Shown in pieces: positions 1 through 64,000 of a stretch of DNA of 64,000 bases; position 1 is the first letter of the stretch, and each line of letters opens with the position of its first letter. Both the position numbers and the translations under genes were made by a program. Under the pieces are notes generated by a model that worked only from the letters and a program-made list of their open reading frames with translations, made no database searches and was not told the DNA's origin. This DNA comes from Methanospirillum hungatei JF-1 (GTDB lineage: Archaea > Halobacteriota > Methanomicrobia > Methanomicrobiales > Methanospirillaceae). Location of the stretch: NCBI RefSeq assembly GCF_000013445.1, contig NC_007796.1, positions 2,268,936 through 2,332,935 of the forward strand. The letters run 5' to 3'.

Positions 1-99
1 AACCCAGTTTGTATAAATGCGGATGTCTTCGATTACCGGGTCCGGATCTGCGGCCCTGGCAATCTCCCGGATGAGCTGATCATAGTGAGGAATTTCCAT
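1..99 (-). CDS. 5' end of a protein gene cut by the window edge
   Basis: Only the first 33 codons are inside the window; the gene reads leftward out of it. The peptide begins MEIPHYDQLIREIARAAD and continues with a V-I-E-D-I-R-I segment. This faintly resembles the start of DUF4213/DUF364 heavy-metal-chelation proteins (a V-x-D-V-x-I-G-L segment), which often sit beside metal ABC transporters like the one at 2.0-4.0 kb. That match is from memory and weak, so the product is best left as hypothetical. The start is ATG at 97-99. No stop occurs in the visible frame. Confidence 0.5.
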   Translation of the reverse strand, partial: MEIPHYDQLIREIARAADPDPVIEDIRIYTNWV

Positions 100-248
100 T
101 TTAATACTGCTTAGTTTTACTTCGATGTAAATTAATTTGAGTATTGAACCAACAGAGAGATTCGCAAAAGATCTGTTCATTCATGAAAAGGGGTATATCC
201 AAATGATCCATTCAGCGAATCTCTGTCAAATATCAGGAATGTCGATAA

Positions 249-887
249 TTATCCATCATCCCTCGGGAGGATTGTATATGCACCGGAGAATTAGTCATTA
301 TTGCCAGTCCAATCGAACCATGGAAGCATATTTCAAGAAATGATGACGATTTCAAGAAGAGTGAGCAGATATACCCTGAAGGATGGATGATTCGGACACA
401 GGACATTCCGATTCTGGCATCGCTGGGGAAGATCCATATTAAGGTCAGGAAAAAACCGCTCATAGGCATTATCTCCAGCGGAAAAGAACTGGTCCCGGCA
501 GAAACAATACTAAAACCAGGGGAGGTCAGAGAGGTAAATTCTCATCTCGTCGCAGCCTTTTGCAGATGACAGGGAGCAGTTTGAATGAAATATGGTATTC
601 TTCGTGATAATCCCAAGGAACTAGTTAGTCTTTTGAAAGACGCATCAGACGAATGTGATGCCATCATAGTACGTGGTGGAAGTAACCGGGATCAGAATGA
701 TATCACCGCTCAGGTCATCCGTTCCCTAGGAAAAGTGTACCGAGAAGGGATCTCTTTTGCCCCGGATAAACGGACAACAATTGGAAAGATCAGGACAGTC
801 CTGGTAATTGGGCTGCCCGGTCACCTTCCTGCCACATTCATGATGTTAACGCTCGTGATTGTTCACCAGATTCAGGTCATGAAATGA
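249..887 (+). pseudogene. Decayed molybdopterin molybdotransferase (MoeA-like) remnant
   Basis: MoeA inserts molybdate or tungstate into adenylylated pterin cofactor. One reading frame from 249 to 887 shows MoeA signatures in the right order: a segment like G-E-N-I-x-R-x-x-E-D-F (here HISRNDDDFKKSEQ), ILASLGKIHIKVRKKP, LIGIISSGKELVPAE, then GILRDNPKEL and AIIVRGGSN, and a terminal VIGLPGHLPA in place of the usual G-L-P-G-N/S-P. The frame holds two internal TGA stops (567-569 and 582-584), exactly where MoeA continues between the V-N-S-H-L-V-A-A-F and G-I-L-R-D-N-P segments. The N-terminal domain and C-terminal domain IV are missing. An intact moeA lies at 34206-35375. I infer a dead paralogue; recoding of both TGAs is unlikely because the ends are also missing. 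Confidence 0.7.
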
Positions 888-930
888 GCACTATGTCAGC
901 GGTTTTATAGAAAAGAAGAGTGGGTGGATT

Positions 931-1782
931 TCATTGGTCATTTACATTCCACCAGATCTTTGCCCGGTGCGTCATCTCACGAAGGACGACCTTTCCATTC
1001 TCCCGAATGAGTTTTTTACCCAGGTAGTCGCGAAGGATATCTTCCTGTTCCGAAGTTGTGAGGTGTAGCCCCTCTTTTTGATCAGCGACTGCTTCCTCAA
1101 TACTTGAATATCGGTGAATACTCTCCTCTTTGCTGATATCAATATTGGCATAAATTCCCATTTGGTGAAGAAGATTGTAGATGATGTTAGGCTTATTCCC
1201 TGAAGGCCGGGGAATCCCATATAATTTCTCCCAGATTTCTCCATAATTTCTCTGCCAGGGAGAGAGCATATCTGCAAACCAGAAAATATAGACATATCGG
1301 GATGAGGCAGCCACCATTTTCAGGATTCCTTCCCGGAGATCCGGAAAACCCAGCGAGTATGACGCAACAACAACATCATATGGTGGATTTAAATCTTGTT
1401 TGACGTCCACCTCTTCCCATTTTTTCGGGACAATATCCACGTTGGTAATAGCTGCAAGAGCAATATTTTCACGAAGACAGGAAAGCATCCCCTCTGAAGG
1501 CTCAACAGCTGTGACATGTGCAACAATGGATGCAAGAGGGATAACCAGAGTTCCAGGTCCGGCACCGACATCAAGAATCCGATAACTCTCATCTATGTCC
1601 ATTGCAGAGACCCGTGCCCTGGATCCTGCCCAGTTATCTTCTTTCATGACATCGTTAAACCGTTTGCATCGATCAGGATCTGACCATCGTCTCCCACAAC
1701 TGATAAAACCCTTCTTTTTTCCCTCCTCACCTTCAGGTTTCTTCCAGGCCTCATTCCAATCAATTGTATTAACATCAATCAT
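931..1782 (-). CDS. Class I SAM-dependent methyltransferase
   Basis: A 283-residue soluble protein with a Rossmann-type methyltransferase core. Motif I is ILDVGAGPGTLVIPLA near residues 68-83, the acidic end of strand 2 is TAVEPSEGML, and a motif IV-like PPYDVVVASYSLGF follows. The N-terminal 60 residues carry W-x-x-A-W and the cluster RRWSDPDRCKRFND, seen in methanogen methyltransferases encoded near iron- or corrinoid-type ABC transporters. The substrate is unknown. The start is ATG at 1780-1782. It is divergent from the ABC permease gene at 2042, so a shared regulatory region of about 260 bp lies between them. A role in metal-chelate or cofactor handling is inference from position. Confidence 0.8.
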   Translation of the reverse strand: MIDVNTIDWNEAWKKPEGEEGKKKGFISCGRRWSDPDRCKRFNDVMKEDNWAGSRARVSAMDIDESYRILDVGAGPGTLVIPLASIVAHVTAVEPSEGMLSCLRENIALAAITNVDIVPKKWEEVDVKQDLNPPYDVVVASYSLGFPDLREGILKMVAASSRYVYIFWFADMLSPWQRNYGEIWEKLYGIPRPSGNKPNIIYNLLHQMGIYANIDISKEESIHRYSSIEEAVADQKEGLHLTTSEQEDILRDYLGKKLIRENGKVVLREMTHRAKIWWNVNDQ

Positions 1783-2041
1783 GAGTTAATATTTTCATGC
1801 GAATTATAAAAAATATTCAGTTTTTTTCTGGAAAAAAATAATGTGATCTCATTCTCATCGTAGAACCCTTTACAAAGATGCCATGAAACGAGCACCATTT
1901 TACCAGAATGGGGAGATATTTAAGTTTCATATAGGTTGTTAATTTTATTAATTGAACTAGGTGCTTCAAATAACAATCTTTTTAACACTTGTAAACATAT
2001 CATTCTTAACAAGCAGGCAATCTTGTCATGTAAGGTTTACT

Positions 2042-3151
2042 ATGAATTCATCAGAGCATGTAACTCTTAATACCCTATCTCTTCCACCCCATGACATCAA
2101 CATCCCTCCGGCACAATATAACCTTCAGGCTATTAAAGCATCCTTGCACATTACAACACCTATCAGGATTTTATTATTCCTCCTTCCTTTCGGGGTGATC
2201 TTCTGGTCATTATTTATCGGGAGATACGAAGTAGAACCACTTACTGTAGTAAAAATGCTTATTTCTCAGGTCATTCCTATCGAGCAAACATGGACCAATG
2301 CAGATGAAACCATCCTCTTTCAGGTTCGTCTCCCTCGTGTTATTGCAGCAGTCATTGTCGGGGCAGCTCTCTCCATGGCAGGAGCAACATACCAGGGATT
2401 GTTTAAAAATCCTCTCGTTTCTCCAGATATTCTCGGTGTCTCTTCCGGGGCAGGATTTGGAGCAGCACTTGCAATTCTCTTCTCAACCGCAGCATGGATG
2501 ATTCAGGTTTCAGCTTTTATTGGAGGAATACTCGCAGTTTTAGCATCGTATTTTCTTTCACGGTTATATAAAAACGGGCAAATACTTGTGCTGGTTCTTT
2601 CAGGTGTTATTGTATCAGCATTTTTTGGAGCACTACTTTCAATCACCAAATATGTTGCAGATCCGTACGAGAAACTTCCAACCATCATATTCTGGCTCAT
2701 GGGAAGTCTTTCATCAGTCAGATACTATGATATCCTTACAATACTCCCGGCGATCATATTTGGAGGAAGTGTTCTTATCCTCATCAGGTGGAGAATTAAC
2801 CTCCTTTCATTAAGCCAGGATGAAGCAAAAACCCTTGGCATTGATATAAAGAAAATCACCCGTGTCATCATCATCTGTGCAACACTATTAACCGCTGCAT
2901 CGGTATGCATTAGTGGTATCATCGGATGGGTGGGCCTTGTTGTTCCTCATCTTGGAAGAATGATAACCGGTCCGGACTATAAAAAACTCCTGCCACTTAC
3001 AATTGTAATGGGTGCATCATACCTTCTCATCATGGATGACTTGTCCAGAACAATCATTGCAACGGAGATCCCTCTTGGAATTCTGACCGCATTACTTGGT
3101 GCTCCCTTCTTCGCGTACTTGCTCTGGCGGAGGAAGACCGGATGGGTATAA
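2042..3151 (+). CDS. FecCD-family ABC transporter permease
   Basis: Membrane permease of the iron-siderophore/cobalamin/heme type (BtuC/FecCD family), about 369 residues, with roughly ten hydrophobic helices. Family signatures include LPRVIAAVIVGAALSMAGA, FKNPLVSPDILGVSSGAGFG and GWVGLVVPHLGRMITGPDY near the C-terminus. The open frame reaches back to a GTG at 1961, but the extra 27 residues are atypical and ATG 2042, with AAGG upstream, gives a normal N-terminus with a cytosolic tail of about 40 residues. It overlaps the ATPase gene by 10 bp, so the two are co-translated. No substrate-binding protein gene is visible here; it may lie beyond the left edge. The substrate could be iron, cobalamin or, given the fdh and moeA context, a Mo/W chelate; the sequence does not decide. 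Confidence 0.92.
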   Translation: MNSSEHVTLNTLSLPPHDINIPPAQYNLQAIKASLHITTPIRILLFLLPFGVIFWSLFIGRYEVEPLTVVKMLISQVIPIEQTWTNADETILFQVRLPRVIAAVIVGAALSMAGATYQGLFKNPLVSPDILGVSSGAGFGAALAILFSTAAWMIQVSAFIGGILAVLASYFLSRLYKNGQILVLVLSGVIVSAFFGALLSITKYVADPYEKLPTIIFWLMGSLSSVRYYDILTILPAIIFGGSVLILIRWRINLLSLSQDEAKTLGIDIKKITRVIIICATLLTAASVCISGIIGWVGLVVPHLGRMITGPDYKKLLPLTIVMGASYLLIMDDLSRTIIATEIPLGILTALLGAPFFAYLLWRRKTGWV

Positions 3152-3975
3152 CGTACTCAGCTCATGATCTTCAGTTCAGCTGGGATGGAAAACGGGATGT
3201 ATTCAGGGACATCTCCTTCTCTCTTCAATCTGGTGAGATTTTTTGCATTATTGGTCCGAATGGAACCGGTAAATCCACTCTTATGAAATGCATGATTGAT
3301 ATTCTGGAATATCAGAATGGAGTAGCCATGATTGATGGGACTGATATCAGAAAAATTGACCGGAAAACTCTTGCAAAAAAAATCGCATATGTTCCCCAGG
3401 GCTATCAGGTTGCATTTCCCTATTCAGTTCTTGAATATGTTCTGATGGGTCGGGCCCCATATATTTCTGCCTTTTCTTCTCCGGATGAGAATGATCTGAA
3501 TATTGCTCTTCGTGCAATCCAGGAAGCAGGAATAATGCATCTCATGCATAAATCAGTAAATGAAGTCAGTGGTGGAGAGCATCAGATGGCGTTAATTGCC
3601 CGGGCGCTAGCTCAGGAACCTGAACTCTTACTCCTTGATGAACCAACATCACATCTTGATTTTGGAAACCAGATGCAGGTTCTCTATCTTGTTGAGCGAC
3701 TCAAAGAAAAGGGAATTACCATTGTCATGACATCACATTTTCCAGACCATGCATTTATGGTATCGGATCTTGTCGGGATCATGAAAAACGGATCATTTGT
3801 CACTATCGGACCTGCTGAAAAGGTAATCACCAATATGACCTTAAAAGAGACCTATATGGTTGATATTCACGTTGAATTCGTTGAAATTGCCGGAAGAAAA
3901 GTATGTATTCCCATAAAGAACATTCCAGGATGTAAATGCCCAGTACACCCAATATCATCCTTCCAGCAGAATTAA
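3142..3975 (+). CDS. ABC transporter ATP-binding protein (FecE/BtuD type)
   Basis: A 277-residue ATPase that partners the permease just upstream (10-bp overlap). Walker A is IGPNGTGKSTLMKC (about residues 38-51), the Q-loop is YVPQGYQ, the signature is NEVSGGEHQMALIARALAQE and Walker B is LLLLDEPTSHLDFG, followed by an H-loop in MTSHFPDH. The C-terminal 35 residues are an extension with the Cys cluster CKCPVH, not needed for ATPase activity and perhaps metal related. The gene ends 22 bp before the convergent fdhD gene. It belongs to the class that powers uptake of chelated metals or corrinoids. Confidence 0.93.
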   Translation: MGITYSAHDLQFSWDGKRDVFRDISFSLQSGEIFCIIGPNGTGKSTLMKCMIDILEYQNGVAMIDGTDIRKIDRKTLAKKIAYVPQGYQVAFPYSVLEYVLMGRAPYISAFSSPDENDLNIALRAIQEAGIMHLMHKSVNEVSGGEHQMALIARALAQEPELLLLDEPTSHLDFGNQMQVLYLVERLKEKGITIVMTSHFPDHAFMVSDLVGIMKNGSFVTIGPAEKVITNMTLKETYMVDIHVEFVEIAGRKVCIPIKNIPGCKCPVHPISSFQQN

Positions 3976-3997
3976 TCGACCATCCTGGAAATAATGT

Positions 3998-4789
3998 TCA
4001 TGAGAATAATATCCGCTGATATCCCGTATATATCGTCATATTGGGCGGCCTGACAAACCCGGCCAGAGTCATGTTTACTATCTTTGCAAACTCTATTCCT
4101 CCGGCGAATGCCGCATTATTCGATATCATCACTGGAATTCCTGCACGGTATGCTTTTGCAACCATATCAACCGGGAGTCTTCCTGAACAGACCAGGTAAC
4201 ACCGGGAGAGATCCGCCCCTTTTAAAATAGCCAATCCGACCGCTTTGTCCACCGTTGTGTGCCTGCCCATATCTTCAACTCCACTGACAACGGTTCCCTC
4301 CTCATCGATAATAAGGCTGCAATGCATACCGCCGGTCCGTTTCCAGATAACTGAGTATTCATTGACTTTATCCATGGAATCCAGGATGGTCTTTGCACTC
4401 AGAGTAAAACCGTCAGGAAGAGGGTTTTGCATCCCTCCGGGGAGCAGATCACGACAAGATCCCCCAGAACTGTTTTTAGAGAATTTACCGGATGGCACAG
4501 AACCAGTCCCGGTTCTCACGGAGATATTCGGAAGACTGATTGTAATCTCCTGAATCTCTTCACTGGAACAGATATAACCTTCACAAATAAGATATCCAAT
4601 GGCAAAGGCTTCAAGGTCAAGCGGGGTTATCGAGAGATCACCAATGATGCCGCCATTCAGAGTGAAGATTATCCTTGACTCAGTACATACCTCGACGGTA
4701 GTTTCCCAAATTTCAGTTCCATGAGCTTTGATTACCTGATATTCTTTTGTTATTTTTTGGGTCGCGTCATTTTGTGTCATTTCTGTCAC
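3998..4789 (-). CDS. fdhD: Formate dehydrogenase accessory sulfurtransferase FdhD
   Basis: FdhD passes sulfur from a cysteine desulfurase to the Mo/W bis-pterin cofactor and is needed for active formate dehydrogenase. This 263-residue protein has the family landmarks LDLEAFAIGYLICEGYI, VIWKRTGGMHCSLIIDEEG, VEDMGRHTTVDKAVG and LVCSGRLPVDMVAKAYRAGI. The usual catalytic loop C-x-x-C appears as SSGGSCRDLLPGG, with one Cys only; many archaeal and some bacterial members also have a single Cys there. The start is ATG at 4787-4789 (a second ATG lies three codons on). It lies directly downstream of the fdhB-fdhA pair on the same strand (78-bp gap), so cotranscription is likely. Confidence 0.93.
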   Translation of the reverse strand: MTEMTQNDATQKITKEYQVIKAHGTEIWETTVEVCTESRIIFTLNGGIIGDLSITPLDLEAFAIGYLICEGYICSSEEIQEITISLPNISVRTGTGSVPSGKFSKNSSGGSCRDLLPGGMQNPLPDGFTLSAKTILDSMDKVNEYSVIWKRTGGMHCSLIIDEEGTVVSGVEDMGRHTTVDKAVGLAILKGADLSRCYLVCSGRLPVDMVAKAYRAGIPVMISNNAAFAGGIEFAKIVNMTLAGFVRPPNMTIYTGYQRILFS

Positions 4790-4866
4790 CCGGGTAGGAA
4801 AAGAGAGGGAAAGAAAATTTCAGGCCTCTGTGAAATACTGGAACTAATAGGAAAAAAAGGTTCGGA

Positions 4867-6111
4867 TTATTCATCCGTAAAGATATTGGTGTATATTGAA
4901 TCGGTGCCAGTTGCATCGAGACGTGCACGTTCTGCCTTTTCCTCAACAAAGGCATGAATTGGAGGCGTCATATCCTGGCCCGGGATATGGCCAAACATCT
5001 TCTCTATCTCAACCTGTTGAGAGTGCATGAAAAGGGCATTCGGGATTTCCATTGGACAAAGTTCCTCACACTGACCACAATTGATACAGGAGTCTGAAAC
5101 ATGTGCAAACCTTATCAGGTGGAACATGAAGCTGGTTGGCAGAACACCGGGAGCAATGTACCAGGGCTTCTTGGTAGAACACTCGATACAATAGCAGATT
5201 GGACATGCTTCAACACAGGCATAACATTTGATGCATTTTGAAGACTCCGACATCATGAGTTTCAGACGGTCCTTGCCTTTACCCATGCCCTCAAAGTCAC
5301 GGTGTCTCCACTCATCACCAAGGTTGAACATTGCCTTCTCGACTTTCGCTCGGATATCAATACCCTTTGGATCAGCAGGAGAGATCTCAAGAGCACCCTT
5401 TGACTGAGCACTGTTTACAAGGTTTGCACCCTTCTCTGAACAGATCTCAAGGAATGTTGCCTTACCTGCCTTATCTCCGATGACTCCCCAATTTCCTGCT
5501 GCAATATCTGCCTGACGGGGGATTTTCATCTTACAGCGTCGGCAGTTGGAACGCCGACCATATCCTTCCTCTTCAAGCTCATCGATCTTTATGCCCTTGT
5601 GTCCACCTTCATACTCTATGATGAACTGACCCTTGTCAATCTCTTCCTTATGAACCGTGTCAGGGTCAACACCAAACTTGTTTGAAATCATCTTTCGTGC
5701 TGTAACAGGACTTACGGAACCTCCACAGTTGACACCGATCATGATGATGTTATCAAGGTTTATCTGGTTCCGCTTTGCCAGCTCATAGAATGCCATAGCA
5801 TCACAGCCCTTACAGGTGACTGCGAGCTTCATATCCTTTGCACCGTTCAGATATTTCTTGATCAGTTTAGGGATAAGGAGTGTGCCACAATGCAATGACC
5901 CGGCGGTCTGGATGATGTCTTCAGGATTGGTAATGACGGTCGGTACTGCATCATACAGATCTTTGCCCTTCTTGATGGCAACTACAGCATCGACCATTTT
6001 AGTTTCAAGGGCATGTTTTAAAAGTGCTGTGACTGCTCCACCACACTCTCCTTTCTTCTGGATTTCTGCGTCCTTTGCCCAAGCATAGAGCATATCACCT
6101 TTAGCTGCCAT
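4867..6111 (-). CDS. fdhB: Formate dehydrogenase beta subunit, F420-reducing (copy 1)
   Basis: FdhB carries electrons from FdhA to coenzyme F420. The 414-residue protein starts MAAKGDMLYAWAKD; the N-terminal and middle parts are the FrhB/FdhB F420-binding fold (ECGGAVTALLKHALE, IGVNCGGSVSPVTARKMI, a Cys motif RSNCRRCKMKIPRQAD, GNWGVIGDKAGKATF). The C-terminus has two [4Fe-4S] sites, CIKCYACVEACP and CINCGQCEELCP. An upstream in-frame extension to 6183 is spurious: it overlaps fdhA. ATG 6109-6111 lies one base after the fdhA stop, and its ribosome site GGAGGG is inside the last fdhA codons, so translation is coupled. FdhAB also serves heterodisulfide reductase complexes in methanogens. Confidence 0.96.
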   Translation of the reverse strand: MAAKGDMLYAWAKDAEIQKKGECGGAVTALLKHALETKMVDAVVAIKKGKDLYDAVPTVITNPEDIIQTAGSLHCGTLLIPKLIKKYLNGAKDMKLAVTCKGCDAMAFYELAKRNQINLDNIIMIGVNCGGSVSPVTARKMISNKFGVDPDTVHKEEIDKGQFIIEYEGGHKGIKIDELEEEGYGRRSNCRRCKMKIPRQADIAAGNWGVIGDKAGKATFLEICSEKGANLVNSAQSKGALEISPADPKGIDIRAKVEKAMFNLGDEWRHRDFEGMGKGKDRLKLMMSESSKCIKCYACVEACPICYCIECSTKKPWYIAPGVLPTSFMFHLIRFAHVSDSCINCGQCEELCPMEIPNALFMHSQQVEIEKMFGHIPGQDMTPPIHAFVEEKAERARLDATGTDSIYTNIFTDE

Positions 6112-6112
6112 T

Positions 6113-8173
6113 TTAGTTCCCTCCAACCTTTTCAATTGATATGGCACAATGCTTGAGCTCCGGCATCTTGGACATTGGATCAAGAACGGTATTGGTCAGG
6201 TTGTTGACACCATCAGCAAAATGCATGGTCATGTACACAACACCTGGAGCGACTTCATCGGTGACACGTGCGAGTGTTGTGGTCTCTCCACGGCGGCTTT
6301 TCAGCTTGATGTACTCATTGTTCTTAATACCAAGACGACGTGCATCCTCAATATTGATCTGGGCATATGATTCAGGAACCTCGCGGTGCAGGTCTGCAGC
6401 ACGATCCGTCTGGGTTCTGGAATGATAGTGGAAGATAAGCCGTCCGGTCATGAGGGTGAACGGATACTCAGCGTCAGCAACTTCTGCTGGCGGCCGGTAA
6501 TCAATTCCAAAGAGATTACCCTTGCCGTCTGCAGTAGCAAACTTTTCCCGATGCAGAATTGGGGTTCCCGGGTGCTCCTCTGTTGGACATGGCCAGCAGA
6601 TCCCTTCAGGCCTCTCAAGTTTTTCGTAGGTTGCTCCGAACATGGACGGAGTTACCGCCCGCATGTCATCCCATACATCCTTTGCAGTCGGAAGTTCAAA
6701 ACCTTTAAAGCCCATCTTTGCAGCGAGTTCAGAGATGATGTGAATATCTTCTTTTGCCTGACCTGGTGGATTGACTGCTTTTCTGACCCGGTTAATACGG
6801 CGTTCTCCACTGGTGAAGGTTCCGTCTTTCTCTGCAAAACAGGCTCCTGGAAGTATGACATCTGCATATTGACAGGTTTCCGTGAAAAATATATCTTGTA
6901 CAACGAGGAAGTCAAGCTTTTCCAACTGTGCTTTAACATGGTTAGAACTTGGATAGGTTACAACGGGGTTCAGACCGAGGATATACATTCCCTTGATCTC
7001 ATCGCCGCACTGGTTGATCTGTTCTGTGAGGGTTGCTCCGTACCAGTCCGGGAGATTAGTCACACTCCATGCCTTCTCCATCTTCGCACGGTTTTCTGCA
7101 ACTTCACATTTCTGGTAACCAGAGTAGACATTCGGGTATGCACCCATGTCACATGCTCCCTGCACATTGTTCTGACCACGAAGTGGGTTGACTCCTACTC
7201 CCTCACGACCAACGTTTCCAGTCAGAAGAGCAAGATTACCCATGGATCTAACATTATCAGTACCTGTGGTAAGTTCAGTGATTCCAAGACAGTAGATGAT
7301 AACTGCATTCTTTGCCTTTGCATATCTGAATGCTATATCTTTTACAACATCAAGGGGAACCCCATGGATTGCTTCTGCATCGGCGTAGTTCTCAACCGTC
7401 TTCTTGAGATCTTCAAACCCGTTGACACGATCTTGAATGAATTTTTTATCTTCAAGGCCCTCTTTGATGATCCAGTACATCATAGAGTTTGCAAGGGCGA
7501 TATGGGTTGATGGATTAAACCGCACATATGTGTCGGCCAAACGGGCAGTCATCGTGTACCGTGGGTCAACGGCAATAATCTGTATGCCTTTCTTCTTCGC
7601 CTGTGCAATCCGACGACCTGCCAGGGGATGTGCTTCGACTGCATTTGATCCCCAGATGAGAATTAAATCGGCGTTCAGTGCATCTTCAAAACCATTTGTT
7701 GCTGCACCAGAACCAAAGGAGAGTGAAAGACCTGCAACAGATGGTCCGTGACAGATCCGGGCACAATTGTCAACGTTGTTTGTCTTGAATCCAACACGTG
7801 CGAACTTCTGGAATATATAGCAATCTTCATTGACGGTTCTACAGGAGGTCTGGAATCCAAGTCCTTTTGGGCCATGTTTGTCGTAGATGACCTTAAGGTT
7901 CTTTGCAACGAGATCTAGTGCCTCATCCCAGGATGCCTCAATAAACTTTCCGTCCTTTTTAATCAAGGGAGTGGTCAGACGGTCAGGGCTGTGTATGTGT
8001 TCCCAGCAGGTAACTCCCTTTGGACAAAGTTTTCCTTCATTGATGGGAGATCTCTGGTTTGGCTCAACACCAACGACCTTACCATTACTAACAACCAGGT
8101 TTAATGTACAACCAACACCACAGTAGGGACAAGTGGTTGCCACATATTTCATTATTTCTGAATTTTCACTCAT
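6113..8173 (-). CDS. fdhA: Formate dehydrogenase alpha (catalytic) subunit, copy 1
   Basis: Oxidises formate to CO2 at a Mo- or W-bis-pterin centre. The 686-residue protein has the N-terminal [4Fe-4S] motif CPYCGVGC (Cys15, 18, 22) with the fourth Cys in KLCPKG (Cys50). The metal ligand is Cys141 in NCARICHGPSVAGL, the position held by selenocysteine in Escherichia coli FdhF, followed by the catalytic His142. Molybdopterin-binding blocks include LIWGSNAVEAHPLAGRR, NLALLTGNVGREG and LRGQNNVQGACDMG, and the C-terminal dinucleotide domain holds LMTGRLIFHYHSRTQT. Length is normal for the family. It heads an fdhA-fdhB-fdhD set. A perfect 7-bp inverted repeat covers its ribosome binding site (8175-8199). 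Confidence 0.97.
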   Translation of the reverse strand: MSENSEIMKYVATTCPYCGVGCTLNLVVSNGKVVGVEPNQRSPINEGKLCPKGVTCWEHIHSPDRLTTPLIKKDGKFIEASWDEALDLVAKNLKVIYDKHGPKGLGFQTSCRTVNEDCYIFQKFARVGFKTNNVDNCARICHGPSVAGLSLSFGSGAATNGFEDALNADLILIWGSNAVEAHPLAGRRIAQAKKKGIQIIAVDPRYTMTARLADTYVRFNPSTHIALANSMMYWIIKEGLEDKKFIQDRVNGFEDLKKTVENYADAEAIHGVPLDVVKDIAFRYAKAKNAVIIYCLGITELTTGTDNVRSMGNLALLTGNVGREGVGVNPLRGQNNVQGACDMGAYPNVYSGYQKCEVAENRAKMEKAWSVTNLPDWYGATLTEQINQCGDEIKGMYILGLNPVVTYPSSNHVKAQLEKLDFLVVQDIFFTETCQYADVILPGACFAEKDGTFTSGERRINRVRKAVNPPGQAKEDIHIISELAAKMGFKGFELPTAKDVWDDMRAVTPSMFGATYEKLERPEGICWPCPTEEHPGTPILHREKFATADGKGNLFGIDYRPPAEVADAEYPFTLMTGRLIFHYHSRTQTDRAADLHREVPESYAQINIEDARRLGIKNNEYIKLKSRRGETTTLARVTDEVAPGVVYMTMHFADGVNNLTNTVLDPMSKMPELKHCAISIEKVGGN

Positions 8174-8174
8174 A

Positions 8175-8199
8175 TTTCACCCGAGTTTGACTGGTGAAA
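8175..8199 (-). promoter_or_regulatory. Inverted repeat sequestering the fdhA copy 1 ribosome site
   Basis: On the coding (minus) strand TTTCACC, an 11-base loop and GGTGAAA form a perfect 7-bp stem. The 3' arm is the Shine-Dalgarno-like GGTGA just upstream of the fdhA ATG at 8171-8173. Folding would hide the ribosome site. The sequence ACTCGGGTGAAA is shared with the second fdhA gene (11678-11690). A translational control role is inference. Confidence 0.5.
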
Positions 8200-8466
8200 G
8201 ATACCGTAATTACAGGTACGAAGCCTTCGCTCTTCAAATCATTCTTGCGTTTTGTAACCAGGCACACAGGAATGGACAACCCGAATATGTCCATGGGTGT
8301 AATCGCACACCCCCTGATCACAATGCAGAGAAGTATTACTCCACATACTCATATAAAGATGGCGAATTAATCCGGAATTTTGGTTTTTAGTGGTGGGAAC
8401 TATTCAGGGAATGATTTATTACCCAAATGAGATGGTGAAAAAAAGAGTATAAAAAAATGAGAAAGG

Positions 8467-9618
8467 TTAGTTTTTGTATGGAGCAGCGCCGAGTTTCGGA
8501 ACGTAGGCATTATCCCCTTCAACCCTGATGGCATGTGAGATAAGAGCCAGGGGGATCTCAACCGGACAGAGTTCTTCGCATTGACCACAATTTACACAAC
8601 TGTCAGAGATGGATGCAAACCGGCGAAGATGGAACATTGGGTCTGATGGGATATACCCTGGTCTGACCATATATGATTCAGGCCTTCCCACGAATGGTGT
8701 GGAGATACAAACCGGACACTTTTCAATACAGGAGTAGCACTTGATACACCGTGATGTCTCCTTTTTAATGAAGTCCCAGAGATTGTCACGAAGTGCAGTA
8801 AACTCCTTCTTACGCCATTTCTCACCAAGTTTAAGCATGGCTCCCTCTGTCTTGCCTCTGATCTCGATTCCCTTTGGTTCAGCAGCACAGGTATCCAGTT
8901 TCTTAGCTGATACTGCCTTTGAAACGATATCAGCACCTTTGTCACTACAAATCTCAATAAAGGTTGCCTTCCCAGCCTTATCTCCGATCACTCCCCAATT
9001 TCCACAGGCAAGGTCTGCCTGACGGGGGATTTTGTACTTACATCGCCGACAGTTGGAACGACGTCCATAACCCTCTTCTTCAAGTTCATCGATTTTGATG
9101 CCCTTGTGTCCGCCTTCATACTCGATGATGAACTGACCCTTATCGATCTCTTCTTTAGTAACCTTGTCTGGATCAACACCAAACTTTTCCTTGATCATCT
9201 TCCGGGCCTGAATTGGATTTACAGAACCTCCACAGTTTACACCGATGGTAAGGACATTGTTCATGTTGATCTCGTTCCTCTTACCTAGTTCAATCATGCT
9301 CATGAGGTCGCAACCTTTGACTACGACACCCACTTTCATGTTCTTTGCTCCGTCCAGGTATTTCTGGATAAAGGTGGACATGAGCAGGGTACCACAGTGT
9401 AATGACCCAGCTGTCTGGTCAAGATCCTTTGCATCGGTTATGGCAACGGGAACGGCATCATACAGATCAAATCCCTTCTTTACTGCGACAACAACATCAA
9501 CGATCTTGTTTTCTAGTGCATATTTTAAAAGGGTCGTTACTGCACCACCACACTCTGCCTTTTTAGCAATACCACTGTCAGTTGTCCAGGCATAAATCAT
9601 GTCGCCTGTTGCTGCCAT
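8467..9618 (-). CDS. fdhB: Formate dehydrogenase beta subunit, F420-reducing (copy 2)
   Basis: A second FdhB, 383 residues, with the same plan as copy 1: F420/FrhB fold (ECGGAVTTLLKYALE, IGVNCGGSVNPIQARKMI, RSNCRRCKYKIPRQAD) and two C-terminal clusters CIKCYSCIEKCP and CVNCGQCEELCP. It is about 30 residues shorter at the C-terminus than copy 1, whose tail has an acidic extension. The gene starts at ATG 9616-9618, one base after the stop of its fdhA, the same arrangement as copy 1. A 293-bp gap separates it from fdhA copy 1, so the two pairs may be separate or one long transcript. The region from 8200 to 8466 shows no other gene. Confidence 0.96.
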   Translation of the reverse strand: MAATGDMIYAWTTDSGIAKKAECGGAVTTLLKYALENKIVDVVVAVKKGFDLYDAVPVAITDAKDLDQTAGSLHCGTLLMSTFIQKYLDGAKNMKVGVVVKGCDLMSMIELGKRNEINMNNVLTIGVNCGGSVNPIQARKMIKEKFGVDPDKVTKEEIDKGQFIIEYEGGHKGIKIDELEEEGYGRRSNCRRCKYKIPRQADLACGNWGVIGDKAGKATFIEICSDKGADIVSKAVSAKKLDTCAAEPKGIEIRGKTEGAMLKLGEKWRKKEFTALRDNLWDFIKKETSRCIKCYSCIEKCPVCISTPFVGRPESYMVRPGYIPSDPMFHLRRFASISDSCVNCGQCEELCPVEIPLALISHAIRVEGDNAYVPKLGAAPYKN

Positions 9619-9619
9619 A

Positions 9620-11677
9620 TTAGTTCCCCCCTATCTTTTCAACTTTCACAGCACAGTGCTTGAGTTCCGGCATCTTGGACATCGGATCAAGAACAGTGTT
9701 CGTCAGGTTGTTGACACCTTCATTAAAGTGCATGGTCATGTACAGGACACCAGGTCCGATCTCATCGGTTACATGGGCGATGGTCTCGGTTTTTCCACGT
9801 CTGCTGGTGATCAGGATCTTCTCATGCTGTCCGATACCGAGGCGTCTTGCATCTTCGTTGTTGATCTGGACATATGATGCAGGCACTTCGTAATGAAGAG
9901 CGGCACTCCTGTCGGTCTGTGTCCTGGAGTGGTAATGGAATATGAGCCGGCCTGTCATCATGGTGAACGGATACTCAGCATCTGCAACCTCTGCTGGTGG
10001 GCGATATTCAATACCAAAGAGGTTACCCTTTCCATCTGCACAAGCGAATTTTTCACAATGGAGGATCGGGGTTCCACAGTGCTCGAGAGTTGGACAAGGC
10101 CAGACAATAGACTCAGGTTTTTCAAGTTTTTCGTATGTTGCACCAAACATGCTTGGGGTACAGTTCCGCATATCATCCCAGACGTCTTTTGCAGTCGGGA
10201 GATCAAAACCCTTTAGACCCATCTTCTTTGCAAGTTCTGATATAATCCAGATATCTTCTTTTGCTTTGCCTGGTGGGTTGGTTGCTTTTCTGACACGGTT
10301 AATACGGCGCTCACCGCTGGTGAAAGTACCATCCTTCTCGGCGAAACAAGCCCCTGGTAGGATAACATCTGCATATTGACAGGTTTCTGTAAAGAAAATA
10401 TCCTGGACAACGAGAAAGTCGAGTTTTTCAAGTTGTCTTTTCACGTGGTTGGAATCAGGATAAGTGACAACCGGATTTAAACCAAGGATATACATCGTCT
10501 TGATCTCATCCCCACAGATGTTAATCTGCTCAGTAAGGGTCTGTCCATACCAGTCCGGAAGACCTGTCACGCCCCATGCCTTCTCCATTTTTGCACGGTT
10601 TTCAGCAATTTCGCACTTCTGATATCCAGAATACACATTTGGATATGCACCCATATCACAAGCACCCTGTACATTGTTCTGCCCACGAAGGGGATTTACA
10701 CCAGTTCCAGGACGGCCGACATTTCCGGTGAGCAGGGCAAGGTTACCCATAGACCTGACATTGTCAGTACCGGTGGTCAGTTCGGTGACTCCAAGACAGT
10801 AAATGATAACTGCACTCTTTGCTGATGCATACTTATATGCCAGTTCTTTTACGGTTTCAAGTGGGACGCCATGGATGTCTTCAGCATCTGCATATTTTTC
10901 AACCGTCGCCTTGAGTTCTTCAAACCCGTTCACACGTTCTTCGATGAATTTCTTGTCATGTTTGTCTGCTTTGATGATCCAGTACATCATCGAGTTTGCC
11001 AGAGCAATGTGTGTTGACGGATTAAACTGAATCCACTTATCTGCAATCTTGGCTGTGGTTGAGAGACGGGGGTCAACTGCATAGATAGGGATCCCTTTCA
11101 ATTTTGCTTGGACAAGACGCCGCCCGGCAAGGGGGTGTGCTTCAAGAGCATTCGATCCCCATACAAGGATAAAATCAGAATTTAGAGCATCTTCAAAGCC
11201 ATTCGTTGCTGCACCAGATCCAAATGATAGGGAAAGGCCTGCTACTGATGGCCCATGGCAGATACGTGCACAGTTATCAACATTGTTTGTTTTAAAACCG
11301 ACACGGGCGAATTTTTGAAAGATATAACAGTCTTCATTTACTGTTCTGCAGGATGTCTGAAATCCAAATGCTTTAGGTCCGTATTTGTCGGATGTTTCTT
11401 TCAATTTCTTTGCGACAAGGTCAAGAGCTTCATCCCACGACGCCTCGACAAATTTCCCATCTTTTTTTATGAGAGGTGTCGTTAGCCGGTCAGGGCTGTG
11501 GATATGTTCCCAGCATGTCAGACCCTTTGGACAGAGTTTCCCGTCATTAATAGGGCTTCGCTTATATGGTTCTACGCCGACGACCTTTTCATTCTTAACA
11601 ACAAGGTTCAGAGTACACCCGACACCACAATAGGGGCAGGTGGTTTGTACATACTTAACTAGATTGCTTTCGCTCAT
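9620..11677 (-). CDS. fdhA: Formate dehydrogenase alpha (catalytic) subunit, copy 2
   Basis: A 685-residue catalytic subunit closely related to copy 1 along its whole length. It has CPYCGVGC for the [4Fe-4S] cluster, KLCPKG for the fourth ligand, and the metal-ligand Cys in NCARICHGPSVAGL. The start chosen is ATG 11675-11677 (MSESNLVKYVQ), preceded by GGGTGAAAG; the 25 extra upstream codons in the open frame are leader sequence. The most visible differences from copy 1 are in surface segments, such as KADKHDKKFIEERVNGFEEL. Differential use of the two copies (for instance with formate level or Mo/W supply) is plausible, but the sequence does not show it. It is the first gene of the leftward fdh array. 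Confidence 0.97.
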   Translation of the reverse strand: MSESNLVKYVQTTCPYCGVGCTLNLVVKNEKVVGVEPYKRSPINDGKLCPKGLTCWEHIHSPDRLTTPLIKKDGKFVEASWDEALDLVAKKLKETSDKYGPKAFGFQTSCRTVNEDCYIFQKFARVGFKTNNVDNCARICHGPSVAGLSLSFGSGAATNGFEDALNSDFILVWGSNALEAHPLAGRRLVQAKLKGIPIYAVDPRLSTTAKIADKWIQFNPSTHIALANSMMYWIIKADKHDKKFIEERVNGFEELKATVEKYADAEDIHGVPLETVKELAYKYASAKSAVIIYCLGVTELTTGTDNVRSMGNLALLTGNVGRPGTGVNPLRGQNNVQGACDMGAYPNVYSGYQKCEIAENRAKMEKAWGVTGLPDWYGQTLTEQINICGDEIKTMYILGLNPVVTYPDSNHVKRQLEKLDFLVVQDIFFTETCQYADVILPGACFAEKDGTFTSGERRINRVRKATNPPGKAKEDIWIISELAKKMGLKGFDLPTAKDVWDDMRNCTPSMFGATYEKLEKPESIVWPCPTLEHCGTPILHCEKFACADGKGNLFGIEYRPPAEVADAEYPFTMMTGRLIFHYHSRTQTDRSAALHYEVPASYVQINNEDARRLGIGQHEKILITSRRGKTETIAHVTDEIGPGVLYMTMHFNEGVNNLTNTVLDPMSKMPELKHCAVKVEKIGGN

Positions 11678-11680
11678 TCT

Positions 11681-11735
11681 TTCACCCGAGTTCTCAGGGT
11701 AAAACAAGCCATGAGGACTGGTTTCCTTCCAGTCC
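11681..11735 (-). promoter_or_regulatory. Leader hairpins upstream of fdhA copy 2
   Basis: Two stem-loops lie in the transcript leader. Positions 11715-11735 form GGACTGG-7 bases-CCAGTCC, a perfect 7-bp stem. Nearer the start, ACCC(T)GAG-AA-CTCGGGT pairs with one bulged base, and its 3' arm includes the GGGTGA ribosome site. Copy 1 has an analogous stem over its ribosome site. Regulation by folding is inferred. Confidence 0.45.
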
Positions 11736-11952
11736 CTGAGAAGAACGTTCAATACCGGGAAACCACACTAACCCTGTATCGATCAGAAAATCTCATCCAA
11801 TTTGGCTGTTTTAACCGGTTTGGCGAATTAATTGTGCTCTCATCCGGTGATGAGATGACACTGGCAATTCTCACGCAAAGATAATCAGTATCATATCATG
11901 TATGTTCTGATTATCTCATTTTCGAAGGTTCGAATCATGGTAACGTGATTCA

Positions 11953-12036
11953 TATACTGTGAGGCATAACGAATCTGCCTGAATACCTGTCCCTTCAGGT
12001 ATGAATGCATACTGATTCATGCGTGTACACAGTATA
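11953..12036. other. 84-bp nested inverted repeat (candidate structured RNA or cruciform)
   Basis: Three sets of complementary arms nest in correct order. TATACTGTG (11953-11961) pairs with CACAGTATA (12028-12036). GCAT-aac-GAATC (11964-11975) pairs with GATTCATGC (12014-12022) with a 3-base bulge. ATACCTG (11983-11989) pairs with CAGGTAT (11996-12002) around a 6-base loop. The element lies in the 1-kb non-coding stretch ahead of the fdh array. A related small hairpin core, AACCTG-tctttt-CAGG, recurs at 12254-12269. It could be a small RNA, part of a 5' leader, or a protein-binding cruciform; I know no named family that fits. Confidence 0.5.
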
Positions 12037-12677
12037 GTTCATCTGTTCCTGATATCAAAGCATAAATCTTACGAATTGAAATTTTGAATTCTACCTAAGA
12101 AAACGGGGCATATATTTCGCGATATTCTGAAAATTCGCCGATTTTCATTTTTATGATAATTGTATCATAAGATTACTTATTTTGTGGCATTTCTGTCACA
12201 TAAATGAAATTCAATTAATTTCTAAATTTCTTAACGGAGTATAGTAATCAGAGAACCTGTCTTTTCAGGCGCGATTGAAATAAGACCAGGTACAAATGAA
12301 TGAAAAGGATATCATATGATATTATGGACCCTGAAAGATGGAAAGGTGTTGGTGACCATCTGGTCTATTGTGTGTGGTTTTACCCTTTCCCGGTTAACCC
12401 TGAGAGATCCCGTATCTGACAAGGTCCATCCTCATTCTACCTCATCATATATGCGGTATTCATGAGTACTAGTTCGTTGTTTTTTGTCAGATATAATATT
12501 CTGATATTTGGCGTCCTGATACCTAAATTTAATATATAAAGAGAGATCGAACGAATTTTATCATCGAATTTAGTATAATTGTTACATTCTGTGTTTTTTT
12601 ATATCCCAGGTAATTCCCAATATCAGTCCGCTGAATCTTGAGAGATTATCGAAAAAGTCTGGATATACGTTCAGGGA
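12037..12677. other. Non-coding stretch between the fdh array and a kinase gene
   Basis: No supported gene. It is AT-rich and contains a perfect 14-bp palindrome ATATCATATGATAT at 12309-12322 and the small hairpin at 12254-12269. A 49-codon open frame starts at the ATG inside the palindrome, but it has no recognisable features and I do not call it. Promoter elements for the leftward fdh transcript probably lie between here and 11740. Confidence 0.5.
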
Positions 12678-14310
12678 TCAGATCATTTTCTTCAACCTGA
12701 TCTCTACTTCTGTTCCTTTCCCCAGGCCCTCACTTCGAATATATATTTCTCCCCCAATAGCCATGATTAATCGTTTTGTCACAGAAAGGCCCAGACCTGA
12801 TGATGAACGGTCATGACGGGAGGGATCGGCTTTAAAAAAAGGTTCAAAAATCCTGGATAAATCCTTTTCTGTCAGACCCACTCCATTATCCTGAACACAA
12901 ATCCTGACCATCTGTCCAAGGTCTTCGGTATATATTCTGATGGTGCCCCCTGCATATGAGTATTTCAGGGCATTTGTAATGACATTATCAAAGATGGATA
13001 TTACATGGGGTAAAGAAGAGTTAATGCAAATCGTATCAGGGATATCTGTCAGAATGGAAATATCTTTTTTATTTGCGGCGATAGAATGGACATTGAGCAA
13101 ATTATCGATTAATTTTTTGAGATTTATTTCGGATTCATCTTCAACCCGGTATGGTGATCCTAGGTCATTGAAATGAAGAAGTGTCTGTATAATTGATGCA
13201 ATCCGAGTGGCATTTTTCTCTAGAATTTGAATTATTTCAGTTCTTTTCTGTGTATCATCCTCGTTTTCAAGTAAGGGGAGTAGAGCGATAAGAGGAGTAA
13301 GGGGAGTTCTCAGATCATGAGCGATAGCGGTAATGAGGAGATTTTTCATCTCCAATAAATTTGCGATTTCCGCAGTCCGTTCTTCGACTAGTCTTTCAAG
13401 GACCTCGTTCTGATTGATACTCTTATTTAGCTGGCAGATCAATGATTTTTGTTCGGTAATATCCAATCCAATAAATCCGATAAATGTCCTGTCATCTTCA
13501 GAGATGGGGAAGAAAACTGCAGATAAAATTCTCTCTCCCTCTTTGAGATCTATCCGGCACTCCTGAACCGAGGGCTGTCCTTTTTCTATAACTTCCCGAA
13601 GAATCTTTGAACATTCTGTCTCCCAATCTGATTTAAATAACTCATGAATTCTCCTTCCATTTTTTTCTTTATCCGGATTGCCATTCTTTTTTGAGAATGA
13701 TCGGTTCGAAAAGACGATGAACCCATGTTCATCAAGAAGTGCTGCAAATATTGGAGAAGAATTCGAAATATTCTTGAATAACCGCGTCATCAGAGATAAT
13801 CCCCGTTCAGTTTTCTTTCGGTTGGTAATATCTCGAGCGGTAATCAGAATACCCTGAATCGCCGGATTATCAATGCAATTTACTCCTACCCCTTCCAGGA
13901 GAACATATGAACCATCACGTTTTAGTGTTCTGAATTCTGCAGTTTCGATCACGGAAATATTGTTTATAAGTCTGTCCAACCTGGATTTTACAACCGGGAA
14001 ATCATCGGGATGGACAACCTTGCCTGCAGGCCCAATGACCTCTTCTGTAAGAAAACCCGTTAAAGAAGAATGATTCGGACTTATATAGGTCACTTCATAC
14101 TTGGGGGAGACGATCATAAAGATGTCTGAAGATTGGGTGACAATCATCCTGAATAACTCCTCCCTGTTTTTCAGATCCCCAATTAAAGACTTATATTCGG
14201 TAATATCCTGCATTGATCCAACGATTCCTGCAATATTACCAGCATGATCATAAAAGATACTTTTTGAGACGATGATATGATGAGTTTTTCCAGATTTATC
14301 GGTGAGTTTT
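12678..14310 (-). pseudogene. C-terminal part of a transposon-split hybrid histidine kinase
   Basis: This is the 3' portion of a gene whose 5' part lies at 16071-17561. From the IS junction it reads L-T-D-K-S-G-K-T-H-H-I-I-V-S-K-S-I, the second half of a PAS domain, then the PAS/PAC end MQDITEYKSLI. Two more PAS domains follow (YISPNHSSLTGF; ending ITARDITNRKKTE and FIGLDITEQKSLI). The kinase core has the H-box AIAHDLRTPLTPLIAL, N-box NVITNALKYS, G1 VQDNGVGL, F-box IFEPFFKADPS and G2 SSGLGLSVTKRL. No membrane segments are seen. A downstream ATG at 14213 could in principle start a shorter kinase, but it would lack the receiver and three N-terminal PAS domains. Confidence 0.85.
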
Positions 14311-16070
14311 GAGGCTGTTGCACAAACACAAAAAAAGCTTAATATAAATTATTAAAGCTTAATTATATATATTATTAAGATCAATATATTATATGTCTCA
14401 TCGCTATAACATGATTAGAGGATATGGTAATGAACAACAATTTTTACTCCCTGTCAATGCGATGGACTGGCTATCTGAAAATGATATTACTTATGGCATA
14501 TTAGAAATTCTTTCGATTCTCGATATTAGTCCATTTATTAATAAATATCGTGACGATGGTCGCGGTTCTGCCTTTTTTGATCCTCGTTCAATGCTTGGAA
14601 TAATAATTTATTCAATGATTCGTGGAGAAAAATCTAGCAGAAAAATTGAGATGTGCTGCCATTATGATATTGGATATCGGATCGTCGCCAATAATCTTAC
14701 ACCTGACCATACAACGATCTATCGTTTCAAGAAGAATAATTCAAAAGAAATCAAATCCCTTTTTAAACAATTATCTCAAATTATCGTAGAATCCGGGATA
14801 GCAAGAATCGGTGTCCTAGCCCTCGATGGATCAAAATTTGGCTGTAATGCCTCTTTATCAGCCAATAAAAAATTAAAATACCTTGAAGCAGAGCTAGGTC
14901 GGCTTTTTGATGAATCACAGGAAATTGATGAGTTAGAAAACGATGATATAAATATTCAGGATATGGAGATTAACCGACTACCTGAGCATCTTTCAACAAA
15001 AGAAAAACGAAAGGAAGTTCTTAATCGGGCTAAAGAGAAATTAATTGAACGACATGATATCGAATCTAAAAAACAAGAAGAAAAGATTCTGGACCGCGAA
15101 AAAGAAGAATTAGAATCGGGTAAAAAGAAACGAGGTAGAAAGCCTTTAGAGCCTAAAAAAGAGCCATCTTCAGATTCAAAAGTAAATCTCACTGATCCTG
15201 AAAGTCAGATAATGTCAACCACCAATGGCTGGATTCAAGGGTATAATGGGCAGATTATCGTTTCTGAAAATCAATTTATCCTCGCTGCAATGATATCAGA
15301 TGAGCAAAACGATAAAAAATTATTAATACCTATGCTAAATGAACTCGAAGACCTTTTTACGGGTATTCATCCATCAATTTCGCCTAATATACTACTATCT
15401 GATGCAGGTTATTTCTCATACCCGAATTCTTTAGCAGAATTGGATTATGGCATTCAACTCATCATCCCTCCTTCTAAAGAAAGAAAAATTCCAGAATATT
15501 CAGATAATGATGGGTATATCTCACGAATGGAAATGATATGTCGGGCGATTTGTATGGGAGAAATAATCACATTTCCGGAATTGCAAAGTATCGGGACGTT
15601 TGTTTGGCAATCTTTTATGAACAGAGAGAAACAAGCAACAACTCAGGAAATTTGTAAACGAGTTATGGAAGTACGTGTGAAATCCCCCACTGGTAGAGAG
15701 TTATATCGAAAACGAAAATACATGGTCGAACCAGTTTTTGGTAATATGAAACATAATATGAGGTTTAGGAGTTTCTCTCAAAAAGGGAAAGAGAATTGCG
15801 AGGGAGAATTCTTTTTAGCTGCATTAGTGCATAATATAAAAAAACTTATCAGATTTGAGGGTATAGTTAAAATTAAAGAATTTGCTACGAATATTATAAA
15901 ACCGTCAAGAGGTTCAGGTTTTTCCTATATTTTTGCAAACACAGTATGTAAAGTGGGAATTGATACATGCAGGTTCATACATCAATTAGTCTATTTTGGT
16001 TGATAGCTTAAGGGGTAGAGATCGATCATTTGTGATCCTGCATGATATTGATCATTGGTGCAACACCCTC
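14311..16070 (+). mobile_element. IS1182-type insertion sequence, complete, 1,760 bp
   Basis: Imperfect terminal inverted repeats: GAGGCTGTTGCACAAA at the left end and, read inward from the right, GAGGGTGTTGCACCAA. It is flanked by a 4-bp direct repeat TTTT (14307-14310 and 16071-16074). Removing the element and one TTTT rejoins the flanking kinase fragments in frame (Y-Q-I-K joined to L-T-D-K-S-G), giving a 1,040-codon gene including the stop. This fixes both ends. It carries a single transposase gene. The visibly higher A+T content than the flanking metabolic genes is typical of IS elements here. Confidence 0.93.
14393..16003 (+). CDS. IS1182-family DDE transposase
   Basis: A 536-residue transposase. 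The N-terminal DUF772-type helical domain includes RSMLGIIIYSMIRGEKSSRK and DHTTIYRFKKNN. Catalytic candidates are the Asp in VLALDGSKFGCNAS, the Asp in LLSDAGYFSY and the Glu in MVEPVFGNMKHNMRFR. A lysine/glutamate-rich coiled insertion of about 100 residues (about 180-270) separates the first Asp from the rest, a feature of this family. Length and frame look intact, so the element may still be active. The start ATG 14393 follows an AT-rich promoter-like stretch inside the left end. Transcription is opposite to the interrupted kinase. Confidence 0.92.
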   Translation: MSHRYNMIRGYGNEQQFLLPVNAMDWLSENDITYGILEILSILDISPFINKYRDDGRGSAFFDPRSMLGIIIYSMIRGEKSSRKIEMCCHYDIGYRIVANNLTPDHTTIYRFKKNNSKEIKSLFKQLSQIIVESGIARIGVLALDGSKFGCNASLSANKKLKYLEAELGRLFDESQEIDELENDDINIQDMEINRLPEHLSTKEKRKEVLNRAKEKLIERHDIESKKQEEKILDREKEELESGKKKRGRKPLEPKKEPSSDSKVNLTDPESQIMSTTNGWIQGYNGQIIVSENQFILAAMISDEQNDKKLLIPMLNELEDLFTGIHPSISPNILLSDAGYFSYPNSLAELDYGIQLIIPPSKERKIPEYSDNDGYISRMEMICRAICMGEIITFPELQSIGTFVWQSFMNREKQATTQEICKRVMEVRVKSPTGRELYRKRKYMVEPVFGNMKHNMRFRSFSQKGKENCEGEFFLAALVHNIKKLIRFEGIVKIKEFATNIIKPSRGSGFSYIFANTVCKVGIDTCRFIHQLVYFG

Positions 16071-17561
16071 TTTTATCTGATATTTTTGAACCGGATTGTT
16101 ATGAATTAACTCCTGATCGTGGGTTATTGTCTCAAGCGATATATTGTGGTCAGGCCATACCTCATCAATTGTTTTTCCCACCAGGTCTTCTTTTGATATC
16201 CCCATATATGTACAATATGCCTGATTGCAACCCATAAATCTGAAGTTCTTATCCTTCCAAAAAACCGGGAGAGGGAGTGCATCAAGAAGGGCGTCCGTGA
16301 ATTTTTGTTGAGATAATAATCGTTTAAGAAAGATATCCCGCTCTTCTTCCAACTGTTTCTTTTGAGTGATATCACGGAATGTGACATATATTGCATCTGC
16401 CACATCCATTTGTATCTTTCTCCCCTGGGTCTCGATCCAGATTTCACGGTTTTTGCCAGTGATGAGTTTATACTGTGAGATGTATGAATCATTTCCTGAT
16501 CTTACCTGTTCTATATCATGCAAAACCAGGTCATAGAAATCAGGATGGACATATGTCATCACGTTTTTTCTTGCAAGCACTGTATCCGCAGATTCTTCTT
16601 CAACCATCCGGACACCGGCAGGGTTGATATAAAATATTGTTCCGTCAAATCCAATGATGAGAATAGCATCCCGTGAATACTCGGCCAGAACCCGATATTT
16701 TCTTTCATTCTCCTCTATCTTTCGTGCAGATTTTTTCACTTCTGTTATATCACGAATCGATTCAATATATCCAGTAATGTTCCCCTCATTATCATACAGA
16801 GGACAGGCCTTTATAAATAGTGCGATCAAATCCCCTTGTGTATTGACATACTCCGCTTCTGCCTGAATTACATTTCCTGAACGTGAAATGTTGGTATAAT
16901 ACCTGGATAAGACCTCATTGCTCTCATTGAGAAGATCAATCAGAACCGGATGACGATGCCCATAAAGTGTAGCAGCATACTCATAGTTTCCTTTCCCAAG
17001 CATTTGTGATGAGGAGTAACCGGTCATCTTCTCAATTGCCCGGTTCCACGCAATGATCGTGCCAGACCGATCTATGGCAAAGGTTGCATCAGGAAGAAAA
17101 TCAATAATATCTGCAAGTTGTTTTTGTGAGTCCTTTAGTGATTTTTCTGCCCTTTTTCTCGCGACCGCCTGTTTGATTTTATGTGATAATTCAGCAAACT
17201 GGGATTTTGGTTCACCCCCTTTTTGCAGATAAAAATCTGCCCCGTTATTAATTGCTTCAATGACAACCTCTTCCCGACCCCTCCCGGTAAAGAGTATAAA
17301 TGGTATATCATTTCCCTGTTCTCTTATTGCTTTGAGAAATTCAATCCCATCAATAACGGGCATCTGGTAGTCAGAGATTATTGCATCATATTTTTGCAAA
17401 AAGCCGGGAAGAAGAACTTCTCCAGCTGATTGAACAATATCGACGGAAAATTCCCCCATTCGCTCAAGGAATCGCTTACCAAGATGGAGAAGTACCTCTT
17501 CATCATCAACATACAATAATGAGATCTGATTTGTAGAGACACTGTTATCTGTATCAATCAT
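16071..17561 (-). pseudogene. N-terminal part of a transposon-split hybrid histidine kinase
   Basis: The 5' portion of the gene completed at 12678-14310. It starts at ATG 17559-17561. Residues about 12-130 form a receiver domain (LLYVDDEEVLLHLG; phospho-acceptor Asp in IISDYQMP; Lys in YLQKGG). Then come two full PAS domains (FLPDATFAIDRSGTIIAWN; ILIIGFDGTIFYINPAG) and the first half of a third (LPLPVFWKDKNFRFMGCN). The open frame runs 45 bases into the IS and stops there, giving a truncated receiver-PAS protein without a kinase. The uninterrupted protein would have about 1,039 residues: receiver, five PAS domains, then HisKA/HATPase. A receiver ahead of PAS and kinase domains is common in Methanomicrobiales. 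Confidence 0.87.
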
Positions 17562-17777
17562 TTTTCAGACCAAATAATGACAAATATACTTACAGGACAC
17601 TATTGGTAACGTTTTTATTTAAAAGTTCTGTATTCTCAATCGAAATTTTTCTTTTTTTGAATTTTTTGTCTGAAGATGGAAGAAAAGAAGTTATAGGGGG
17701 GTGAATGCGATGACCTTATCATATATAAGTTCCGGATATGCCGGTCCGACATTGGTCTCCGGTTCCAAATATGCTCT

Positions 17778-18740
17778 CTACCCGATCCACATCTCCTCAT
17801 CCAGCGGTATTCCCTCGAGATATGGACCTGTTGGAACGTTCATCGTATATGGCTCATCTGATTCTGTTCTGGTGATCGTGTACGCATACAGCATCGGGGC
17901 ATTGGGATCATCAGGAATATATCGGGATGCTCTCCCTTCAAACTGGGTATTATCTCCAGTGACCACACCGTTTATCTTTTCAGCACCATATGCGACGATA
18001 TTACTGTATACTACCTTCCCGAATGCTGCGTGATTGACACCGTAGCTCACAGCAAACTGTCCTTCCTTCAGGGTAAACTTTTCACTCCCCAGATATGTGG
18101 CATCCCTGTTCTCTCCATATGCCTGCTCATTATTCTGCATCACCTGACTACTTTCAGGGAATGATATCCCGGTCTTCATCTCCTGGTATGTGTATCCCGG
18201 ATATGCCGCTATGATGGCATCACGTAAGTGGTTCACCGGAGGCATCAGGTCAAATTCTGTCTTTCCTGTCCCCCGTATCCGGAGATCTGATACCGGGTAG
18301 GGGTTTAATGGTTGAGACTGGTTCGGTGTCAGCCGGTAAACACGATACATAGTGTACACATCGCTCATATACTGATCTTGCACCTTCGGTGTATCAAATA
18401 CCCCGACCCTGATACCAAATCCGAAAGACTCATCATCCTCCTCAAGTCCCATATTCACCATCGGAGACGGTATCTGCTTGATATGATTCATGCTCGCAGG
18501 GTATCCTGCTGCTATTGCAAAAGATTGGACCCGTTCTGCAATCGTCTTATCTGCCGAATAGATGATCATGAGAGGCTGATCAAATCCGTCTGTTCCTGTT
18601 TCTGCCTGTATGGTGCCGATATTTAATGAATCACCAAGCCCAGCAAATATCATTGCCCGCTCTGATCCAATCGTCCGAAAGACCATGAATGTTGGGTAAT
18701 TGAAAAATTTTACCCCAGACGGGGTCTTTCCGATCATCAA
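17778..18740 (-). pseudogene. C-terminal part of a frameshifted secreted protein
   Basis: A 320-codon frame whose only available start is a TTG overlapping the end of the upstream frame by 4 bp. It begins with I-G-K-T-P-S-G-V-K-F-F-N-Y-P-T-F, continues with VFRTIGSERAMIFAGLGDSL and ends with a P-Y-T-M-N-V-P-T-G-P-Y-L segment. I read it as the continuation of 18737-19162: inserting one T at about 18738 makes the joint read N-E-A-A-L-M-I-G-K-T-P without a break. No function is recognised; the protein looks globular and extracytoplasmic, with no enzyme motif I can name. The alternative is a translationally coupled separate gene, less likely because the product would start in mid-domain. Confidence 0.6.
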
Positions 18741-19162
18741 GCGGCCTCATTTGGTCTGAGTCTGACATTACCACTCATCCCATTGGGGAATTCATGGTCA
18801 TTGGCAACCGTCTGGCCTGGTGATCGGGGAAGGGCGAATGCATAGTAGGGATTATCTGCATTATTTCCCTCCGCATCGGGGAGAACGCCGAGTTCGGTTA
18901 GTTTAATGAGATCTAATTTTTTTACTGCTCCCTGCTGGACTTCAAATCCTTCATCAGATAAGATGGTAAGGAATCGTGCATCTGCTTCAGATGGTATGGG
19001 TTCTGGCTCAAAGAGCTCATAGAGTGTCTCTTTGTCTATCTCCATGCCTGCCGGGATCAGATCCCGTATGTCTGAAAGGTTCTCTGTTTCGGCTGATGCT
19101 CCGGTAAAAATAAGGGATAAAACGGCAATAAATAGCCCAATAAGCAATCCTTGACATACCAA
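18737..19162 (-). pseudogene. N-terminal part of a frameshifted secreted protein
   Basis: 141 codons. It starts with a signal peptide (GLLIGLFIAVLSLIFTGASA) followed by an acidic region (ETLYELFEPEPIPSEADA) and ends N-V-R-L-R-P-N-E-A-A at a TGA. The adjoining downstream frame picks up the same protein, so a single-base deletion (or a sequencing error) is suspected. Reconstructed length is about 462 residues. An S-P-G-Q-T-V-A-N-D-H-E-F-P-N-G-M segment hints at a modified surface protein, but I recognise no family. Position: upstream of a kinase remnant and downstream of modD, all on the minus strand. Confidence 0.6.
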
Positions 19163-19284
19163 AGGATATTCCAGGTATTAAAATTTAAAAATATTATATT
19201 TGAAGGTATTGTCCCTCTGAAAAATCTCAATTTTTGAACGAAAAAGAAAAAATAGGATAAAATTAATAGAAAATAACGTGAGGC

Positions 19285-20139
19285 TTAGTATTCATCTATT
19301 GGCAGGATCTCTGCCATGATATCGGCCGGAGGAGCGAAATACATCCATGAAGTGACCAGCACATCTGCCCCTGCTTTTGCATACATTCCTGCATTCGAAT
19401 CATTAATAGCCCCGGCAGCTATCATGCAGATATTCGGATTGATGGCACGACACTTTCCTGAACATTCAGAAAAGATTTCCTGTGTACTCTTGTCCATCTG
19501 AACTGCATCCGCTCCGGATTTAGCTGCAATCAATGCCTCCTTCAGGCTATGTGCTTCTATAACGATTTTTCTCTCTTTCATCTTCTCTTTGACTGAGCGG
19601 ATAACCTCTGGCAGGCGTTCATATCCGCCGGTAAATAACAGATGTTCACGGAAGATGAGGATGGTATCAGAGAGCCCGGTCCGGTGTGGAACCCCTCCTC
19701 CTGCCATCAATGCTTTTAATGCCATTTTTTTAACAAACGGGGGGTGTTTCCGGGTCCCTGCCACTGATATTGAAGGATTTTCTTTCTTTGCTGCCATTAC
19801 CAGTTGATTTGTCCGACCTGCAATACCTGAAGCAAACTCGATCATCGCACTTCCCGTCCGCCAGATAATATGGATTGCAGAGGCCTCTCCTTTCGCTTCA
19901 ATCAGTCTGTCTCCAGGTTGTAATCTGGTACCTGATGCGACAAAATCTCCAACCTCCAGTCCTGCTTTTTTATAAAGCCGGACTGCTTCTTCAGTACAGC
20001 AGGCTATCATCTCATTTCGGGCGATCAATGCAATAGATCCTTTCTTTCCTGCGAGATCTAACAGGAAGGTTGTCATATCTCCAGCCGGTAGATCGTCTTC
20101 TATCAGTCGGTCAATATCTGCTTCAGTAAAATAAATCAT
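19285..20139 (-). CDS. modD: ModD-type pyrophosphorylase (nicotinate phosphoribosyltransferase-like)
   Basis: About 284 residues of the quinolinate phosphoribosyltransferase (NadC) fold. It matches the ModD branch better than NadC: it begins MIYFTEADIDRLIEDDLPAG, has E-F-A-S-G-I-A-G-R-T, then GTRKHPPFVKKMALKALMAG and GGVPHRTGLSDTILIF, then IEAHSLKEALIAAKSGADAV. ModD genes are found with molybdate transport genes in many microbes; the reaction is not established. The frame extends 14 codons upstream to 20181, but ATG 20137-20139 gives the canonical N-terminus. A 14-bp hairpin CCCCTTTTAAGGGG (20257-20270) lies upstream. It adds to the Mo/W theme of the fdh and moeA genes. A true nadC role cannot be excluded. 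Confidence 0.8.
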   Translation of the reverse strand: MIYFTEADIDRLIEDDLPAGDMTTFLLDLAGKKGSIALIARNEMIACCTEEAVRLYKKAGLEVGDFVASGTRLQPGDRLIEAKGEASAIHIIWRTGSAMIEFASGIAGRTNQLVMAAKKENPSISVAGTRKHPPFVKKMALKALMAGGGVPHRTGLSDTILIFREHLLFTGGYERLPEVIRSVKEKMKERKIVIEAHSLKEALIAAKSGADAVQMDKSTQEIFSECSGKCRAINPNICMIAAGAINDSNAGMYAKAGADVLVTSWMYFAPPADIMAEILPIDEY

Positions 20140-20310
20140 TCCAATTTCATTTAACTTTGGAGTTATATTACATGTATCCAATTGGATCCAGAGACCTGCC
20201 CATCTATAGGATGAAGATAAGAGATCAGAATACGCTTCTCACCTTCAGCGTTCAGACCCCTTTTAAGGGGATGACTTTTTTCTGTTGAAAATATGTAATA
20301 AATTAGTGAT

Positions 20311-21678
20311 TTAGGTATATCTGATAATTCTGCTGATGTACAACCTGACCCAGATATACCCGGTAATTCCACCAAGAATATCTCCGATAATAAGTCCCCA
20401 CCAGATGCCGTGTTCACCATAACCCAGAACAACGCCGAGCAGATATGAGGCAGATGCCATGAATACTATCTCTCTGAGCACATTGAGAAAAAGTGATGAC
20501 AATCCCCGCCCGGTTCCCTGAAAGACAGAGGATGACATAATTCCCGGAGATACAAATGGATAAAATATACACATCGTCGCAAGGAATGCTGCTATTGATG
20601 GCGCCAGATGTGCTCCCTCAGCTGAGTATGAAAATATAAACGAGATCTGATCTGCAAAAAGCCAGGTCAGAATTGCAATGATGGTAGCTATGACAATGCC
20701 TAAGAGAACAGAAAAGTTATGAATAACCGGAAACTTTTCAAAATGCCGTCCTCCAAATGCTGCACCGGTAACTGCTACAACAGAGGTGGATATTGCGACA
20801 AGAGGAATGATTGCAAACATAATAACCCGCCATCCTGCTGTATATACCGCGACAGCATCAGTATTCGCTACCATGACCAGCAGTATATTAATAAAAACAG
20901 AGAGAATTGCCATCAGAAAAAATTCACAACTGGCCGGAAGTCCGATTGCCAGAACATCTTTGATATGCCTGGTCTCATGAAGGTTCATATCTTTTGAAAA
21001 GGTAATATAAGTATCCTTTTTGATACAGAACCAGTATATCTGGACAGATGCAATGAGAACCAGCGATACTATCATACCCCAGGCCGCACCGGCAATACCC
21101 CAGTTCAGATAGTAGATGAAGATGGGATCAAGAACGATGTTGATAATGGATGCTGCTCCCATCACGTACATCGTCCGTTTGGTATCTCCTTCTCCCCTGA
21201 GAATGCCATATCCGACATTTGTGAAAAGGATCAGGATGGTCCCTGCAAATACGATATTTCCATACTCTACTGCGAGATCTACAGTATTTCCTGCGCCAAA
21301 CAGGACCATCAGTGGTCTGCTGAATGTAATTAGCACAAGAGATATGACAATCGATATCACGATGCTCAGAAGAACTGCCTGAATTGCAGTTGTATGAGCT
21401 CCATTTCTGTCCCCTGCACCGATCCTTCGGGAAATTACTGATGTAGCTCCGGCTCCAAGACCATTTGCCAGTCCGATGAGAATCATAAACAGGGGAGTGA
21501 TGAAACCAACTGCTGCCAGGGCATCTGCCCCAAGTCCGGCCACCCAGATGGCATTCACCAGGTTATAGGTGGACATGAGCAGCATGGCCACTATCATCGG
21601 AATAGAGAGTTTGATAATGGCAATTTTCGGATCACCTTTCAGAAGGGTGACTCCGGTTGTATCAGGTTGATGATCCAT
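20311..21678 (-). CDS. MATE family multidrug/organic cation exporter
   Basis: A 455-residue integral membrane protein with twelve predicted helices in two related halves. Family features include AIIKLSIPMIVAMLLMSTYN at the N-terminus, ANGLGAGATSVISRRIGAGD and GYGILRGEGDTKRTMYVMGA. The second half has GWRVIMFAIIPLVAISTSVV. MATE proteins expel organic compounds in exchange for H+ or Na+. The substrate cannot be read from sequence. It is on the same strand as an MFS exporter gene 48 bp upstream, so a two-gene export operon is possible. Confidence 0.92.
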   Translation of the reverse strand: MDHQPDTTGVTLLKGDPKIAIIKLSIPMIVAMLLMSTYNLVNAIWVAGLGADALAAVGFITPLFMILIGLANGLGAGATSVISRRIGAGDRNGAHTTAIQAVLLSIVISIVISLVLITFSRPLMVLFGAGNTVDLAVEYGNIVFAGTILILFTNVGYGILRGEGDTKRTMYVMGAASIINIVLDPIFIYYLNWGIAGAAWGMIVSLVLIASVQIYWFCIKKDTYITFSKDMNLHETRHIKDVLAIGLPASCEFFLMAILSVFINILLVMVANTDAVAVYTAGWRVIMFAIIPLVAISTSVVAVTGAAFGGRHFEKFPVIHNFSVLLGIVIATIIAILTWLFADQISFIFSYSAEGAHLAPSIAAFLATMCIFYPFVSPGIMSSSVFQGTGRGLSSLFLNVLREIVFMASASYLLGVVLGYGEHGIWWGLIIGDILGGITGYIWVRLYISRIIRYT

Positions 21679-21725
21679 GTAAGTACTTCACCATGATGAT
21701 GTGATTCGGCTTTATTCTGTCTATT

Positions 21726-23150
21726 TTAAATCCGTACTGAGTTCTCCCGGGTCTTCTTTTCTCTGACAATGACCGACAGTATGAGTGCCAGAACTGAAAG
21801 GATAAAACCCGCAGTCATTGAGAGGTGAAATCCGTGTAAAAATTTCTCCGGATCAAGATCAGAGAATGCTGAAATTCCTGTTTCTGCGCTTCCCAAGGTA
21901 AAAAATGTTGCAAACAGAGCGGTACCAAGGACACTTCCAAGGTATACTGCAGTGACCATGAGTGATGTTCCAGTACCCTCTTCTCCAGGAGGAGCATTTT
22001 CTACAACCCTGCTGGCAACCGGTCCGCCAAAACAACCCATAAAGAGACCCATAATGAGAAGGCCAAAGATAAGTGGAATAAACCCGGTTTCCGGAATGAT
22101 TATCATAAATATCCCGCTCGCTGCAATAGATAATACTGCTGCTGCTATTGCAAATGGTCTTCTGCCGATAAGATCAGACCATCTTCCCATCGGAATGCCT
22201 ATTATTGCGGTTATGAGCGGTGGAATGAGGAGAAACAGTCCGGCCATTGCCGGGTCATATGCCATCCCTGCCTGGAGGAAGAATGGAAGGAGATAGAAAA
22301 TACCCATAGATACACACCCGTAAATGAGAAATGCAAGGAGTGTTGCGGTAAAGTTCATGACTGAAAACACCCGGATATGTATCAGGAGTATGTGGCACAT
22401 CCGCTCACGAATGTAAAAGGCAATCAGACAGGCAATACTGATGCTCCCACTGAGCAGGATCTGCAGGTCAGATATCCCCAGGTGAGAAATGCGTTCAAGA
22501 CAATATACGCATGACACCATCAATCCAAAGAGAAGAATTGATCCGTACAGGTCAAATGGTTGAATTTCACGAGGAATATCGGGAGGAATGATATACATAC
22601 CAAAAGCCAGAATAAGGATGCCGACAGGGACATTCATGAGAAATGCCCAGTGCCAGGAGAAATACTGGGCAATAAATCCTCCGATTGCCGGACCGGTTGC
22701 TACCCCGACTGATACTGACATGGAAATCGCTCCAAAGGCCATCCCGTACATATCCTTTGGAAGGTAGGTGACACAGAGTAATGAGGCGGTTGCTGCAAGC
22801 ATAGCTGCTCCGATTCCTTGTAAAATCCGGGCAGCCAGAAGAATTTCGAGGTCGGGGGCAATTCCACACGCAGCAGATCCAGCAGTGAAGACACACAAAC
22901 CCAAGAGGAATATCTTCCTGATATGTCCTCGTTCGGCAATTTTTCCTATGATGAGGATTAATCCTGCCATCATCAGGAGATAGGTGATAATGACCCAGGA
23001 AGCTGTCCCGGTATCGGTGTTGAATGATTCTGAAATCTGTGGGAGAATTATTGTTACAATCGAGCCGTCAAGCCCGTCTAAAAACATTCCGACTGCAGCG
23101 GCCGTTAGAAGAAGTCTTTGGTGGAGTTGATTGGAGATGATTTGGGACAT
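21726..23150 (-). CDS. MFS drug exporter, DHA2 (EmrB/QacA) type
   Basis: 474 residues with about 14 membrane helices. Motifs typical of the DHA2 group: MFLDGLDGSIVTIILPQI at helix 1, ILLAARILQGIGAAMLAA, the SVGVATGPAIGGFIAQYFSW motif C region, and GRWSDLIGRRPFAI in the central loop. It exports lipophilic compounds driven by proton influx. The start is ATG 23148-23150. Upstream on the coding strand an AT-rich stretch (about 23215-23250) could hold its promoter. The stop is 48 bp before the MATE gene on the same strand. Confidence 0.92.
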   Translation of the reverse strand: MSQIISNQLHQRLLLTAAAVGMFLDGLDGSIVTIILPQISESFNTDTGTASWVIITYLLMMAGLILIIGKIAERGHIRKIFLLGLCVFTAGSAACGIAPDLEILLAARILQGIGAAMLAATASLLCVTYLPKDMYGMAFGAISMSVSVGVATGPAIGGFIAQYFSWHWAFLMNVPVGILILAFGMYIIPPDIPREIQPFDLYGSILLFGLMVSCVYCLERISHLGISDLQILLSGSISIACLIAFYIRERMCHILLIHIRVFSVMNFTATLLAFLIYGCVSMGIFYLLPFFLQAGMAYDPAMAGLFLLIPPLITAIIGIPMGRWSDLIGRRPFAIAAAVLSIAASGIFMIIIPETGFIPLIFGLLIMGLFMGCFGGPVASRVVENAPPGEEGTGTSLMVTAVYLGSVLGTALFATFFTLGSAETGISAFSDLDPEKFLHGFHLSMTAGFILSVLALILSVIVREKKTRENSVRI

Positions 23151-23290
23151 GGGGTAACAGATTGTGTCAGAATTCGTGATAATAGTTATGATAAAAAATT
23201 AGTCCCATTCAGGTTAATACTCCCATAAAATATCTTTATAATAAAAATCAATTTGATATTTCCTATGAGTAATTAGCATCGTGAGTAGAA

Positions 23291-23740
23291 TTACGAAATT
23301 ATTTGGCGAATAAGAGTTACGAGTTCTTTACATCCCTGTGATACATTGGTTTGTTTCTGTAGGCATATAAGTGAATCAGGTATTTGATGACAAAGAGAAA
23401 TCTCTTTCCGGCTTTTACTTGAGTAAATTATAAATGGGGTAATGTGTCCTTCAGATCTTACTATCTTATAGAAATCAATACCGTTCAATTCAGGCATATC
23501 ATAGTCTGATATTATTACATTATGAGAATATTGCTTTAGCTTTTCTAATGCCATTTTTACTGATGAAACAGTGTCAACCTGAAATCCTTCATATCGCTCA
23601 ATAAACACCTGATTTACATACAGCAGGTCTTCATCATCATCAACCAAAAGAACACGATACTTGGACTTCTGATTTTTTTCATAATTGGAACACTGAATAA
23701 TTTGTGATTGAGGTAATGGAGAATGAATAGAACTCCTCAT
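23291..23740 (-). CDS. Stand-alone response regulator receiver protein
   Basis: About 149 residues, a single receiver domain: acidic pocket VLLVDDDEDLLYV, phospho-acceptor Asp in VIISDYDMPELNG, Ser in FIIYSSKSRKEI. The conserved Lys seems replaced around CLQKQTNVSQG. There is no output domain. The frame reaches a TTG at 23788, but ATG 23738-23740 with AGGA upstream is the better start. It lies just downstream of the PAS chemoreceptor gene (23794-27651) on the same strand and may be its signalling partner, in place of or in addition to CheY. Confidence 0.87.
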   Translation of the reverse strand: MRSSIHSPLPQSQIIQCSNYEKNQKSKYRVLLVDDDEDLLYVNQVFIERYEGFQVDTVSSVKMALEKLKQYSHNVIISDYDMPELNGIDFYKIVRSEGHITPFIIYSSKSRKEISLCHQIPDSLICLQKQTNVSQGCKELVTLIRQIIS

Positions 23741-23793
23741 AATAAATCCTGGAAAATAATGGTAATCTGGTTGAATAGAATGTATCAAAAATT

Positions 23794-26700
23794 TTATACA
23801 ATAAAATATGCAACTGCTTTTGATACCTGTTCAGTTCCTGAGTTTACTTGCTGAATTACCTGCTTTAATTCATCTATTGAAGCTGCCGATTCCTCTGCGA
23901 TTCCGGCAATATCCACAGCTTCTTTGGAATTTCCTTCAAGAAGGTTGGATATCTCATTCACACTCGCAGTAACCTCTTCCACCCCGGAAGCCTGTTCCTC
24001 AGTCATCGCAGCAACCTGCTCTATATGCATGGAGATGCCATTAACTGATTCGGCTAGTTTCCCAAAGACCTTCAGTGTGTCACTCAATGCCACATTACCA
24101 TCTTTTATTGCTTCTGCAGCAGCCTCTGCAGAATTTCCGGCATTCTCTGATTTTTTCTGAAGTGAAGAGATCATTTCAGCAATGTTTTCTGCGGATGTTC
24201 TTGATTCAGTCGCCAAGGCTTTTACTTCTGCAGCAACTACCGCAAACCCTCTTCCTGCTTCACCAGCCCTTGCAGCTTCAATAGCTGCATTGAGTGCAAG
24301 AAGGTTAGTCTGATTCGCAATATCAGAAATCAGCCGGACAATTTTTCCTATTTGACCCATATCCTGCTGAATTTCTCCAATTAACCGGTTCATATCCTCT
24401 GCACTCATTGTAATGACATGCATTCCATCCTCAGCTTTCTTGGCAAGAGATGTTCCTTCCTTAGCAAGGTCATTGGCATTCCGGGAATATTCTGATACTT
24501 CTTCAGTCTTTTTAGAGACTTCAGCAACCGTAATTGTCAAATCTTCCATTGCCTTGAGTATCTGCTGAACACCAGAATTGCCCTGTTCTGCATTGGCAGA
24601 TACCTGACTGGCACTATGTGCCATCTGTCCTGCTCCCTGTGCTATCTCACCTACGTTGACATTGGCCTGATCCGCATTTAATGAGAGATTTTTCACCTGC
24701 ATGTTTATTGTTGAGATCGCTTCTGCAACCTTATCTCCAATTTCATCAAGTGCCTCTCTGAATGATATCCAGTCTCCCTTAATATTCAGTTTTTTATCAA
24801 ACCGGGCGGTAAAATTATATCCGGCAAATTCTTTTGCAATCCGCATAGCTTCCATAACCGGAATTTCTATTGATGCCTGAGTCTGATTCATCCCTTCGAT
24901 TACTTTTCGATAATCTCCCTCGTGTACTGTCTGATCCACACGAAAAGAGAGATTTCCTGCAAGAGCAGCATTTGCAATCTGTGTTGAATCGAAAACAAGC
25001 CTGGCTATTGCATCACGTGCAATATTTACTGCTTGATTTATCTTTACAAACTGCTCTTGTGCTCCAATAATCTCCCGGTCAGCATCAAGAACAGTAGACG
25101 TAAAACTTGTATTTCCATGAGATAGGGATAATATATTCTCATACAGATTGCTGATAGATTTTTCAAGATACACAACCATCTTTTTGATGGTCGTAATATC
25201 GATGTACATCATAACAATTTTGGTGACATTGTTATTGACATCAAGGATGGGGATGTAGGTATAATTCAATATTTTTGTTAATGAGCCGAGATCAACAGTA
25301 ATGGTCCCAGTTCCATATTTCTTTGAAGAAATGATTTCATTTAATGTCGATCCCTTCCGATCAATGACATTAATATCTCGCAGACTCATCTTAGTCAATT
25401 CAGACTCAGATAACTGAATAATATCCTGAAATGCCTTGTTTGATGAGAGAATTTTCCCATTTAGATCTGTTGTAATTATTCCGGCAGGACTATCATTTAC
25501 TAAAGTCTCTGATTCATGTAATTGTTCCACAAGATTTGTCCGATCCAAAAAAATCTCAATGACTTTGTGAACATTTCCCCGTGGATCCTTAATAGGTATA
25601 TAGAAGTAATCTACATGACGGATACCAACTGGGAATTGTACGACCATACTTCCCCCTTTGAGTTTCCCTGAATTTATTGCATCAGAAACACTCGGCCCAT
25701 CTCTTTGTTTGACGATGAAATCCTGTAGTTTCATTTTCAGAAGTTGCTCCGCTGAATATCCGCTTAATTTAGAGAAAGCCGGGTTTACATCGGTTATCTG
25801 TAAATCAAGATTTAAAGTAAATATTGCATACGGGTTTTCAGATACAAAAGTTTTATTCTCTTCTATGTATGTTTTCAGATCTGTTAAATCATTATATATG
25901 CACAATATTTTTTGTATCGCATTGTTTACATCCAGAACTGGTAGGTATGTATATTCCAGGACTTTAATCCGGTCACCAAAATCCACCACCATAGAACCAT
26001 ATCCCGGTTTTTTCGAAGAAAGAACATCTGAAAACATCGCCCCATCTCTGGAAATGAGCTTGAAATCGGCAAGGTTCATCGTTCGTAATGTTTCTTCTGG
26101 AATCTGGGTGAGATTCATAAAAGCCTTATTAAATTGGAGGAAATTCCCTTTGAGATCAGTGGAAATAATACTTGTGGGATTTTCTGATATAAGTGTGTCT
26201 GATTCATGCAATTGTTCCACAAGGTTTGTCCGATCCAAAAAAATCTCAATGACCTTATGAACATTTCCCCGTGGATCCTTAATAGGTATATAGAAGTAAT
26301 CTACATGACGGATACCTACTGGGAATTGTACGACCATACTTCCCCCTTTGAGTTTCCCTGAATTTATTGCATCAGAAACACTCGGCCCATCTCTTTGTTT
26401 GACGATGAAATCCTGTAGTTTCATTTTCAGAAGTTGCTCCGCTGAATATCCGCTTAATTTAGAGAAAGCCGGGTTTACATCGGTTATCTGTAAATCAAGA
26501 TTTAAAGTAAATATTGCATACGGGTTTTCAGATACAAAAGTTTTATTCTCTTCAATGTATGTTTTCAGATCTGTTAAATCATTATATATGCACAATATTT
26601 TTTGTATCGCATTATTTACATCCAGAACTGGTAGGTATGTATATTCCAGGACTTTAATCCGGTCACCAAAATCCACCAACATTGTCCCTTTTTCCGGATT

Positions 26701-27651
26701 TTTAGAGTTTAGTGCATCAGAAAATGTTGCTCCTTCCCTCGATAATAATTTAAAATCAGCAAGATTCATCGTTCGTAATTGATCCCCCGGAATTCTGGTA
26801 AGATCCAAAAAAGAGTTATTAAATTGGAGAATATTGCCATTAATATCAGTCGTAATAATGCTCGTGGGGTTTTCAGAAATCAGGGTTTCTGATTCATGAA
26901 GTTTTTCGAAAATGTCTGTCTGATCAGCGAAAATGTCGTATATCTTTATTAATTCCCCATTGGCATCAAAAACAGGAATGTAAGAATATTCCATATGTCT
27001 GATACCTGTTGGAAATTGAACGATAATTTTTCCGGATACTGTTTTTTTATTCTTAATAGCCTCTTCAACGGTTTGACCATCCCGCTTTAAGATAGTAAAA
27101 TCTGAAAGATTTTTAGAGATCCATTCTTCACGATTATATCCGGAAATCCTGGAAAATGCCGGGTTGACATCGGCAATGGTCAAATCTGGATTGAGAACTA
27201 TGAGAGCATAGGGGTTTCCATTTATCAACGCTTCGATTTCCTCTTCTAAAACATTACCGGTGTTATCAATAACTGTGGCAAGTACACATGTTTCTCCCTC
27301 ATATATCGACGTTGATAACGTTACTTTTGCAGGAAATATGTCCCCGTTCAAGCGTTTATGATCCCAGTTAAATGTAACACTGCCATTCTGACATGCTAAA
27401 AGTATCCATTTTTTTATTTCTTCGTTGCTATTTTTTCCATTTCTTTGAAACGGTGGAGAAATTATCTCGGGGCTTTTTCCAATTATCTGATCAGGGTTAT
27501 CTAAATGAAAAACGTTTAGACAAGGTTTACTACATTCAATAAAGATACCGTTTGAATTTAGAATGAATATTGCACAAGGGATCTCGTCAATAAGTCTCTG
27601 AAGTGTGGAGACATCTTGTGATCGGATCATTGAATGAGTGGTTATGGTCAT
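23794..27651 (-). CDS. Soluble multi-PAS methyl-accepting chemotaxis protein
   Basis: A 1,285-residue cytosolic chemoreceptor. Residues 1 to about 850 are tandem PAS domains (at least six), recognised by repeated I-F-L-D-R-T or [11 protein letters not shown] ends and [10 protein letters not shown] cores. A helical linker follows ([24 protein letters not shown]-like). The last 330 residues form the coiled-coil signalling domain with the hairpin tip [37 protein letters not shown] (a CheA/CheW contact). No transmembrane segments or signal peptide. Two of the PAS pairs are encoded by an almost identical 478-bp repeat (see the repeat features). It precedes a response-regulator gene. A ligand or cofactor (heme, flavin) cannot be deduced. 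Confidence 0.95.
25511..25988 (-). repeat. Internal direct repeat in the PAS chemoreceptor, copy A
   Basis: 478 bp matching copy B (26201-26678) at an offset of 690 bp, with fewer than ten mismatches seen by eye. It encodes a PAS block containing [20 protein letters not shown] and the following PAC region. Homology continues on both sides at protein level, but the DNA is much more diverged there, so the identity tract has sharp edges. This points to recent duplication or gene conversion. Confidence 0.9.
26201..26678 (-). repeat. Internal direct repeat in the PAS chemoreceptor, copy B
   Basis: The partner of copy A (25511-25988). Mismatches cluster in the first 130 bp, while about 340 bp in the centre carry only two differences. 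The coding frame is kept, so the duplication adds whole PAS units rather than disrupting the protein. Confidence 0.9.
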
Positions 27652-27750
27652 TTCTTCAACCCTTTCTTACTTTATGTCTGATTTTTAGTCAGTCGTATGA
27701 AATATATATTCATACAGCTTATTATAGCATATCTTAATGGCGCCGCCATA

Positions 27751-27766
27751 CATATATTTATATATT
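27751..27766 (+). promoter_or_regulatory. TATA-type promoter of the IS-split HTH-PAS gene
   Basis: The run CATATATTTATATATT ends 20 bp before the ATG at 27787, which fits an archaeal TATA box for a leaderless or very short-leader mRNA. It lies in the divergent gap between this gene and the chemoreceptor. Confidence 0.55.
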
Positions 27767-27914
27767 GATTTGTTGGGTATTTATGTATGGATGAAATCCA
27801 AAAAAAGATTCTCTCTGCTCTTTCTCATACTAATAAACCACTAATGATTAAAAACATTGCAGAAATAAGTGGGATTAATCGTCATACAGTTGCAAGAAAG
27901 GGTACTGGCCTCCT

Positions 27915-28520
27915 TTAGAACTGAACATGGTAGTTTAAAAACTCACTCCAATTCCAAAGATGATCAGTAATACTTTCTAACATTGCTGGAGACTTGTGAC
28001 TACTTTTTACTTCGATAAAATTATGCACAAATTGAAAGATATTTAGCGCTGAAATGAATCTATTGAGTTTTTTTGAAAAAGAGGCAGTTTTCCTTCCAAA
28101 ACGGCTCAATCGTTGTCTGATTTTATTATTGTAGCCCTCAATGACTGAGGTAGAGATTGCTTTACTATCTGGATTTCCCATAATTTTCTCTCGAATGACA
28201 TAAACAAGTTTATTCTTCTCTTTTACTTTGATCACCTGACCATAATCCAAGCATGGCTCACAATATAATTCAGGTAAACAAATGCTATATTGGACGTTTC
28301 CATCAGTAAAAATCGATATTTTGTTTTCTGGCGTTGGAAGTTCCATTCGGTTAAAAAATCGAACTAACATATCTGCACAAGTATCAATATTTCTTTTTCC
28401 AGATTCAAATGCTAAAAATAATCCAGAATCCCTTTTAAAACAAGTATAGGACCAACAATCACCTAATTCTTCAGAGTCAGTTGTTAGGAGATTCTTGTTT
28501 TTTTTTGAACAAACTCCCAA
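27915..28520 (-). CDS. IS1-type element, second frame (InsB-like catalytic part)
   Basis: The catalytic portion of the transposase. Useful coding begins at the A9 run (K-K-N-K-N-L-L-T-T-D-S); the apparent TTG start at 28520 is only an artefact of the open frame. The second Asp is in SIFTDGNVQYSI and the Glu probably in STSVIEGYNNKIRQRLSRFG, followed by the basic R-F-G-R-K-T-A-S-F-S segment typical of IS1 transposases. It is expected to be made only as an InsAB fusion of about 320 residues by -1 frameshifting. Confidence 0.85.
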   Translation of the reverse strand: MGVCSKKNKNLLTTDSEELGDCWSYTCFKRDSGLFLAFESGKRNIDTCADMLVRFFNRMELPTPENKISIFTDGNVQYSICLPELYCEPCLDYGQVIKVKEKNKLVYVIREKIMGNPDSKAISTSVIEGYNNKIRQRLSRFGRKTASFSKKLNRFISALNIFQFVHNFIEVKSSHKSPAMLESITDHLWNWSEFLNYHVQF

Positions 28521-28900
28521 ATTTCATCCATCTCACAATCCCCCGCGGAAATGTCATGAATAAAATAATCGTTGAGTTTTTCAGCATGTTCACCGATTAA
28601 GTGATAATATCGAGATATAGTGTCGCGATGGTGTCCGGTAACTCGAGATACTCCTCGAATTGAAGTTTTTTCAGTCGAGTGTTTCGCAATTATGAGAACA
28701 GCAGTTCGTGGTAAACGAGAATCATACAGAGGAGTATTTTTAGTTTCAATAAAAAAACGTCGACAGTGATGGCAATAGTACTGTTGATTGCCTGCAGAAT
28801 TATGCCCATTTTTAGTAATATTCTTTCCATCTTCAATTTGAAAATAAGTACAATCCGGATTTTGACACGTAATCAATATAGGACCACGTTTTCCAACCAT
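28484..28900 (-). CDS. IS1-type element, first frame (InsA-like)
   Basis: 138 codons. The N-terminal zinc finger pairs C-Q-N-P-D-C with YYCHHCRRFF; an HTH follows (TSIRGVSRVTGHHRDTISRY). It ends with E-M-D-E-I-W-E-F-V-Q-K-K, holding the first catalytic Asp or Glu of the DDE core, just before a run of nine A on the coding strand (28498-28506). InsA alone is a DNA-binding repressor in bacterial IS1; whether that applies here is unknown. Slipping -1 on the A-run continues translation into the second frame. Confidence 0.85.
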   Translation of the reverse strand: MVGKRGPILITCQNPDCTYFQIEDGKNITKNGHNSAGNQQYYCHHCRRFFIETKNTPLYDSRLPRTAVLIIAKHSTEKTSIRGVSRVTGHHRDTISRYYHLIGEHAEKLNDYFIHDISAGDCEMDEIWEFVQKKTRIS

Positions 28901-30477
28901 GAAAATAATTATATCTAAACTTATATTAATTTTTAGTACATAAAATTTAATACTTTATTTGCACTTAGTATTACCAGCTTGCTAACAGGGCACTACCCAA
29001 GAAAGCTGGATACCTTAGAAATTCTCGGAAGAGTGCGAAAGATCGAGATTGGGTGTGCCAAAAAATATATGCTTGTAGAGACCGTCCCTGTTTCAAGTCT
29101 GATTGATATCAGTAATGACTTAATCATTATTTTGAATGAAAAATGGGAGGTGCAATATATGAATAAATCTGCATTAATCTTTTTTCACCAGTCTGATAAA
29201 ACAGTGATTGGGAAAAGGATAGACTTTTTGCATTTGGAGATTTTTTCATCTCCTGAATTTATTCAGGGATTGAAAGAATTCTCTTTCCAAAAAGTTAAAA
29301 AAATGGAACTTGAAATCCATAAAAATGAACTCTCTCATTGGTATGAAATAACAATTATGAATATTTCAATTCGGCCGGGCTCTCTTTTTATTGCAGTAAT
29401 TGCATCGAATATAACGGAAACGGTAGTAACCAGAAGTAAAATAATGGAAAATGAGGCAATGTACCGATCACTATTTGAATATGCCCCTATTCCGATTAAT
29501 GAAGTTGATTTTTCTCAAATTAAACAATATTTTGATGAATTAAAGAAAATAGGCTTAGAAGATATCAGATTCTACTTGGATCAATATCCGGATGAATTGA
29601 TAAAATGTTGTAACCTTGTTAAGGTCCGACATATAAATATAAAAAGTAAGAATGATTATCTAATCACCGGGGGTGATTACTACAATGTCATGAAATATCT
29701 GACACCCCTATTCACAAAAGAAACAATGAATAATTTAAAAGAATTGTTTGTTTCCCTATATGAAGGCTTGGATTATTTTTATTTTCCTTCATCTGTTATT
29801 ACTTCAAATGGAAAATTTCGGTATTTCTCAAACTATGTTTCGGATGCATCACCAAACAATGATCTTTCGAGAATATATATATCTTATCTGGATGTAACCG
29901 AACAAAAAACCCTACAATTACAATTACTGCAAAATAATAAAGATCTCATCGGGGTAACCGAAGAAGTAATTGCCCATGATGCAGAAATTAAAATTCAGAT
30001 CGATGATCTGAAAAATCAACATGATGATGCTCAAAACCGGACTATTCTCTATACTCAACTATTAGATGCCACTCATATTCCTGTAATCATATTTGATTCA
30101 TCAATGATCATCACTTGGGCAAGTACTGAAATGGCTCGATTAATGGGATATTCAGATAATGATTTATATGGAAAAAATATCAGAATATTATTTCCGGATA
30201 CGAATGGGTTCAAACAATTCTATCAGTTTATTGTTCATAATGAATCTACCGGTAAATATGGTGAATTTTCAATCTTACATCAGTCCGGGATATCTTTACC
30301 GGTTCTGTGGCTTCATGTAGAAAATATTACATTATCTGATGGAAAAAAGACTTATGCGACAATAGTTCAAAAAATTAATTCATGAGACAATTGAGTATTC
30401 TCCAGTAAAAAATCCGAAGACCATTTCTGACAGTTAAATTTATAAAATGCAGAGAATCAGATTCATCTTGACTTCAA

Positions 30478-30684
30478 ATGGATCATTCAGTAAAAAATTT
30501 ATGGCAATACATTTCTCATCCGGAGAGCAATTTCAATTACTTCAGTTCTTTCAAGAAAGCCATTTCCGGGATCGAGAAAGAGATCTTCGTCATCGACATC
30601 CAGGATAGAAATCATATTCTCCTGAATAGTATCTCTTCAGGTTCATTATTGGGTCCGAATCAGATAATTCTTCTGATGATATGA
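30478..30684 (+). CDS. Small hypothetical protein, weak call
   Basis: 68 codons from ATG 30478. A TATA-like AAATTTATAAAA (30436-30447) lies 30 bp upstream, the right distance for a leaderless archaeal gene. The product starts MDHSVKNLWQYISHPESNFN, with no recognised family. It could be a truncated regulator, for example the start of a protein with an F-V-I-D-I-Q-D-R-N-H segment. The remaining gap (30386-30715) holds nothing else I can support. Confidence 0.35.
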   Translation: MDHSVKNLWQYISHPESNFNYFSSFKKAISGIEKEIFVIDIQDRNHILLNSISSGSLLGPNQIILLMI

Positions 30685-30715
30685 TTCAGATTTGACCTGA
30701 GTTCATCTGGCAGGG

Positions 30716-31081
30716 TTAGTCGCCATATACCTCATCAAGGTACTCCTGTAATTCCAAAAGTTGCTTTTCACGAAATTTCATGGCATTTAATTCATTCCTG
30801 ACCATCTCCAAGACCAGTGATGGATTCGCATGCCAGACCGGAGCACCTCTTCGGGGAGTCTCTTTTGTTACCAGACCCTCTGCTTCCAGCTCCTTTAAGT
30901 GAGATTTAACCGAACCTTGAAAAGAGAACTTGAATACATCCTTCATGAACTCCCTGATTTTTGGTTCTCTTACACCATCCGGAGAACCGGAAATAAAATA
31001 GAGTATCTCTCTTTTGGACAAATTTCTGGATAAATCACGCCATATCGTCCGGTGATGATGATCCTCTTCTCCCTGATTCAT
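30716..31081 (-). CDS. Winged-helix transcriptional regulator
   Basis: 121 residues. The central part is a winged HTH of the ArsR/PadR-like kind (LSKREILYFISGSPDGVREP, then VKSHLKELEAEGLVTKETPR RGAPVWHANPS with the wing). A C-terminal helix (about 95-121) may dimerise. The N-terminus is His/Glu-rich (GEEDHHHR). Its ATG overlaps the stop of the response-regulator gene by 4 bp (ATGA), so the two are translationally coupled and probably work together. Confidence 0.82.
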   Translation of the reverse strand: MNQGEEDHHHRTIWRDLSRNLSKREILYFISGSPDGVREPKIREFMKDVFKFSFQGSVKSHLKELEAEGLVTKETPRRGAPVWHANPSLVLEMVRNELNAMKFREKQLLELQEYLDEVYGD

Positions 31082-31563
31082 AGGTTCGTAATGATCAGAT
31101 CTAGATCCGTATTAGAACTTGTGGTTCCATATAAATCAGATTTGGTGATATTGTCGTATTTCTGAATGATCTCCTTTAACCGGGTGATATGCTGCTCTAT
31201 CGGGCCACATTTTGATATATAGTGAACATACTCTTGTTTGAAAATATCTGCAGATATTTCTTCATGGTTGTTAGAGGTATAAAGTATAAATGGTGTATTA
31301 ATTCCCTGGGAGCGGAGATGTAAAAGGAACTCAGCCCCATTCATATCAGGCATTTCATAATCGGATAATATTAAATCCATAGGATGGGTTTTTAAATATG
31401 AAATGGCATTTTTTGGGGATAAAAATGTCTGAACATCTATTGTTAGATCTCTCTCCAAAAAATGTTTCATGACATCAAGCATGAGATGATTGTCATCTAC
31501 ATAAATTAATGAAAGTTTCTCTCTATCCGAATATGATTTACCTATGCAGGGACGATTATGCAC
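31078..31563 (-). CDS. Response regulator receiver protein
   Basis: 161 residues with a single receiver domain: LSLIYVDDNHLMLDVMKHFL, phospho-acceptor Asp in DLILSDYEMPDMNG, Thr/Ser in FILYTSNNHEEI, and the Lys position in HYISKCGPIEQH. The start is GTG 31561-31563. A C-terminal tail of about 30 residues has no known domain. It is coupled to the downstream HTH gene and divergent from the kinase gene at 31658, with a 94-bp shared gap. The three genes probably form one signalling unit. Confidence 0.88.
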   Translation of the reverse strand: MHNRPCIGKSYSDREKLSLIYVDDNHLMLDVMKHFLERDLTIDVQTFLSPKNAISYLKTHPMDLILSDYEMPDMNGAEFLLHLRSQGINTPFILYTSNNHEEISADIFKQEYVHYISKCGPIEQHITRLKEIIQKYDNITKSDLYGTTSSNTDLDLIITNL

Positions 31564-31622
31564 AATGTGAGTTTTTCTTTAGTATACTTAAGACAGAGAA
31601 CAACGATAAGCTATAACGGGAG

Positions 31623-31631
31623 TTTTATATA
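31623..31631 (+). promoter_or_regulatory. TATA-type promoter of the HTH-PAS kinase gene
   Basis: TTTTATATA ends 26 bp before the ATG at 31658, the spacing expected for an archaeal TATA box with an almost leaderless transcript. Confidence 0.55.
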
Positions 31632-31657
31632 GTGATTCATGTAACTATTTTCTGACA

Positions 31658-33232
31658 ATGCAAAAAGAGAAGATTGAGATTCTTCGTAATACATTGCAGA
31701 ATGTCAAAAAGCCTCTTTCTATTGCAGAAATATCAAGGTTGTCTGAATTATCCCGAATTACTACGGCACGATATCTTGATCAGATGTACCTGTCAGGTCA
31801 GGTGAAGATGTTTGAGATTGGTAAGGCTAAAAAATTCATCCTGAGCTCTGAACAATATACACATAATCTCTATGATCTCTCTACTAATTTTGTATTGATT
31901 CTTGATCAAAACCTTCGTGTTGTATTTATCAATGAATCATACTTGAAAAAAATCAAGATTTTTAAGGACAATATTATTGGGAAGAGGATACAGTCATTAA
32001 ATCTGGACATCTTTTCTTCTCCGGAAATTCTATCATTGCTACATGAGTTTCGTGGTGAGGGTGTTGCGCAGCATCATGTTACTATTGAAATAAATGATGC
32101 ATCTCATGTGTATTCTGTTATAATTGCAAAAATTTCATTTTTAACAAATTTTCTCGCAACTGCCATCATTGCTCAGGATATTACCGAGAAATTCAAAAGT
32201 GATGAGAAACTCCATTTTTTAGCCTCAATGGTCTCTTCATCTGAAGATGCAATTATTGGTATTGATCTTCATGGAATTATCCGGTCCTGGAATGATGGTG
32301 CTCATAAGATATTTGGATATAAAAATGATGATGTAATTGGGAAAAGCATTTCCCTGATTTTTCCGCCTGAAAAAGAGGAGGAATATTTAGATCTTTTATA
32401 TAAAGTAATGGCAGGGGAATTAAGTGTTCTAAAAGGAACCTATCTGCTATCCAGAAATAATGTCGATACAGATATCTCGTACACGATCTCTCCTGTAACC
32501 GACGATAATGGAAATATTATCGGGTTATCAATTATTATCAGGGACATTACTGATTTAAATACGATACAAAAAGCATTAATCGTCTCCAAAAAAAAGATCA
32601 AGATTTTATCAGGCATTACACGACATGATATCCTGAATCAGCTTCAGGCACTTGATGCATTCTCTGACCTGATAAAGCCATCTCTAGTGAAAGAACCTCA
32701 GGCTTTAGAATACCTACGTCATATATCAACCTGTAGTAATAAAATCAGACAACAGATACAATTTACACGGGAATATGAGGAAATTGGTGATAGTGTTCCT
32801 ATATGGCAGCCTTTAGATATGGTGGTAAAGGCCGCAGCTATTGATTTTTTGCCAGAAACGATTGTTCTCAACCTTGAGATTACAGATTATGAATTATTTG
32901 CAGATCCCATGCTGATGCTCGTTTTCTATAATCTGATGGATAACTCAATTCGTCACGGGATTCATGTTACAAAGATCAACATCTCTCTCGTTGAAGATGT
33001 ATCTGGGATGGCTGTCCTTGTTTATGAAGACAATGGAATTGGCATTCCTGATTTATTGAAAAATCAAATCTTCGAAAAGGGATATGGCAAAAATAGTGGT
33101 CTTGGGTTATTTCTGGTCCGTGAGATTCTGGAAATCACAGGATTTGAGATTAAAGAGACTGGCAGGGAAAACGTTGGAGCACGATTTGAGATCACCATTC
33201 CTGCACGGGCATTCAGGAAGAATCGAACATGA
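31658..33232 (+). CDS. Histidine kinase with N-terminal HTH and two PAS domains
   Basis: 524 residues, no membrane helices. Residues 1-60 are a winged HTH (LSIAEISRLSELSRITTARY LDQM) followed by G-Q-V-K-M-F-E-I-G-K-A-K-K-F. PAS 1 spans about 68-175 (LILDQNLRVVFINESYL), PAS 2 about 185-305 (IIGIDLHGIIRSWNDGAHKI, ending IIRDITDLN). The kinase part has an H-box GITRHDILNQLQALDAFSDL, N-box FYNLMDNSIRHG, VYEDNGIGIP and GKNSGLGLFLVREIL. A DNA-binding domain on a sensor kinase is unusual; it may act directly as a regulator. The split gene at 27787 shares the HTH-PAS part. Confidence 0.92.
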   Translation: MQKEKIEILRNTLQNVKKPLSIAEISRLSELSRITTARYLDQMYLSGQVKMFEIGKAKKFILSSEQYTHNLYDLSTNFVLILDQNLRVVFINESYLKKIKIFKDNIIGKRIQSLNLDIFSSPEILSLLHEFRGEGVAQHHVTIEINDASHVYSVIIAKISFLTNFLATAIIAQDITEKFKSDEKLHFLASMVSSSEDAIIGIDLHGIIRSWNDGAHKIFGYKNDDVIGKSISLIFPPEKEEEYLDLLYKVMAGELSVLKGTYLLSRNNVDTDISYTISPVTDDNGNIIGLSIIIRDITDLNTIQKALIVSKKKIKILSGITRHDILNQLQALDAFSDLIKPSLVKEPQALEYLRHISTCSNKIRQQIQFTREYEEIGDSVPIWQPLDMVVKAAAIDFLPETIVLNLEITDYELFADPMLMLVFYNLMDNSIRHGIHVTKINISLVEDVSGMAVLVYEDNGIGIPDLLKNQIFEKGYGKNSGLGLFLVREILEITGFEIKETGRENVGARFEITIPARAFRKNRT

Positions 33233-33260
33233 ATAGTGTAATTATCGTACTGGTATTCTC

Positions 33261-33602
33261 ATGGTAATAGAACTTTTATCCTATGATGTCAGTCCTATCA
33301 ACAATCTCCTGAAAATAGTGATTACAATCGGGTTTGCATTGGCAACCTTCATCCTATTTCAGTGTCAAAAAAGATATGGCGGATTATTGCATCAGATATC
33401 CATTCTGCTTTTCATATCCGCTATTGCTGCAACATTCTCCTCCTATTTTAGATTCCAGGGTGACTTTTATACTTCCTATAAGTGGGGAGAGAGTATTGTC
33501 GGCTTGATTTTTATTGTCCTGTCCCTTATTATTGCATTAATCATCCGAAAAAAAATCCAGGCCATTGTCCATCTTTTTGAAGAAACTAAGGGTTCAGAAT
33601 GA
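33261..33602 (+). CDS. Small three-helix membrane protein, paralogue of the next gene
   Basis: 113 residues. Hydrophobic segments lie at about 18-35 (LKIVITIGFALATFILFQ), 45-62 and 78-97 (ESIVGLIFIVLSLIIALIIR). It shares a pattern with the product of 33599-33937: an N-terminal S-P-x-N-x-L-L-K-I-V-I, a central F-R-x-x-G/F and a K-W-x-x-S/E segment. It lies 28 bp after the kinase gene, same strand. Membrane partner or signal-output protein for the soluble kinase is a guess. Confidence 0.75.
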   Translation: MVIELLSYDVSPINNLLKIVITIGFALATFILFQCQKRYGGLLHQISILLFISAIAATFSSYFRFQGDFYTSYKWGESIVGLIFIVLSLIIALIIRKKIQAIVHLFEETKGSE

Positions 33603-33937
33603 TAGATTTAGAATTTATGGACTATTCAACTAGTCCATTCAACCCTCTATTAAAAATAGTCATCTTCATTTTTTTTTGTGTAACAGTTGTGGTATATTAT
33701 GATGCCAGGAGAACAATTGGTGGGGAAATCCGTAAAATAATAGATTTACTTCTCATATTTTCCCTCTTTATGGCTCTCGGTTCCTTCTTCAGATACTTTG
33801 GTCATGGCACTGATTTTGGTTTTAATTCAGATTATTCATTAAAGTGGTTCCAGAGTATTGCGTATCTGTGTGCTACACTCTGTTTTATTTACGCTTGTGT
33901 GAAACTGAAAACTTTGTTCCGGAGGAGATATGAGTAA
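33599..33937 (+). CDS. Small three-helix membrane protein, paralogue of the previous gene
   Basis: 112 residues, starting 4 bp inside the preceding gene (ATGA overlap). It has hydrophobic segments at about 18-36, 46-65 and 84-103, with F-N-P-L-L-K-I-V-I at the N-terminus and a basic tail KLKTLFRRRYE. It appears to be a diverged copy of the 33261 gene. No family is recognised. Confidence 0.75.
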   Translation: MIDLEFMDYSTSPFNPLLKIVIFIFFCVTVVVYYDARRTIGGEIRKIIDLLLIFSLFMALGSFFRYFGHGTDFGFNSDYSLKWFQSIAYLCATLCFIYACVKLKTLFRRRYE

Positions 33938-34157
33938 TATTCATGATGAAATTATTGACATTCTCACTCCAATAATCGGATTCGGTCTTGCCCGTACTGC
34001 CGTTTCTACACAATGTAAAAAGATGGGTATTCTCCCGGAAGAGTTATCAGAAAAAAATATTCTGGAATTTTCAGAAAGATTTGAGAAAGTCCTGGTAATT
34101 TTTGCAGGAGATGAGGTTGCCTTGACTATCACTCATCAGATAAAATCTCTGAAATAA
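33930..34157 (+). CDS. Small soluble protein in the kinase operon
   Basis: 75 residues overlapping the preceding gene by 8 bp. It is mostly alpha-helical by eye: IIDILTPIIGFGLARTAVST and LSEKNILEFSERFEKVLVIF. No known domain. It resembles, only loosely, small methanogen proteins found near PAS kinases. Tight overlap puts it in the 31658-34157 operon, so a role in that signalling pathway is likely but unproven. Confidence 0.72.
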   Translation: MSNIHDEIIDILTPIIGFGLARTAVSTQCKKMGILPEELSEKNILEFSERFEKVLVIFAGDEVALTITHQIKSLK

Positions 34158-34205
34158 TAAATTATCATAAGAAGATATAAGATACTGGAAGATATCTATC
34201 TTTAT

Positions 34206-35375
34206 CTATCTGATTAAAGATATCTGGACTCTTTCCCCTTTTCTATACCCGTTGCTCCACTCCGGAAGATGGAGTATGCCGTCTGCACTGATGCCGGTTA
34301 TGTATCCAAATTCCCATTCAAGAGGGAAAATACGTATAACGCCATCTTCATATCGCGTTCTGACAAGATAAAAGAGATCATATCCAAAGAAAGGCTCAAT
34401 ATCCCGGGTTATCTCTCCGATGACATGTTTTTTCGGAGGTATGGGAACTCCCCAGGATTTGAGCAGTGGGAATACAAACTGGAAGAAGGATAATAAACAG
34501 GCGGCAGGAGAACCTGGCATGCCAAGAACTGGTTTTCCCATTACAGAACCACAGAGCACCGGCTTTCCCGGCTCCATGGCTACACCGTGAAAAAGAAGGT
34601 TCCCGGCCTTTTCTATGGCATCAACAGAATAATCCTTTGTGCCGGCAGAAGTTCCCCCTAAAACAAGAACGATATCACAAGTATCACATGCAGAGAGTAT
34701 CCGGGATGCAATAAGATCAGGTTCATCAGGTGTTATTGGAAACCCTTCGGTGAGTACGCCAAATCCCTGAAGATATCCGGATATCATTATCGTGTTTGTA
34801 TCAACGATCTCACCAGGGTGTGGTTCCTTTTTCGATGGAATTATCTCATCCCCCGTGGCAATCATCCCAACCTTCCAGTGCCTTACCGCGACGTCCTTTA
34901 CACCGAAATGAATCAGTGCTGCAATATCATACGGGGTCAGTACATGATCTGCCTGCATAATTATCTGACCCTTTTCAGCTTCTGATCCTTTCGGTATGAT
35001 ATGCTGACGGGGAGAGATCGGTTTTGAGATCAGGTACTGGCCTTTTTCAGTTTTTCGAACCTCTTCAGGGGAGATGATCGTGTCATAATCATCAGGTACA
35101 GGAAGGCCGATATTTACGGAAATCCCGGAAACTTCACGGAGGTGCTCATTCGATGCCCCCCTCGTCTCTTTGCTTTTCAGAGCGATTCCATCCATTCCTG
35201 CAAGGGTGACCGGAGGGATGGTCCTGAATATACTGACGGGATCTGCAAGGGTATACCCAAGAGCATTTTTTACCGGAATGAACCTGCTTTTTGTTTGATT
35301 TTTAAATGAGGATAAAATAAGTTTTTGGGCTTCCTTCATTGAGATCAGGCTATCCGGCGAAATTATTCGGGGCAT
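34206..35375 (-). CDS. moeA: Molybdopterin molybdotransferase MoeA
   Basis: 389 residues, full length. It links Mo or W to the pterin cofactor used by formate dehydrogenase and formylmethanofuran dehydrogenase. Landmarks: an N-terminal M-K-E-A-Q-K-L-I-L helix, TIPPVTLAGMDGIALKS, V-G-M-I-A-T-G-D-E-I-I-P, GEIVDTNTIMISGYLQGFGV, VLVLGGTSAGTKDYSVDAIE, GVAMEPGKPVLCGSVMGKPV LGMPGSPAACLLSF and a domain IV tail. The start is ATG 35373-35375. It is convergent with the kinase operon. Compare the moeA remnant at 249-887, which keeps only the central domain. Confidence 0.94.
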   Translation of the reverse strand: MPRIISPDSLISMKEAQKLILSSFKNQTKSRFIPVKNALGYTLADPVSIFRTIPPVTLAGMDGIALKSKETRGASNEHLREVSGISVNIGLPVPDDYDTIISPEEVRKTEKGQYLISKPISPRQHIIPKGSEAEKGQIIMQADHVLTPYDIAALIHFGVKDVAVRHWKVGMIATGDEIIPSKKEPHPGEIVDTNTIMISGYLQGFGVLTEGFPITPDEPDLIASRILSACDTCDIVLVLGGTSAGTKDYSVDAIEKAGNLLFHGVAMEPGKPVLCGSVMGKPVLGMPGSPAACLLSFFQFVFPLLKSWGVPIPPKKHVIGEITRDIEPFFGYDLFYLVRTRYEDGVIRIFPLEWEFGYITGISADGILHLPEWSNGYRKGERVQISLIR

Positions 35376-35835
35376 ATTCTAATCCAAAAGTTATAATTAA
35401 TCTATTGACAAACATAAAAAAGTAGCTGATTGCTGGAATAATGTGAGAAGAGACGGGATGATGTATCCAGGTCATCATTGATACGCCAATATCGATACCT
35501 AAGTTCCTGAAACCGATTTGTCTCTCTGAAAAATCTAATATTCATAAATTTAAGCATACACCTGCATATCATAGTGTTGTGATTCTCATGCCTTGAATAC
35601 CGTCTTTGATGAATCGAAAAAATACCAAACTCTGTTCACTCCATACACTTTAGCGATAAGAAACCGGTTTACCATATTGCAGAACGTTTTGTGTATCCAA
35701 TACTGTCTGCTTTCTATCAGGGCGATAGCCATAAATTCTGAACATTCCTTCACTATGTGAGGAGTCAGCGCCCATGTGTTATACAGGGACTTGAAGATTC
35801 ACTGCTCACAGAATTCAACAGATATAGGAGTTTTC
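35376..35835. other. Non-coding gap between moeA and a binding-protein gene
   Basis: 460 bp without a supported gene. AT-rich stretches near 35375-35410 could be the moeA promoter (read leftward), and the 3' end holds the ribosome site ATAGGAG (35824-35830) for the gene at 35836. No repeats were noticed. Confidence 0.5.
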
Positions 35836-37083
35836 ATGGGGTTAAATGCGAAAATTGGTTCAGTTATGGTAGTACTACTCTGCATCTGGTGTGTTTCAGC
35901 TCACCAGGAGATTATCATCGGCACAATAATCGATGAACAAGGAGACTGTGCTTCATATGCAGCGGGAGTAGAAGCGGCAATAGATCTTGCGGTTTCAGAT
36001 TTAAATGACAGTTATGCGAAATCAGGCCTGGATACCACAGTCACGATAATAAAATCTACCTCCAACGGGACACGGGAGAGTGCTGCACAGGCAGCTGAAG
36101 ACCTAATCAGTCAGGGTGCCAGGGTAATAGTCGGTCCTTCTTCTTCAGAAGAAGTATCCGGCGTTCTCCCAATCCTCACTAGTACAGGGATATTCTCGGT
36201 AAATCCATCGTCATCGAGAGCCCTCTCTCTCCCCGGCGATCCGATGGTAAGATTATGTCCTGATGATTCAAACCTGATGAAAGCGGTATTAAGATATCAC
36301 CAGATGAACCCGCAGGACTCTCAAAGAACAATGATCGTGATTCTTGCACGGGAAGATCTCTATGGTAAGGTATTGAGCGATATGTTCTCATCATCTGAGC
36401 AGATGGCAGATCCTGTTACCTACCCGGCTCATACCCGCGACTTTACCCAGGCCCTGAAAACTCTTGATTCAATTGTAGATCCGATGATTGCGGAGGTCGG
36501 AGAGAGGAATGTTACCATCATCGTCGTCTCCCTGGATGAGACGGGTGATCTTCTGGCACAGGCATCCGCCTATCCAGGCCTTGACAAAGCACGGTGGGAA
36601 GGTATGGATGGTGCAGCACTTCATACAACCATCCTGGAGAATGAAACCGCTGCAGCGTTTGCTTATAAAACCGGATTCACCGCTCTTTCATTTAATATCG
36701 CTCAGCCGCCGGTATCAGATTATTGGCGGGTTTTTGATGCAGTAAAAGATGCAAAAGGGGGGAAGGTCCCCTGTATCTATGAGATCCTTGCATATGATCA
36801 GACCCTAATGGCTGCATGGATAGAACAGAATAACCCTAAAAATCCTGAAGAGATGCTCTATATCGCTGATAATTATGGGAAGTATTCCTATGCTGCAACG
36901 GGTTGGCTGAAACTCAATGAAAACAGTGACCGGGAGTTTGGGGATTATTATTTTTACACAGTGGATAAATCCGAAGATGGATATTACTGGAAGCCGGTCT
37001 ATGTATACAAGTATGAAAGTGATACTATTCAATCCCTGAATGGTATCAACAATACGTTCATGGAACGATTTTTGGAGAAATAA
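35836..37083 (+). CDS. Periplasmic ligand-binding protein, amino-acid ABC type (LivJ-like)
   Basis: About 415 residues. A signal peptide (KIGSVMVVLLCIWCVSA) precedes a type I periplasmic binding fold: EIIIGTIIDEQGDCASYAAG, VEAAIDLAVSDLNDSY, SQGARVIVGPSSSEEVSGVL, then VTYPAHTRDFTQALKTLDSI. The frame opens 20 codons earlier, but ATG 35836 has the ribosome site ATAGGAG and starts the signal peptide. No permease or ATPase gene is adjacent, so it may serve as an orphan receptor rather than a transporter component. A T-rich stretch (37112-37118) follows as a likely terminator. Confidence 0.87.
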   Translation: MGLNAKIGSVMVVLLCIWCVSAHQEIIIGTIIDEQGDCASYAAGVEAAIDLAVSDLNDSYAKSGLDTTVTIIKSTSNGTRESAAQAAEDLISQGARVIVGPSSSEEVSGVLPILTSTGIFSVNPSSSRALSLPGDPMVRLCPDDSNLMKAVLRYHQMNPQDSQRTMIVILAREDLYGKVLSDMFSSSEQMADPVTYPAHTRDFTQALKTLDSIVDPMIAEVGERNVTIIVVSLDETGDLLAQASAYPGLDKARWEGMDGAALHTTILENETAAAFAYKTGFTALSFNIAQPPVSDYWRVFDAVKDAKGGKVPCIYEILAYDQTLMAAWIEQNNPKNPEEMLYIADNYGKYSYAATGWLKLNENSDREFGDYYFYTVDKSEDGYYWKPVYVYKYESDTIQSLNGINNTFMERFLEK

Positions 37084-37111
37084 ACCTCCTTTTTCTCAAT
37101 AGCGATAACCC

Positions 37112-37118
37112 TTTTTTT
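37112..37118 (+). terminator. T-run after the binding-protein gene
   Basis: Seven T residues follow 28 bp after the stop codon at 37081-37083, with an earlier T-rich patch TCCTTTTTCTC at 37088-37098. Archaeal transcription commonly ends at such runs. Confidence 0.4.
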
Positions 37119-37194
37119 ACATGAAAACCCCGTGGTTTCGATCCCTCGATAATATTCATATACCCTTATGACATCTATACGTGTGTGAGCAATC

Positions 37195-37650
37195 ATGTTC
37201 TGTCATCAGTGTGGAGCTGAAGTATCTGAGGGGAGCAAATTCTGTGAATCTTGTGGAGCACAGGTCAACCAGGATTTTGAATACAAATACGAAGAAAAAC
37301 AAACCGGGCAGAAAACCCACTATACCTTATCTGAAAACCAGAAGAATCCCACCCTTGCTGCCATCGCAAGTTTTCTCTGGTCCGGGATGGGGCAGGTCTA
37401 TAACGGAAACCTGTTCAAGGGGTTTGCCTTTCTCATTGGTGCTCTGATTGGATCAATGATATTTCTTATACCAGGTATCATCATCTGGATCTTCGGGATT
37501 TACGATGCATATAATACTGCGAACCAGATGAATCGTGGAGAAATTCCCTATGTGGAACACAGCATGGGCCAGATCATCATATTTGTTCTGGCAACGCTTG
37601 CATTAATTGTGATATTCTTCATATTTGGCCTTGCCATCGCAGGATTCTGA
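37195..37650 (+). CDS. Zinc-ribbon TM2-domain membrane protein
   Basis: 151 residues. The N-terminus is a zinc ribbon, MFCHQCGAEVSEGSKFCESC GAQV. After a polar linker a TM2-like domain follows (NPTLAAIASFLWSGMGQVYN, then two hydrophobic helices and the IWIFGIYDAYNTANQMNRGE signature), with a last helix IIIFVLATLALIVIFFIFGL. TM2 domains are small membrane modules of unknown biochemical role. It is the first of a run of six same-strand genes to 45166. The gap to the next gene is 30 bp. Confidence 0.87.
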   Translation: MFCHQCGAEVSEGSKFCESCGAQVNQDFEYKYEEKQTGQKTHYTLSENQKNPTLAAIASFLWSGMGQVYNGNLFKGFAFLIGALIGSMIFLIPGIIIWIFGIYDAYNTANQMNRGEIPYVEHSMGQIIIFVLATLALIVIFFIFGLAIAGF

Positions 37651-37680
37651 AACGTGAAATCGCAAAGGGGTGGTGATCGT

Positions 37681-38280
37681 ATGAAACATTATTTCATTCT
37701 GGTAGTATGGTGTGTTTATCTCGTATGTGCCGGCTCTTCGGGCTGGGTTCCGACTCCCACCCCTGACATGGATCAGCTGGAGGCAGAATACCGGGCTGAG
37801 GAGTATGTCCTGTCTGAATATCACAACCTGACCGGCAAGACCGATAAAGAGGCTGATCGTCTTATGCTTCAGGGGCTTATGCTCTCACAATCGGGCAGGT
37901 ATGCAGAGTCCAAAGAGTATTTTTCAAAGGTCACCACACTGACACCAGACAACCCTGATGCCTGGTACTACCTGGGGATGAGTGAATACCGGCTCAATCA
38001 GTCAGAAAACGCAATAAAGGCCTTTCATAAATCACTTGAGATAAATCCGGACTTTGCCTATGGGTACTATGGTCTTTCATTGGTCTATGCACAGCAGGGA
38101 GATATCTGGAAACAATCAGACGCACTATCTCGTGCACTTGAGATAGAGGAGAAAGCCGGAGTTGAGTCCCATAATCAAGGTGCCCCGGTACAGACAACTC
38201 CCGCAATACCACTCTGCACGGCCACTGCAATAATTGGTATTCTCTGTGCAGGAATCTGGTTTGAAAATCATAAACGGTGA
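37681..38280 (+). CDS. Membrane-anchored TPR protein
   Basis: 199 residues from ATG 37681, chosen over an earlier in-frame start because GGGGTGGTGAT sits 4 bp upstream. The N-terminus looks like a signal or anchor (HYFILVVWCVYLVCAGSSG). Two to three TPR units follow (LMLQGLMLSQSGRYAESKEY, DAWYYLGMSEYRLNQSENAI, A-Y-G-Y-Y-G-L-S-L-V-Y-A-Q-Q-G-D). It ends with a membrane helix LCTATAIIGILCAGIWFENH. TPRs mediate protein contacts; its partner may be the large protein encoded at 39114. Confidence 0.82.
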   Translation: MKHYFILVVWCVYLVCAGSSGWVPTPTPDMDQLEAEYRAEEYVLSEYHNLTGKTDKEADRLMLQGLMLSQSGRYAESKEYFSKVTTLTPDNPDAWYYLGMSEYRLNQSENAIKAFHKSLEINPDFAYGYYGLSLVYAQQGDIWKQSDALSRALEIEEKAGVESHNQGAPVQTTPAIPLCTATAIIGILCAGIWFENHKR

Positions 38281-38319
38281 TCGTATCATGCATCAAAACC
38301 ATACCGGGGAATGTGATCC

Positions 38320-39099
38320 ATGACAATACCCAAAGGATATCTATACGGGCCTTCTCTCCTGATTCTCCTCTGTTTGTTTTGTTTAATGGTGCCAGTATCT
38401 GCTCAAAGTGATTTTTGTCCTGGCTCTGTGATGACAGATGCATCAGCCGCCTGCCTTGAGTGTGCGAAGACAAAAACCTGTACCCAGGATGAACGGTGCA
38501 TGAGGGCACAATGCTGTTTGTGCAGATGTTATCCCAATTGCTGTTTCCAGCAGGCTGAAACTGACTGCTCCCGATTTTCCTGCTCCTGTAATGACGGAGG
38601 GTCAGTTTCCCCTGATGGTAATGGGGACGGGACTTTTATTATTCTCATAGGCGGACTGCTTGCTGCAGGGGGAATCGGAGCTGCTGTACTAAAGGCCAGG
38701 AATAAACCTGCTGCACCGGTACAGAAGGGTACGGCTTTGAAGAAAGAAGAGGAAAAGGAGAAGAAGGCGGTCAGGTATGTTCTCCAGTTATCAAAGGACA
38801 TGGTCCGGGTATCAGGAGATAAACCAGACTCATTTTCCGTCACCGTCTGGAAACTACTCGAAACCGGCGAGTATATAAAGCAACCAGGAGCCCCTATTCA
38901 GGTATCAGGTCCTTCAATACCCGGACTTACAATCCGGCCATCCTCCGGCATGGGAACCCTTCAGGTCACAGTCTCTCTTTCAAAACCTGTACCGGTTACA
39001 TCTGCTGAACTGACCATATCAGCATCAGCCGGAGGGATGACACAGAAAGCTACGGTGCATGTCACCATAGAGCAGTCATTACAGGTCGGATTTGAGTAG
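38320..39099 (+). CDS. Cys-rich secreted/membrane protein with a beta-sandwich tail
   Basis: 259 residues. A signal peptide (LLILLCLFCLMVPVSAQS) precedes a Cys-rich segment of about 65 residues with some 16 Cys (CLECAKTKTCTQDERCMRAQ CCLCRCYPNCCF). A Gly-rich helix (IILIGGLLAAGGIGAAVL) spans the membrane, then a Lys/Glu linker, and a C-terminal domain of about 100 residues (YVLQLSKDMVRVSGDKPDSF onward) that by pattern is a beta-sandwich. Its style (short P-G-x-x-I-R-P and L-x-V-T-V-S-L-S-K-P steps) resembles repeats in the next protein. Topology would put the Cys-rich head outside and the sandwich inside. No family recognised. The stop is 14 bp before the next start. Confidence 0.8.
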   Translation: MTIPKGYLYGPSLLILLCLFCLMVPVSAQSDFCPGSVMTDASAACLECAKTKTCTQDERCMRAQCCLCRCYPNCCFQQAETDCSRFSCSCNDGGSVSPDGNGDGTFIILIGGLLAAGGIGAAVLKARNKPAAPVQKGTALKKEEEKEKKAVRYVLQLSKDMVRVSGDKPDSFSVTVWKLLETGEYIKQPGAPIQVSGPSIPGLTIRPSSGMGTLQVTVSLSKPVPVTSAELTISASAGGMTQKATVHVTIEQSLQVGFE

Positions 39100-39113
39100 G
39101 GTGGTGAAAAGGG

Positions 39114-42100
39114 ATGAAATTTTCAAAACCAATCCCATATCATCCCGACACCAGAACACTTGGCCCGGTCAGTATGAAGATCTGGTTTTACCTTGCTGAT
39201 AACAAGCGGGTGAAACTCAATCATGCATCCGCCTCTCTGACTCCAGGTTCAGGATGGGAAGGACTCGTTGACCTCAAAACCCGGTACATCCTGGATAACA
39301 CAACCTTTCAGATTGATGCATCGCTGAAAAGGCCACTCAGGTTATCCGAGTATCAGGGCCTGATTCTTACAAAAAGATCCATTCCCATCCAGAGCACCCT
39401 CACCCCCGAAGGTTCTGTTCCAGGTATGGGGATACCGGTCCCAATTGGTGGAGCACCGGTCATCGATCAGATTGATCTCACCATTCCTGATATCCCGCAT
39501 CCAGAGCTCATAACAGACGTTTACTATGCCGGGAATGATGAATCCGGTCATCCTGTTGCAGTGGTACAAGCGACAGTCAATCTCCCCTTTACATTCACCG
39601 AAGAGGAGATAGCAGGGATTACCGAGTGTATTTCAATATCGGTGACCGATGGGAGAACTGCTATCACTGAAGGTCCGGAGATAATCGAAGGGCAATATAA
39701 GAAGCGATTCATTACCGGTAATGCTCCACCTGATGTGATGCAAAAATCTGGGGTAATTGTTACCGTTCGTTCGTCGGTTGCCGGTCTTTTACTGGCAGAG
39801 GAGGTTTCTCTCACCTTTGCCCCCTCTCTATCCTATATCCTCAATATTAAACCCTCACGGTCCCTTTTCGTAACCGTAAAAGATCCTGCTCATCTTCATG
39901 CCGAAGTCTTTTCGCAGGATGAATCAGGAACGCTCCGACAGGTACCAGATAGCGAATTACATCTGGATCTTCCGTCAGGCATATCAGAATTTTTATCAGT
40001 CTCTCCCATAACAGCCAGGGGTGTCCTGAATGCAGCCATAACACAGACCCGTCCGACCAATCTGCAAGAGATCGAGTTCTCCCTCAACGCTTCGGTTCAT
40101 GAGGACGCCGTACCCCCACAGACGATTACGGTGCATTTCAACGCCCCTGCATCCCGATCAATCGAGACACGATTCGAAAGTGACAAAAATGCCATCTCTC
40201 CCTTTCTCATACCTGATCGTGCAATCCTCCTGGTCAGGTTCAGCACAGACGCCCCTGAAGCACCGATCTGGACCTTTGAACGGGCACAACCGGATGGATG
40301 GCTTGATGAACCCAGCACCCCCGTTGATTATGGTGACGGATGGACTGCGGTTGCTCTAAAGGCCACTCCTCCGGACCCTGAGTACACCGGTGATCCTCCG
40401 GCATCAGAAGATATCATTATCACCGCAACTTCAGGGAATACCCGTTCAGGGCCCGTCTCTGTCCCGGTGCTGCTCCTGAAAAGGCCAACAATCGAGGCAG
40501 ATACCTATCAGGTCACGTTGGTGAAAGGAATTAAAGAGACTGTGAGAGTTCAGGTCCGTATTGACCATGGCGGATCTGAATCATGGGTGTTTGCAATTGA
40601 TCCTGAAAAAACGCTCAAACGTGTCAATGCAACCATTACCGGTCTGGATGATACCCATGCAGAGATAGCCATGACAGAGCAGGACTCCCCTGATGAGCGG
40701 TCAGAGAGCCTGTATGATTCAGAGACTGTCATCGTCACCGCATCGCCCCGGTCAGGAGAACTCTCCTTCCCTCTGGAATGCCATATAGCCGTCATTATCT
40801 CAAAAGAGGGCCTTTTCATAGATACCATCGCCAGACGGAAGGATACCGGAATGTATCATGTCCCGGTGCCGAATTCACAGATGGATTCTTCCGCTCTTCT
40901 GGATTTTTACTACCTGGTCCTCACTGAAGATAATCAGATAATTTCTCATACTTCTGCCATCACCGACCCAAGCCCTCTGGATTTTACCACCATGGAGGAT
41001 GAAAAGACAAAACCCTATAATGCAGCCAAAGGATCTGGTCTTACCTTTGTGTCCTCAGGAGTGAGGCAACTCAATACTCCATCAGCGGTCTATTCAGTCT
41101 CGATGATTCGTCCGATACCCTTTGACGGAACCCCGATTCCGGTCAGATGCCGTGCAACGGTCCAAAACCATGCCGGTTCTGAAGAGACCGGGTATTGTGA
41201 CTTCATTCTTGCCCTTGAGACTGATAATGTCAATCCGGGGAGTGCCAGCTGGGAGATTGAAGTCCGCCGGTGTGAACGCATCATCAACACCATGGCACCA
41301 GAGCAGGCCAGACCAGAACTTCATACACTCCTTTCCAAACGTAAACAGGTCCTCGGCGTTGAGGGGCTTGTTCAGCTCAGATGGATGATCTATAACCGGG
41401 CGTACCGGCTCTGTCTTGAGGAGGCACAGGATTACCTGGATGCAGCAAACCGGTATGATCAGATCATCGAGGCCCTGGAATGGGTAAAGTGGGCCGGAGA
41501 TCTCGCCTTCAATGCTGCCCTTGGAACGGTGGTCGGACCCTTTGGGGCGATCGCCATTAATCATGTAAAGGGGAAGATCCTGGGTGCTCTTGAGGCCTAC
41601 CAGATGGGAACACCTCCGGAGTCTTTTATCAGTTTCGATGATATCAAGGGCATAACCGAAGGAAAACTTATCGATCCGGATCAACTGGCAAAACTCACCG
41701 GTGAGCGGAGATGGCTTGCATGGGGGCTGTTTGCCGGCTATCACTTCCTGAAAACCCTCATTTATGGAGACCCCCCGAACAATACCGTTGTGGGAGCTGC
41801 AAAGGAGACCGCACGACAACTGAGGGATGAGGTCATTGCAGACTGGCTGAATAGTACTGTAAAAGATCATGGAACAAAGCAGGTATCGGGTATCATAAGA
41901 GGCGGGAAAGAAGAGACAGGCGGAAAGAAGAAGCCAGATCTGACTCAGAAAAAACCCGTACCGGAGGGAAAACCAGGAGATGAAAAAGCAAAGGAAGAGG
42001 GCAAAACGAAGCCGGATGAAGTGAAGCAAAAAGAGGAAACCGGAAAAGAGAAGGAAAGTCCGGAAGGGAAGGATAAGGAGGATAAGAAGAAACCCGATGA

Positions 42101-43673
42101 GAGACAGGCAAAAGAAGGGAAAAAGACAGCAGATGAAAAGTTAAAGGAAGCAACCTCTGAATATGATCGGCTGAAATCTGAATATGATGCCATAAAGGAC
42201 AAATCATCCAAAGAAGCGAAAGAAGCAGCGAAAAGACGTGATAACGCACGACTGGCTATGGAGAAGGCAAAGGCTGAATCCCTGGCAGATAAGAACATCG
42301 CCGACTCTCAAAAGGAAGTGGATGCACGGGAGAAGATGAAGTTCGAAGAAGGGAGGAAGGAAGGCCGGAACAAGGTCAATGAGCTCAAAGATGCCTGGGA
42401 GAATCTTCAGAAGAATCCGGATGATCCTGCTGCGAAAAAACGGTTCTCCGAGGTCTGTGAGAAGGTGCAAAAGGACAAGCATGCCATGCATGTTCTCAAT
42501 GATGAACCCCACATACTTGATGGTAAAACCAGAAAACCCGGTGAAGAAAGTCCGCTCCGACGAGACTTCAATGAACACTGGAAACAGACCTATGACAATG
42601 TGGACCGGAGGGTTAAGCAACGAATCGCAGACCAGCTGAATCAGAACCTGAAACCAGGTGAGAGACCATATGGTCCGGATGATATTGAGATTGCAAAGAT
42701 CACCAATGTGAAAGATGCGACACCCAGAACTCCAGACCAGGAGAGCACGAAATCCACCTTTGACCGTGATGTCACCTACCGAAAGCCAAAGCAGCAGATG
42801 AGGATAGATCCCCATACCGGAAAGGCAGTCATAGACATGAAGACAGGCCAGCCGGTGTATGATCCTGTCATCGATCCCAGGACCGGTAAACCGGAGATGG
42901 AGGATGTCAAAAGCACGAATGAACCGGTCAGGGATGTGAAGGGAAATACACGGACGGAGAACGGAAAACTTGTAGAACAGGAGGGAACCGGCTCACGGGA
43001 TATCTACAACCAGGAATTTTACCGAGAGCGACATGGAGAGTACCCGTATAAGACTGATGCAAGCGGAAGAGTCATCACGGGGCCTGACGGGAAACCGGTC
43101 ATCGATCAGGCAAAATGCAATGAATATGCCGAACATATGGATCAGACCGTTACCGACCGGTTCCATACCGATGCATATGGAGGAGGAAAGGAGGATATTG
43201 GCCCGGCAACACGGGGAGACATGAAAGGAAAACCCTACAAGGATCTTGAAGCAACAACCCGTACCATGGAGACGAAGGTGTATGAGTGGTATGACCGGGC
43301 CGAAAGGGCAATGAAATCTGGAGATCCTAAAGCTGCCGGGGCGTACAAGGAGGAAGGAATGCGACAACTGACCAAACAGTTTAAAAACCAGATTGAACCG
43401 GTTGTAAATAAATACAACGAACTAGCCGGGTATCCGGATCCTCCCATTGCACGAATCCCGGAGAATGTCCGTGCCGGTGTTGAGATCATGAACCGGGTTG
43501 GAAAAGATGGATTTACTCCTGCAGATGCCGAGGCAGCCCTTGCCCATATGGGCGAATCCCCACGGAGCATCATTCAGAAGATGTCAGGAATCCTTGAATC
43601 AGGTCAGAAACATATGTCAGCAGGTCAGAGACAGCAGTTACACGAATATCTGAAGACTCTTCCCGATGAGTAG
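39114..43673 (+). CDS. Very large multi-domain protein of unknown function
   Basis: 1,519 residues, no signal peptide. Residues 1 to about 700 read as a chain of beta-sandwich domains (L-T-P-G-S-G-W-E-G-L, YILNIKPSRSLFVTVKDPAH). About 760-830 is helical with a hydrophobic Gly-rich stretch (GDLAFNAALGTVVGPFGAIA). About 925-1065 is a Lys/Glu-rich linker and coiled coil (KEETGGKKKPDLTQKK; SEYDRLKSEYDAIKD). Residues about 1230-1265 carry tandem D-P-x-T-G-K-x-V/E-x-D units, and the polar C-terminus has YRERHGEYPY, EHMDQTVTDRFHTDAYGGGK and a helical end. I know no matching family. The order (repeats, hydrophobic segment, charged linker, polar tail) recalls polymorphic-toxin or effector proteins, but no catalytic motif is seen. 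The start ATG 39114 has a GGTGGTGAAAAGGG ribosome site. Confidence 0.9.
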   Translation: MKFSKPIPYHPDTRTLGPVSMKIWFYLADNKRVKLNHASASLTPGSGWEGLVDLKTRYILDNTTFQIDASLKRPLRLSEYQGLILTKRSIPIQSTLTPEGSVPGMGIPVPIGGAPVIDQIDLTIPDIPHPELITDVYYAGNDESGHPVAVVQATVNLPFTFTEEEIAGITECISISVTDGRTAITEGPEIIEGQYKKRFITGNAPPDVMQKSGVIVTVRSSVAGLLLAEEVSLTFAPSLSYILNIKPSRSLFVTVKDPAHLHAEVFSQDESGTLRQVPDSELHLDLPSGISEFLSVSPITARGVLNAAITQTRPTNLQEIEFSLNASVHEDAVPPQTITVHFNAPASRSIETRFESDKNAISPFLIPDRAILLVRFSTDAPEAPIWTFERAQPDGWLDEPSTPVDYGDGWTAVALKATPPDPEYTGDPPASEDIIITATSGNTRSGPVSVPVLLLKRPTIEADTYQVTLVKGIKETVRVQVRIDHGGSESWVFAIDPEKTLKRVNATITGLDDTHAEIAMTEQDSPDERSESLYDSETVIVTASPRSGELSFPLECHIAVIISKEGLFIDTIARRKDTGMYHVPVPNSQMDSSALLDFYYLVLTEDNQIISHTSAITDPSPLDFTTMEDEKTKPYNAAKGSGLTFVSSGVRQLNTPSAVYSVSMIRPIPFDGTPIPVRCRATVQNHAGSEETGYCDFILALETDNVNPGSASWEIEVRRCERIINTMAPEQARPELHTLLSKRKQVLGVEGLVQLRWMIYNRAYRLCLEEAQDYLDAANRYDQIIEALEWVKWAGDLAFNAALGTVVGPFGAIAINHVKGKILGALEAYQMGTPPESFISFDDIKGITEGKLIDPDQLAKLTGERRWLAWGLFAGYHFLKTLIYGDPPNNTVVGAAKETARQLRDEVIADWLNSTVKDHGTKQVSGIIRGGKEETGGKKKPDLTQKKPVPEGKPGDEKAKEEGKTKPDEVKQKEETGKEKESPEGKDKEDKKKPDERQAKEGKKTADEKLKEATSEYDRLKSEYDAIKDKSSKEAKEAAKRRDNARLAMEKAKAESLADKNIADSQKEVDAREKMKFEEGRKEGRNKVNELKDAWENLQKNPDDPAAKKRFSEVCEKVQKDKHAMHVLNDEPHILDGKTRKPGEESPLRRDFNEHWKQTYDNVDRRVKQRIADQLNQNLKPGERPYGPDDIEIAKITNVKDATPRTPDQESTKSTFDRDVTYRKPKQQMRIDPHTGKAVIDMKTGQPVYDPVIDPRTGKPEMEDVKSTNEPVRDVKGNTRTENGKLVEQEGTGSRDIYNQEFYRERHGEYPYKTDASGRVITGPDGKPVIDQAKCNEYAEHMDQTVTDRFHTDAYGGGKEDIGPATRGDMKGKPYKDLEATTRTMETKVYEWYDRAERAMKSGDPKAAGAYKEEGMRQLTKQFKNQIEPVVNKYNELAGYPDPPIARIPENVRAGVEIMNRVGKDGFTPADAEAALAHMGESPRSIIQKMSGILESGQKHMSAGQRQQLHEYLKTLPDE

Positions 43674-43682
43674 AGGTACTCT

Positions 43683-44480
43683 ATGACTACAAAAAAATGT
43701 CCGGCATGCGGTCAGGATAATTCACAAGGAGCGAAGTTCTGCAGATCCTGTGGTACTCCACTCCAGACTGGATCACACGGTGTTGGTCCGGATGTTGGCA
43801 AAAGCACCGGTGATTCCTTCCAAAAGGCGACTGAGATCCTTGATACCGTCGCATCCACCGCTTCTAAAATAGAATCAACGGTGACAAAGGCTGCACAGAT
43901 TGGAACGGCTGCCCAGGAGATATCGCAGGTAATCATCCGTCCCCCGGCTGAATGGCAGGTTGTTGTCGGAGACATCCTTCCTGCTGCAGGTGAGAAGATC
44001 GTGGAACAGGGAATGGAAACGGCAGAAGAGAGAGTTAAGCAGGTGGTAAGCCAGAAGATTACAGACGTTCTTTCTGACACCCCTCTGTCCGGAAAAAGTG
44101 AGCCTGATCGATTTAATAATCTCCCTGAAACCTTTGTTCCGGTTGAAAAACCCCTAAAATCAGGAGCGAACCTTCTCTGCCCCTCCTGTAAACAACCGGT
44201 AAATCCTGGTGCGAAATTCTGTAAAACGTGCGGGGCCCGGATTCCTGTCAAAAAACCTTCATCCCCGGTTCAGACCAACGGGATAGATCCAAATCTCCCT
44301 GTCTGTACTTCCTGTAAAGCGCCACTCTCCCCAACTGAGAAGTATTGCAGGCATTGTGGAGAACCAACAGGGTCCTTTGCCCGCCACGGCATGGAGGGAT
44401 CCGTGACACACTGCCCCTCATGTGGGAAAGACCTGAAACCAGGAGCAAAATTCTGCAGACATTGTGGAACAAAGATATGA
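43683..44480 (+). CDS. Multi-zinc-ribbon protein
   Basis: 265 residues with four zinc ribbons of the C-x2-C-x(8-10)-C-x2-C type: CPACGQDNSQGAKFCRSC (residues 6-23), CPSCKQPVNPGAKFCKTC (about 164-181), CTSCKAPLSPTEKYCRHC (about 208-225) and CPSCGKDLKPGAKFCRHC (about 243-260). Between the first and second lies an amphipathic helical region of about 100 residues (DTVASTASKIESTVTKAAQI). It starts 10 bp after the large gene's stop. Likely a cytosolic scaffold or nucleic-acid/protein binder; the exact role is unknown. Confidence 0.87.
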   Translation: MTTKKCPACGQDNSQGAKFCRSCGTPLQTGSHGVGPDVGKSTGDSFQKATEILDTVASTASKIESTVTKAAQIGTAAQEISQVIIRPPAEWQVVVGDILPAAGEKIVEQGMETAEERVKQVVSQKITDVLSDTPLSGKSEPDRFNNLPETFVPVEKPLKSGANLLCPSCKQPVNPGAKFCKTCGARIPVKKPSSPVQTNGIDPNLPVCTSCKAPLSPTEKYCRHCGEPTGSFARHGMEGSVTHCPSCGKDLKPGAKFCRHCGTKI

Positions 44481-44509
44481 ACGGATATCATCAGAACACA
44501 GGTGATAAT

Positions 44510-45166
44510 ATGAACAAATGTCCTCATTGTGGATCAGATCTCCCTCCTGACAGTGCATTCTGCCAGGAATGTGGAAAACCGGTATCAATTTCAGAACAAT
44601 CATCATCGGACTCGATGGTCTGGACCGCCCAGATACCGGTGATTACCAGTTCGGTTGTTGTCAGACAACTGGGTATGGCTCTGGGTGGAGGGTTTCTTGT
44701 GGTGTTTGTCATCATCCTGTTCGCCCATCCCGGAGCTGCACTCTCTGTCGCACCCATCCTGTTTGTCATCTGGGTCTTCTTATTCGGACTGTCCCTGTTC
44801 ATCGCCGGAATATACCAGAAGGCAACGAAAGGGGGGCCTGATGCAGTCTTCGCCGTGACCCCTGAAGGAATTGGCTATGCTGCAGGGGAGACTATCAAAA
44901 AGATCAACAGGCTTACTGCCATCGGATCTGTTGCCGGCGGATCACTCAGCGGCCTTGGAGGCAGCATGATAAACATCTCCCGTGAGATGGATACAATTCC
45001 CTGGGATGAGATCAGGTCCATAACGTACCAGAACCGGGAGCGGACCATCGTTGTGTATAGAAAAATTCTGATCTCTCCTATCATGCTGGCGTGCACGAGA
45101 GAAAATTTCAACCAGGTAAAAGAGCTGATATCCCGGTATGCACCGCCCGGAACGATCAAAGAATAA
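44510..45166 (+). CDS. Zinc-ribbon membrane protein with a PH-like tail
   Basis: 218 residues. It starts MNKCPHCGSDLPPDSAFCQE CGKP, a zinc ribbon, then two hydrophobic helices (GMALGGGFLVVFVIILFA; VAPILFVIWVFLFGLSLFIA). The C-terminal part (about 120-218) carries DTIPWDEIRSITYQNRERTI VVYRK, the pattern of bacterial/archaeal PH-like (bPH) domains. ATG 44510 has the ribosome site AGGTGAT; another possible start, ATG 44477, overlaps the previous stop. The open frame further upstream is a shadow of the preceding gene. Last member of the 37195-45166 block. Confidence 0.85.
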   Translation: MNKCPHCGSDLPPDSAFCQECGKPVSISEQSSSDSMVWTAQIPVITSSVVVRQLGMALGGGFLVVFVIILFAHPGAALSVAPILFVIWVFLFGLSLFIAGIYQKATKGGPDAVFAVTPEGIGYAAGETIKKINRLTAIGSVAGGSLSGLGGSMINISREMDTIPWDEIRSITYQNRERTIVVYRKILISPIMLACTRENFNQVKELISRYAPPGTIKE

Positions 45167-45169
45167 TGA

Positions 45170-45361
45170 TTATTCCCGGTACAATACAAATACCAGAATC
45201 CGTGTACCAATATATCCGGTACCTGCCAGAATGAGAGCTACTTCCGCATCATGCAGAATCAGTGAGCCAAAAAGCATGCCGGAAAGGGCCACCAGACATA
45301 CCACGAGGTACCGAAGGGTTGCCCACTGAATACCAAAATGCCATGCTCCCCTGATCTTCAT
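45170..45361 (-). CDS. Small two-helix membrane protein
   Basis: 63 residues from ATG 45359-45361, with two hydrophobic segments (LVVCLVALSGMLFGSLIL; VALILAGTGYIGTRILVFVL) joined by a short polar turn. It is convergent with the zinc-ribbon block, ending 3 bp past its last stop, and 61 bp downstream of nothing else on its strand but hisG's 3' side. The composition supports a real membrane protein; no family recognised. Confidence 0.6.
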   Translation of the reverse strand: MKIRGAWHFGIQWATLRYLVVCLVALSGMLFGSLILHDAEVALILAGTGYIGTRILVFVLYRE

Positions 45362-45422
45362 ATATCTGCATTATCAGAGAACCGGTTAAAAGTGTTGGTA
45401 AAATGATGAGAGATTCCTGATG

Positions 45423-46295
45423 TTATCGTACAATCTTGGTGATCGGTATCTCCAGGATATCTTCAGCCCCGGCAGCCTTCAATTCTGGTATCAGAGTATT
45501 TACCTTACTCTTCAGAACCACAGTCTCAAGGCTGAAATAATCGATACCATGGAGCTTTGCAACGGTTGGCTTCTTTAATGCCGGAAGGTTTGCAACGATT
45601 GAATCAAGTGATGCTGCCGGGACATTCATCGAGATGAGCACTTTATTCCTGGCATCGATAACGCCCATAAGGAGGGTTACTATCTCTTCAATCTCCTTTC
45701 TTTTGACCGGATCCTCAAAACTTGCGATATTTGCAATGATGGTCGTATATGATTCCATGATCTGCCCGATGATCTTCAGACCGTTCTTCCGAAGGGTCGT
45801 TCCGGTTTCAGTCAGGTCAACAACCACATCCATAAGGTCAGGAACCTTTGCTTCACTGGCACCATAGGACGGGAAGAGACGGACCGGTATGTTTAACTTT
45901 TCGAAGAATTCCTTGGTCAATTTAGGATATTCGGTAGTTATCCGGCTATCAGGGCGAATTTCACTCACGGTTGAGATAGGCTCACTCTGGTGGACGGCGA
46001 CGACAATTTTGACAATACCCGGTCCTGTTTTGCTATAGTTGAGTTGTGCCACCTCTTTTACCTGTGCTCCTGATTCATGGATCCAGTCAAGGCCTGATAT
46101 TCCCATATCAAAATATCCCATCTCGATATAGGTCGGTATCTCCTGGGGTCGCAATATTTTGACCTTTCCTATCCGTGCATCATTGATTTGAGGATTATAA
46201 TCACGGTCAGTTCTCCTGACCTCAAGGTCGGCTTCTTTAAAAAGCTGAAGGGTCTGTTCTTCAAGGCTCCCTTTTGGGAGTGCAATGTTAATCAT
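45423..46295 (-). CDS. hisG: ATP phosphoribosyltransferase, long form
   Basis: First enzyme of histidine synthesis: ATP plus PRPP gives phosphoribosyl-ATP. 290 residues, so the long, single-subunit form with a C-terminal histidine-sensing domain. Landmarks: MINIALPKGSLEEQTLQLFK, DARIGKVKILRPQEIPTYIE, YFDMGISGLDWIHESGAQV, the PRPP loop VVVDLTETGTTLRKNGLKII, and a regulatory tail with PAASLDSIVANLPALKKPTV. The start is ATG 46293-46295. hisI lies 700 bp away on the other strand, so histidine genes are dispersed here. Confidence 0.96.
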   Translation of the reverse strand: MINIALPKGSLEEQTLQLFKEADLEVRRTDRDYNPQINDARIGKVKILRPQEIPTYIEMGYFDMGISGLDWIHESGAQVKEVAQLNYSKTGPGIVKIVVAVHQSEPISTVSEIRPDSRITTEYPKLTKEFFEKLNIPVRLFPSYGASEAKVPDLMDVVVDLTETGTTLRKNGLKIIGQIMESYTTIIANIASFEDPVKRKEIEEIVTLLMGVIDARNKVLISMNVPAASLDSIVANLPALKKPTVAKLHGIDYFSLETVVLKSKVNTLIPELKAAGAEDILEIPITKIVR

Positions 46296-46513
46296 AGAAC
46301 AATAGAAGGAGCGATATGAATTAAACCCTGACGGTTTGCATCTGTGTTCTATCTATCCCTGAAGAAAATGCTGAATCATTATCGAATATAATGTTCCACA
46401 GAGAATTTTCGGTTGTCCGCTTGTCCCTGTTGTTCCTCTTCTCTAGAAATATCGTTAATCCACGATAAATATTGAGTTATAAGAATGTTCGGGTGAAGAG
46501 GGATCTTTAGTCA

Positions 46514-46537
46514 ATGCATACTTACGATGCATACTTA
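46514..46537 (+). repeat. Tandem 11-bp direct repeats upstream of the ribbon-helix-helix remnant
   Basis: ATGCATACTTA occurs at 46514-46524 and again at 46527-46537, spaced 13 bp. A looser copy, AATACATACTA, begins at 46561. Such repeats ahead of a ribbon-helix-helix gene are typical autoregulatory operators. The rest of the 300-bp gap from 46296 has no gene. Confidence 0.5.
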
Positions 46538-46595
46538 TTATGTTCCTGAATATGTTACTGAATACATACTAGATTAGCATTAAAGAGGTGTTTCT

Positions 46596-46782
46596 ATGAA
46601 CATTAATCGGGAGACCATATGAAGAGGCCATCAGGAGGATTATCGATAAAGGGTATGCGAGGAATCAAACCGAGGTCATACGACAGGCAATTCTCGCATA
46701 TGGAAAAATGCTCGAGGAGGAAGAGATGATGCTGGTCAATAGAAGTGAAACAATGTCGCCATTGAAGTTTGGACCTCTTTGA
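46596..46782 (+). pseudogene. Frameshifted ribbon-helix-helix (CopG-like) regulator remnant
   Basis: ATG 46596 with the ribosome site AAGAGGTG gives MNINRETI then a stop. In the next frame the protein continues E-E-A-I-R-R-I-I-D-K-G-Y-A-R-N-Q-T-E-V-I and RQAILAYGKMLEEEE, the core of a ribbon-helix-helix antitoxin-type repressor. The shift is at about 46618-46621. No toxin gene is found next to it. I infer a dead antitoxin or orphan repressor. Confidence 0.6.
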
Positions 46783-46993
46783 TATTCTTCCCATGAAGGT
46801 TTTTGTAGCTTTCTGGCTATTTTTGAACTTGAAATGAATTGTGAGAGGATATATTGGATGTAATCCGCCAATAGTCTGATATATAAGATGACATTTTTTG
46901 CCTTTATTAAAAAATGAACAGATTTAAACCTCATCTGATCAAACTGTACGAGTATACTTCTTATTCATGTACCAGAGAGATGGAAACCATACA

Positions 46994-47362
46994 ATGATTA
47001 CGATAAAATTTGACGAAAAGGGATTGGTTCCGGTTATTGCGCAGGACAAAACAACTAAAGATGTACTGATGCTTGCATATGCCAATAAAGAGGCTGTGGA
47101 CCTGACCCGGTCAACCGGATATGCACACTATTACAGCAGGAGCAGGAATAAACTCTGGAAGAAAGGAGAGGAATCCGGTCATCTCCAGAAGGTTCATGAG
47201 ATTCTGGTTGATTGTGATGAGGATGCGGTCATCTACCTGGTGGATCAACTCACCGCAGCGTGTCATACCGGATACCGGTCATGTTTTTACCGAAGGCTTG
47301 ACGGGACCGTCTCTGGAGAGCGGATGTTTGATCCTGATGAGGTCTACAAGAAAAGTGAATAA
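46994..47362 (+). CDS. hisI: Phosphoribosyl-AMP cyclohydrolase
   Basis: Third step of histidine synthesis: opens the purine ring of phosphoribosyl-AMP. 122 residues from ATG 46994; an upstream in-frame ATG at 46967 lacks a ribosome site. Landmarks: [20 protein letters not shown], the metal and substrate loops in [20 protein letters not shown], the Asp cluster [12 protein letters not shown], and the zinc Cys residues in [16 protein letters not shown]. No phosphoribosyl-ATP pyrophosphatase domain is fused, the usual archaeal state. A T-run follows the stop. Confidence 0.96.
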
Positions 47363-47714
47363 ATTCATCTGACCATTTGGTGAATATGGGAGGGTCATTG
47401 AATCGACCTCTTTTTTTATGAATTTATGACCTGCATTTTTGATGCTTTTTTTCAGAGTGGCAGTATTCCAGATATGGATCTTGTCAGATATCATCCCAGA
47501 CTCTCTGGTGAATGTTTTTGCAATGGCCAGATAGTGCTTGTCACGACGTATCCGAAAGATGTTACTTTAAAGTATGTTATTCTGGAGTAACTCACGTGAG
47601 AGTAACATGTTGTCTTTTGCCGGAAAGAGGAGATCGGATAATGGTTATCTGAAAAAGCCCTGTTTCAGTTATTATTTTGACAAAAAATAATGCCTATTCT
47701 AACCAATACTGAAT
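47363..47714. other. Gap after hisI with a T-run and no supported gene
   Basis: Seven T residues at 47411-47417 probably terminate hisI. A 38-codon open frame (47474-47590) reads plausibly (L-S-G-E-C-F-C-N-G-Q-I-V-L-V) but is too short and isolated to call. TACTTTAAAGTA at 47570-47581 is a palindrome, and GTAACTCACGTGAGAGTAAC nearby is a partly symmetric site containing TCACGTGA. Confidence 0.45.
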
Positions 47715-48158
47715 ATGAACCGGAAGATCCCCGGAACTCTGGGCCTCATTTTTGGAACCATCGCCTTCCTGGTTGGAATATTTTCATTCTCACAGGTATC
47801 TTATTATCTGGCCGCAGGATATCTCCTCGTCTGTCTTTTTGCAGGAATGCTTATTGTCAGAGTCTTTTGTGCATCCTGTCCGATGAAGGGGACATGTGTT
47901 CATATTCTTCCCGGTTATGTGGCACAGTTCTGGAACCAGCTACCCGGACCATATTCTTCCGGGAAAATTATCCTGACCGGGATTCTCTTTGCGATAATAA
48001 TTCTCATACCCCAGCTTGTTCTGATCAGATCACTCTATCTGTTTGTGCTCTTCTGGATCTGTATCATCATTGCGGCAATGAGCAGTTATCTGGTCCTTTG
48101 CCCTGGATGTGGCAATCAGTACTGTCCGTTTCGAAGAGAAAAGAAAGAGCAGAGATGA
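47715..48158 (+). CDS. Four-helix membrane protein with Cys motifs
   Basis: 147 residues. About four hydrophobic helices (GLIFGTIAFLVGIFSF; YLLVCLFAGMLIVRVFC; IILTGILFAIIILIPQLVLI; FVLFWICIIIAAMSSYLVL). Two short Cys clusters flank the membrane region: C-A-S-C-P-M-K-G-T-C after helix 2 and C-P-G-C-G-N-Q-Y-C-P-F at the C-terminus. The pattern suggests metal or redox binding at the membrane face. A similar Cys-Pro motif is seen in small methanogen membrane proteins of unknown function. It is convergent with the protease gene. Confidence 0.78.
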   Translation: MNRKIPGTLGLIFGTIAFLVGIFSFSQVSYYLAAGYLLVCLFAGMLIVRVFCASCPMKGTCVHILPGYVAQFWNQLPGPYSSGKIILTGILFAIIILIPQLVLIRSLYLFVLFWICIIIAAMSSYLVLCPGCGNQYCPFRREKKEQR

Positions 48159-48200
48159 CTCGGAGATTAATTCAGCCTCACTTAAGTTCATCTCTGCCCG

Positions 48201-50498
48201 TTATCCAAACCCTGCCTGATATGTCCCGTTCTGTGAGCAGTACAGCCAGTACCCGTGGTATGGTCGTATTGGCCGTTCATCGCTCTGGTGACCGGTTCCT
48301 CCCCTGATTATCGGTTCTTCGTACTGCTGCACGACTGCGTCATACCCGGTGGCATATGACCAGGCATTCATCAGGGTGTGGAATGTCTCTTTCGCTGAAA
48401 GATCCTTCTCCATCCAGCCTCCAATCGATGACCATCCTACCGGAATCTCCCGGGAAAAAGGAATAATCTGGTCTGTAAACCTGACCGGGACAGTTATGGT
48501 ATTGGTTGAATAGATCCAGTATCCCTGGAGGGGAACCACCGGATCATTCATTGAGAGCGTTCTGTATCCGGTGGTATTATTCACATATACAAGGACTGAA
48601 TGGCCGGATGAGTTCACCCCGGCAAATATTTGTGCAGTATCATATCCTGGGTTGAGTCGCCTGGGGATGGATACATGATTCCATCCCGGATAAAGTGGGA
48701 TTCCATCGGACTTCTTCAGAGACTTCAGGGCTGCAGAGAGGTTTACCCGAGCACCGGTGATGGTTTTATCCTGCAGTGACGGGAGTGGGTCAGCGGTATC
48801 CATGATCACCTGTTTTACTCCTTCTGCCGTAAGATCAGGTTTTTTCCCTTTGATAAGACCGGCCATTCCGGATACCATGGGAGCTGCCATTGATGTACCA
48901 CTCATGTACTGATATTCAGGCTTTATTGCTTCACCCCGGTATCCGATCCTTATATTTCTGATAGAAAAGTCTGATGTAACATCTCTCTTAAACAGGATAT
49001 AGGTATATCTGGTCCTGAATCCTGATTCGGTATAGACAGAATTAAGCGGGATGAAGAGTTGTCTCCAGTGATCTTCGTGAAATTCTGTATCAAAATCCCA
49101 CAAGGATGTCCAATTTACAATATCATTTGAGTATTCAATTATCTGATACCCAAAAAAATCACCTTTTACCTCCCAGATCAGATGAGGGATTTTATTTTCT
49201 TCAGAAGGGATATCAACAGAGGTATTCATCTCGATGACAAATGTAGAAATGTCAGGATAATCTGAGAGAACTGCCTGTAATGACACGGGCTCTCCTGGCA
49301 TGGTTCCAGGAATGCGGGTCCAGTTCCCGGTAAGCGTAAAATTCTCCTTTGCAAATGTGGGGTCTTCAAAGAACGAAGTATAGGAATATCCGGATGGAAT
49401 GGTACTGTATATATCAGTACCCGGAGCTCCAACATGGACCGTCCGATTGCCAAAATTCGAAAACCACGATAGTTCATCCTGTGGATCAGTGGCAGCGACC
49501 GCTATCACATTACTGAAGTTATAACATGCCGGATACTGGGGAAACATATTCAGATCCCCTCCATAATTTCCTGCTGAGCAGACAAATAGTGCAGGAGACT
49601 TTCGGATAATATCCTCCATTGTCCGGCTGTACGGTGTTCCAAACGAGCAACTGATGATCGAGGCATTATAGAGCGTGGCATACGCCATGCCAAATGCCAG
49701 ATCTGATAGTCGGCCATGGCCTTTGTAATCAAGGACTTTAATCGGCATGATAGTAGCATTCCAGGCTACTCCTGCCCCTCCAAGGTTATTATTCCCAATC
49801 ATACCAATAACCCCGGCACAATGGGTTCCATGACCATCATCATCCCAGGGTTCAACCGCTATTTCCTCCAGAGCGTTTAATCCATGCAGCACCAGCCCTG
49901 ATTGAGACATGCTCCAGATATTTCCGGCAAGGTCAGGGTGACCAATATCTGCTCCGGTATCAAGAACGGCAATGATAATCCCATTCGTTCCGGTGGTTTC
50001 ATTCCATCCGGAAAGGGCACTAATATCTGCACCGGAAATCCCCGGGCTGGTATTTTCCTTAAAAGGAGTTCCGGTATTGGAAAGCCCCCATTGTCTCCAG
50101 AACTCTGGATCATCCGGAGTTGTGTGGGCACTGACATAATAATCTGGTTCTGCATAGGCTACACCCGGGCATTCGGAATAATACCGGACTGCATCAGGAA
50201 CCGAAATAGTGTCCGGAAGAGTGACCAGGGATAATCCGGATATGCCGATGGTCCCATAATCGCGTTTAATCGTCGCTCCTATTGCTGCATGAATATCTGA
50301 AAGGGAATTGACTGATCCGTCTGGATTTGTATTTGCCTGCACAAGGATACTTCCATTCACGTATGGAGGATCAGGCAGAAAATTCGGAATTCCGGTAGCA
50401 TTCGTGAAATATTTAATATCATCTGCCAGACCAAATAAAAAGGAGAGACCGACCAGGCAGACCAGGAGGCAGATTACTTTGCTTAGTATTTTTCTCAT
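48201..50498 (-). CDS. Secreted subtilisin-like (S8) protease with inserted and surface domains
   Basis: 765 residues from ATG 50496-50498; a further 12 codons upstream would spoil the signal peptide ILSKVICLLVCLVGLSFLFG. An inhibitor-like prodomain is followed by the catalytic core: Asp in IIAVLDTGADIGHPDLAG (about 180), His in DDDGHGTHCAGVIG (about 223), oxyanion Asn in FVCSAGNYGG and Ser in YMSGTSMAAPMVSGMAGLI (about 535). The long His-Ser distance is due to an inserted jelly-roll-like domain of about 140 residues (TLTGNWTRIPGTMPG onward). The C-terminal 180 residues (GIPLYPGWNHVSIPRRLNPG; P-L-Q-G-Y-W-I-Y) are a domain of methanogen surface proteins. All triad residues are present, so it should be active. 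Confidence 0.93.
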   Translation of the reverse strand: MRKILSKVICLLVCLVGLSFLFGLADDIKYFTNATGIPNFLPDPPYVNGSILVQANTNPDGSVNSLSDIHAAIGATIKRDYGTIGISGLSLVTLPDTISVPDAVRYYSECPGVAYAEPDYYVSAHTTPDDPEFWRQWGLSNTGTPFKENTSPGISGADISALSGWNETTGTNGIIIAVLDTGADIGHPDLAGNIWSMSQSGLVLHGLNALEEIAVEPWDDDGHGTHCAGVIGMIGNNNLGGAGVAWNATIMPIKVLDYKGHGRLSDLAFGMAYATLYNASIISCSFGTPYSRTMEDIIRKSPALFVCSAGNYGGDLNMFPQYPACYNFSNVIAVAATDPQDELSWFSNFGNRTVHVGAPGTDIYSTIPSGYSYTSFFEDPTFAKENFTLTGNWTRIPGTMPGEPVSLQAVLSDYPDISTFVIEMNTSVDIPSEENKIPHLIWEVKGDFFGYQIIEYSNDIVNWTSLWDFDTEFHEDHWRQLFIPLNSVYTESGFRTRYTYILFKRDVTSDFSIRNIRIGYRGEAIKPEYQYMSGTSMAAPMVSGMAGLIKGKKPDLTAEGVKQVIMDTADPLPSLQDKTITGARVNLSAALKSLKKSDGIPLYPGWNHVSIPRRLNPGYDTAQIFAGVNSSGHSVLVYVNNTTGYRTLSMNDPVVPLQGYWIYSTNTITVPVRFTDQIIPFSREIPVGWSSIGGWMEKDLSAKETFHTLMNAWSYATGYDAVVQQYEEPIIRGGTGHQSDERPIRPYHGYWLYCSQNGTYQAGFG

Positions 50499-50692
50499 AA
50501 AGGTGATCTCAGTGAAAGAATATGGTATCTTCATTATTCTTATGCTTTTTTATAAAAAATTCTCTATCAATATAAACCACTGATAAATGCAGGTATGTTG
50601 TAAATAACATGATATTCGGTCTTTTCTATTCGTTCATTATTTGATTATTTTCTCATCAGCAACCATCAATATCCAGATAACAGATAAACCAT

Positions 50693-51469
50693 ATGAGTTC
50701 ACCCGTGAATTATCTCCTTCTCCTGCTTTTTGCAGGTTTCCTGATAACGAGCTGTTGTGGAGCAGCCGGAAATATTTCCGGGACCGAAAAACCTGTGTAT
50801 ATCGTTGGGATAGATGCATACTATCCCCCGTTTACCTATCTGGATGCAAATGGAACACCTGTCGGGTTTGATGTCGATTCAGTTCAATGGATTGCGGATA
50901 CCATGAATTTTAAGGTACAGATAACCCCGGTCCCATGGGATGATATTCTCACTGCTCTTGAAACCGGAGAGATAGATCTGATCTATTCAGGGTTTGCTAT
51001 AACCAATGAGCGAAAGGAGATCTGTGATTTTACGGTTCCGTACTGGCAAGTCAACCAGTCTGTAGCGGTAAACAATCAGAGCTCCGTAAAGATTGATGAC
51101 TTTTACTCAGGATTACTTCGGGTCGGTGCTCAGAACAATACCCGGGGAGTTAGCTGGGTGGAATTGAATCTCATCGGAAAGGGGAAGATGGCACCTAGGT
51201 CACTTGTCAGGTACGAGGGAATGAATGAAGCATTCGATGAGTTGCAGGCCGGTCGGCTCGACGCGATAATTGGTGCAAGTTCTTTAATAAAGGCCAATCT
51301 GGATAGTTGTGACTGCCATGTGATCGGCGAGATTGAGACAGATGATCACTATGGCGTTGCAGTGAAAAATGGCAATTCCGATCTTCTCGAAACCATGAAC
51401 ACGGGAATAGATCTCCTGATGCTCTCACCTGAATGGGAGAGACTGAAATTGAGATATCTGATGGAGTAA
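50693..51469 (+). CDS. Solute-binding protein, family 3 (amino-acid type)
   Basis: 258 residues. An N-terminal signal with a lipobox-like end (LLLLFAGFLITSCCGAAG) suggests membrane anchoring. The mature part is a type II periplasmic binding fold: VYIVGIDAYYPPFTYLDANG, TPVGFDVDSVQWIADTM, TALETGEIDLIYSGFAITNE RKE, QAGRLDAIIGASSLIKANLD and a final V-A-V-K-N-G-N-S-D-L-L segment. No permease or ATPase gene is adjacent; in methanogens such proteins may feed sensors. It is divergent from the protease gene. Confidence 0.9.
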   Translation: MSSPVNYLLLLLFAGFLITSCCGAAGNISGTEKPVYIVGIDAYYPPFTYLDANGTPVGFDVDSVQWIADTMNFKVQITPVPWDDILTALETGEIDLIYSGFAITNERKEICDFTVPYWQVNQSVAVNNQSSVKIDDFYSGLLRVGAQNNTRGVSWVELNLIGKGKMAPRSLVRYEGMNEAFDELQAGRLDAIIGASSLIKANLDSCDCHVIGEIETDDHYGVAVKNGNSDLLETMNTGIDLLMLSPEWERLKLRYLME

Positions 51470-51814
51470 TCCATCGAATAATTTCTTGATCGAAAAGGGA
51501 AGTCCGGCTCGGATTTGGGCCGTATGTTCACTCTCATTATGCACGATTATTGTTTCCTGATATTCTCTCAATCTCGACAGGAATACCTGGACAGATGATA
51601 TATGTTCTCCCTTCTTTCCCTGTTCCGATTCCCTTTCTCCTGAATACATCCAGAATATTTTGTCCATGATGGTTTTTTCACCATCCTCATCATTGGTATC
51701 GGTGGATGTACTGGTAGTTACGGAGGATAGTATATCAACGAGTACCGAAACCTCTTTTTTCTCTTCTCATCCCGGACAAATCAATTCTTATGTTCACATG
51801 ATAATATCAGTTGT
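51470..51814. other. Gap without a supported gene
   Basis: 345 bp. A leftward 80-codon frame (51425-51667) overlaps the end of the binding-protein gene and has no recognisable motif, so I do not call it. The right part is A+T-rich and probably holds the promoter of the gene at 51815. Confidence 0.4.
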
Positions 51815-52375
51815 ATGGACCATGGTCTGATGAGAGGATTATTCTGCTTATTTCTACTGGTATCACTGGCAGGATTCTGTATTGCTGATGAGGCACCTGG
51901 CTATTCAGTCTATATTCAGGGTGGAGAATCGTCCATGACCGAAGATGCAGATGGATTGATGCTGGTTACGATTCAGGATGTTGTTCCGTATATTTGTTTA
52001 GAATTTGAAAAAGGAGATCGGTTACTCCCAATCAGTGATATTACCATCTTTCAGTTCCCATTGAATGCAGCACTTGTCTTTTCCGGAACAGACGGTGATT
52101 CTGTCTCTCTTATCCAGATCTCAAATCTTTCCCTATCTGATGATAACAAAGACCTGACATTGCAGATAAATCCCCTCGAATTTTATGAAGGAGAGATGCT
52201 GAAAGGATATGCACATGATGCCATTGCCATAGAAAAGATCAGCACAGAAACGCACAAATCCATAGGTGTTTATATGGAGGTTCCCGCTCAAACGCCCTCA
52301 AATATTCGTGTAGGGTGCTATTACGAATCAAATTGTATCTATAAATGTGTTGGGTATATTGGTTACTATTGTTGA
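51815..52375 (+). CDS. Secreted protein of unknown function
   Basis: 186 residues. A signal peptide (GLFCLFLLVSLAGFCIADEA) precedes a mainly beta-structured mature part (LMLVTIQDVVPYICLEFEKG; LPISDITIFQFPLNAALVFS). The C-terminus has four to five Cys in C-Y-Y-E-S-N-C-I-Y-K-C-V-G-Y-I-G-Y-Y-C, probably disulfide bonded. The start could be ATG 51815 or ATG 51830. No family recognised. Confidence 0.68.
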   Translation: MDHGLMRGLFCLFLLVSLAGFCIADEAPGYSVYIQGGESSMTEDADGLMLVTIQDVVPYICLEFEKGDRLLPISDITIFQFPLNAALVFSGTDGDSVSLIQISNLSLSDDNKDLTLQINPLEFYEGEMLKGYAHDAIAIEKISTETHKSIGVYMEVPAQTPSNIRVGCYYESNCIYKCVGYIGYYC

Positions 52376-52809
52376 TTATTGCGAGGAACAGGAAAAGCAC
52401 GTGGGATCTGAATTTTCATCTCATGGACAACGAACTGTTGGGTGGCTGAGCAGAGTATTCGCAATTCAATCCACAGTTCTCCTCTCCTCCTTCTGATGCC
52501 GGTACGGTAGGAGGTTACTGATTTCATTCTATTTCTATTGTTTTCAGAACAAAATATTCTCCTATTCTGTCTTTTGATAACAATTTTTAGAAATCTCCCA
52601 AATACTACGAACCCACTGGCATACATGTCGCCAGAGCCTGGAGGTGAGATTTTCTGCTCATAAAAAGGGAGGATACGTGCCTTTAAACTGATAATACTTT
52701 CAAATTATACGCAAATTCTTGAAATATTGTTTAAATTTAATTTTTCTGGCTACTACGCTCTGAATCACGGGGAGGAGTTTTCTGTCATCAGGACCTATAG
52801 ATATATACG
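52376..52809. other. Gap upstream of the tandem AAA-nuclease genes
   Basis: 434 bp. The last 55 bp before the start (GTCATCAGGACCTATAGATA and neighbours) match the stretch ahead of the second copy at about 54600-54641, so the promoter region was duplicated with the gene. The AT-rich stretch near 52720-52750 (TTTAAATTTAATTTTT) may hold the TATA element. An antisense frame (52366-52626) is not supported. Confidence 0.45.
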
Positions 52810-54396
52810 ATGAGGTTCTTCAATACCGCCGGACCGGTGAACTGTGAGAAACATTACTGTCTCCCCCCTCTTACCCGGTTTGATCTGCCTGAAATACTCA
52901 CGCTCATCAGTCAGGAGAAGTACTTTGTCTTGCATGCACCCCGGCAGAGCGGGAAGACCTCATGTATGCTTGCCCTTCGGGACTATCTGAACCGTGAAGG
53001 CAGGTATGCTGCACTCTATATGAATGTAGAAACCGCCCAGACCGCCAGAAGTGATGTTTCGAGAGGTATTAAAGCAATAATAAGCGAATTTGCCTTTCAG
53101 GCAGACCTGACTATTCCGGATTCATCACTTCGGGATAAGATAAATCATTATATTGAGGTTTATGGTCCTGATGCAGCATTTAAAATGGTCCTATCTGATG
53201 TATGTAGGAGTGTATCTCTTCCAGTAGCCCTCTGTATAGATGAGATTGATGCCCTTGTGGGAGATACCCTGATCTCTGTTCTCCGTCAACTTCGATCAGG
53301 GTATTCTGAACGACCTGCACATTTCCCTTCCTCAATCATCCTCTGTGGAGTCCGTGATGTCCGTGACTACCGGATTCATTCGGATAAAGACAAGGCGATT
53401 ATCACCGGTGGAAGTGCATTTAACATCAAGGCAGAATCCTTATGGCTCGGAAATTTTACCGAAGAAGAGACTGGGATCCTTCTCCTTGAACACACGAAAG
53501 AGACAGGACAGGTTTTTGAAGAAGGAGCTCTTGCCGCTGTCTGGAATCTGACACGTGGCCAGCCCTGGCTTGTCAATGCCCTTGCATATGAGGTCTGTTT
53601 CAAAATAGAAGAGGGAAGGAACCGTTCCAATCCGATATCAGAGTCTCTTGTCATAGAGGCAAAAGAGCGGCTTATCCAGAGAAGGGAGACGCATCTTGAC
53701 CAGCTGGTGGATAAACTTCAGGAAGAGCGAGTCAGGAGAGTTATCGAACCAATACTCACCGGAGAGATGTTTGAAAAGAACTTCAGACCGGACGATATCT
53801 CGTATCTCGTCGATCTTGGTCTCATTATCCAGGAACAAGGTGGAGCTCTTGCGATTGCAAATCCGATATACCAGGAGATTATTCCCCGAGAACTCAGTTA
53901 TACTGCACAGTCAGGTATGGCCCTGAAATCTGTCTGGTATATCGGTGAAGACGGAAGAATCCGGGTGAATGATCTCCTTCTATCATTCCAACAATTCTTT
54001 CGTGAACACTCCGAAAGCTGGACCGATATCGCCCAGTATAAAGAGGCAGCTCCCCAGCTCCTCCTCCAGGCATTTTTACAGCGGATAATCAACGGAGGCG
54101 GACAGATAATACGGGAATATGGTCTCGGACGGGGAAGAACCGATCTCTTTATCCTCTGGCACCTTCCTGACGGAACGTATCAGCGGTTTGTGATAGAATG
54201 CAAGATGGTGTACGGCTCACGGGAGGTGACCATCAGTAAAGGGCTTGTTCAGGTGACAAAATATGCTGATCGATGCGGGGCAGAAGAGGTGTATCTGCTT
54301 ATCTTTGACCGGGATAAAAACAAGAGTTGGGATGAGAAGATCTTTACAGTAACAATTGAGCATCAGGGGAGAATGGTAGCAGTATTTGGGATGTGA
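52810..54396 (+). CDS. AAA-ATPase fused to a PD-(D/E)XK nuclease-like domain, copy 1
   Basis: 528 residues. The N-terminal AAA module has Walker A in HAPRQSGKTSCML (about 42-54) and Walker B in ALCIDEIDALVGD (about 140). A sensor region (LCGVRDVRDYRIHSDKDKAI) and a lid/winged region (AVWNLTRGQPWLVNALAYEV) follow. The C-terminal 100 residues carry a nuclease-like core GLGRGRTDLFILWH then F-V-I-E-C-K-M-V, matching the (G-R)-x-D ... E-x-K pattern. This AAA plus PD-(D/E)XK architecture is common and multi-copy in methanogens; the biological role is unknown, with links to mobile DNA or defence proposed. A near copy lies immediately downstream. Confidence 0.88.
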   Translation: MRFFNTAGPVNCEKHYCLPPLTRFDLPEILTLISQEKYFVLHAPRQSGKTSCMLALRDYLNREGRYAALYMNVETAQTARSDVSRGIKAIISEFAFQADLTIPDSSLRDKINHYIEVYGPDAAFKMVLSDVCRSVSLPVALCIDEIDALVGDTLISVLRQLRSGYSERPAHFPSSIILCGVRDVRDYRIHSDKDKAIITGGSAFNIKAESLWLGNFTEEETGILLLEHTKETGQVFEEGALAAVWNLTRGQPWLVNALAYEVCFKIEEGRNRSNPISESLVIEAKERLIQRRETHLDQLVDKLQEERVRRVIEPILTGEMFEKNFRPDDISYLVDLGLIIQEQGGALAIANPIYQEIIPRELSYTAQSGMALKSVWYIGEDGRIRVNDLLLSFQQFFREHSESWTDIAQYKEAAPQLLLQAFLQRIINGGGQIIREYGLGRGRTDLFILWHLPDGTYQRFVIECKMVYGSREVTISKGLVQVTKYADRCGAEEVYLLIFDRDKNKSWDEKIFTVTIEHQGRMVAVFGM

Positions 54397-54399
54397 GCA
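53320..54399 (+). repeat. Near-identical 1.08-kb tract, copy 1
   Basis: Matches 55152-56231 at an offset of 1,832 bp with roughly eight visible mismatches. It begins abruptly inside the coding region at CATTTCCCTTCCTCAATCAT and ends within four bases after the stop codon. The 5' parts of the two genes are related but much more diverged, which suggests gene conversion or a recombinational swap of the N-terminal ATPase part. Confidence 0.92.
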
Positions 54400-54641
54400 G
54401 GGATGAAACTTTTTCAGTCTGAGAGATAATCAATGGTGATTTCGTAAAACATTGCAAGAAAGATATTTATTCTGATCTCAAGGACCTCATTGTCAAATAG
54501 CAGCACCATGCACAATCCAAATAGATGAAATCGTCATATATTCGGCGATTTTTTTATATTTTCAGCGAAATTGGCTTTTTCATAATTGTTTGCTCGTTTC
54601 ACGGAGAGGGATTTTCTATCATCAGGATCAATAGAGATACG

Positions 54642-56228
54642 ATGAGGTTCTTCAATACCGCCGGACCGGTGAACTGCCAGGATCATTACTGTCTGCCTCC
54701 TCTTACCCGGTTTGATCTCCCTGAAATTCTCACCCTCCTAAGCCAGAAGAAGTATTTTGTTCTCCATGCTCCACGGCAGAGCGGGAAGACCTCATGTCTG
54801 CTTGCCTTGCGGGAGTATCTCAATAATTCAGGTGAGTATCGTTCATTATATATCAATGTTGAAACGGCTCAGGCTGCTCGGGATGATGTAGAAAACGGGG
54901 TCCGTTCAATTATTGTTGAAATTAATAAAAGAATGGATCAAAGCCCGGTTTTTACAGGATTGGGTGTGGTTACTGCAGATTTATGGGATAATACCAATGC
55001 CTACTCAGTTCTTAATATTGTCCTGAGCAGACTTGCGTCAATTGACAATAAACCTCTGGTACTCCTCATTGATGAGATCGATGCTCTTGTAGGTGATACA
55101 TTAATTTCAGTGCTCAGACAGATTCGGTCAGGATATGATAGTCGGCCGGTTCATTTCCCTTCCTCAATCATCCTCTGTGGAGTCCGTGATGTCCGTGACT
55201 ACCGGATTCATTCGGATAAAGACAAGGCGATTATCACCGGTGGAAGTGCATTTAACATCAAGGCTGAATCCTTACGGCTCGGAAATTTTACCGAAGAAGA
55301 GACTGGGATCCTTCTCCTTGAACACACGAAAGAGACAGGACAGGTTTTTGAAGAAGGAGCTCTTGCCGCTGTCTGGAATCTGACACGTGGCCAGCCCTGG
55401 CTTGTCAATGCCCTTGCATATGAGGTCTGTTTCAAAATAGAAGAGGGAAGGAACCGTTCCAATCCGATATCAGAGTCTCTTGTCATAAAGGCAAAAGAGC
55501 GGCTTATCCAAAGAAGGGAGACGCATCTTGACCAGCTGGTGGATAAACTTCAGGAAGAGCGAGTCAGGAGAGTTATCGAACCAATACTCACCGGAGAGAT
55601 GTTTGAAAAGAACTTCAGACCGGACGATATCTCGTATCTCGTCGATCTTGGTCTCATTATCCAGGAACAAGGTGGAGCTCTTGCGATTGCAAATCCGATA
55701 TACCAGGAGATTATTCCCCGAGAACTCAGTTATACTGCACAGTCAGGTATGGCCCTGAAATCTGTCTGGTATATCGGTGAAGACGGAAGAATCCGGGTGA
55801 ATGATCTCCTTCTATCATTCCAACAATTCTTTCGTGAACACTCCGAAAGCTGGACCGATATCGCCCAGTATAAAGAGGCAGCTCCCCAGCTCCTCCTCCA
55901 GGCATTTTTACAGCGGATAATCAACGGAGGCGGACAGATAATACGGGAATATGGTCTCGGACGGGGAAGAACCGATCTCTTTATCCTCTGGCACCTTCCT
56001 GACGGAACGTATCAGCGGTTTGTGATAGAATGCAAGATGGTGCACGGCTCACGGGAGGTGACCATCAGTAAAGGGCTTGTTCAGGTGACAAAATATGCTG
56101 ATCGGTGCGGGGCAGAAGAGGTGTATCTGCTTATCTTTGACCGGGATAAAAACAAGAGTTGGGATGAGAAGATCTTTACAGAAACAATTGAGCATCAGGG
56201 GAGAATGGTAGCAGTATTTGGGATGTGA
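54642..56228 (+). CDS. AAA-ATPase fused to a PD-(D/E)XK nuclease-like domain, copy 2
   Basis: 528 residues from ATG 54642; the frame extends upstream to 54525, but copy 1 shows the true start (MRFFNTAGPVNC). Walker A and B are the same (HAPRQSGKTSCL; LLIDEIDALVGD), as is the C-terminal F-V-I-E-C-K-M-V motif. Residues about 70-145, between the Walker motifs, differ strongly from copy 1, while everything after about residue 170 is almost identical at DNA level. Differences in the shared tract include W-to-R, E-to-K, Y-to-H and V-to-E changes. Gap to copy 1 is 245 bp. Confidence 0.88.
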   Translation: MRFFNTAGPVNCQDHYCLPPLTRFDLPEILTLLSQKKYFVLHAPRQSGKTSCLLALREYLNNSGEYRSLYINVETAQAARDDVENGVRSIIVEINKRMDQSPVFTGLGVVTADLWDNTNAYSVLNIVLSRLASIDNKPLVLLIDEIDALVGDTLISVLRQIRSGYDSRPVHFPSSIILCGVRDVRDYRIHSDKDKAIITGGSAFNIKAESLRLGNFTEEETGILLLEHTKETGQVFEEGALAAVWNLTRGQPWLVNALAYEVCFKIEEGRNRSNPISESLVIKAKERLIQRRETHLDQLVDKLQEERVRRVIEPILTGEMFEKNFRPDDISYLVDLGLIIQEQGGALAIANPIYQEIIPRELSYTAQSGMALKSVWYIGEDGRIRVNDLLLSFQQFFREHSESWTDIAQYKEAAPQLLLQAFLQRIINGGGQIIREYGLGRGRTDLFILWHLPDGTYQRFVIECKMVHGSREVTISKGLVQVTKYADRCGAEEVYLLIFDRDKNKSWDEKIFTETIEHQGRMVAVFGM

Positions 56229-56231
56229 GCC
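55152..56231 (+). repeat. Near-identical 1.08-kb tract, copy 2
   Basis: Partner of 53320-54399. Same borders relative to the gene. Confidence 0.92.
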
Positions 56232-56905
56232 AGGAACGGCTCCTGATTCTGTGCCGAATTATATCTCTCCCAGATACTCTCTCAATGATTGTATCATGGA
56301 TTTATAGCAGTCAAAAGATGGTAAGCCGGTATTATCTCGTCATGCCTGTCATGATACACTGTTCTATGAGCTTGATGAGTGTTTGAAATCATCCGTACCG
56401 ATACGAAATTTCTGTTCCATGCAGCCCCGGTATTCTTATAATAACTTTTTTCTCTGTGAGCATGTCTCTTTTCATATAATCAAACCAGGATGAGATATGT
56501 TCCAGGATTACGCCATATTATGGAAATGAGATTATGCAAGGATGATGAAATACACCATTTACAAGCAACCATCCCCAAGTCATCTGTCCAGGGATCCTAT
56601 GGGGGGTGGTCACAGTGCCATTCGGCGAAAAGACGTTCCAATCCGGCCACACGTTCTCCAGTCGGACAGACCAGTACATGAACGGAGCCTCGGTCTTGGC
56701 CCCTGACTTCCATACGAGATCCCCAATGGGCGGAGTGGTCATTCTGGCAGAAGAGAATCAAACGTATGGGCTGTCAGGATTGCTTGTAATAGAGGCGGTA
56801 TATATCGACAATCATCAGAGCATTCTGTTCCATGAATACATACATGAACCCCGACAGGGTCTCTTCACCTACGGGTGTGATGATGTGCCCTCCCTGATCC
56901 CAGGG
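56229..56905. other. Stretch with possible gene remnants, no firm call
   Basis: A rightward frame (about 56545-56914, no normal start) reads P-G-I-L-W-G-V-V-T-V-P-F-G-E-K-T-F-Q and ends NHQSILFHEYIHEPRQGLFT before a stop at 56912-56914. It looks partly protein-like but has no recognised family, and a 74-codon antisense frame (56518-56742) is equally open. I treat both as unsupported; a decayed gene is possible. Confidence 0.35.
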
Positions 56906-56925
56906 TGTGCATAAAATAATGCACA
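56906..56925. repeat. Short inverted repeat TGTGCAT/ATGCACA
   Basis: TGTGCAT (56906-56912), a 6-base spacer AAAATA, then ATGCACA (56919-56925). The same TGTGCAT half-site recurs in the larger repeat at 56985-57075. Confidence 0.7.
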
Positions 56926-56984
56926 GGTACATCAGGCGTTTTTTAAAATTAAAGAGATAATAGAGTGTTAAAAAGAGTGATCAA

Positions 56985-57099
56985 GTACGGTGTGCATAAT
57001 TTTTATTTTCACATATGCACTCACAGATCCATCATCTGCCTGTTACGTGATCTCCCTGGATTATGCACACCGTACAAACCCTGTGAATAAAAGGGTTTG
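56985..57099. repeat. Strong 16-bp inverted repeat plus adjacent hairpin
   Basis: GTACGGTGTGCATAAT (56985-57000) and its exact reverse complement ATTATGCACACCGTAC (57060-57075) are 59 bp apart. Directly next to the right arm, CAAACCC (57075-57081) pairs with GGGTTTG (57093-57099). This could be a regulatory cruciform, a transposon-like end pair, or a binding array for the HTH protein encoded at 57584. No transposase lies between the arms. Confidence 0.75.
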
Positions 57100-57583
57100 A
57101 TTATTGAAAATAACCCCTGGTGAGGTTTTCAGGTGTTCCTTTTTCCGGCGAACACCTCGTGCACACATAGGCACACCTGCACACCGTCATGGATTGTTCC
57201 AATTTCAGTGGAGATTTTCTCGATGAATATATTGGCCCTCCCCATATATCCTTTTTTTGAAGATATTCAAAAGGACCCCACATGAATCTCTGATACTGTG
57301 GTGGTATTCTACCAGCTCTGGTGATACAATCTCTGTGAGGTCCCGTCCATATATCCGAACAGACCAAAGTCAGGTGACCTGAAGGTCCCAATCATCTCCG
57401 TATTGATCTTGGTCGTCTCCCGTGCCACGTCGATATGGTTTTGAAGGAGGATCAGGACTCCCACCCCCGATGCCACAGGTGATCCGGCAAGGATGACTAC
57501 ATCCACAAATAATCCATACATAGAACTACATTCACATACATTCAAATACACCCTTCAATCAACACTATATACAGAACATCCCC
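57100..57583. other. Stretch with leftward open frames of uncertain status
   Basis: Two overlapping leftward frames (57309-57551 and 57101-57391) could be parts of one frameshifted membrane protein: the first has a hydrophobic stretch VDVVILAGSPVASGVGVLIL and ends Y-M-D-G-T-S-Q-R-L; the second has Q-Y-Q-R-F-M-W-G-P-F-E-Y. I recognise no family, so no gene is called. The stretch near 57160-57185 is rich in GTGCAC/GCACAC words related to the inverted repeats just upstream. Confidence 0.35.
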
Positions 57584-57901
57584 ATGCCTCCCCGGAAAAA
57601 TCCTGAATCCGCTGCCAGATATACCGAAGCGAAAAAGACACCATACATTCTTGAACTAGCAAAGGAACGTGAATTCAGAAAGAACTTCGAACTTGAGAAG
57701 GGGAAATTTTTCAGAACTGACACCGTTGCAGAGATTCTGGACATCGAACCTGAAGTTATCCGGGATTTAATCAGGAAAGGAGAACTCTTTGCGATAAAAA
57801 TAGGGAAGTCATACCGGGTAACAGAAGCAGACCTTCAGGAGTTTCTTTTTCAAAGATACACCAGGAAAAGAAGCGGAGAACAGAGACGCGAAGAAGGGTA
57901 G
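57584..57901 (+). CDS. Excisionase-type HTH DNA-binding protein
   Basis: 105 residues. The C-terminal half is a MerR/excisionase-like helix-turn-helix: FFRTDTVAEILDIEPEVIRD LIRKGELFAIKIGKSYRVTE ADLQEFL. The N-terminal 45 residues are basic and helical, and the tail is Arg/Lys/Glu rich. Such proteins regulate transcription or guide excision of mobile elements; there is no integrase nearby. It sits between the inverted-repeat region (56906-57099) and the TPR gene, which makes those repeats candidate binding sites. Confidence 0.82.
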   Translation: MPPRKNPESAARYTEAKKTPYILELAKEREFRKNFELEKGKFFRTDTVAEILDIEPEVIRDLIRKGELFAIKIGKSYRVTEADLQEFLFQRYTRKRSGEQRREEG

Positions 57902-58037
57902 GCCTATTCCCGGTCTGACCAGAACCGATCCCGCTCCTCCTGTTCCTTCTTTTTTCGCTTCCTCTTTTGCTCCTCTTCCTCGTTCAGATGTAACCCAAGT
58001 GACTGATGAAGCCAGTATCCGAATATATCCATACACA

Positions 58038-60992
58038 TCACCAATACCCATCCATATACCCGACCGGAGTTTTCAGGGGTCTTCCTGGCACCCGGGGTTG
58101 TGCTGGCATCTCTTCTTCCTCTTCAGGAAATGCCCGCTTCCCAAACCTGACGATGATCTGTTCATACTCTTCATGGGCATCGTCATCATCAAGGGCAGCG
58201 AGGGCATCGCAGAGATTTCTCCGTGCAATAACCTCTCCGGGCTGACACCTGATTGCCTGCCTGAAATCAGATACCGCCCCCTCGAAATCACGCAGACCAA
58301 GTCTTGACAGGCCACGGTTATTCCAGGCTCCCCATTCATAAGGCATGAGTATAACAGCCTGATTCCCATGCACAACAGCCTCTTCATGCCGCCCCAGGTT
58401 GGATAAACACCAGCAGAGTGCAGAATGGGCAACACCGGATGAGGGATCCAGTTCAAGGGCTCGAAGGAGAACCGGCTCTGCCTCATCAAACCGACGGAGA
58501 TTATCTAGAACCAGGCCCTTCTCAGCAAGAAAAACAGGGTTGTCAGGATCGTTTTGGAGAAGTTGGTCATATACCGCAATCGCCTGTACATATCGTTCTT
58601 CGTTCTCTTCCAGATCGCCAAGCATGTGATATGCATCTGCCTGGTACCGAGAGACTATCGGAGAATCTGACTCTATATTGGTGAGCGTCGTACAGACATT
58701 TACAGCAAGCCTGACCACCCCATATCGTTTCAGACTGACCGCCCGTTCATGGAGCAGTTCTGCGTACCTCTCCGGAGTATGGCTTATCGTTTTCAGATCC
58801 TCGAGAGGACCCTGCAATCGGAGCATCTTCAGCCCTTCCTCCAGTAGGTCCTTCACCTCTCCATCGTATCCATACCGGCCGGCTGCAAGAGAGAGCTGGG
58901 AAAGCGCCTCCCCATACTGTTCCAGTTCAAATAACACTCTGGCAAAGGTAATCCGCAGCGATGAATCATCAGGATCCTGGCGAATCTCCTCTGCAAGCAT
59001 CCTGGCGGCCTGCCGGTAATCCCCGATAAATGCCCGAAGCTCTCCTTTCTCAGCCTGGAAGAACCGGGCAGCATACTCCGAAACCGATTCACACTCCTTA
59101 TCGCTCCCTGAGAGAATCCGGGCTGCTGTATGCAGATACCTGACCTCTGCCGTGTTTGGAAGGGAATTCTTACATTCAGAGAAGAGAATCGCGGCTTCTT
59201 GTGCTTCCGTAGCCAGGAGTAATAACCGACCATACATCAGGAGGTTTTTCTTCGAAGAGCCGCATATTCGGAAGTTCTCCCGCATCGCATAAAGACCGGT
59301 ACGAAAACTCCCCTCAAGCTGACAAGCCAGGGCACACAGGTAATAATCCATCGGACGTCCGGGATTCATCTGCATGATCCGGACAGCAGTAAGGGCTGCA
59401 TCGCGATATTCACCAGACCTGATAAGGCAGCGGATAAACACTTCAAGCAGAGTGCAGTCAGATGACAACGCATCCTTTCGTGAACTCAGTTCAAAATATG
59501 CATCACGGTATCGTTCCTGTTCAAGAAGCGTCCTGACATACATATTCAGTGCGGGCCGGGAATCAGGACTCTTCGTGAGAACATCCTGTGTGATTATCTC
59601 AGCATCATGCAGGCAACCGACCGACCTGAATGCAATGGCACGGATCAGACAGAAATCCTGCTCTTCCGAATCTGCAAACCGTTCGGATATGAGAACGGCA
59701 TCTGTCCCCCGGTTCGCCATAATGTAACAGAAACAGAGAAAAACCAGATACTCCGGAGCCCCGCTTGCATGAGCAAGGACCTCAAAGGGTGGTATTGCAG
59801 CATCCATGCCATCGGTCATGAATAATTCAAGGGCCAGAGACTCCGGTGTCTCTTCTGACGGGGGCTTGAAATAACCGGCAGATTTCATGTGAAGCAGGGA
59901 AAACATCATATTCGTCCGATCCCTCGCTGCTGCGGTTATCAGAACCCTGATGGCCTCCCTGATCTTGCCTGATGAATACAGGGCCGATGCTTTCAGATAT
60001 ATCGCTTTCCATGCATCGCTCGCCTTTTCACCCGTCTCTGCCAGTCTGATCAGATCATCATACCGGCCGGTGAAATATAACGATGAAAGGTAGGGAATGA
60101 AGAGATCCATGTCGTCCGGAGATGATTTTTGTGCAGATTCGAGAAAAACTTCAGCTTCTTCATATCTGCCTGATTTCAGGAGCTCTTCAGCCCTGAACAC
60201 GGGAGCGGCCTCTGGGTGGGGCGGTGCATAAAAGCCAGAGATATCCCGCCTGATCACAAGAGCCTCATCCTCTCTTCCACATTCGGTCAGGAGATGAGCA
60301 AGATCAACTTTTGACTGCATATCCTGGGGCTGGTCCTCGCATGAAGCCCGAAGAAAGGTCTCTGCAGCACTGATATCACCAGATCTCCATGCTAATATCC
60401 CTTTTACATAGGGGACCAGGGGCATTTTATCTCCCTCCTCTCCAACGGCGGCCATGATCTCCGCGGCAGCAGACATCTCCCCCGTATGAATAAGAGCGAG
60501 AGCTTTGAGTGCATGAATTGTCGCCATAAATCCGGTGACATCAGGGGTGTCACCCAGCTGGGATTGTATCCCGTCACAATATTCAATGGCCAGATCCGGG
60601 TTTCCGGTGAATATATGGCAGATACTGATGAAGAGTTTTCGAATTCCGGCAAGACCATTGGACATAAATTCATAGTGCTGAAGAACAGAGAGAGCACTAT
60701 GATAGTACCCCTGGAGCATGAGATTTCTGCCCAGCTCATCCCTGAACTTCTCTTCAAAGGGATTCTCCCGGTAGATCTGATATAATTGCCTTAATGCCTC
60801 ATCCGGACGTTTCAGGTACGAAAGAACGATAGATTTCAGGAAGAGGAGGTACAGATTACCCTTCCAGACAGACAGCCCCATGTCAACCTGAGTAAGGGCC
60901 TGGTCATATTCCTCCGCATCAAGGAGAGCAGTAACCCGGGTGATCAGAAAATCAAACCAACTGCGTCCTTCCTGTTCAGGTATATCTTCCAT
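58038..60992 (-). CDS. Large TPR-repeat protein
   Basis: 984 residues built almost wholly of tetratricopeptide-like helix pairs, without signal peptide or membrane helices. Clear units include TALLDAEEYDQALTQVDMGL at the N-terminus, A-E-E-L-L-K-S-G-R-Y-E-E-A-E in the middle, and canonical ones near the C-terminus (YDQLLQNDPDNPVFLAEKGL; RFDEAEPVLLRALELDPSSG; HEEAVVHGNQAVILMPYEWG). It ends with an acidic stretch FPEEEEEMPAQP. Likely a scaffold. The start is ATG 60990-60992 with a strong ribosome site GGAGGAAGGA. A promoter-like TATA region lies at 61023-61040. Confidence 0.88.
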   Translation of the reverse strand: MEDIPEQEGRSWFDFLITRVTALLDAEEYDQALTQVDMGLSVWKGNLYLLFLKSIVLSYLKRPDEALRQLYQIYRENPFEEKFRDELGRNLMLQGYYHSALSVLQHYEFMSNGLAGIRKLFISICHIFTGNPDLAIEYCDGIQSQLGDTPDVTGFMATIHALKALALIHTGEMSAAAEIMAAVGEEGDKMPLVPYVKGILAWRSGDISAAETFLRASCEDQPQDMQSKVDLAHLLTECGREDEALVIRRDISGFYAPPHPEAAPVFRAEELLKSGRYEEAEVFLESAQKSSPDDMDLFIPYLSSLYFTGRYDDLIRLAETGEKASDAWKAIYLKASALYSSGKIREAIRVLITAAARDRTNMMFSLLHMKSAGYFKPPSEETPESLALELFMTDGMDAAIPPFEVLAHASGAPEYLVFLCFCYIMANRGTDAVLISERFADSEEQDFCLIRAIAFRSVGCLHDAEIITQDVLTKSPDSRPALNMYVRTLLEQERYRDAYFELSSRKDALSSDCTLLEVFIRCLIRSGEYRDAALTAVRIMQMNPGRPMDYYLCALACQLEGSFRTGLYAMRENFRICGSSKKNLLMYGRLLLLATEAQEAAILFSECKNSLPNTAEVRYLHTAARILSGSDKECESVSEYAARFFQAEKGELRAFIGDYRQAARMLAEEIRQDPDDSSLRITFARVLFELEQYGEALSQLSLAAGRYGYDGEVKDLLEEGLKMLRLQGPLEDLKTISHTPERYAELLHERAVSLKRYGVVRLAVNVCTTLTNIESDSPIVSRYQADAYHMLGDLEENEERYVQAIAVYDQLLQNDPDNPVFLAEKGLVLDNLRRFDEAEPVLLRALELDPSSGVAHSALCWCLSNLGRHEEAVVHGNQAVILMPYEWGAWNNRGLSRLGLRDFEGAVSDFRQAIRCQPGEVIARRNLCDALAALDDDDAHEEYEQIIVRFGKRAFPEEEEEMPAQPRVPGRPLKTPVGYMDGYW

Positions 60993-61022
60993 CTTCCTTC
61001 CTCCGTGTAGTATTCTTCGACG

Positions 61023-61040
61023 TTATAAATTATATATATT
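61023..61040 (-). promoter_or_regulatory. TATA-type promoter of the TPR gene
   Basis: On the coding strand AATATATATAATTTATAA lies about 30-45 bp before the ATG at 60992 and ahead of the ribosome site. Beside it, ATTATG...CATAAT (about 61050-61071) forms a short inverted repeat. The remainder of the 263-bp gap shows nothing else. Confidence 0.5.
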
Positions 61041-61255
61041 CGCATACAAAATTATGCAAAAATATACATAATTATACACAAGCCAATGATTTCGATCTCA
61101 TCGCCTGGATAAACCAGGACAGGTCGTCAGACAACCGGGTCTGGGTATGGATCTCTTTTTAAAATGCTTCAGGGAGATATAGAGATTTCCTATACAATTT
61201 GAATGAATTTATAGGGATATGGATGGGTTGAAAAGACAGGGGATTCGTCCTCTGA

Positions 61256-64000
61256 TCAGTCAGGAGGAACATAAACCAGTTCATCTCCTTTACACTGTAC
61301 CTCACCGCGATCCATGAGAAGGGCAATACCCTGTTCTATCCTGGTCTCAAGTGCATGATTTATCCGTTTTATTCCAAACAGGGAACCGACTATGCGGGTT
61401 AACGCACTGGTGCTCATCGATCCCGTCTGTTTCATCAGATGGATGATCGCGTTGGAATACTCATACATTGATATCTCATCCGCTTTTCGTTGCCAGGGAT
61501 CTCCTGCCGGGTGGGAGCGGAAGGTCACATATTCAAGAAATGCCTGATGATTGGACCAGAAAAAGATCTGGTTTCCTTCTGTCTCCCGGTGGAAGGGAAG
61601 CGATAGGAGAAGAGATTCTATTTTATTCTTTACCGATGCGGTTTTCCTTGTGATCTGCCAGTGGGGGAGAAGACGTGCAATACAGATGTCACGGGGGACA
61701 GGACCTTCTATTGCCACAATCTCTTGTAAAACCCGGATAATGTCTTCGTCACGGGTTCCACTCAGGAGATCATCCTTTGTTCCCAGGACCTCATATCCCA
61801 CATACGCCACATAACAGATCTCGGGAAATTTCACCGGCACGGATGGGATATGGTGTGGCAGGGATGATCTTTCGAACGATTTTACAGCGGATTTTGGAGA
61901 TCCCTCATCGCCGGAGATACCATGTTCGTCACCATCATCCTGTAGGATCTCATGTTCTCCCTGATCGCCTTCCTCACATTTCTCCTCCAGTTCCTCGCCC
62001 TCAACCGGACAATAGAGCATTGTTTCCGGTGCATACTCACTTCTGATCTTTTCAATGGTGTGGATGATGCGATGCAGCTCAACCTCCTGCTCATCCCACC
62101 AGTCGGTAGACCACAACCGGTGAATATTCCAGCCAAGGGTATGCAGGACAAAGAAGGTGAGAACGTCGCGGTCACGGGCTGATTTTGCCTTCTGGTACCG
62201 TGGCCCGTCACATACAATACCAAGAATATACCGTCCAGGCAGGTCAGGGTCCAGTACTGCAACATCGATCCGGTACCCTCCGCATCCAACATGAGTATGG
62301 ACCTCATACCCCTGATCTGTAAGGGATTTCGCTACATCCGACACAATGGGCAGGAGATCCGTCTCCATATCCCGGATACAGGTCTCTGCAATCGCTTTCG
62401 GCCCTTTTTCCGCGAACTCAAGGAATGATTTCAGGAGGACAACTCCCATCCGCCTGGTCCGGGACAGATCGATCTGCTCCGGAGTCATCGAAGAGAATAC
62501 TTTAATCTCTTTCCGTGCCCTGGTAATTGCCACATTCAGCCGTCTTTCTCCCCCGTCACGGTTCAGCGGCCCGAAGTTAAGGGAAACCCTGCCCGATTTA
62601 TCAGGACCATATCCAACAGAGAAGAGAATGACATCCCGTTCATCACCCTGAACATTCTCAAGGTTTTTGATAAAGACCGAATCAGGACGGTCATCACTGA
62701 AATAAGGTTCTATATCAGGCCTCATCCGCCGTTCCTTCTCCAGAAGGGTCCGGATGAGATCCTGCTGCCGTTCGTTAAACGTGATCACCCCGATAGAGTC
62801 TGAGGACGTGGCAGGATCGCAAAGCCGCCGTACTATCTCGCTAACCACTGCTTCAGCCTCTGCCCGGTTTGTCCGGGTATTTCCTGAGTCAAAGACCCCA
62901 TCAATATGGACAAGCGAGATGGCCGGGCTGGTATGGGGCGAGGGAAATGTCAGGAGACGATTACGGTAAAAGTGGTAGTTGCTAAAGGCGATAAGACTCT
63001 CATGCCTGCTCCGGTAATGCCATGCAAGGTGCAACTGTGGGATATCTGATGCAATGCATTCATCCAGGATACTCTCAAGATCAAGAGCAGATGTCCTGAA
63101 ATCATCTCCATCACTTTCATTCATCCGCTGAAAGAGGCTGGTCGGAGGAAGCTGTTTTGGATCACCAACAATAATGGCAGAATTTCCCCGTGCGATCACC
63201 CCAATCGCATCTGACACCGGGATCTGCGACGCCTCGTCAAAGATGACCAGGTCAAACCGGTGGATATCAGGGTCAAGGTACTGGGCAACCGAGATCGGAC
63301 TCATCAGCAAACAGGGCTTTAATCGCGGAAGAATTGTGGGAATACTCTTAAAAAGACTCCTGACCGGCATGTTACGGCGCTGCAGGTGAATCTGATGACG
63401 CAGAACCCCTAATTCCTCCTTCTCTGCCCCTTCACCCCTTGGGATCCGTGCCGACAGTCTGGCCTCTATCTCCTTTCTGGTCAGGTCGGTGAACCTCTCA
63501 TCAATCTCCCTGAATTTTTCGATGGAATCCTCAAACTTCGGGCGGTAAAATTCCTTCAGTACCGGATCCTGTTCACGAATGCCATCTACCCAGTTCTGGT
63601 AATAGCTCCGGAGCATCAGATCCTCAATCTGGGAATGGATAAGCGTTGCATCCTCATACCGTTGGATGACCGGTGAATACCCCTTCTCATCCGCTACCTG
63701 TCTGATCCGGTTCCACTGACACCAGCTCTTCAGGTGTGATGTCTCCTTCTCCCATCGCTGAACTGTTGCAGCCTGGGCACTGAGAAGATCGGTCACCGTT
63801 TGCTGCGGCCAGAGTATCCCGGGATCATACTGCAGCAGATCGGCAAGGGATGATCCTTCACGGTCATACTGGTGTAATGCATCCTCATAATCAGAGAACT
63901 GCTGCCGAATCTGCCTGGCATCTGACTCATTCATAAACCGGAACGTCAGATCACTCCAGCAGGTGACAAGCCGGATATACCCATCCTCATCTGCCCTGAT
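61256..64000 (-). CDS. SF1 helicase with C-terminal endonuclease-like domain, 5' end cut off
   Basis: At least 914 residues; the frame stays open past the ATG at 63934 to the window edge, so the N-terminus with Walker A is outside. Visible helicase motifs: LVIFDEASQIPVSDAIGVIA (Walker B), IIVGDPKQLPPTSLF (III), HLAWHYRSRHESLIAFSNYH (IV), GVITFNERQQDLI, NVQGDERDVILFSVGYG (V) and RLNVAITRARKEIKVFSSM (VI). Then a Vsr/MTES_1575-type restriction fold (GGYRIDVAVLDPDLPGRY, SARDRDVLTFFVLHTLGWNI) and a DUF3320-like tail. This matches DUF4011-type helicases, some of which are anti-phage proteins. The usual catalytic Glu of G-x-E-C-D-G is Val here (62215-62217), so the nuclease may be inactive. Confidence 0.9.
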   Translation of the reverse strand: MRADEDGYIRLVTCWSDLTFRFMNESDARQIRQQFSDYEDALHQYDREGSSLADLLQYDPGILWPQQTVTDLLSAQAATVQRWEKETSHLKSWCQWNRIRQVADEKGYSPVIQRYEDATLIHSQIEDLMLRSYYQNWVDGIREQDPVLKEFYRPKFEDSIEKFREIDERFTDLTRKEIEARLSARIPRGEGAEKEELGVLRHQIHLQRRNMPVRSLFKSIPTILPRLKPCLLMSPISVAQYLDPDIHRFDLVIFDEASQIPVSDAIGVIARGNSAIIVGDPKQLPPTSLFQRMNESDGDDFRTSALDLESILDECIASDIPQLHLAWHYRSRHESLIAFSNYHFYRNRLLTFPSPHTSPAISLVHIDGVFDSGNTRTNRAEAEAVVSEIVRRLCDPATSSDSIGVITFNERQQDLIRTLLEKERRMRPDIEPYFSDDRPDSVFIKNLENVQGDERDVILFSVGYGPDKSGRVSLNFGPLNRDGGERRLNVAITRARKEIKVFSSMTPEQIDLSRTRRMGVVLLKSFLEFAEKGPKAIAETCIRDMETDLLPIVSDVAKSLTDQGYEVHTHVGCGGYRIDVAVLDPDLPGRYILGIVCDGPRYQKAKSARDRDVLTFFVLHTLGWNIHRLWSTDWWDEQEVELHRIIHTIEKIRSEYAPETMLYCPVEGEELEEKCEEGDQGEHEILQDDGDEHGISGDEGSPKSAVKSFERSSLPHHIPSVPVKFPEICYVAYVGYEVLGTKDDLLSGTRDEDIIRVLQEIVAIEGPVPRDICIARLLPHWQITRKTASVKNKIESLLLSLPFHRETEGNQIFFWSNHQAFLEYVTFRSHPAGDPWQRKADEISMYEYSNAIIHLMKQTGSMSTSALTRIVGSLFGIKRINHALETRIEQGIALLMDRGEVQCKGDELVYVPPD

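What the first reader, a model, noticed from the sequence alone, without database searches (positions are those of the whole stretch)
37195..45166. Six-gene zinc-ribbon/giant-protein block, candidate undescribed system
Six same-strand genes with gaps of about 10-40 bp encode: zinc ribbon + TM2; TPR with membrane ends; a Cys-rich head + TM + beta-sandwich; a 1,519-residue protein of beta-sandwiches, a hydrophobic Gly-rich segment, a charged coiled linker and a polar tail; a four-zinc-ribbon protein; and a zinc ribbon + two helices + PH-like domain. Three members share the same zinc-ribbon type and three have membrane segments, so they look like parts of one membrane-linked machine. The large protein resembles effector or toxin layouts, but no catalytic motif is visible. 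Seen: the genes and domains. Inferred: joint function.
Basis: partly seen in the sequence, partly recalled or inferred. Interest (0 to 1): 0.8.

Follow-up and report, generated by a model that had tools for sequence, protein, structure and literature searches.

The report
Archaeal zinc-ribbon operon with swappable effector
A methane-making archaeon carries a linked six-gene set in which a giant protein keeps the same front part from genome to genome but swaps its tail, next to a membrane protein whose outer part also varies, which looks like a previously unrecognised conflict or self-recognition system.

Summary
The six genes are real, co-directional (gaps 9-39 bp) and belong together. The giant gene (BIG, 39114-43673) occurs in 14 of 231 genomes of the order; around it the same partners recur: a signal-peptide/TM/Ig-like protein (CysTM), a multi-zinc-ribbon protein (4ZR), a zinc-ribbon/membrane/PH-like protein (ZrPH) and, often, the ZrTM2 and TPR genes. 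BIG is modular. Its Ig-like front and hydrophobic middle are constant, but the tail belongs to one of at least four types, exchanged between closely related proteins: 69% identity over 974 residues, then unrelated. The window's tail (type A, invariant DxD) also ends a membrane protein of a bacterium, Acetoanaerobium noterae, whose operon carries a ZrPH homologue. CysTM varies at the other end: several unrelated, often Cys-rich ectodomains on a constant TM + Ig-like part. The block is accessory: absent at the same site in a close relative. No Pfam, NCBIfam, PADLOC or PHROG family covers BIG. Best reading: a membrane-anchored receptor-adaptor-effector conflict system that works like a polymorphic toxin system but lacks its known delivery parts. 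Whether the effector acts inside the cell or is delivered to rivals is open, and no activity is shown.

The parts
37195..37650 (+). ZrTM2: N-terminal zinc ribbon plus two hydrophobic segments, 151 aa
   Evidence: homologues (37-47% identical; 93% in G075) near BIG in G098, G101, G105, G095, G031, G004 and G075
37681..38280 (+). TPR protein with N-terminal signal/TM segment and C-terminal TM segment, 199 aa
   Evidence: TPR homologues near BIG in most loci
38320..39099 (+). CysTM: signal peptide, Cys-rich ectodomain (16 Cys before the TM, none after), TM at residues 106-124, basic/charged stretch, Ig-like domain (about residues 150-259)
   Evidence: Ig-like part matches the BIG front profile columns 241-357; ectodomain is replaced by unrelated types in relatives
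39114..43673 (+). BIG: 1519-aa modular protein
   Evidence: no Pfam/NCBIfam/PADLOC family
39114..41183 (+). BIG residues 1-690: constant beta-rich (Ig-like, inferred) front, no signal peptide
   Evidence: alignment A3; order search
41184..41903 (+). BIG residues 691-930: conserved hydrophobic helical middle region
   Evidence: alignment A2; distant matches in 1057-1186-aa proteins of other families
41904..42338 (+). BIG residues 931-1075: charged low-complexity linker (59% K/R/E/D/Q)
   Evidence: length varies between relatives
42339..43673 (+). BIG residues 1076-1519: exchangeable tail, type A
42762..42770 (+). codons of D1217-R-D1219, invariant in type A, bacterial and type D tails
43683..44480 (+). 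4ZR: one N-terminal and three C-terminal zinc ribbons, 265 aa
   Evidence: gene of this type follows BIG (or the extra type-B gene) in the loci examined
44510..45166 (+). ZrPH: zinc ribbon, hydrophobic segments, C-terminal PH-like (unverified) domain, 218 aa; start ATG at 44510

Best explanation
A membrane-anchored receptor-adaptor-effector conflict system. CysTM carries a variable ectodomain outside the cell and an Ig-like domain inside. BIG, which has no signal peptide and shares that Ig-like domain, docks on it through its constant front; its hydrophobic middle holds it at the membrane and a charged linker presents an exchangeable effector tail. The zinc-ribbon membrane proteins and the TPR protein would assemble, gate or regulate the complex. 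An outside cue (rival cell, kin contact or virus) would release or activate the tail. Shown by sequence: the genes, their linkage, tail exchange, ectodomain variability, accessory distribution. Inferred: topology, docking, cue, and that the tail is an enzyme or toxin.
For: Tail exchange on a constant carrier: G031 and G101 are 69% identical over residues 1-974, then unrelated; G095 and G004 are 56.5% identical over 1-1047, then unrelated; G107 and G004, which share type B, are 47% identical overall but 64-80% in the tail. On the front-region tree, well-supported branches force at least 4 changes of the type A label. CysTM: several unrelated ectodomains on one constant TM + Ig-like part; Cys up to 17 before the TM and essentially none after it; basic residues follow the TM, so the Ig side should be cytoplasmic. 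Gene-neighbour conservation. The type A tail (27% identity over 89% of the query, E=1e-24) and ZrPH (E=6e-6, full length) recur together in one operon of the bacterium A. noterae. All three type B loci (G004, G107, G009) have an extra 270-274-aa gene between BIG and 4ZR, a candidate immunity gene; a type B relative sits inside a giant Streptomyces protein (97.5% hhalign probability). Patchy presence: 14 of 231 genomes; absent at the moeA-hisG site of G077, whose hisG is 97% identical.
Against: No tail matches a known enzyme or toxin family and the models of the type A tail have no convincing structural match. Type A, C and D loci have no dedicated extra gene that could be immunity. Distant relatives in other families of the order fuse signal peptide, ectodomain, TM and BIG-like parts but have no exchangeable tail and none of the zinc-ribbon partners nearby, so the carrier can exist without an effector. 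ZrPH occurs alone next to hisG in G082 and alone in G006. Topology rests on hydropathy and charge only.
Confidence: 0.5

Rival explanations
1. A polymorphic toxin system in the usual sense: BIG is exported by an unrecognised route, with the zinc-ribbon/membrane proteins and CysTM as the export or surface-display machine, and the tail is delivered into competing cells.
For: Constant front and swapped tail, patchy distribution, linker before the tail, extra gene tied to type B tails, hydrophobic segment before the tail that could serve entry. A PrsW-like gene with a zinc ribbon lies near BIG in G095.
Against: No signal peptide on BIG and no known trafficking domain. No PrsW peptidase in the window's genome. 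No dedicated immunity candidate for types A, C and D. In the bacterium and in the fused relatives the tail side of the last TM looks cytoplasmic.
Confidence: 0.25
2. A cell-envelope or signalling scaffold without a conflict role; tail variation reflects adaptor swapping, with the tails acting as binding or regulatory domains.
For: Tails match no known toxin; fused tail-less relatives are conserved in other families; zinc-ribbon/TM proteins are common in envelope functions (general knowledge).
Against: Accessory presence, non-homologous tails on closely related carriers, rapidly varying ectodomain, extra gene linked to one tail type.
Confidence: 0.2
3. The genes are neighbours by chance and do not form one system.
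For: Gene order and strand vary between loci; ZrPH occurs alone in some genomes.
Against: Recurrent co-location in about a dozen loci, zinc-ribbon clustering in the genome, and a shared operon in a bacterium.
Confidence: 0.03

Closest known systems
Polymorphic toxin systems (Zhang et al. 2012, PMC3482391)
   Same: Constant front part with exchangeable C-terminal modules; patchy distribution; an extra gene tied to one tail type.
   Different: No recognised secretion signature, no known toxin domain, no immunity candidate for the window's own tail; paired with a variable-ectodomain membrane protein and zinc-ribbon membrane proteins. The paper describes such systems as rare in archaea.
VARTIG modules of Thermococcales (Makarova et al. 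2021, PMC8416519)
   Same: Archaeal, large protein with Ig-like domains, variable C-terminus, accompanying variable genes.
   Different: In VARTIG the variable part is the C-terminal Ig domain of a mostly secreted protein; here the Ig-like part is constant, the tail is not Ig-like and BIG has no signal peptide. The authors searched other archaea and reported no counterpart.
PrsW-dependent polymorphic toxins (PMC3482391)
   Same: A PrsW-like gene with a zinc ribbon lies near BIG in G095.
   Different: PrsW is not fused to the effector and the window's genome has no PrsW match.
Nucleotidyltransferase superfamily / HEPN-MNT modules
   Same: Type D tails carry EFGTPGAKPGEKLNTDRDFRAV, close to the hG[GS]x9-13[DE]h[DE]h pattern (recalled from memory); the DxD is invariant; the helical end of the model resembles HepT-like and other four-helix bundles.
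   Different: No profile match; bundle Z of 6.6-7.3 is within the range of a common arrangement; type A itself lacks the G[GS].

Membership tests
Polymorphic toxin system | constant N-terminal region with recombining, non-homologous C-terminal modules | tested here: met
Polymorphic toxin system | recognised trafficking/secretion domain or signal on the toxin protein | tested here: not met
   no signal peptide on BIG; no Pfam/NCBIfam domain in BIG; a still unknown route is not excluded
Polymorphic toxin system | immunity gene next to the toxin | tested here: inconclusive
   candidate only beside type B tails; none specific to type A
Polymorphic toxin system | C-terminal module with toxic activity | not testable with these tools
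   no family match; needs expression assays
VARTIG | hypervariable C-terminal Ig domain in a secreted Ig protein | tested here: not met
   variable tail shows a mostly helical model; Ig-like part is the constant front; no signal peptide
PrsW-dependent toxin system | PrsW peptidase fused to or encoded with the toxin | tested here: not met
   no PF13367 match in the genome
Nucleotidyltransferase fold (type A tail) | hG[GS]...DxD motif and NTase fold | tested here: inconclusive
   DxD invariant, G[GS] only as GT in type D; models of pLDDT about 70-72 without a clear match
Known anti-phage defence systems (PADLOC 2.0) | match to a listed defence protein | tested here: not met
   only sub-significant zinc-ribbon matches

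The most novel reading that the evidence does not exclude
An archaeal membrane sensing system that is polymorphic at both ends, with exchangeable extracellular sensor domains and exchangeable cytoplasmic effector domains on one constant Ig-like core, functionally comparable to modular innate immune receptors and shared in part with bacteria.
Probability: 0.3. Interest if true: 0.87.

Novelty: new variant of a known kind. Interest (0 to 1): 0.68.

Why it matters
Polymorphic effector systems are described as rare in archaea (PMC3482391), and a dedicated search of archaeal Ig-protein loci reported no counterpart to VARTIG outside Thermococcales (PMC8416519). This block gives a defined, testable conflict-like system in methanogens. 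It has exchangeable tails of unknown biochemistry, one of them shared with a bacterium, and would show how methanogens recognise or fight neighbours or viruses.

Tried and rejected
Family searches (Pfam, NCBIfam, PADLOC, PHROGs) of BIG, its segments and the other tail types gave nothing significant. PDB sequence searches with profiles of the type A, B and D tails and of the front region gave only chance-level matches. Two AlphaFold models of the type A tail (mean pLDDT 71.9 and 69.9) gave no significant Foldseek match; VIA-align rows are four-helix bundles at Z up to about 8, not distinctive. A PrsW-dependent toxin system was considered and dropped because the genome has no PrsW. Homology between the type A and type D tails: hhalign supports only the last ~60 residues; the DxD equivalence rests on the multiple alignment. 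Homology of the middle domain to the A. noterae protein was not found. The 437-aa gene of G029 and the 366-aa gene of A. noterae match only in their zinc ribbons. IMG/VR and INPHARED hold no relative of the type A tail. Bacterial genomes at large could not be searched with a sensitive profile: the single genome-contig scan used short archaeal patterns. Searches returned errors.

Full report
WHERE. The window is bases 2268936-2332935 of a single 3,544,738-base contig. The size fits what I remember for Methanospirillum hungatei JF-1, and the closest named record to the tail, 96% identical, is a M. hungatei isolate.

OBSERVATION. Six co-directional genes with gaps of 9-39 bp are confirmed. The last one starts at ATG 44510. 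Zinc ribbons of type PF13240 are found in genes 1, 5 (four) and 6; TPRs in gene 2; nothing above cut-off in genes 3 and 4. Of nine PF13240 matches in the whole genome, six are here, far beyond chance.

CO-OCCURRENCE. A profile of the BIG front region finds 14 of 231 genomes of the order; the same profile also picks out the neighbouring CysTM gene, whose Ig-like domain matches columns 241-357. Reading the loci, CysTM lies next to BIG and a 4ZR-type gene follows it wherever flanks exist. ZrPH, ZrTM2 and TPR homologues are usually within about 10 kb, in varied order and strand, together with further zinc-ribbon proteins. Close ZrPH homologues are in 15 of 231 genomes and 12 of these have BIG (p about 1e-15). 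In three genomes (G098, G101, G105) a BIG copy is encoded as two overlapping genes, front and back.

MODULAR TAIL. Alignment of BIG proteins shows a constant front (A3), a conserved hydrophobic middle (A2), a charged linker of varied length, and tails of at least four kinds. Type A: window, G075, G078, G095, G098 (two copies), G101, G105. Type B: G004, G107, G009. Type C: G031. Type D: G029, G090, partly resembling A. Pairwise scans locate the switch after the middle region: 69% identity over 974 residues (G031/G101) or 56.5% over 1047 residues (G095/G004), then none, whereas two type B proteins stay 64-80% identical in the tail though only 47% identical overall. The front-region tree requires at least four changes of tail A, forced by well-supported branches. 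Exchange of terminal modules on a constant carrier is the hallmark behaviour of polymorphic toxin systems (PMC3482391).

TYPE B DETAIL. Type B loci alone have an extra 270-274-aa gene between BIG and 4ZR, a candidate immunity gene by position. A type B relative lies inside a giant Streptomyces protein annotated 'lonely Cys domain-containing'.

TYPE A DETAIL. The window's tail has a relative ending a 1576-aa membrane protein of the bacterium Acetoanaerobium noterae (27% identity, E=1e-24). That operon also has a 245-aa zinc-ribbon membrane protein homologous to ZrPH over its full length (E=6e-6) and a 366-aa protein with a C-terminal zinc ribbon. So the tail-ZrPH pairing crosses domains of life. 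Residues invariant in archaeal, bacterial and type D tails include a DxD pair, D1217 and D1219 in BIG. In type D the context EFGTPGAKPGEKLNTDRDFRAV resembles the nucleotidyltransferase signature (from memory), but profiles and models do not confirm it. It is a lead only.

VARIABLE ECTODOMAIN. CysTM homologues share TM, basic stretch and Ig-like domain, but their secreted parts fall into several unrelated types. In the window it is Cys-rich, with 16 Cys before the TM and none after. With a signal peptide and positive charge after the TM, the Ig-like side is predicted cytoplasmic. BIG has no signal peptide. Distant relatives in other families of the order fuse signal peptide, ectodomain, Gly/Ala-rich TM and BIG-like parts in one chain, supporting that CysTM and BIG act together and that BIG lies on the inner side; these fused forms have no exchangeable tail and no zinc-ribbon operon nearby.

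ACCESSORY NATURE. In G077, whose hisG is 97% identical, the moeA-hisG interval holds a histidine-kinase-like gene in place of the block. In G082 only ZrPH remains next to hisG, and G083 has ZrPH fragments.

INTERPRETATION. Shown: one recurrent, accessory gene set, polymorphic at the effector end and at the ectodomain end, with a constant Ig-like core and zinc-ribbon membrane partners. Inferred: a membrane-held receptor-adaptor-effector system in which an outside cue activates or releases the tail. The main rival is delivery of the tail to competitors. BIG fails the test of a recognised trafficking domain and, for its own tail type, shows no immunity gene, so I do not file it as a classical polymorphic toxin system; it evolves like one.

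NOVELTY. No family library covers BIG. Full-text searches found no description, with the limit that one relevant paper on archaeal polymorphic toxins (mBio 2019) was not held. VARTIG of Thermococcales is the nearest published archaeal analogue and differs in which part varies.

Noticed in passing
L039:4875-5711 and L043:2469-3341 (minus strand): PrsW-like membrane peptidase with a C-terminal zinc ribbon near BIG in G095, and a zinc-ribbon-ended protein of similar length in G004; the PrsW assignment is by eye.
   Followed up: partly
L043:10587-11465, L041:3028-3858 (minus), L045:2365-3180: Type B tails carry a spaced Lys-Lys pair and a GDNDPFAY motif that recall bacterial nucleotidyl-cyclase-type toxin domains from memory; no Pfam match, not tested further.
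   Followed up: partly
L040:10518-11153: Type C tail of G031 (about 210 aa) has no family match and is unlike the other tails.
   Followed up: partly
L075-L084: 1057-1186-aa fused proteins (signal peptide, ectodomain, Gly/Ala-rich TM, BIG-like parts) conserved in other families of the order, without an exchangeable tail.
   Followed up: partly
L034:3-3599: In G078 the linker is a long run of EGDQEKPVDGEKVKVK repeats and the tail is in a separate overlapping frame (frameshift, split or assembly error).
   Followed up: no
window 35776-37083: Periplasmic-binding-protein-like gene 111 bp upstream on the same strand; it accompanies the block in G075 but was not seen at the other BIG loci.
   Followed up: partly
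L085 (NZ_CP154629.1): A 2.63-Mb A. noterae record labelled 'plasmid' carries ordinary metabolic genes and looks like a chromosome.
   Followed up: no
window 48201-50534 (minus strand): Secreted subtilisin-like protease of 777 aa (GTSMAAP motif by eye), not linked to the block.
   Followed up: no

Follow-up and report, generated by a model that had tools for sequence, protein, structure and literature searches.

A probable orphan copy of an in-gene, iteron-type origin in the chromosome of Methanospirillum hungatei JF-1

A cluster of short repeats (here called the block) was identified in the window, i.e., the whole 64-kb stretch of the Methanospirillum hungatei JF-1 chromosome analyzed here (NC_007796.1; 2,268,936 to 2,332,935). 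The block is almost certainly homologous to a repeat array located in the coding linker of a replicase (Rep) gene of the same genome, and it is probably an orphan copy, without a replicase, of an iteron-type origin that normally resides inside the initiator gene. The Rep gene seems to contain an origin of its own, orphan copies of which are scattered in the chromosome. The features of the block and its surroundings are listed in Table 1.

Table 1. Coordinates of the array, its elements, and related features (window positions unless a locus is given)
Feature	Position	Strand	Remarks
Orphan iteron array (probable)	56876..57208	-	Homologous to the Rep-gene coding linker (1.593-1.596 Mb); colinear local alignment
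First outer cluster	57161..57183	-	In Rep orientation; GCACA cores (three) at 57179, 57171, and 57161
Inner site 1 (16-bp inverted repeat, right arm)	57060..57075	-	Core at 57065
Inner site 2 (16-bp inverted repeat, left arm)	56985..57000	+	Core at 56991
Second outer cluster	56884..56925	.	Cores at 56921, 56906 (20-bp palindrome), and 56884
AT-rich stretch	56930..57010	.	72% A+T versus 56% in the window
Asparaginase gene remnant	57289..57505	-	The sister species has an intact gene next to the block; context, outside the array
Excisionase-like HTH gene	57584..57901	+	Neighbor; action on the array without support
Inverted triple repeat in plasmid rep genes	L187:1711-2048, L189:2028-2365		

An earlier note on this DNA had described a group of repeats here, and these were all recovered. 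The arms of a 16-bp inverted repeat are exact and separated by a 59-bp spacer, and, as read from the sequence, a 20-bp palindrome, TGTGCATAAAATAATGCACA, is present at 56906 to 56925 and a 7-bp hairpin is formed by GTGCATA (56992 to 56998) and TATGCAC (57014 to 57020). A GTGCAC-rich stretch, GTGCACACATAGGCACACCTGCACACC, which is also rich in GCACAC, is found at about 57160 to 57185. The 16-bp inverted repeat is the inner site pair of the array, the two sites being mutually inverted and 74 bp apart, and the cores in the first outer cluster are 8 and 10 bp apart, the sister species being identical there. The density of the cluster exceeds that expected by chance: TGTGC or GCACA occurs eight times in 330 bp of the block and at most four times in other 330-bp stretches of the window, and five of the eight GGTGTGC or GCACACC sites of the window fall in the block. 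When the 3,544,738-bp genome was searched for the 16-mer, an exact copy was found only at the block, and a single copy with one mismatch was located inside the Rep ORF at 1.595 Mb. The block DNA is single copy in the genome apart from a weak match to the replicase linker, which excludes both a terminator and a dispersed repeat. Rfam gave no matches and no tRNA was identified in the 64-kb window.

A blastn comparison of 56230 to 57600 with the Rep loci yielded three short matches on one diagonal. The reverse complement of the block aligned over ~330 bp with the linker of the Rep gene at 1.593-1.596 Mb (the cognate gene), with a score of 126, while 500 dinucleotide shuffles gave 27.5 ± 3.7 (maximum, 44) and 500 real pieces of the window gave at most 56. 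The alignments of the block with the five other Rep genes of the genome were no better than those with shuffles. In Rep orientation, the sites of the block are spaced by 8, 10, 96, 74, 70, 15, and 22 bp and those of the cognate linker by 8, 10, 96, 73, 71, and then 34 or 37 bp; seven of the eight sites agree in order, orientation, and spacing (within 1 bp). With the linker of the M. stamsii Rep gene L095 as a layout template, both the window block and its counterpart in the sister species fitted at eight of eight sites and the cognate gene at seven of eight, compared with at most five in 20,000 random placements and at most two in other segments of the window; this template tests the layout within one broad unit class, because its own unit, AATGTGCA, also contains TGTGC. 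Relative to the same template, the window copy is missing roughly two sites per side. No Rep domains were detected in the 64-kb window by tblastn, and the linker DNA alone is recognizable there. The block therefore shows colinear homology to a Rep-linker array at a site that has no Rep gene, and the proposals of the earlier note that it is an origin-like site and the site of a lost element both gain support, because it is colinear with a mobile-element replicase linker that bears iterons.

The Rep family of this genome comprises six related genes and one fragment. The product of about 1,060 to 1,080 residues has, in order, a primase-like domain, a zinc-binding motif, a helicase, an HTH region, a disordered linker, and a C-terminal Zn ribbon with conserved cysteines. 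The predicted N-terminal fold was nearest to those of Prim-Pol, the LigD polymerase domain, and archaeal primase (best E value, 5e-4; TM score, ~0.4), the 50 solved structures listed as nearest to the helicase model were all MCM entries, and linker residues 817 to 948 were predicted to be disordered (pLDDT under 50). Pfam, PHROGs, and NCBIfam provided no usable name for Rep, and neither did viral contigs; the primase domain also had matches in a Bacteroides phage, to a protein that bears the name DNA polymerase, and in a phage record that lacks annotation. Relatives of Rep were found in 44 of the 61 genomes searched, and the named relatives in the genome collection are from Methanospirillum and other Methanomicrobiales.

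The order primase, helicase, HTH, and Zn finger has been described for arCOG07809, which occurs in Methanomicrobiales, and elements with this protein were proposed to be integrated satellite viruses, an integrase or integration site being given for only some of them (Makarova et al. 2014; PMC4158269). The parent Rep gene encodes a single protein with primase, helicase, HTH, and Zn finger in the same domain order and is found in the same host order, and on the basis of this architecture it is predicted to be the replicase of an arCOG07809-type mobile element. However, the arCOG07809 helicase was assigned to superfamily I (PMC4158269), whereas the present model is nearest to MCM, and arCOG07809 elements carry a rep gene, whereas the window block is without any. 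A small gene upstream of Rep may encode the HJR-type nuclease described for these elements. The word "iteron" is absent from the main text of PMC4158269, and its arCOG07809 section describes no origin. In the open literature, with few subscription journals covered, we found no account of how arCOG07809-type elements start replication.

To the 80 Rep loci retained from 156 in a scan of named genomes, the six of this genome were added, giving 86 linkers; 10 were dropped because the Zn-finger end was not found, and 76 were counted, these loci being phylogenetically nonindependent. Scored for inverted 8-mers, 45 of the 76 linkers exceeded all 200 shuffles, 48 were reached by at most one shuffle, and 57 exceeded every control piece of the same length from their own gene. 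The 28 linkers reached by at least 2 of 200 shuffles include some that were clipped by the linker-end rule, and the repeat excess was absent from the Rep linkers of L066, L079, and L084. By inverted 8-mers alone, the cognate linker was not significant (64 of 200 shuffles reached it; 67 of 200 for the L041-type linker); with direct repeats included, the values were 0.015 for the cognate and 0.005 for the L041-type linker. The top units were of 55 different kinds among the 76 linkers. A unit was common to 13 of 16 linker pairs at 90 to 100% Rep identity versus 30 of 952 pairs at 40 to 50%, and in the bins between, with rising Rep identity, it was shared in 25 of 517, 13 of 170, 17 of 70, and 15 of 32 pairs. 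Many Rep genes of the order thus carry a gene-specific array of a short unit, in both orientations, in the disordered linker. One short unit recurs beyond chance both in the block and, with the exceptions given above, in the gene family; the array lies inside the initiator coding sequence in the parent Rep genes but not in the window.

The layout of the arrays was compared in the 43 linkers in which the unit is present at least four times. Their 409 sites fall in two zones, and every linker has both orientations. Gaps between adjacent sites are mostly 8 to 11 bp or 67 to 89 bp (94 gaps), and only 2 are 53 to 66 bp. An inverted pair 66 to 83 bp apart, with sites 66 to 98 bp beyond it on both sides, was present in 29 of the 43 linkers (null mean, 6.8; maximum, 15). 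After removal of relatives with more than 70% identity, 11 of the remaining 21 linkers had it (null mean, 2.7; maximum, 8). The recurring layout is an outer cluster, ~70 to 90 bp, an inner site, ~75 bp, an inverted inner site, ~70 to 90 bp, and another outer cluster.

A counterpart of the block, 89% identical, was identified in a sister species of the same genus (genome G008). There the left 16-bp arm is kept (16/16), the right arm has two changes, both outside the core, and neither the 20-bp palindrome nor the 7-bp hairpin is intact, indicating that the conserved unit is the short core and not the perfect palindromes. The site columns of the two orphans are identical at 40 of 40 positions versus 87.3% elsewhere (P = 0.006); in a distant pair the figures are 39 of 40 versus 59%, inflated by alignment anchoring. 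At one inner site, GGTGTGCCAAAT occurs in both the Rep gene and the orphan of the sister species, and the perfect match between the two 16-bp arms in the window is therefore probably in part a later change. A Rep-linker reading frame of 46 residues is still recognizable in the sister-species copy (37% identity; E value, 3e-5). That copy is flanked by an intact asparaginase gene and, on the other side, by two ORFs interpreted as a hydrolase gene that has been split. The window no longer has the hydrolase gene and has only a reduced asparaginase gene, but its block is whole.

Targeted searches, rather than a census, yielded the further orphans: 61 genomes were searched with the window block, and 12 genomes each with the L035 array, the L042-type linker, and the L044-type linker. 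Five orphans of four unit types were found in two Methanospirillum genomes, in addition to the G008 counterpart of the window block, and each of the five has a rep-linked relative of its own type in the same genome. Two of them, L034 (2.624 Mb) and L035 (2.980 Mb), align colinearly with the linker of a Rep gene other than the one cognate to the window block, with scores of 162 and 207 (shuffle maximum, 55), and have in common the spacings 8, 10, 11, 14, 70, 75, 71, 14, 11, and 10 bp; their GTGCATA columns are identical at 69 of 70 positions versus 450 of 546 elsewhere. A GTGAAGCA-type array at 0.961 Mb (L206:995-1621) adjoins tRNA-Ser(TGA), and so does a GCAGAAAA-type array with nine sites in genome G001 (L201:9573-9883; scores of 121 and 159 in alignments to Rep linkers, with a shuffle maximum of 47). 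The two tRNA-Ser(TGA) sites are probably the same neighborhood, since a similar 121-residue ORF is found near both.

Arrays inside a replication gene were also seen in two free Methanothermobacter-type plasmids, pMTBMA4 and pMTB1, which we take to be pME2001-like plasmids. The helicase part of their Rep is distantly related (about 22% identity), and no significant match to the primase domain was found in it. Behind the helicase part, their rep genes contain the 10-bp unit GGGAAACACC three times, in both orientations. This triple repeat may be an origin within the gene, although these plasmids differ from the Rep elements in being free and in having three sites only. Their plasmid family also serves as a source of vectors, the laboratory shuttle vector pMVS having the pME2001 replicon in Methanothermobacter (PMC8609365). 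The origin of phage lambda lies inside gene O (PMC4488673), so that lambda, like the Rep genes, has an iteron array with an AT-rich part inside the initiator coding sequence. However, lambda has four direct 19-bp iterons and the Rep array has short units in two-fold symmetry over ~300 bp, and the lambda initiator is without primase or helicase, whereas Rep is fused to both; the proteins are unrelated. The ORF904 protein of pRN1 combines prim-pol and helicase, as does Rep (PMC4234260), but belongs to an arCOG other than arCOG07809 (PMC4158269). The pRN1 origin seems to be outside the gene, because a region downstream of the operon is reported to be needed (PMC4234260).

By analogy with lambda, the array in the Rep linker is quite likely to be a replication origin. 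The HTH domain just before the linker would bind the array unit, and Rep would assemble over the ~300-bp dyad array in its own gene, open the AT-rich part, and load its own MCM-like helicase and primase, in parallel to the action of lambda O on the origin within gene O. The AT-rich stretch of the block is, by analogy only, a candidate unwinding region. In the window, the likeliest history is that the rest of the element was lost and the array with its eight sites was kept; the orphan would give the Rep encoded at 1.59 Mb another place to bind. We lean toward the view that the window copy is still bound by the Rep of this intact cognate gene; that it has a selected role is rather doubtful.

We give an even chance to the block being a pure relic of a decayed rep gene or element with no present function. 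Decay of the neighboring genes, persistence of the 46-residue Rep-linker frame in the sister species, and the shortage of about two template sites per side are consistent with a relic, but the complete conservation of the cores between species (40/40 versus 87.3%), the same contrast between L034 and L035 (69/70 versus 450/546), the wholeness of the block although both flanking genes are gutted, and the recognizable linker DNA where the Rep domains on both sides are gone argue against one. It is possible, if fairly unlikely, that the orphan is kept as a decoy that titrates the cognate Rep or as a satellite origin replicated by Rep in trans. This would suit the finding that all five orphans, which represent four unit types, are accompanied in the same genome by a rep-linked relative of their type, as well as the site conservation in both orphan pairs, and a decoy role is worth considering because extra copies of the lambda origin arrested lambda (PMC4488673); however, the site conservation comes from a modest sample, and a relic accounts for the presence of the orphans equally well. 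The broader proposition that Methanospirillum chromosomes keep orphan origins of several types as selected decoys or satellite origins is unlikely. Each orphan would then be bound by the Rep of its own type and would either titrate it, to the detriment of a cognate element as with surplus lambda origins, or be fired by it; if this held, the tRNA-Ser(TGA) neighborhood would be a place for swapping GTGAAGCA-type and GCAGAAAA-type origins. The array could also be a Rep-binding site with another role, in partition (centromere-like), packaging, or autoregulation. Phased dyad arrays are found at partition sites too, the array is near the 3' end of rep, and a partition or regulatory site would yield much of the same evidence, but the unit covaries with a primase-plus-helicase protein, the in-gene position fits an origin best, and partition genes were not identified among the ORFs named beside the six Rep genes. 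We therefore regard such a role as quite improbable.

Two further readings center on the inverted repeat and its neighbor. The earlier note had taken the sites as a possible operator array for the protein encoded by the nearby HTH gene, and its description of this protein as excisionase-like holds (HTH_17, TIGR01764). Besides this assignment, the operator reading has in its favor that the gene lies near the block in this genome. However, the sites are accounted for by the Rep-linker homology, the 3.3-kb locus of a 71%-identical paralogue (one examined) contains neither TGTGCAT nor GGTGTGC, so that the block does not recur near a homologous HTH gene, and in the sister species ~1.3 kb, including the 380-codon asparaginase gene, separates the block from the HTH gene. 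An operator is thus very improbable. Even less credence attaches to a 91-bp miniature inverted-repeat transposon with the 16-bp arms as its ends: the exact repeat and short interior would fit, but there is a single genomic copy instead of several, the sites beyond the 91 bp share the same layout, and one arm is unconserved in the sister species. The HTH gene and a convergent TPR gene (window, 57584 to 60992) form a duplicated pair, the second copy of which is at 0.865 Mb (L038), where the paralogue likewise adjoins a convergent TPR gene.

If the in-gene origin is true, origins could be read from the gene, which would provide testable origins for many uncultured elements. The unit and the initiator change together and the layout recurs, offering a natural data set on initiator-site coevolution. 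The Rep system is also a possible vector replicon for Methanomicrobiales, a group with few genetic tools, and the orphan origins pose the question of host use against elements.

Several other repeated genes were observed around the Rep loci and in the window. A 167-residue protein, 72 to 86% identical between loci, adjoins three of the six Rep genes and the fragment, and it is followed by a secreted protein (37 to 51%) at L051:4065-5352, L053:6078-7431, L055:5624-6885, and L056:2531-3421; the pair had no matches in Pfam, PHROGs, or the PDB. The 167-residue protein was considered as the sheath protein and rejected, the sheath protein being one of 40.6 kDa (PMC6242892; see also PMC10593813). Directly 3' of the cognate Rep operon are three tandem ORFs of ~300 residues that are 96 to 98% identical (L051:10211-13337). 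A 536-residue ORF at 14393 to 16000 of the window, presumably an insertion sequence, has copies at L052, L054, and L056 (99.8 to 100% identical). The L041-type Rep gene appears to be split by an insertion sequence, and the pair of ORFs interrupting it (L052:10330-11312) is 99.5 to 100% identical to two ORFs at 27918 to 28900 of the window. The window also contains tandem ATPase genes (52810 to 54396 and 54525 to 56228) that are 86% identical and have a weak PD-(D/E)XK match.
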